Assembly (NCBI RefSeq): GCF_019402445.1
Contig: NZ_SRZM01000117.1
Span: forward strand, 1-21,043
DNA: 21,043 bases
Direction of reading: 5' to 3'
Origin: Brachyspira pilosicoli
Lineage (GTDB): Bacteria > Spirochaetota > Brachyspiria > Brachyspirales > Brachyspiraceae
Numbering within the stretch: position 1 is the first letter of the stretch; the number at the start of each line of letters is the position of its first letter. This document shows positions 1 through 21,043 of this stretch, in pieces. The notes beneath the pieces were generated by a model. That model did no database searches, was not told the origin of the DNA, and saw only the letters and a list, made by a program, of their open reading frames with translations. The position numbers were made by a program, and so were the translations under genes.

Positions 1-37
1 AATAAAAGCTGTAAAACTATAAAAAATGTTTTTGTAG

Positions 38-68
38 TTGACTTTATTATACTTTGTGTTATTATAAT
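38..68 (+). promoter_or_regulatory. Candidate promoter of the sao-like operon
   Basis: TTGACT at 38-43 is followed after 19 nt by TATAAT at 63-68. The spacing is longer than ideal; ATTATA at 61-66 would give 17 nt. It would give a leader of about 210 nt before the first operon gene. The remainder of 1-285 is AT-rich. It holds a possible 22-codon leader ORF (92-160) and a 14-bp AT palindrome (242-255) just upstream of the ribosome binding site. I see no riboswitch or other gene there. Confidence 0.35.
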
Positions 69-91
69 TTGCATCGTAAGAGGATAATATT

Positions 92-160
92 ATGTATTTG
101 AGTCTAAAACAAAAATTATTCTTCAATCAGGACGCTTTTCCAGATATTTACTTTCTATAA
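92..160 (+). CDS. Possible 22-residue leader ORF
   Basis: ATG at 92 is preceded by AGAGG at 79-83, eight bases upstream, and the frame runs 22 codons to TAA at 158-160. The peptide starts MYLSLKQKLF and has no recognisable domain, no Cys and no run of a single amino acid of the kind seen in attenuator leaders. Its only support is a plausible ribosome binding site and its position in the putative leader of the operon. It may be chance in AT-rich DNA. Confidence 0.15.
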   Translation: MYLSLKQKLFFNQDAFPDIYFL

Positions 161-285
161 ATATACCGTGTGTATATCTTAAATCTAACTAATAGATATT
201 GTTTTTTTATATTATATTAAATTATCATTTTTTAATAATTTTATTATTAATAATATTTCAACATTATATTTTATAAGGATTTTTT

Positions 286-549
286 ATGTGTAAAGTATTG
301 GTGGAATTTATAAATACCTGTCCTACCTGCGATGGGTATTCATCATATTTAAAAGAACTTCAAGAAACGTATAAAGATAAGATAGAAGTAAAACTCTACT
401 ACGCAGGGAAAGATTTTGATTATTTAGCAAAATACGGAATGGTAGACAGAGGTACATTGATTATAAATGAAAAAAACAGATATGATGTGTTAAGCAAGAA
501 GCTAATAGAACAAGAAATTAAAAAAGCTATAGAAGCACAAAACTCTTAA
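286..549 (+). CDS. saoT: Thioredoxin-like protein with CPTC motif (SaoT-like)
   Basis: This is an 87-residue, single-domain thioredoxin-fold protein with no signal peptide, so it is probably cytoplasmic. The redox or metal-binding pair is C12-P-T-C15 near the end of the first beta strand, and there is a further Cys at position 2. It is shorter than classical thioredoxin (about 105 residues) and resembles the small thioredoxins found beside ArsP/SO_0444 permeases. AAGGA at 275-279 supports the ATG at 286. It opens the operon, 14 bp before the efflux permease. In the SAO system a thioredoxin-like (seleno)protein called SaoT holds this place; here both active positions are Cys. The fold and motif are clear. 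The role, reducing or passing on thiol-bound metal, is inferred from context, and the symbol is assigned from memory of the SAO gene set. Confidence 0.75.
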   Translation: MCKVLVEFINTCPTCDGYSSYLKELQETYKDKIEVKLYYAGKDFDYLAKYGMVDRGTLIINEKNRYDVLSKKLIEQEIKKAIEAQNS

Positions 550-563
550 ATGGAAATAAAAAT

Positions 564-1673
564 ATGATAATGCGTTTTTTGTATGTATTTTGGGACTTTC
601 TTGTTATAAGTTCAGAATGGATTGTTATAAGCTTAATATTATCTGGTATAATACATGCTTTTGTTCGTCCGCAGGTGCTTCAAAAATCTATAGGCAATAA
701 AAAAATATCCTCTCTAATAAAGACAACCATATCAGGAGCAATACTTCCTATATGCAGTTGCGGAGTGCTTCCATTGGCATTAAGTTTATATAGAACAGGT
801 GCATATTTAGGACCTACCCTTTCTTTTTTGGTGGCAACTCCAATAATTAACCCTGCTGCAATAATAGTGGCTTTTGCTATGCTTGGAAAAGAGGTTACTT
901 TTATATATATTTTATGCGGTATATTTTTGCCTTTAATAATAGGAATCTTAGGAAATATTTTTGGCGGAAAAGAATTAATTGCTCCTGAAGTTTTAAAGCT
1001 TCAAAGTATTAATATAAAAATTCCAGAAAACATTTATATAGATAAAACTCCTTGGTACAAAAAATTATATAACGGCATATTATGGGGCTTTAATAATCTA
1101 GGAATAGAAATAAGCAGATTTATATTAGTGGGTACTTTATTTGGGGCTATTTTATTAACAGTAGTGCCTCAATCATTTGTTATGCAGTATTTAAGTAACC
1201 CTAAATTAGTTTCTATTATAGGTATAACATTAGTAGGATGCATGATGTATGTGTGTGCTCTAGGGCATATTCCTTTTATTGCTGCTTTAATATCTGCAGG
1301 TGCTTCACCAGGTATAGCTATTACTTTTTTAATTACAGGTGTTGCTACAAATATATCTGAATTAATAAGCATATATAAACTAATAGGAAAAAGAACTTTA
1401 ATAATATATCTTTTCTCTATGCTTTTCTTTGGCATATTGATAGGATACATTACAAATATTTTATTGGCTAATAATTTTACACCAATATTTGATTTATCAA
1501 GTTCAAGCAAGCAAATAGAATTAGCAAATAATATAAATATTACTTTTCCAGATTGGTTCAAAAATATATGTGCTGTTGTGGTGTTGTTTATGGGGCTTTA
1601 TTCATGGTTTATGATCATAGTTAAAAAAATAAAGATTTTGCTAAATAATAAAGGAAAAGAAGTTCAATGTTGA
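564..1673 (+). CDS. saoE: SO_0444/ArsP-type metal efflux permease (SaoE-like)
   Basis: This 369-residue polytopic inner-membrane protein has about eight to ten hydrophobic segments, arranged as two halves joined by a hydrophilic stretch near residues 135-170. It carries the family signature I-C64-S-C66-G-V-L-P-L at the end of a helix, then SFLVATPIINP. The second half has a matching Cys-containing helix (VGCMMYVCALGH) followed by ISAGASPG. This pattern belongs to the DUF318/ArsP_1 permease family, whose members export thiol-binding metals or organoarsenicals. Two ATG codons (564, 570) could start translation, with only a weak GGAAA upstream. Its TGA stop overlaps the start of the next gene (ATGTTGA at 1667-1673), which suggests translational coupling. 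It is the only clear exporter in the operon and so the likely exit route for the metal product. The family is solid; the substrate is inferred. Confidence 0.8.
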   Translation: MIMRFLYVFWDFLVISSEWIVISLILSGIIHAFVRPQVLQKSIGNKKISSLIKTTISGAILPICSCGVLPLALSLYRTGAYLGPTLSFLVATPIINPAAIIVAFAMLGKEVTFIYILCGIFLPLIIGILGNIFGGKELIAPEVLKLQSINIKIPENIYIDKTPWYKKLYNGILWGFNNLGIEISRFILVGTLFGAILLTVVPQSFVMQYLSNPKLVSIIGITLVGCMMYVCALGHIPFIAALISAGASPGIAITFLITGVATNISELISIYKLIGKRTLIIYLFSMLFFGILIGYITNILLANNFTPIFDLSSSSKQIELANNINITFPDWFKNICAVVVLFMGLYSWFMIIVKKIKILLNNKGKEVQC

Positions 1674-2113
1674 GAATGCTTTTTGCTTTATGCTTTTTTG
1701 TGTTTATCTCATGCAACGATAACACTGAATATATAAAAAATGCAGAAGGCATAAATAATAAAGAGCTCTACAAAGAGTATATAAAAAAATATTCTGATAA
1801 GGAGTTATTAACTTTTTTGGAGGGAGATTTGAACGGAGATAATACAGATGACTTAATAATAATATATAAAGAATCTGAATATTCAAACAAATTAATTGGT
1901 ATATATAAAGATTCTAATAAAATATTAATGACTACTCCAATACCAGCACCTATAGAAAATTACACAATCAAATTTTATAACATAGATGAAAAAGTACCAA
2001 ATGAAATTTTAGTGTCTGGTAAAAAGGGAGCTAATATAGGTTTTGCTGTTTACAGACTTGAAAATGGAGAATTAATAAGCTTATTTGAAAACGGCATGGA
2101 AAAATGCTGCTAA
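1667..2113 (+). CDS. saoC: Small lipoprotein ending in Cys-Cys-COOH (SaoC-like)
   Basis: This is a 148-residue exported lipoprotein. A hydrophobic signal ends in the lipobox F-I-S-C16, so the mature protein should be anchored on the outer face of the inner membrane or in the outer membrane. An acidic segment near residues 50-62 (GDLNGDNTDDL) resembles an FG-GAP/EF-hand-like calcium loop. The last residues are E-K-C147-C148 followed by TAA, so the protein ends in a free vicinal Cys pair suited to binding a soft metal. The gene overlaps the permease stop by 7 nt and ends 31 nt before the next start. An alternative ATG at 1676 would give nearly the same signal peptide. SAO loci contain a small protein with a C-terminal Cys-Cys or Cys-Sec tail (SaoC); this would be an all-cysteine form. 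Metal binding is inferred. Confidence 0.7.
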   Translation: MLRMLFALCFFVFISCNDNTEYIKNAEGINNKELYKEYIKKYSDKELLTFLEGDLNGDNTDDLIIIYKESEYSNKLIGIYKDSNKILMTTPIPAPIENYTIKFYNIDEKVPNEILVSGKKGANIGFAVYRLENGELISLFENGMEKCC

Positions 2114-2144
2114 ATATAAATCAAAAAAATATAAGGAGAAAAAA

Positions 2145-3317
2145 ATGAAAAAAGTTGTAATTATTTTTTCTATGATTGCTTTCATCATTTCATGTGGCGG
2201 AAGTGATAATGCATCTAAAACAACAGAAACTTCTATTTCAGAAGATGTACAAGCTATAGTTGATGACTATAATTTGGAAGAGTTAAGCGATGCAGACAAA
2301 AAATACAAAATTAATTTAGGTTATTATAACTGCGACCATATGACAGCAGCTTGTGTCGGAGAAGATACTGGAATATTTAAAGCATTAGGTTTAAATGTTA
2401 CAGTTACAGGAAATGGTAATGTACCAGAGGCTATGAGTGCTGGACAAATGGATATGGCTTATGCTGGTTTTACAACTACTTTAAATGCTGTAAAAAATAA
2501 AGTTCCTCTTTTTATAGCGGCAGAAAATCATACAGGAGGAGCTGAGTATTTTGTTGTTTCTAAAGCAATAGAAAAGCCTGAAGATTTATTAAACAAAAAA
2601 ATATCTATGGGAGCTAATGCAGAAACTGAAAATCTAAACTGGGCAGAATGGACAGAGCAATTAAATATACCAAGAGATACTACTTATTATGAAAACTTTT
2701 CTATGAGTGATTCTGATGCATATTTTGCATTTAAGTTAGGACAGCTTGATGGATACGGTGCATGCGACCCTTGGGGTTCTATGGCAGAATATGAAAACAC
2801 TGGTAAAATATTAAAAAGACAAAACACAGACAGAGAAATTGATGGTCATGGTACTTGCTGTAAAGTTTGTATGAATTATAACTTTGCTAAAGCTCACCCA
2901 AAATTGGCAGAGAGAATACTTCTTGCTCATGTTATGTCTATAGAATATATGTATCTTCACCCTTACAAAGCAGCAGAAATATTTGCTGAAAATTATAATG
3001 TTCCTTTGGAAGTTGGCCTTATGACTTTATGGAAAAAACTCAATGAAGAAGGAAGAACTATCACTTGGAAATTAAACAGAGAATACGTTCATAATCAAAT
3101 GAAAACTATGAAGAGATTAGGTATAAGAGATGATATTAATTCTCTTAATATAGATGATTATATTGACTTATCTTATTTTGAAAATTCAGGTGCTAAAGAT
3201 TTTGATGTATTTATTAAAGAACAAGTTGATCCAATATTCCCTCTTGGCATGAGTTATAAAGATTGGAGAGCTAAAGCAGTAGAGATAGATAATATTAAAG
3301 AAGAACCTAAAGCATAA
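2145..3317 (+). CDS. Cys-rich ABC substrate-binding lipoprotein, NMT1/SsuA type
   Basis: This 390-residue lipoprotein has a signal peptide ending I-I-S-C17, then an acidic linker and a two-lobed periplasmic-binding fold of the nitrate/sulfonate/taurine (NMT1/THI5, SsuA) type. Typical elements are G-x-F-K-A-L-G near residues 76-82, MSAGQMDMAYAG near 97-108, and a helical C-terminal part (HPYKAAEIFAENYNVP). The ATG at 2145 is chosen because AAGGAG at 2133-2138 precedes it and a signal peptide follows directly; the longer frame from 2085 has neither. Apart from the lipid Cys it contains C63, C70, C207, C238, C239 and C242, including an H-G-T-C-C-K-V-C cluster, which is unusual for an exported sulfonate binder and fits a soft-metal or thiol ligand. 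It could be the SaoB component or an extra binding protein alongside the 275-residue one downstream; I cannot decide from memory. Confidence 0.8.
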   Translation: MKKVVIIFSMIAFIISCGGSDNASKTTETSISEDVQAIVDDYNLEELSDADKKYKINLGYYNCDHMTAACVGEDTGIFKALGLNVTVTGNGNVPEAMSAGQMDMAYAGFTTTLNAVKNKVPLFIAAENHTGGAEYFVVSKAIEKPEDLLNKKISMGANAETENLNWAEWTEQLNIPRDTTYYENFSMSDSDAYFAFKLGQLDGYGACDPWGSMAEYENTGKILKRQNTDREIDGHGTCCKVCMNYNFAKAHPKLAERILLAHVMSIEYMYLHPYKAAEIFAENYNVPLEVGLMTLWKKLNEEGRTITWKLNREYVHNQMKTMKRLGIRDDINSLNIDDYIDLSYFENSGAKDFDVFIKEQVDPIFPLGMSYKDWRAKAVEIDNIKEEPKA

Positions 3318-3339
3318 AAATTATAAGCAGGAAATAAAG

Positions 3340-4167
3340 ATGAGGCATATAATAAAGAGAAACAAATATATCATTGTATTTAGTATAATTTTTGTTATAT
3401 GCTTTATTTTATTTCAGAATTATAAAAACTCTTTAGATAAAAAAGATACAATAACTATAGCATGCGGAAATGATGCTTCTGGAATGCTTTTTGATTATAT
3501 AATAAATACTAAAAAAAATTCTAATATAGAGTTTTCAAATATTGATTATATACAGTTTTTGGATTGCTGCGGTTCTCAGGCTGAATTTGCTTTTATATCT
3601 GGAAGAGTTGATATGGCAGTATTATGTCCAGATGCGGCTTTTCAATTAACATCTATAGACACTAATTATTATATAGTAGATTCTATAGTAAAAGGCTCTA
3701 ATATATTAGTTTATTATAATGAAAGCTATGATGATGATAATATAAAACCAAAAAATATTGGATATATGAATAAAAGACTTCTTCAAGAGATATTGTTAAA
3801 AGAGAAGTATACAAATTCTAATTATTATCCTATGCTTTCAACTGCATTGCCTTATGCTTTAGAAAAGAAAACTGTTGATGCTGTATTAATTGATATTATT
3901 TTAGCTTTAAAAATAAAAGAAGCAAGGTTTAAAAAAATAGATACTGAAGAAGTTGATTATTATTTGGTGGCATCAAAAAAATTAAAAGATACTTTAATGC
4001 TTAATAATTTTATAAAAGCTTACAATGAAGCGGTAAATGATATTGAAAATGAAGCTATATTGTCAAATATGCTTACTCATTATTTAGATATTTCAAATTC
4101 ACAAGGAGAGATAAAAACATGGAAAACAATGGGAGTCAAGTTCCTCAAAATAAAAGCAGAGTCATAA
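3340..4167 (+). CDS. saoB: Membrane-anchored binding-type protein with Cys-Cys motif (SaoB candidate)
   Basis: The protein has 275 residues. One N-terminal hydrophobic helix (about residues 9-26) lacks a convincing lipobox, so it is probably an uncleaved anchor with the rest outside. The body looks like a divergent two-lobed periplasmic-binding domain: ITIACGNDASGM near residues 38-49, a short segment with D-C76-C77-G-S-Q, then F-I-S-G-R-V-D-M-A-V-L-C96-P-D, the usual place where such proteins report on a solute. Other Cys are at 21 and 42. A weak CAGGAAA precedes the ATG. The 3' end overlaps the ABC permease gene by 49 nt. SAO loci have an ABC substrate-binding (seleno)protein SaoB; the Cys-Cys pair and the position directly before the permease favour this gene, but the symbol is tentative because the Cys-rich lipoprotein upstream could also claim it. 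Confidence 0.6.
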   Translation: MRHIIKRNKYIIVFSIIFVICFILFQNYKNSLDKKDTITIACGNDASGMLFDYIINTKKNSNIEFSNIDYIQFLDCCGSQAEFAFISGRVDMAVLCPDAAFQLTSIDTNYYIVDSIVKGSNILVYYNESYDDDNIKPKNIGYMNKRLLQEILLKEKYTNSNYYPMLSTALPYALEKKTVDAVLIDIILALKIKEARFKKIDTEEVDYYLVASKKLKDTLMLNNFIKAYNEAVNDIENEAILSNMLTHYLDISNSQGEIKTWKTMGVKFLKIKAES

Positions 4168-4946
4168 ATTTAGGTAATGCTGGAAACAGTTTATTTATGA
4201 AGTTTTATAGTGTTTCTGTACTTTTAGCTATTATGATAATTTGGTATTTTCTTGCAAAAAAGATAGATAATAATTTACTTCTTCCAGATTTTATTTTAAC
4301 TTGCAAAGAGTTTTTTAAATCTTGGATAGATTCTTATACAGTACAAAATTTACTTATAACATTAGAGCGAGTATTTAGAGGTTTTCTTATAGCCTGCATA
4401 ATAGGTCTTCCATTAGGACTTATCATGGGGTATTCAAAGCCTATACTTTTGGCTGTATCACCAATAATAAACTCAATAAGACAAGTACCAATAATGGCAT
4501 GGATTCCATTAGCTATAGTGTGGTTTGGACTTGGTGATGGTCCTACAATATTTTTAATTACTATGAGTGCAATATTCCCACTTATAATAAACACAATAGA
4601 TGGAGTGAGAGGAATAGACCCTAATTATATTAATGCAGCAAGAAGTATGGGAGCAAAAAATATAGACATAATGCTTGATATAATTTTACCTGGTGCTTTG
4701 CCTTCATTTCTTACAGGATGCAGACTTGCTTTAGGACTTGGTTGGATGAGTGTAATATGTGCAGAGTTTATAGCTACAAGTAAGGGTTTTGGATTTATAT
4801 TGGTAGAAGCTCAGCAGAGGCTTGAGACACCTAAGCTTTATGCTCTTATGATAGTGTCTGCTCTTATTGGATTTAGTATGGATAGAATATTAATTATATT
4901 AGAAAAATTACTTACTTCTTGGAGATTTAAAAATGGCAATTCTTGA
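4119..4946 (+). CDS. saoP: ABC transporter permease, SsuC/TauC type (SaoP-like)
   Basis: This 275-residue inner-membrane permease has about six hydrophobic segments and belongs to the binding-protein-dependent (BPD_transp_1) family. The cytoplasmic EAA loop that contacts the ATPase is visible as INAARSMGAKN near residues 168-178, followed by ILPGALPSF. The segment SIRQVPIMAWIPLAIVWFGLG is typical of SsuC/TauC/ThiX-type permeases for sulfonates, nitrate or thiamine precursors. AAGGAG at 4103-4108 supports the ATG at 4119, even though this start lies inside the preceding gene. The stop (TGA, 4944-4946) overlaps the ATPase start by 14 nt, so permease and ATPase are likely coupled in translation. 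No other permease occurs in the operon, so it probably forms a homodimer served by the upstream binding protein(s). The family call is firm; the substrate is inferred from neighbours. Confidence 0.85.
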   Translation: MENNGSQVPQNKSRVINLGNAGNSLFMKFYSVSVLLAIMIIWYFLAKKIDNNLLLPDFILTCKEFFKSWIDSYTVQNLLITLERVFRGFLIACIIGLPLGLIMGYSKPILLAVSPIINSIRQVPIMAWIPLAIVWFGLGDGPTIFLITMSAIFPLIINTIDGVRGIDPNYINAARSMGAKNIDIMLDIILPGALPSFLTGCRLALGLGWMSVICAEFIATSKGFGFILVEAQQRLETPKLYALMIVSALIGFSMDRILIILEKLLTSWRFKNGNS

Positions 4947-5715
4947 AGTTAAAAATGTATGCAAATCTTTTAAGGTTTCAAAAAAAGCTCCTGAAGTTGA
5001 AGTATTAAGAAACATTAATTTTAATATAGAAAAGGGAGAGTTTGTAACTTTGCTTGGACCTTCAGGCTGCGGTAAAACAACACTTCTTACTATGATAGGC
5101 GGTTTTCAAAATCCTAGTTCTGGAGAGATATTACTTGAGGGTGAGAAAATAGAAAGACCTTCTTCTGAAAGGGGATATGTTTTTCAAAATTATGCTTTAT
5201 TTCCTTGGATGAATGTTGAAAAAAACATACTTTATTCGCTTAAATTTTCAAAGATGAATAAAGAAGAAAAAAAGAAAAGATTAGAAGAGCTCCTTGAAAT
5301 GTCGCATCTTAAAGGTCATGAAAAAAAGTATCCTATATCTCTTTCTGGGGGAATGCAGCAGAGGGTTGCTGTTGTAAGGGCATTAGCACCTAATCCAAAA
5401 ATACTTCTTTTAGATGAACCTCTTGGTGCTATAGATTTACAGATGAGAGAACATATGCAAAAAGAGCTGCTACAATTAGTTAAAGAAAGTAAAAGCACTG
5501 TATTGATGGTTACTCATGATGTATCTGAGGCTGTTTATATGAGTGATAGAGTTATTGTTATGAGCTTAAACAAAGGAGAAATTGTTGCTGATATAAAAAT
5601 AGATTTAAAGCACCCAAGAGAAAGAGACAGCATCGAATATATAGAACATGTTAGAGAACTTAGTAATAGTGTTAAAAAAGCTTTTATCAATGAAGCGGCT
5701 ATTGATAAAAGTTAA
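4933..5715 (+). CDS. saoA: ABC transporter ATP-binding protein, SsuB/TauB type (SaoA-like)
   Basis: This 260-residue cytoplasmic ATPase drives the importer. All nucleotide-binding motifs are intact: Walker A G-P-S-G-C-G-K-T-T at residues 42-50, Q-loop V-F-Q-N near 83-86, signature LSGGMQQR at 137-144, Walker B ILLLDEP at 157-163, D-loop GAIDLQ, and switch His195 in V-T-H-D. The L-F-P-W-M-N-V after the Q-loop is typical of the nitrate/sulfonate/taurine subfamily. GGAG at 4921-4924 precedes the ATG. It follows the permease with a 14-nt overlap and lies 31 nt before the MerB-like gene, so import and lysis are encoded together. The call is secure at family level; the Sao assignment comes from context. 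Confidence 0.88.
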   Translation: MAILEVKNVCKSFKVSKKAPEVEVLRNINFNIEKGEFVTLLGPSGCGKTTLLTMIGGFQNPSSGEILLEGEKIERPSSERGYVFQNYALFPWMNVEKNILYSLKFSKMNKEEKKKRLEELLEMSHLKGHEKKYPISLSGGMQQRVAVVRALAPNPKILLLDEPLGAIDLQMREHMQKELLQLVKESKSTVLMVTHDVSEAVYMSDRVIVMSLNKGEIVADIKIDLKHPRERDSIEYIEHVRELSNSVKKAFINEAAIDKS

Positions 5716-5746
5716 TATAAATATTTTTTAGAGGATTTAATTTATT

Positions 5747-6367
5747 ATGTTTGATTCAGATTTTATGAACAAATATGGCGTGTCTGATAAGTATCATAAC
5801 TTAGATTCAGATATGCAAAACGCAAGGTTAAGGTTAATTGATAAAGTAATAGAAACAGGATGCACCATCAGTAGAGAAGAAGCTATAAAAATATGTGGCG
5901 ATGAAAAATTGTACAATTCTTTAATAGAGAAAGAAATTGTTACTATGAGTGGTGATTCTATTGCATTTCTTTATCCTGTATCAGCTATGGAAACTAATCA
6001 CAGAGTAAAACTTTCGGACGGAAGAGAGTTTTGTTCTATGTGTGCTATTGATGCTTTAGGCTCTTATAGTTTATTTCATCAAGATACTGAAATTAATTCT
6101 ATATGCTCTCAAACTGGAGAGAAGATATATGTAAGAATTAAAGACAGACAAATAGTAGAACATTCGCCTAAAGATATTCATGTTATTCATGTTGATCTTA
6201 ATAAAAACAAAAACTGGGCTAGCACTTGCTGAAATATTATGAATTTCTTTGGTTCAAAGAATGATATGAATGAGTGGCTTAAAAATCAAGAGGTTGATAA
6301 CAATACAACATATCTTTTAGATTTACAAACCGCTTTTAAAGTAGCAACTGCTATATTTCAGATATAA
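5747..6367 (+). CDS. saoL: MerB-like organometallic lyase, putative selenoprotein (TGA read as Sec)
   Basis: The open frame from ATG 5747 (GAGGA at 5731-5735) meets TGA at 6230-6232 after 161 codons, but stays in frame for 44 more codons to TAA at 6365-6367, giving 206 residues, close to the roughly 212 of MerB. The N-terminal part has winged-helix character. The core has F-C96-S-M-C99-A-I-D102-A-L, matching the MerB W-C-A-L-D motif with its catalytic Cys96 and Asp99, and C120 in the place of MerB Cys117. With the same +3 offset, MerB catalytic Cys159 falls on residue 162, the TGA codon. The downstream residues N-I-M-N-F-F-G-S and N-E-W-L, then a leucine-rich tail, are the expected MerB ending. 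The enzyme would cleave carbon-metal bonds in the cytoplasm. A C-terminal truncation at TGA would lose an essential residue. Selenium incorporation is inferred. Confidence 0.8.
6230..6232 (+). other. In-frame TGA, probable selenocysteine codon
   Basis: The codon sequence is GCT-AGC-ACT-TGC-TGA-AAT-ATT-ATG, so TGA is residue 162, directly after Cys161. The family expects a Cys at this active-site position. Conserved MerB-like residues resume immediately after it, and the frame then stays open to TAA at 6365. A gene caller that does not model Sec will end the gene here. A nonsense mutation is the main alternative. Confidence 0.75.
6245..6261 (+). promoter_or_regulatory. Bacterial SECIS-like hairpin
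   Basis: TTCTTTG (6245-6251) pairs perfectly with CAAAGAA (6255-6261) around the loop GTT, or a GGTTC loop if the last G-C pair opens. The loop starts about 18-19 nt after the TGA and has G in the first positions. This fits the known pattern of bacterial SECIS elements, a short stem-loop 16-37 nt downstream with G near the start of the loop, which binds SelB. The 7-bp stem is mostly A-U, so it is only moderately stable. Confidence 0.6.
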
Positions 6368-6393
6368 TTTTTTATAAAATTAATCTCCTTATG

Positions 6394-6437
6394 ATAGTTA
6401 ATCATTTATTTAAGTATTTAATAAAATGATTAACTAT
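6394..6437. terminator. 14-bp inverted repeat between convergent genes, possible bidirectional terminator
   Basis: ATAGTTAATCATTT at 6394-6407 is exactly complementary to 6424-6437, with a 16-nt loop. It lies between the end of the MerB-like gene (+ strand, 6367) and the end of uvrC (- strand, 6457). The stem is AT-rich and has no clean T tract on either side, so it is not a textbook intrinsic terminator; its position suggests it ends both transcripts. Confidence 0.45.
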
Positions 6438-6456
6438 TAATAAATTATTTTACTTT

Positions 6457-8289
6457 TTACTTATGAAAATAATTATAGATATTATTAGCCACTTTATAAC
6501 TTATTCCAGGTATATTGGCTATATTATCTAATGAAGCATTTTTTATATTGTCTATATTGATAAAATGAGAATAAAGTTTTTCTATGCCTTTTTTACCCAA
6601 ACCTTCTATTTTTTCAAGTTCGCTTTTTACCATTTCTCTGCTTCTTTTTCTTCCATGACTAGTATTAACCCATCTATGTGTTTCATCTCTCACCTTTTGC
6701 AAAAATAGTCTTGCAGGCTCATTATCATTTAATTGAACTGGTGTTTCTCTATTTGGTAAATATATCTCTTCAAACTTTTTAGCAAGTGCCATTATAGGCT
6801 GATTTTTTATGTCTAATTCTTTTAAAGCTTCTATTGCAGAGTTAAGCTGCCCCCTTCCACCGTCTATAAGTATTAAATCTGGAAATGTAGAGTTCTCTTC
6901 TTTAAGCCTTTTATATCTTCTGTAAACTGCCTCTTTTATAGAAGCAAAGTCATCTATGCCCGTAACAGTCTTCATATTAAATATTCTATAGTTTTTATTG
7001 TCAGAAACTCCATTAACAAATCTCACCATTCCAGCCATGGTATAACTTCCCTGAATATGTGCTATATCGAAAGATTCTATTATAGAAGGTGCTTTTTTTA
7101 GTTTAAATATTTCCTGAAGCCTTGTAATTCCAATAGGTACTTCTCTAATCAATGCTCTCTCTTTAAATAAATGTCTTGCATTTTCATTCGCTATTGATAT
7201 TAATCCTTTCTTTGTGTTATCAAGTTTTATTTCAACATCTCTTCCCGATATCTCTTTTAAATAATCCTTTACAACATCAAAATCTTTAATTACAAAATCT
7301 GTAGCTATTGAAGCGGGTATTAAATTATTATGAGTATAATATTGAGTAATGAATGCAGAAATGACTTCACTATATCTTGATCTGTTAGAATCTTCATCAA
7401 TGTTTTTGTCTTGCATAGCGAAAGTTTTTCTGTCTACAAGCTTGCCTCCTTTTACAGAAAGCACTACAATAGTATAATCTCCATTTTGTCCATAAGCTCC
7501 TATAATGTCTATATCATCGCTTTCTGGTACATATATACTCTGTTCAACTGTAATAGATTTTAGTAAGTCAATTTTATCTCTTAAATCTTTTGCCCTCTCA
7601 AACTCTAGCTTTTCCGCAAATACAAACATATCCTGCTTCATCTTACCAATAAGCTCATCAACATTGCCCTCAAGAAGCATAATAGCGTTGTCAATATCTT
7701 TATCGTACTCTTTTTCATCAATTAAATCGGCACAAGGAGCAGTGCATTTACCTATATGATAATAAAGGCAAGGTCTTATTTTGCGTTTTAGAGGAAAATC
7801 ATATTTGCACCTTCTAAGCTTAAAATTATCTATTATAAACTTTACTATTTTTTCTGCCCTCTCCGCAGCAACATAAGGTCCATAATACTTTTTATATTTT
7901 TTAGCATTTTCTTTGTCTATTACATTTCTTGCTTTTATTACCCTTGGAAAATGTTCGTTTGTAATTGCTATAAAAGGAAAAGATTTTTGGTCTTTAAGAA
8001 GTATATTATAATGAGGCTTATGCTTTCTTATCATCTCAGCTTCAAGTATTAAAGCCTCTACTTCGTTTTTTGTAACTATATAATCAATATCTCTAATATG
8101 TTCTACTAATGCAGTTGTTTTTGCATCTTTATTATTTCCTATAAAGTAGGAAGATACTCTTTTTTTTAATGATTTTGCTTTGCCTATATATATGATATTG
8201 GCATCTTTATCTTTCATAAAGTATACGCCAGATTTTGTAGGCAGGCGTTTTAATTTTTCTGAAATATATTCTTTAACTTGATTATTCAT
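6457..8289 (-). CDS. uvrC: Excinuclease ABC subunit C
   Basis: UvrC makes the two incisions around bulky DNA lesions after UvrA/UvrB recognition, in the cytoplasm. The 610 residues show the full domain order. The GIY-YIG nuclease is at the N-terminus (G-V-Y-F at 21-24, Y-I-G at 34-36). A Cys cluster follows, with C-K-Y-D-F, P-C-L-Y-Y-H-I-G-K-C and A-P-C, then a UVR motif that binds UvrB (FAEKLEFERAKDLRDKI). The RNase H-like second nuclease has FDIAHIQG, DLILIDGGRGQLN and RDETHRW, and a helix-hairpin-helix pair ends the protein (IEGLGKKGIEKL, IPGISYKVANNIY). Length is normal. uvrA and uvrB are not in the window. The ATG at 8287-8289 has no ribosome binding site; a strong promoter begins only about 17 nt upstream, so the message is probably nearly leaderless. 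Confidence 0.97.
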   Translation of the reverse strand: MNNQVKEYISEKLKRLPTKSGVYFMKDKDANIIYIGKAKSLKKRVSSYFIGNNKDAKTTALVEHIRDIDYIVTKNEVEALILEAEMIRKHKPHYNILLKDQKSFPFIAITNEHFPRVIKARNVIDKENAKKYKKYYGPYVAAERAEKIVKFIIDNFKLRRCKYDFPLKRKIRPCLYYHIGKCTAPCADLIDEKEYDKDIDNAIMLLEGNVDELIGKMKQDMFVFAEKLEFERAKDLRDKIDLLKSITVEQSIYVPESDDIDIIGAYGQNGDYTIVVLSVKGGKLVDRKTFAMQDKNIDEDSNRSRYSEVISAFITQYYTHNNLIPASIATDFVIKDFDVVKDYLKEISGRDVEIKLDNTKKGLISIANENARHLFKERALIREVPIGITRLQEIFKLKKAPSIIESFDIAHIQGSYTMAGMVRFVNGVSDNKNYRIFNMKTVTGIDDFASIKEAVYRRYKRLKEENSTFPDLILIDGGRGQLNSAIEALKELDIKNQPIMALAKKFEEIYLPNRETPVQLNDNEPARLFLQKVRDETHRWVNTSHGRKRSREMVKSELEKIEGLGKKGIEKLYSHFINIDNIKNASLDNIANIPGISYKVANNIYNYFHK

Positions 8290-8305
8290 AATTATAAGTT
8301 TTATA

Positions 8306-8333
8306 ATTATATAAAAAATAAAAAGTTTGTCAA
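8306..8333 (-). promoter_or_regulatory. uvrC promoter
   Basis: On the - strand, TTGACA (8333-8328) and TATAAT (8311-8306) are separated by 16 nt; both hexamers match the housekeeping consensus exactly. The expected start, near 8299, is about 10 nt before the uvrC ATG, which explains the missing Shine-Dalgarno. Confidence 0.75.
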
Positions 8334-8417
8334 AATTATATTTTTAATTTCAAATATTTGTAGTACAAATTCAGCACAAATAATAAATTTACAAAATTCA
8401 GTTTTTATATTTTTGTT

Positions 8418-8552
8418 AAAATAAGTTCTTTATTTTGTGTAATAATAAGCAATAAACCGCACGTATAAAGTGTATTGAATAAAGGTAGGCAGTATCGTGC
8501 GGAGAGGTGCCGCGGCTCGCGGTTGACAAACTTAAAAATTTTCAGTATATAC
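8418..8552 (+). repeat. Structured 135-bp direct repeat, copy 1
   Basis: This is a GC-rich island in AT-rich DNA that recurs at 8655-8788. It contains CCGCACG (8457-8463) complementary to CGTGCGG (8496-8502), and a compact hairpin CCGCG-GCT-CGCGG (8510-8522). A third pairing, AACCGC (8455-8460) with GCGGTT (8519-8524), would compete with both. The right end carries TTGACA (8523-8528), 17 nt, TATATA (8546-8551). No start codon with a ribosome binding site follows this copy before copy 2. The remaining parts of 8290-8821 (8334-8417, 8553-8654) are AT-rich without visible features. Confidence 0.85.
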
Positions 8553-8654
8553 CTAAACAATTATAATTTATCAATTTTTATTTATTTGCAAATAGAGTCT
8601 TAATTTATTAAGAATATAAAAACTTATAATAAGTTACTAAAATGTTTTATATAT

Positions 8655-8788
8655 AAAATAAGTTCTTTATCTTGTGTAATATAAGCAATAAACCGCACGT
8701 ATAAAGTGCATTGAATAAAGGCAGGCAGTACCGTGCGGAGAGGTGCCGCGGCTTGCGGTTGACAAACTTAAAAATTTTTAGTATATAC
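8655..8788 (+). repeat. Structured direct repeat, copy 2
   Basis: This is a 134-bp copy of 8418-8552, differing by one single-base gap and six substitutions, all C/T transitions. The long stem (8693-8699 with 8732-8738) is unchanged. The small hairpin becomes CCGCG-GCT-TGCGG (8746-8758), so one C-G pair turns into a G-U pair and the fold is kept. The copies start 237 bp apart. This could be a dispersed intergenic repeat family or a structured RNA/promoter module. Confidence 0.85.
8759..8787 (+). promoter_or_regulatory. Promoter of the dehydrogenase gene, carried by repeat copy 2
   Basis: TTGACA (8759-8764), 17-nt spacer, TATATA (8782-8787) gives a near-consensus promoter. A start near 8794 would leave a 28-nt leader with AGGA at 8811-8814 before ATG 8822. 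TATAAT at 8793-8798 is an alternative -10 without a matching -35. The same promoter is present in repeat copy 1 (8523-8551). Confidence 0.65.
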
Positions 8789-8821
8789 TTATTATAATTA
8801 TTAAAAACTTTAGGAATAAAA

Positions 8822-9865
8822 ATGAAAGCTTTAGTTTATATTGGAGATAAAAAAATAGAATTAAAGGAAATAGAAAACCCAAAGATTATAGACAGTAAAG
8901 ACGCTATAGTAAAAGTGCAATTATCAAGTATATGCACAAGCGACTTTCATATAATAAACGGGCAAGTACCCAGGGCAAACAAAAATATAGTGCTTGGGCA
9001 TGAATTTGTGGGCGAAGTAGTAAAAGTTGGAAACGAAGTAAAAAAACTTAATATAGGCGATAGAGTATCTGCCAACTGCATAACTTTTTGCGGAGAATGC
9101 TATTACTGCAAAAATGGCTTTATAAACAACTGCGAAAAAGGAGGCTGGGAGATAGGCTGCCGCATTAATGGCTGTCAGGCTGAATATGTGAGAGTGCCTT
9201 TTGCTGATATGTCATTAAATATAATTCCTCACAATGTCACATATAAAAATGCATTATTTGTTGGAGATATTTTAGCAAGCGGATATTTTGGTGCTGAGCT
9301 TTGCGAGATAAAAAAGAATGATACTGTTGCTGTAATAGGTGCTGGGCCTGTTGGGCTTTGTGCTATGATGAGTGCGAGGGCTTTCGGTGCAAAAAAGATT
9401 ATAGCCATAGACATAAACAAAGATAGATTAAACATCGCAAAAACAAACAATTTAGCAGACTTTTTTATTAATCCTAATAAAGTTAGCAATATAGAAGAAT
9501 ATATAAAAGACATAAATAACGGCAGGCTTTCTGACGGCACAATAGAGGCAGCAGGAGGAGAAAATACATTCGACTTAGCTTGGAGAATTGCAAGGCCTAA
9601 TTCTGTTGTAGCGTTAGTTGCAATGTATGAAAAGCCTCAGATACTTCCGTTAAATATAATGTATGGAAAAAACTTGATATTCAAAACAGGCGGTGTTGAT
9701 GCTGTTCATAGTGATGAAATCTTGAAACTAATATCTCAAGGCAAGTTAAATACTGATTTTCTCATTACTCATACTATAAAACTAGACAACATATTAAGAG
9801 GCTATGAGATATTTGATAAAAAAGAGGATAATTGCATAAAAATTGCTGTTGAACCCATACAATAA
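8822..9865 (+). CDS. Zinc-dependent medium-chain alcohol/polyol dehydrogenase
   Basis: This 347-residue cytoplasmic NAD(P)-dependent oxidoreductase belongs to the medium-chain family. The N-terminal GroES-like domain has catalytic zinc ligands C38 (I-C-T-S-D) and H60-E61 (L-G-H-E-F-V-G). A structural-zinc loop carries C90, C93, C96 and C104. The Rossmann domain has G-A-G-P-V-G at 173-178 and an acidic end to beta 2 (IIAIDINKDRL), which favours NAD over NADP. It resembles threonine-, sorbitol- and butanediol-dehydrogenase-like members, but the substrate cannot be read from sequence. It stands alone, with gyrB following after 109 bp under its own promoter. Expression is probably set by the repeat-borne promoter just upstream. 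Family firm, substrate unknown. Confidence 0.9.
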   Translation: MKALVYIGDKKIELKEIENPKIIDSKDAIVKVQLSSICTSDFHIINGQVPRANKNIVLGHEFVGEVVKVGNEVKKLNIGDRVSANCITFCGECYYCKNGFINNCEKGGWEIGCRINGCQAEYVRVPFADMSLNIIPHNVTYKNALFVGDILASGYFGAELCEIKKNDTVAVIGAGPVGLCAMMSARAFGAKKIIAIDINKDRLNIAKTNNLADFFINPNKVSNIEEYIKDINNGRLSDGTIEAAGGENTFDLAWRIARPNSVVALVAMYEKPQILPLNIMYGKNLIFKTGGVDAVHSDEILKLISQGKLNTDFLITHTIKLDNILRGYEIFDKKEDNCIKIAVEPIQ

Positions 9866-9901
9866 ACAATCAAAAAATTAGAACAATCTAACATTCCCTA
9901 A

Positions 9902-9930
9902 TTGTAATAATATTAAAATAGGTGTATAAT
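9902..9930 (+). promoter_or_regulatory. gyrB promoter
   Basis: TTGTAA (9902-9907), a 17-nt spacer and a perfect TATAAT (9925-9930), preceded by TG one base away, lie 45 bp before the gyrB ATG. This gives a leader of about 38 nt with GAAGAGGA at 9958-9965 as ribosome binding site. Confidence 0.6.
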
Positions 9931-9959
9931 ATATCAATTAAAATTTAATTAAGTATTGA

Positions 9960-11888
<1,929 letters not shown>

Positions 11889-12302
11889 TTACTAAATAAC
11901 TTATATTTTGTAATTTCTTATTTTATTAAATTTTTATAAGTGTTACGCACCTAAAAGAATTTCCTTCTGTTGTGGTGTATACTTTGTAAAAGTTTTATTT
12001 TTATAATAGGTTTCGCAAAGTATAAATATTTTATCTTTATATATTTAGAAGATTTATATAATATTATTATTTTAATTAAAAATATAGTATTTTGTAAAGT
12101 ATATTTAAAAGAGATATATATTATTTTGTATAGATAAAATAGCTGTAGGAAAGTGCTAATAATAGATATGAATAAAAAACTTTTAAATTTTTTAGTGTAT
12201 AAAACTGTTTGACTTTTCTAACATTTATATTTATAATATTTCATATTAATAATTGATTTTTCATGTTAAAGATATATATATTTTATTTAAGGAGGTAAAA
12301 TT
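11889..12302. other. 414-bp AT-rich intergenic region
   Basis: There is no supportable gene here. An imperfect GC-poor inverted repeat, TATACTTTG (11978-11986) with CAAAGTATA (12016-12024), may end the gyrB transcript, but it lacks a T tract. A related AAAGTATA recurs near 12100. The right end holds a consensus promoter and a full ribosome binding site for the flavoprotein gene. The only short reading frame noted (12169) has 14 codons and no ribosome binding site. Confidence 0.5.
12209..12237 (+). promoter_or_regulatory. Promoter of flavoprotein/IIB unit
   Basis: TTGACT (12209-12214), a 17-nt spacer and TATAAT (12232-12237) are almost exact consensus. The predicted start, near 12244, gives a leader of about 58 nt ending in TAAGGAGGT (12288-12296), the strongest Shine-Dalgarno in the window, so the unit should be well expressed. 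Confidence 0.7.
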
Positions 12303-13265
12303 ATGGATAATATATATGATTTAATTATAGTAGGAGGCGGCCCTGGAGGAATTGCTGCTGCTGTTGAGGCTGCTATACTTCAAATGAAAAAAGTGCTTCT
12401 TATAGAGAAAGGAGATAATCACTCTACTACTATTAGAAAGTTTTATAAAGATGATAAAAGAGTAGACAAAGATTATAAAGGTGAAGCTTTAGATTTGAAA
12501 GGCAACATTAAATTTGAAACTGCAACTAAAGGTGATGTATTAGATTTATTTAGCGAATGTTTATTTGGAAACTATATTGAAGCTATGTTTAATACTGAAG
12601 TTGAATCCATTAAAAAAAATGGCGAATATTTAGAAGTTACTACTGTTGATAATAAAACTTATACTTCTAAATATGTTGTAGCTTCCATTGGAAAAATGGG
12701 AAGACCTAATAGACCTGATTATAATATACCGCCTAGTTTGAATAATGTTGTAAACTTTAATATTTATAAATGCAAAGAAAATGAGAAAGTATTAGTAGTT
12801 GGAGGAGGAAACTCTGCTGTTGAGTATGCTTATCTTTTAGGTAAAGATAATGATGTTACAATTAATTATAGAAAGGCTGAATTTACAAGACCTAATGAAA
12901 AGAATTTAGAAACTATTAAAGAAGATATAGCGAGCGGTAAAGTAAAGCCAAGATTAGGTGTTGATATTAAATCTATAGAAGACAGTAGCGGAAAAGTATT
13001 GGTTCATTATGCTGATGGCATTGATGATACTTATGACAGGGTAATATATGCTTTAGGAGGAGTAGCTCCAATAGACTTCTTAAAAAGATGCGATATAGAG
13101 TTAGATGAAAGCGGTGTGCCTATAGTTAATGACAAACATGAAAGCTCTGTTAAAAACTTATTTATAGCTGGAGATATATTATATAAATCTGGCGGTTCTA
13201 TTGCTAAGGCTTTGAATGCTGGATTTGATATAGTTAAGTATGTAGATGAATTAATGAAAAAATAA
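12303..13265 (+). CDS. NAD(P)/FAD-dependent oxidoreductase, thioredoxin-reductase fold without CxxC (YpdA-like)
   Basis: This 320-residue cytoplasmic flavoprotein has an FAD-binding G-G-G-P-G-G at 11-16 followed by an acidic strand end (L-I-E-K), a second dinucleotide motif V-V-G-G-G-N-S-A at about 165-172, and a C-terminal FAD motif N-L-F-I-A-G-D. Length and order match class II thioredoxin reductases, but the redox-active CxxC is absent: the only cysteines are at about 86, 157 and in L-K-R-C-D. That resembles YpdA/Bdr proteins and related ferredoxin-NADP reductase-like proteins, which act on small disulfides without a Cys pair. It is well expressed by sequence criteria and sits 26 nt before the IIB-like gene. 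The electron acceptor is unknown. Confidence 0.75.
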   Translation: MDNIYDLIIVGGGPGGIAAAVEAAILQMKKVLLIEKGDNHSTTIRKFYKDDKRVDKDYKGEALDLKGNIKFETATKGDVLDLFSECLFGNYIEAMFNTEVESIKKNGEYLEVTTVDNKTYTSKYVVASIGKMGRPNRPDYNIPPSLNNVVNFNIYKCKENEKVLVVGGGNSAVEYAYLLGKDNDVTINYRKAEFTRPNEKNLETIKEDIASGKVKPRLGVDIKSIEDSSGKVLVHYADGIDDTYDRVIYALGGVAPIDFLKRCDIELDESGVPIVNDKHESSVKNLFIAGDILYKSGGSIAKALNAGFDIVKYVDELMKK

Positions 13266-13291
13266 TTTTATTAGAAGGAGTATAAATTAAT

Positions 13292-13594
13292 ATGTTAAAA
13301 GTACTTGCAGTTTGTGCTAATGGTTCTGGAACTAGTTTAATGATGGTAGAAAAAATTAAAAGAGTTTTAGAAAGTTTTGATATAAAAGACGTAAAGATAG
13401 AACATTCTGATTTGCAAAACAATAAAATAGATGAATACAATTTAATATTCTGCCCTTTTGCTTTTTTAGAAAAAGTAAAAGAATATGTAAAAGATGATAC
13501 TAAAATTATAGGCATCAAAAATATATTATCTGAAGAAGAGTTTAAAAGACAAATTATAGATTCAGGAAACTTAGAAGAATTAAAAAAATTATAA
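13292..13594 (+). CDS. Stand-alone PTS IIB component-like protein (ascorbate/lactose type)
   Basis: This small cytoplasmic protein of 100 residues begins V-L-A-V-C8-A-N-G-S-G-T-S-L-M-M, the phospho-cysteine P-loop of PTS IIB domains of the SgaB/UlaB and lactose/galactitol type. A second strand (N-L-I-F-C-P) and helix follow, as in the flavodoxin-like IIB fold. In a sugar PTS it would receive phosphate from IIA on Cys8 and pass it to the sugar on IIC. Neither IIA nor IIC lies in the window, and its partner gene is a flavoprotein. It could serve a remote transporter or a regulatory role. AAGGAG at 13275-13280 supports the start; a terminator follows. Confidence 0.75.
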   Translation: MLKVLAVCANGSGTSLMMVEKIKRVLESFDIKDVKIEHSDLQNNKIDEYNLIFCPFAFLEKVKEYVKDDTKIIGIKNILSEEEFKRQIIDSGNLEELKKL

Positions 13595-13611
13595 TAATTT
13601 TTATAAATAAT

Positions 13612-13649
13612 AAAAAGCGAAAGGTTAATTAAAACCCTTCGCTTTTTTT
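13612..13649. terminator. Strong bidirectional intrinsic terminator
   Basis: AAAAAGCGAA (13612-13621) pairs with TTCGCTTTTT (13638-13647). After one A/C mismatch, GGTT (13623-13626) pairs with AACC (13633-13636), leaving an AATTAA loop. A T run follows on the + strand (13643-13649), and the A run at the other end gives a T run on the - strand. It lies 18 bp after the IIB gene and 13 bp beyond the nucleotidase stop, so it serves both convergent genes. Confidence 0.9.
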
Positions 13650-13662
13650 ATTAGAATGCTTT

Positions 13663-15498
13663 TCAATTATTAGGATATATCAATTTATAATCTTTCTTTT
13701 TTCCTTCTTCAACATAATCTTCAGGCACTACTTTCCAATTATTAAGTTTTTCAACAGTAATAGCACCATTTTGTTTTTCAAACCAATTAATAATATAATA
13801 TCTCAAATCTTTATCTGTAGCCTTTAATACCAAATCCATGTTTTGCAAAGTTTTTAAATCTATTCCAGCACCTTGAGATAAATGTCCGCCGCCGCCGCTT
13901 CCTCTATAAGAGTTAATAGCAACTTTATATTCTTTGTCTAATTCAAAAGGTCTGCCGTCAGTGAAAGATTCTATTGTAACTTTTTCTCCTCTAGGCTTAG
14001 TAACATCAACAATATAATTAATACCTCCAACACTTTCATAATTATAACTAGGTGTAACTGTGTCATAAGAATTATATCTGTTATTAAATATTAACTCTCC
14101 ATTTGCATCTTTTTTGAATGCTATTAAATGGTCATTAATATTAGTCATAGTATTAAACCATCTGTCATAAGAATATTCCATAACATCTTTTATTTGTTTT
14201 CCTGTTAATTTCATCACATAAAAGAAATTCTCATAAGGATAAAGGCTAAACATATCTCGCACCTTTACAACACCATTATTTAAAACAGCATCTTTACTTA
14301 AAGGAGCAGCAAAACTAACATCAACCTCCTCTCCCAATTCTTCTTTAGCTATAGTAAACTCTAGCCTGTGTATAAAACTTAAAAAATAACTATCTCCAAA
14401 CATAGCCTCATCAGAAGTAAGTTTAGTGTTCAAATTACCAATATCACGGATCACCCAAGTTTGTATAGCTTTTTTAGAAGAATCAAAATTATCTAAAAAC
14501 TCTTTATCTGCCTCATACTTTGAAACATCAATTAATTCACCTTTAAATTTAATGTCCCAAGCATTATTAGTATAAATCATACTCACATCAATAGAAGGTA
14601 TAAATCTTGCAGCATTAACTCCTCCAAATATAGGCACAACTTTACCGCTTGGACTTTTAACTTCTTTAGTTTTTTGTTTAGTAGTTTCATCATACCCCAA
14701 ACCAGACCACCCCTGATGGTCATGACCTACAAGTATAATGTCAAACCCATCAACTTGCTCTGCCACTAATTGACTAGCATTTTCATTCTTGAAAGTCTCT
14801 TTATCTTCTGTATAATTAGCACCCGCATGGAAAAGCCCTATAACAATATCAGGACTCTCTTTTTCTTTTATAGTTTTCATCCATTTTTTTGCTGATTCAA
14901 CCATATCTTCCACAGCTAATCCTTCGTATAATACCTTTGGAAGTTGTCTATCTATTGCAGGCTCTATCAAACTAAGTATTGCTATTTTTACTCCATTTTT
15001 CTCTATTATAGTATAAGGTTTAAAATATGGATTTTTTGTTTTTTCATCTACTAAATTAGCAGAAAGTAAAGGAGCTTTTATCTCTTTTACTATTTTATCA
15101 TAAACATTATGCCCAGCCTCAACATCATGATTGCCCACTCCCACAGCATCATAATTCATATAATTAAGCACTTCAGACCATATATGAGGCTCATTAGTGG
15201 CAACAAAATTATAATAATAAACTGTAGGCTGCCCCTGAAGAGAATCTCCATTATCTAATAGTAATACTGTTTTACCTTCATCTTTTAGTTTTTTAATATA
15301 TGTATTTACTTGAGCTATGGAAGTATTTTCTTCTTTATCTGTAATAAAGTTATAAGGAAAAATCATTCCATGTATATCTGTAGTTTCAACTATAGTAAAA
15401 TTAATCTCACCCTCGGGGTAAGTTCTATTATTAGAATTATTACAAGACATAAAAACCAACAACGAAATAATAGTTATTATAATATATACTTTTTTCAT
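13663..15498 (-). CDS. 5'-nucleotidase / 2',3'-cyclic phosphodiesterase family lipoprotein
   Basis: This is an exported metallophosphatase of 611 residues from the chosen start. The signal peptide ends F-M-S-C19, giving a lipoprotein. The calcineurin-like domain has the metal ligands D41-x-H43, D82/D85 in LDNGDSLQG, G-N-H-D near 122-125, and the later L-F-H-A and V-G-H-D-H-Q. The C-terminal substrate-specificity domain follows (SYDRWFNT, then VGGINYIVD near the end). It should dephosphorylate extracellular nucleotides so nucleosides and phosphate can be taken up. I start at ATG 15496-15498 because GGAG lies six bases upstream; the ATG four codons earlier (15508-15510) has no such site. No partner gene is nearby. 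Confidence 0.87.
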   Translation of the reverse strand: MKKVYIIITIISLLVFMSCNNSNNRTYPEGEINFTIVETTDIHGMIFPYNFITDKEENTSIAQVNTYIKKLKDEGKTVLLLDNGDSLQGQPTVYYYNFVATNEPHIWSEVLNYMNYDAVGVGNHDVEAGHNVYDKIVKEIKAPLLSANLVDEKTKNPYFKPYTIIEKNGVKIAILSLIEPAIDRQLPKVLYEGLAVEDMVESAKKWMKTIKEKESPDIVIGLFHAGANYTEDKETFKNENASQLVAEQVDGFDIILVGHDHQGWSGLGYDETTKQKTKEVKSPSGKVVPIFGGVNAARFIPSIDVSMIYTNNAWDIKFKGELIDVSKYEADKEFLDNFDSSKKAIQTWVIRDIGNLNTKLTSDEAMFGDSYFLSFIHRLEFTIAKEELGEEVDVSFAAPLSKDAVLNNGVVKVRDMFSLYPYENFFYVMKLTGKQIKDVMEYSYDRWFNTMTNINDHLIAFKKDANGELIFNNRYNSYDTVTPSYNYESVGGINYIVDVTKPRGEKVTIESFTDGRPFELDKEYKVAINSYRGSGGGGHLSQGAGIDLKTLQNMDLVLKATDKDLRYYIINWFEKQNGAITVEKLNNWKVVPEDYVEEGKKKDYKLIYPNN

Positions 15499-15576
15499 TA
15501 AAAACTCCATATTATTATAATATATAAGTATAGTGAAAAAAAAGAATATATCTATTTTATTTTTAATAAATTATAA

Positions 15577-16509
15577 TTATTTTGTAAAACCTTTGGTATC
15601 GTCATAAAGCTCTATATATTTTTTTATGCCTTTTGCTGTTGCTTTTACCATTTTTAGCCTTGTCTCTTTATTTTTTAAAAACTTAGCATCATCGGCATTT
15701 GTGATAAATCCAATTTCTATAAGCGTAGAAGGCATTATTGCACCTTTTAAAACATAAAATAATGCATTTTGCACAGGCTTAGTTCTCTTTGCTACTCCAG
15801 ATACCTTATGCACTTCGTCTGCAATAGACTCTGCTAATATTCTGCTTTCTTTTTGATACTGCTCTATAAGCATATAATTGTGAGTAATTTGTGATGAATA
15901 GTATTCATATTTAGCTGAATCTATTTTATCAAATTTTACCAAAGCACTATTTTCAAACATAGACACAGCCCTAGCATATTCACTAGATTCCTGAGCACTA
16001 ACAAAATATGCCTCAAAACCTTTAGCACTAGAGCTTAATGAAGCGTTAGCATGCACACTTATTAATAATGCATTATTAGCTTTTTCTGTATTTATTTTTG
16101 CTGCCGTGTTTGCTATTTCAAAACGCTCTGCAAGAGTTGGGTAGGTATCATTTGTTCTTGTTAATACTATCTTTACATCTGGCAGTATACTTTCCAATTC
16201 TTTTTTAAGCTCTAAAGAAAATGACAAAACTATATCTTTTTCATATACCTTTCCAACACCAATAGAACCTGGGTCTCTTCCTCCATGCCCCGGGTCTATT
16301 ATAATTGTTGTAATGCCTTTAGAATCAAATTTGCTCTTTGCTGGATTAAAAGCTTTTTTTAATTCTTCTGCTGTAATATTTAAATTGTTTAATTTTATTT
16401 TATCATTATTCTGAGAGTATAAAAAGCAAGTATTAAATAGAGCTAATACAAAAAATAATATTATTCTTCTTTTATTTCCTCTGAATAACCACAATCTTCC
16501 TTGATACAA
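15577..16509 (-). CDS. N-acetylmuramoyl-L-alanine amidase (Amidase_3)
   Basis: This secreted zinc amidase cleaves the stem peptide from muramic acid in peptidoglycan. The zinc and catalytic residues are all present: H75 in I-D-P-G-H-G-G, E90 in V-Y-E-K-D, H153 in S-V-H-A-N-A, and catalytic E265 in L-I-E-I-G-F. Positions 80-93 and 240-262 match the AmiA/B/C/CwlM family. A hydrophobic segment near 15-31 is the signal peptide or anchor. The start is uncertain: the frame has no good ATG. TTG at 16507-16509 opens the longest form, and TTG at 16492-16494 has AAGGA three bases upstream. Either start lies inside the 3' end of topA, implying coupled translation. 310 residues as given. Confidence 0.88.
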   Translation of the reverse strand: MYQGRLWLFRGNKRRIILFFVLALFNTCFLYSQNNDKIKLNNLNITAEELKKAFNPAKSKFDSKGITTIIIDPGHGGRDPGSIGVGKVYEKDIVLSFSLELKKELESILPDVKIVLTRTNDTYPTLAERFEIANTAAKINTEKANNALLISVHANASLSSSAKGFEAYFVSAQESSEYARAVSMFENSALVKFDKIDSAKYEYYSSQITHNYMLIEQYQKESRILAESIADEVHKVSGVAKRTKPVQNALFYVLKGAIMPSTLIEIGFITNADDAKFLKNKETRLKMVKATAKGIKKYIELYDDTKGFTK

Positions 16510-18566
16510 ACTTTAAACAATCCTTTGTTTTTAATATTTTTCTCTACCATAAGCCCATTACATTTAGGACAAGGCTCAAGCAAAGGTTTATCCCAACTTA
16601 CAAAATCGCATTTAGGATAATTGGAACAACCATAAAACTCTCTTCCCCTCTTAGAACGCTTTAATGTAATGTCGCCTCCACATTTAGGACAAATACCAAA
16701 AGATATACCCTTAGTATTTTTACATTCAGGAAAACCAGAACAAGCAATAAAATATCCGTATCTTCCTAAACGTTTAATCATCTTCTTGCCACATTTCTCA
16801 CATACAAAATCAGTTTCTTCATTAAAGAAATCTTTCATATTGTGAATATTTTCTGTAGCAACTTTGAGCGTATCCAAAAAATGAGGATAGAACTCTTTTA
16901 ATATATTATTCCATTCAACATTATCGTCTTCTATTTTATCAAGTTTACTTTCCATATCAGCAGTAAAGTTAATATTTACAAGTTCTGGGAAATTTTCGCT
17001 TATAAGTTCATTAACAAGTTTTCCAAGTTCTGTAGGTACAAGCTGTTTACCTTTTCGCTGTACATAATGCCTTGATATGATTGTTTTAATAGTTGGAGCA
17101 TAAGTAGAAGGTCTTCCTATTCCTGATTCTTCAAGTATTTTTACAAGTGAAGCATCTGTATATCTTGGAGGAGGTGTTGTAAAGTGCTGCTGAGGATTAT
17201 GCTCTACAAAATCGCATACTTCACCATTAGATAAACTAGGCATTTTTGAAGCCTTTTCTTTATCTTCTTTGTCTATAGTAAGTACTTTCATAAATCCGTC
17301 AAACTCTATTTTTGATGATGAAACAGCAAACTCACAATCGCCTGCAACAATTACAGCTCTTGTATTTTTCATTTTTGCAGGAAGCATTTGAGAAGATACA
17401 AATCTCTCCCATATAAGTTTATAAAGTTTATATTGTTCAGATTTTAAATATTCTTTAATGCTATCTGGTGTTAAAAACACATTAGTAGGTCTTATAGCTT
17501 CGTGAGCATCTTGTGCATTCTTTTTTACAGAATAATTTGGAGGCTCTGGAGGTAAATAATTACTTCCATATTCTTTTTGTATAAAATCCCTCGCCTGCTC
17601 TTGTGCTACTGGAGATATTCTCACACTATCAGTACGCATATATGTTATAAGTCCTGTGGCCTCTCCTGCTATAGATACTCCTTCATAAAGTGTTTGTGCT
17701 ATTTGCATTGTCTTTGATGAGTTATAGCCTAAAGATGTACTTGCTGCTTGCTGTAATTTACTTGTAGTATATGGAGCTGTTGGATTTCTTAATCTGTCTT
17801 TTATCTCTATACTTGATACTGTGTATGTTTTATCTTTTAAATGCTCCATTATAGCATCAACATCTTCTTTTGTTTTTAATTCTGGCTTTTCACCTTTATA
17901 TTTTTGAAGTTCTGCCAAAAACTCTTTATTTTTATGTTTTAAAAATACTCCAAATGTCCAATATTCTACAGGAACAAATGTTTCTATTTCATCTTCTCTG
18001 TTACATATTATAAGCAAAGCAACATTCTGTACCCTTCCTGCAGAAAGCCCTCTTTTTATCTTCTCCCAAAGCAGAGGACTTAAATTATAACCGATAAGTC
18101 TGTCTAATACCCTTCTCGCTTTTTGTGCATTTACCTTTGCTATGTCTATATCTCTAGGTTTATCAATGGCTTCTTTAAGTGCATCTTTTGTAATCTCATG
18201 AAAAACTATTCTCTTTATAGGTACAGTAGGATTGACACTTCTTATTTTATTTCCTATATGCCAAGCAATACTCTCCCCTTCTCTATCATCATCGGCTGCG
18301 AGCAATACCTCTTCAGATTTCTTTGCTTCTTTTTTAAGCTCATTTAATATCTTAGCTCTTCCTCTTATTGTTATATATTCAGGCTCAAAACCATTCTCTA
18401 CATCTATAGCTAGTCTGCTTCTTGGCAAATCTATTAAATGCCCCATTGATGATAATACTACATAATCTGACCCTAAATATCTATTTATAGTCTTTGCCTT
18501 AGCAGGTGACTCAACTATCACTAATTTCTTTTTGCTAGTTTTCTTTTCTTTAGTTTTTGTAGCCAT
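16461..18566 (-). CDS. topA: DNA topoisomerase I
   Basis: This type IA topoisomerase relaxes negative supercoils and balances gyrase. Its 701 residues begin with a Lys-rich tail, then the TOPRIM domain with E19 and the D92-D93-D94-R-E-G-E cluster. The active-site tyrosine is Y309 in L-I-T-Y-M-R-T-D-S. Three C-terminal Cys4 zinc ribbons follow: C-E-K-C...C-S-G-F-P-E-C, C-P-K-C...C-S-N-Y-P-K-C and C-P-K-C...C-I-K-E-D-C. The protein ends on Glu-rich EEIKEE. AAGGAT lies upstream of the ATG. It begins 21 bp after dprA, an adjacency seen in many bacteria, and overlaps the amidase gene. Confidence 0.96.
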   Translation of the reverse strand: MATKTKEKKTSKKKLVIVESPAKAKTINRYLGSDYVVLSSMGHLIDLPRSRLAIDVENGFEPEYITIRGRAKILNELKKEAKKSEEVLLAADDDREGESIAWHIGNKIRSVNPTVPIKRIVFHEITKDALKEAIDKPRDIDIAKVNAQKARRVLDRLIGYNLSPLLWEKIKRGLSAGRVQNVALLIICNREDEIETFVPVEYWTFGVFLKHKNKEFLAELQKYKGEKPELKTKEDVDAIMEHLKDKTYTVSSIEIKDRLRNPTAPYTTSKLQQAASTSLGYNSSKTMQIAQTLYEGVSIAGEATGLITYMRTDSVRISPVAQEQARDFIQKEYGSNYLPPEPPNYSVKKNAQDAHEAIRPTNVFLTPDSIKEYLKSEQYKLYKLIWERFVSSQMLPAKMKNTRAVIVAGDCEFAVSSSKIEFDGFMKVLTIDKEDKEKASKMPSLSNGEVCDFVEHNPQQHFTTPPPRYTDASLVKILEESGIGRPSTYAPTIKTIISRHYVQRKGKQLVPTELGKLVNELISENFPELVNINFTADMESKLDKIEDDNVEWNNILKEFYPHFLDTLKVATENIHNMKDFFNEETDFVCEKCGKKMIKRLGRYGYFIACSGFPECKNTKGISFGICPKCGGDITLKRSKRGREFYGCSNYPKCDFVSWDKPLLEPCPKCNGLMVEKNIKNKGLFKVCIKEDCGYSEEIKEE

Positions 18567-18587
18567 TTTTTTATATCCTTAATTTTT

Positions 18588-19838
18588 TTATTTCTCTATA
18601 CTATAATATTTTCCAGATAATTGCTTTATAAAACCATTAATCTCTAATTGCATAAGCAAAGATGTTACACTCTGAACTTTCATGTTAGTTTTTTCTATTA
18701 TATCGTCTATGTGTATTTTTTCAACTTTACTTATTATATCATAAATAAAAGCTTCGTCATCTTGTAAATTAGGTTTTATAATACTCTCTTTTTTATTTTG
18801 CTTTTTATTATCTAATTTCTTTTCTTGTTTTGAAACCTTATTATTTTCCTTAACATCATTAACTTTATTAACTTTTTTCACTTCTTTATTTTTATTAATA
18901 TTACCGCCTTCAAAATATTTAAGCTTCATCTTAACATAATCTTCATCATTAGAAAATATATCATCAAAATCTTCTAATATATCTAATATATTATAAGCTA
19001 TTTTAGCACCATCTTTATAAAGTTTATGATTGCCGTAATATTCTTTTAATTTCTCATCATAAGGAGCTATATAAACATCTCTTCCTTGATTAAGAGCAAA
19101 GTCTACTGTTATTAAAGCCCCCGATTTGCTTGATGCTTCAACCATAACAACAGCATAGGAAAGACCTGATATTATTCTGTTTCTTCTTGGGAAGTTTGTT
19201 TTATCTGGTTTTCTTCCTACTTCAAACTCACTTATTATAATCCCTTTTTCTATTAATTTATTATAAACCTTTAAATTCTCTGAAGGATAAACATTATCTA
19301 TTCCGCACCCTAAAACCGCAACAGTATTCGCTCCAGAACTTATAGCTCCAATATGTGCTTCTTTATCTACTCCTTTAGCCATACCAGATACTACAGAAAT
19401 ATTTAATGCAGATAACTTTGAAGATATATCAAAAGCATATTTACAACTTTTATCTGTTGGAAATCTTGTGCCTACCACTGCTATAGAGTTTCTTCTTAAC
19501 TTTTTTAAATCGCCTTTGTAGTAAAGTATATATGGAGGGTTATCTATTTGCTTTAAATTAAATGGATAGTCTTCATCAAATAAACTTAATATGCCTACTC
19601 CATAACTTTTTGATTTTTCTATTATATCATTTGCTTTGTCTAATATTTCATTTTTATTAAAATTGCCTATTTGCGATTTGAACTTTTTTTCTAATAGCAA
19701 TTTTATATTCTCTTCTTTATCTTCAAAAATATTTTCTACAGAGTCATAATGATTAATAAGCTCGGATATTCTTTTGTCGCCTACTTTGTCAATCTGATTT
19801 AAGGCTATTAGATATATGTTTTTATTATCACTATGCAT
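18588..19838 (-). CDS. dprA: DNA-processing protein DprA
   Basis: DprA binds incoming single-stranded DNA and loads RecA during transformation or recombination. The 416 residues show an N-terminal helical (SAM-like) region, then the Rossmann core: V-V-G-T-R near 121-125, SGMAKGVDKEAH near 151-162, LGCGIDNVYP near 176-185, FPRRNRIISGLS near 216-227, SGALITVDFALNQGR near 239-253. A low-complexity Lys/Asn/Val linker (about residues 310-345) joins it to a C-terminal winged helix (DIIEKTNMKVQSVTSLLMQLEINGFI). It is about 40-50 residues longer than many DprA because of the linker. GGAGA precedes the ATG. It sits 26 bp after the TPR gene and 21 bp before topA, so it is likely cotranscribed with both. 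Confidence 0.94.
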   Translation of the reverse strand: MHSDNKNIYLIALNQIDKVGDKRISELINHYDSVENIFEDKEENIKLLLEKKFKSQIGNFNKNEILDKANDIIEKSKSYGVGILSLFDEDYPFNLKQIDNPPYILYYKGDLKKLRRNSIAVVGTRFPTDKSCKYAFDISSKLSALNISVVSGMAKGVDKEAHIGAISSGANTVAVLGCGIDNVYPSENLKVYNKLIEKGIIISEFEVGRKPDKTNFPRRNRIISGLSYAVVMVEASSKSGALITVDFALNQGRDVYIAPYDEKLKEYYGNHKLYKDGAKIAYNILDILEDFDDIFSNDEDYVKMKLKYFEGGNINKNKEVKKVNKVNDVKENNKVSKQEKKLDNKKQNKKESIIKPNLQDDEAFIYDIISKVEKIHIDDIIEKTNMKVQSVTSLLMQLEINGFIKQLSGKYYSIEK

Positions 19839-19864
19839 TTTAACTTGTTCTCCGTAAATCTACT

Positions 19865-20575
19865 CTAATTCATTTGATTAATTATTTGATTTATATTATT
19901 CAAAGCCGTTTGCTTTATGTTGTTTTCTTTTGCTAAAGACACTATTTTTCTATAGGCTTCAATAGATTCTTTACCGTTTCCCAAACTATATTGTATGCGT
20001 GCTAGTATAAACAAATAATCTATATTGTTGGGGTCAGTTTCTAGTGATTTATTTATTAAACCTAATGCTTCTTCGTAATAGTTTTGCTGTATGCCTCTAA
20101 GCGATGATAGTGCGGCGTAGTAGTTAGGGTTTTGCGGGTCTTTATTTATGGCGAACTGTATATTACTTTCTGCACGGGCTAAAAAGTTTGTTTTTTGTGC
20201 TTCTGTGTCGGCACTTTCTGCAAGGTTGGCATATGATAGTCCTAAACCATAACGCAAGTATGGGCTATTAGGGAGAATTTTTAAAGCTTCTGTAAAATAT
20301 TTTGCTGAATAGGCATATTGTTTTTTTGCTAGGCTTCTTTCTGCTAACACTCTATATACTGCCCCTAGCCTATCTTGAGCATAAATTTTCTGATTGATTA
20401 TGTCGTTGTAGGTGTCTGTAACATCGAGAAGGGCTTTATCATCATCTTCATTTTTGCCTTTCTCATAGAGGTTGTAGGCACGGTTTAGGTTAAATCTGTT
20501 TTTAAATACTTGATTGCAAGACATCAAAAAAAAGCAAGAAAAAATAAACAATGATATTTTTAAAAATTTCTTCAT
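19865..20575 (-). CDS. TPR-repeat lipoprotein
   Basis: This is a 236-residue exported protein from the chosen start. The signal peptide ends L-M-S-C, so it is probably lipid-anchored. The rest is alpha-helical with at least four tetratricopeptide-like units: YSAKYFTEALKILPNSPYLR, then SNIQFAINKDPQNPNYYAAL, then LGLINKSLETDPNNIDYLFI, then SIEAYRKIVSLAK. Such proteins are scaffolds for periplasmic or envelope complexes; the partner is unknown. I start at ATG 20573-20575 because GAGGG lies eight bases upstream and the signal follows at once; the ATG five codons earlier (20590) has no ribosome binding site. It leads the dprA-topA-amidase cluster. Confidence 0.8.
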   Translation of the reverse strand: MKKFLKISLFIFSCFFLMSCNQVFKNRFNLNRAYNLYEKGKNEDDDKALLDVTDTYNDIINQKIYAQDRLGAVYRVLAERSLAKKQYAYSAKYFTEALKILPNSPYLRYGLGLSYANLAESADTEAQKTNFLARAESNIQFAINKDPQNPNYYAALSSLRGIQQNYYEEALGLINKSLETDPNNIDYLFILARIQYSLGNGKESIEAYRKIVSLAKENNIKQTALNNINQIINQMN

Positions 20576-20607
20576 ACTCAAAACCCTCATATAAGGAAAT
20601 ATACTAT

Positions 20608-20635
20608 ATTATATAAAAAAGTAAAGTAAAGTAAA
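20608..20635 (-). promoter_or_regulatory. Promoter of the TPR-dprA-topA-amidase cluster
   Basis: On the - strand, TTTACT (20635-20630), a 16-nt spacer and a perfect TATAAT (20613-20608) lie about 33 bp upstream of the chosen TPR start. The -35 lies in a small tandem of TTTAC units, so its exact register is uncertain. Confidence 0.5.
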
Positions 20636-20702
20636 AAATAATATTTTAAAATAATAATTAACTAGAAGCAATTAACATAATACAAAATATAAGCTAATTT
20701 AT

Positions 20703-20739
20703 CGGCTGCTGCAGGCGGTTGCAGGCGGCAATACGGCGT
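20703..20739. repeat. GC-rich tandem motif in divergent intergenic region
   Basis: GCAGGCGG occurs at 20711-20718 and again at 20721-20728 with a 10-bp period, inside a GC-rich patch in otherwise AT-rich DNA. The right side adds ACGGCGTG. It is followed by a 9-bp AT-rich inverted repeat (20743-20751 with 20758-20766) and by CGCA/TGCG arms at 20773-20776 and 20792-20795. The function is unknown. Confidence 0.5.
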
Positions 20740-20807
20740 GATATTTTCATATAAAATTATGAAAATTTTTTCCGCACTTTTTGTAAAAAAATGCGATTTT
20801 TACTTGA

Positions 20808-20824
20808 TTTTTTTTTTTTTTTTT
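20808..20824 (+). repeat. 17-T homopolymer upstream of lipoprotein gene
   Basis: An uninterrupted run of 17 T lies about 120 bp before ATG 20945, upstream of the palindrome at 20845-20860. Such tracts are prone to slippage and might alter promoter geometry. Confidence 0.8.
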
Positions 20825-20844
20825 ATCATAAATATATAGAGGTA

Positions 20845-20860
20845 ATGTAAATATTTACAT
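20845..20860. promoter_or_regulatory. 16-bp perfect palindrome, operator candidate
   Basis: ATGTAAATATTTACAT is a perfect dyad 85 bp before the lipoprotein ATG. Its right half contains TTTACA, which could serve as a -35 with a weak AATAAT 17 nt downstream (20877-20882). A dimeric repressor or activator site would look like this; no regulator is encoded in the window. Confidence 0.45.
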
Positions 20861-20944
20861 CTGTTTAGTATTTATAAATAATAAGCTGCTTAAATACAGT
20901 TTTTTATTTTAATAAATAAACAAAAAATTTTATAAGGAGTTTAT

Positions 20945-21043
20945 ATGAGCAAAAAGATTATTTATTTATTATCTTTACTTATGGCTTTAAGCTTAGTGTT
21001 TGCAAGCTGTAAGAAAAATGGAGCCGGCGACATAAGCGGAACT
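20945..21043 (+). CDS. N-terminus of a lipoprotein, cut by the window end
   Basis: Only 33 codons are visible. ATG 20945 has AAGGAG seven to eight bases upstream. The peptide starts MSKKIIYLLSLLMALSL and reaches the lipobox F-A-S-C22 followed by K-K-N-G, then a Gly/Ser-rich linker. This is a typical spirochaetal lipoprotein signal, often found on ABC substrate-binding proteins, but nothing of the mature domain is in view, so no function can be given. It is read divergently from the TPR-dprA cluster. Confidence 0.8.
   Translation, partial: MSKKIIYLLSLLMALSLVFASCKKNGAGDISGT

What the first reader, a model, noticed from the sequence alone, without database searches (positions are those of the whole stretch)
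5747..6367. MerB-like lyase gene with an in-frame TGA at the catalytic-cysteine position: probable new-style selenoprotein
Seen: the frame runs through TGA (6230-6232) and stays open for 44 codons that encode a MerB-like ending (N-I-M-N-F-F, N-E-W-L), for a total of 206 residues. C99, D102 and C120 align with MerB C96, D99 and C117 at offset +3, which puts MerB catalytic C159 on the TGA. Known: Sec often replaces redox or metal-binding Cys, and MerB needs this residue. Inferred: the gene encodes a selenocysteine lyase for carbon-metal bonds. Automated annotation would report a 161-residue protein missing its third catalytic residue.
Basis: partly seen in the sequence, partly recalled or inferred. 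Interest (0 to 1): 0.95.

Follow-up and report, generated by a model that had tools for sequence, protein, structure and literature searches.

The report
Selenium-dependent MerB-like metal lyase, SaoL
A Brachyspira spirochete carries an operon whose MerB-like gene contains an in-frame UGA that is predicted to be read as selenocysteine at the metal-binding position; it belongs to SaoL, a family already listed as selenoproteins and likely used to break carbon-metal bonds, and genes in other spirochetes have UGA at both metal-binding positions.

Summary
The frame 5747-6367 has one TGA, at codon 162 (6230-6232), and the 44 codons after it are MerB-like. Selenocysteine is well supported. The genome has selA, selB, selD and a TCA-anticodon tRNA-Sec. 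All 15 SaoL copies found (11 Brachyspira, 4 from the class of Tissierella) have TGA at this column. A small G-loop hairpin follows at bSECIS distance in the 14 uninterrupted copies, though its controls are only moderate. Codon 162 aligns with MerB Cys159.

It is not a new selenoprotein family. The protein passes the NCBIfam cut-off for SaoL and ends a saoTECXBPA-L operon, and a 2026 review already lists SaoL as a selenoprotein with motif CU.

Two things I did not find in print, with two key papers not held. First, the sites in SaoT, SaoB and SaoP that are TGA in a Tissierella-class operon are Cys in Brachyspira, whereas SaoL keeps TGA throughout. Second, four genomes of other Spirochaetota carry MerB-like genes, below the SaoL and MerB equivalog cut-offs, with TGA at both MerB C96 and C159 columns; each genome has tRNA-Sec. 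Sec insertion, lyase activity and the metal remain untested.

The parts
286..549 (+). saoT, thioredoxin-like protein; CxxC here, no TGA
   Evidence: NF040730, 130.2 bits, cut-off 65; no in-frame stop
564..1673 (+). saoE, efflux transporter
   Evidence: NF040736, 497 bits, cut-off 325
1667..2113 (+). saoC, protein ending in Cys-Cys
   Evidence: NF040734, 163.8 bits, cut-off 80
2145..3317 (+). saoX, substrate-binding protein (start chosen at 2145; the listed ORF begins at 2085)
   Evidence: NF040735, 498.2 bits, cut-off 300
3340..4167 (+). saoB, substrate-binding protein; Cys-Cys here, no TGA
   Evidence: NF040727, 324.5 bits, cut-off 140
4119..4946 (+). saoP, ABC permease
   Evidence: NF040733, 390.1 bits, cut-off 295
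4933..5715 (+). saoA, ABC ATPase
   Evidence: NF040729, 370.2 bits, cut-off 360
5747..6367 (+). saoL, MerB-like protein of 206 residues with UGA at codon 162
   Evidence: NF040728, 190.5 bits, cut-off 140, over residues 14-161; PF03243 over 79-205
6230..6232 (+). in-frame TGA, predicted Sec codon, at the column of MerB Cys159
6245..6261 (+). bSECIS-like hairpin: 7 bp, 3-nt loop starting with G, 19 nt between TGA and loop
   Evidence: energy limit of the bSECIS model not met by this copy (-5.8 kcal/mol over 60 nt)

Best explanation
The gene at 5747-6367 encodes SaoL, a MerB-like protein whose in-frame UGA at codon 162 is predicted to be decoded as selenocysteine at the position of MerB's mercury-binding Cys159. 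Ribosomes would read the UGA with tRNA-Sec and SelB, helped by the hairpin that begins 12 nt after it. The product would hold an organometal between C99 and U162, with D102 passing the proton, as in MerB; the more acidic selenolate would bind and release the metal more readily than a thiolate. SaoX, SaoB, SaoP and SaoA would import the compound, SaoL would split the carbon-metal bond, SaoT would keep the site reduced and SaoE would export the metal. Shown: the family, the operon, the Sec genes, the conserved TGA, the hairpin. Inferred: Sec insertion, the lyase reaction (about 0.55 on its own), the roles in the pathway, and the metal, which is unknown.
For: SaoL and seven further Sao families in one operon, all above their cut-offs. 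selC-selA-selB on one contig and selD on another, all over the cut-offs; ARAGORN calls the tRNA as tRNA-Sec with TCA. TGA at the same column in 15 of 15 SaoL copies: 11 of 26 genomes of the genus and 4 of 391 genomes of the class of Tissierella. MerB homology on both sides of the TGA; C99, D102, C120 invariant in ten Brachyspira copies and Tissierella. Hairpin in 14 of 14 uninterrupted copies, with one pair changed on both sides (U-A to C-G) in three of the four Tissierella-class copies. Synonymous and non-synonymous changes continue after the TGA much as before it. The same column is TGA again in four double-TGA relatives, with a similar hairpin. MerB C96, D99 and C159 as the mercury site: PMC4525700, passages.
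Against: No direct evidence of Se or of activity. The hairpin is weak here: -5.8 kcal/mol over 60 nt, above the -7.5 limit quoted in PMC13188914, a limit met by 8 of 14 copies and by 38% of codon positions in window genes. My hairpin finder looked only inside the model's loop and distance limits, and 55% of background codons give some hairpin there, 4.4% one as stable as this. Synonymous shuffles are as stable in 1.7, 0.1, 0.1, 1.6 and 28.5% of cases in five copies, and stem length alone is not unusual. In the copy L017 the best fold is not this hairpin. No Rfam match. phmmer against MerB 1s6l shifts the site by one residue. The structure model is poor, pLDDT 53.8. No mer genes beside it, so mercury is not implied.
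Confidence: 0.88

Rival explanations
1. UGA is a real stop: a 161-residue protein is made and the rest is a remnant.
For: The curated SaoL model ends at residue 161. In one Brachyspira genome the frame is broken at the site.
Against: After the TGA the protein sequence is conserved across Brachyspira and to Tissierella and matches MerB, and it includes the metal ligand of MerB.
Confidence: 0.05
2. UGA is read through with another residue (Trp or Cys), by a changed code or leaky decoding.
For: Low-level misreading of UGA is known in bacteria (recalled).
Against: Three of 18 window genes end in TGA; the genome has a full Sec pathway; the column is Cys in MerB and MerB2, the usual Sec partner.
Confidence: 0.02
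3. SaoL is a Sec protein but a metal chaperone or sensor, not a lyase: it passes a metal or metalloid to SaoE without breaking a carbon-metal bond.
For: No mer genes in the operon; many Sao proteins carry Cys or Sec where metal could bind; in two Tissierella-class genomes SaoL lies beside a double-cubane reductase, so the chemistry may differ.
Against: The proton donor D102 of MerB is kept in every SaoL aligned, which a plain chaperone would not need.
Confidence: 0.35

Closest known systems
SaoL (NF040728), CU-motif selenoprotein of the Sao system
   Same: Family score above the cut-off, Cys-Sec motif, operon partners
   Different: In Brachyspira only SaoL has TGA; SaoT, SaoB and SaoP, which have TGA in one Tissierella-class operon, have Cys. 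The papers that I could read do not name Brachyspira for SaoL.
MerB, alkylmercury lyase (PDB 1s6l and others)
   Same: PF03243 domain; C96, D99, C117 columns kept
   Different: Sec at the C159 column; 67.3 bits against the MerB equivalog cut-off of 193; no mer operon
MerB2 (PDB 5c17)
   Same: Closest solved chain, E=4e-15 with the profile; its single Cys at this site aligns with codon 162
   Different: Cys, not Sec; low identity
Double-TGA MerB-like proteins of other Spirochaetota (L031, L033, L034, L036; found here)
   Same: PF03243 at 50-87 bits, cut-off 27; TGA at the C159 column followed by a UUCUUC-type hairpin
   Different: A second TGA at the C96 column; 38-44 bits against the SaoL cut-off of 140; ten neighbouring genes scanned with Pfam show no mer or ABC-transport gene

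Membership tests
SaoL (NF040728) | Score above the curated cut-off | tested here: met
   190.5 against 140; 10 of 10 members of A1 match
SaoL (NF040728) | Sao operon partners | tested here: met
   Seven partners, each over its cut-off
SaoL (NF040728) | Cys-Sec motif (CU) as listed in PMC13188914 | tested here: met
   TGC TGA at codons 161-162; motif
Bacterial selenoprotein | Sec machinery in the genome | tested here: met
   selA, selB, selC, selD over the cut-offs
Bacterial selenoprotein | Conserved in-frame TGA in a Cys column | tested here: met
   15 of 15 SaoL copies; Cys in MerB2 and MerB
Bacterial selenoprotein | bSECIS: 3-9 nt loop, stem 4-16 bp, G in the first two loop positions, 16-37 nt spacing, MFE at or below -7.5 | tested here: inconclusive
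   The first four are met in 14 of 14 but were built into the finder; MFE met in 8 of 14, not in this copy
Bacterial selenoprotein | Se present in the protein | not testable with these tools
   Needs 75Se labelling or mass spectrometry
MerB (alkylmercury lyase) | MerB domain | tested here: met
   PF03243, 103.2 bits, cut-off 27
MerB (alkylmercury lyase) | Score above a MerB equivalog cut-off | tested here: not met
   67.3 against 193 and 59.3 against 200, so not filed as MerB
MerB (alkylmercury lyase) | C96, D99, C159 site | tested here: met
   C99, D102 and, with Sec for Cys, codon 162; one alignment is shifted by one residue
MerB (alkylmercury lyase) | Lyase activity on organomercury | not testable with these tools
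   Needs an assay

The most novel reading that the evidence does not exclude
The MerB fold has a selenium-using wing. SaoL carries Sec at the Cys159 position in every copy seen, while other Sao proteins swap Sec for Cys, so this selenolate is the one that cannot be given up. A second, unnamed branch in other Spirochaetota carries Sec at both metal-binding positions (MerB C96 and C159), which would be a two-selenolate metal site in a carbon-metal lyase fold.
Probability: 0.6. Interest if true: 0.75.

Novelty: new member of a known kind. Interest (0 to 1): 0.42.

Why it matters
It places a UGA-containing MerB-like gene, with its whole operon, in Brachyspira, and shows that the public SaoL model stops one residue before the UGA, so the predicted metal ligand and the last 44 residues lie outside it. 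It makes a question testable: why would the Cys159 position of a MerB-like enzyme keep selenium when other Sao proteins do with sulphur? The double-TGA relatives would give a natural series on one fold (no, one, two Sec) for comparing selenolate with thiolate in breaking metal-carbon bonds.

Tried and rejected
The protein database search (search for homologous proteins) failed in four tries, so the Sec/Cys count rests on genome searches, which draw samples of large groups. AlphaFold with a 7-row alignment gave a poor model (pLDDT 53.8), and I ran no fold search on it. Rfam matched nothing at the gathering score; the one weaker match, snR77 at 29.9 bits against 50, overlaps the TGA region and is taken as chance. 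The viral-contig scan and the phage records gave no relative; the 79 plasmid records matched are all below 60% identity, and those listed by name are MerB-type genes or unannotated (30 of 79 listed). I considered and rejected decay of the C-terminus, a changed genetic code, and a new family.

Literature: PMC9879109 (Haft and Gwadz 2023) and PMC12013261 (Haft and Tolstoy 2025) are not held, so I cannot exclude that they describe Brachyspira SaoL or double-Sec MerB-like proteins. Searches. Seen as passages: PMC13188914, PMC9312934, PMC5029168, PMC12013277, PMC4525700, PMC5330540, PMC2897892. PMC2398784 was searched for three terms and held none of them (19). Other papers: search listings only.

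Full report
What is there. The window lies in a genome of 2.47 Mb in 463 contigs. From 286 to 6367 on the + strand lie eight genes, each above its NCBIfam cut-off: saoT, saoE, saoC, saoX, saoB, saoP, saoA and saoL. SaoL is the finding. Its frame runs from ATG at 5747 to TAA at 6365-6367 with one TGA at codon 162, 6230-6232. None of the other 17 window genes checked has an in-frame stop, and three of the 18 end in TGA.

The MerB match spans the TGA. Pfam MerB covers residues 79-205 (E=1.3e-29, TGA entered as Cys). Against MerB2 (5c17) the Cys of that protein falls on codon 162 in two searches. In an eight-sequence alignment that includes a MerB-type protein of another spirochete (L035), codon 162 lies in one of six invariant columns. 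Against MerB 1s6l, phmmer opened a gap beside the site and shifted the pair by one; the gapless reading, anchored on the F-F that follows, puts C159 on codon 162. C96, D99 and C117 fall on C99, D102 and C120. C96, D99 and C159 are the mercury site modelled in PMC4525700 (passages).

The genome can make selenocysteine. tRNA-Sec, selA and selB follow each other on contig C50, and selD lies on C90, all over their cut-offs; ARAGORN gives the TCA anticodon. Papers report other selenoproteins in Brachyspira: glycine reductase genes in B. pilosicoli (PMC2897892, passages) and a thioredoxin-like family (PMC5330540, passages).

The TGA is conserved. Of 26 genomes of the genus, 11 hold SaoL and all 11 have the TGA; in one (G002) a short tandem duplication at the site breaks the frame. 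Of 392 Spirochaetota genomes, 16 match the SaoL model and 11 pass its cut-off, all from this genus. Tissierella creatinophila, 49% identical in the best segment, has the same TGA, with the end of saoA just upstream. Of 391 genomes of its class, 4 match, Tissierella included, each with one TGA. That makes 15 of 15, no Cys copy seen; the sample outside Brachyspira is small. Codon changes against the window copy after the TGA are of both kinds, as before it: for instance, for L013, 46 synonymous and 22 other changes in 150 codons before, 9 and 5 in 43 after; for the most distant copy, L017, 48 and 40 before, 6 and 11 after.

The hairpin. In the 14 uninterrupted copies the best hairpin after the TGA has 6-7 pairs, a loop of 3-6 nt with a G in its first two positions, and 18-19 nt between TGA and loop. 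These lie inside the loop, stem and distance limits printed in PMC13188914, but my finder searched only within those limits. The stem UUCUUU/AAAGAA of Brachyspira becomes UUCUUC/GAAGAA in three of the four Tissierella-class copies, a change on both sides of one pair; in the fourth the stem lies in a shifted register. Part of this likeness is the conserved F-F coding. The energy limit (-7.5 kcal/mol) is met by 8 of 14 over 60 nt, not by this copy (-5.8; -9.9 if the stretch starts 9 nt upstream), and by 38% of codon positions in window genes. A hairpin as stable as this one follows 4.4% of 5420 codon positions. Synonymous shuffles, with this window's codon usage for all, are as stable in 1.7, 0.1, 0.1, 1.6 and 28.5% of cases in five copies; stem length alone is not unusual (18 to 100%). 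In L017 the best fold is another one. The hairpin is supporting evidence, not proof.

Sec in the rest of the operon. One Tissierella-class sao operon (L076) has TGA in saoT (at Cys12 of the window protein), saoB (Cys77), saoP (Cys214) and saoL; a second stretch (L078) has TGA in saoP and saoL. A third SaoL locus (L077) shows no match to saoT, saoE, saoC, saoX, saoB or saoP in 16 kb. In the six Brachyspira loci compared, saoT, saoE, saoC, saoX, saoB, saoP and saoA have no in-frame stop, and all six have it in saoL (one interrupted). So in this small sample Sec is exchanged for Cys elsewhere but kept in SaoL. PMC13188914 lists SaoT, SaoB, SaoC, SaoX, SaoP and SaoL as selenoproteins.

How it most likely works. 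By homology, an organometal would be bound by C99 and U162, D102 would protonate the carbon, and the metal would leave to thiols and then through SaoE. SaoX, SaoP and SaoA resemble sulphonate/taurine-type ABC importers. All of this is inferred. The main rival is a metal chaperone without bond breaking. Conservation of D102 speaks for a lyase; the lack of mer genes and, in two Tissierella-class genomes, a double-cubane reductase gene beside saoL leave the substrate open.

What is known. SaoL as a CU selenoprotein is in print: PMC13188914, table passage, citing Zhang and Gladyshev 2008 and Haft and Gwadz 2023. The text of the 2008 paper held in the library contains none of 'mercury', 'MerB' or 'lyase', and the 2023 paper is not held. 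PMC9312934 lists a MerB-like selenoprotein under the same accession. The window's copy is a new member of a known kind. The curated model ends at or one residue short of the residue before the UGA in the copies scanned.

The side finding. The Spirochaetota searches returned four MerB-like genes with two in-frame TGA at MerB Cys columns (L031, L033, L034, L036): one at the C96 column and one at the C159 column. L034 and others have a further TGA near the end that may be the true stop. They score 38-44 bits against the SaoL cut-off of 140 and 28-48 bits against the MerB cut-offs of 193 and 200, but 50-87 bits against the Pfam cut-off of 27. The four genomes have tRNA-Sec over the cut-off. The C159-column TGA is followed in 4 of 4 by a UUCUUC[C/U]-GGUC-[G/A]GAAGAA hairpin; the C96-column TGA by a 6-7 bp hairpin in 2 of 4 and only a weak 4-bp one in the other two. 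D99 is Asp in two of the four and Glu in the other two. A relative with Cys at both columns lies in one of the same genomes (L032 in G139). In the 46 genomes of their order, these four genomes alone match (the same 46 genomes). I found no paper on a MerB-like protein with two Sec residues, but two key papers are not held.

Noticed in passing
L031 (1207-1911 -), L036 (1180-1914 -), L033 (1216-1998 -), L034 (1190-1995 -): MerB-like genes of other Spirochaetota with in-frame TGA at both the C96 and C159 columns; all four genomes have tRNA-Sec.
   Followed up: partly
L077 8715-10656; L078 6527-7693: A double-cubane-cluster anaerobic reductase (with an activase in L077) next to saoL in two Tissierella-class genomes.
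   Followed up: no
L042 (B. alvinipulli locus; G002:C1 near 90450): SaoL frame broken by a short tandem duplication that repeats the UGA; could be real or an assembly error.
   Followed up: no
L076 2384-7646: A sao operon with TGA also in saoT, saoB and saoP, at sites that are Cys in Brachyspira.
   Followed up: partly
window 6185-6266: Sub-threshold Rfam match to an snR77 snoRNA over the TGA region, 29.9 bits against a gathering score of 50; taken as chance.
   Followed up: no
window 12303-13594: A thioredoxin-reductase-like FAD protein followed by a PTS IIB-like protein.
   Followed up: no
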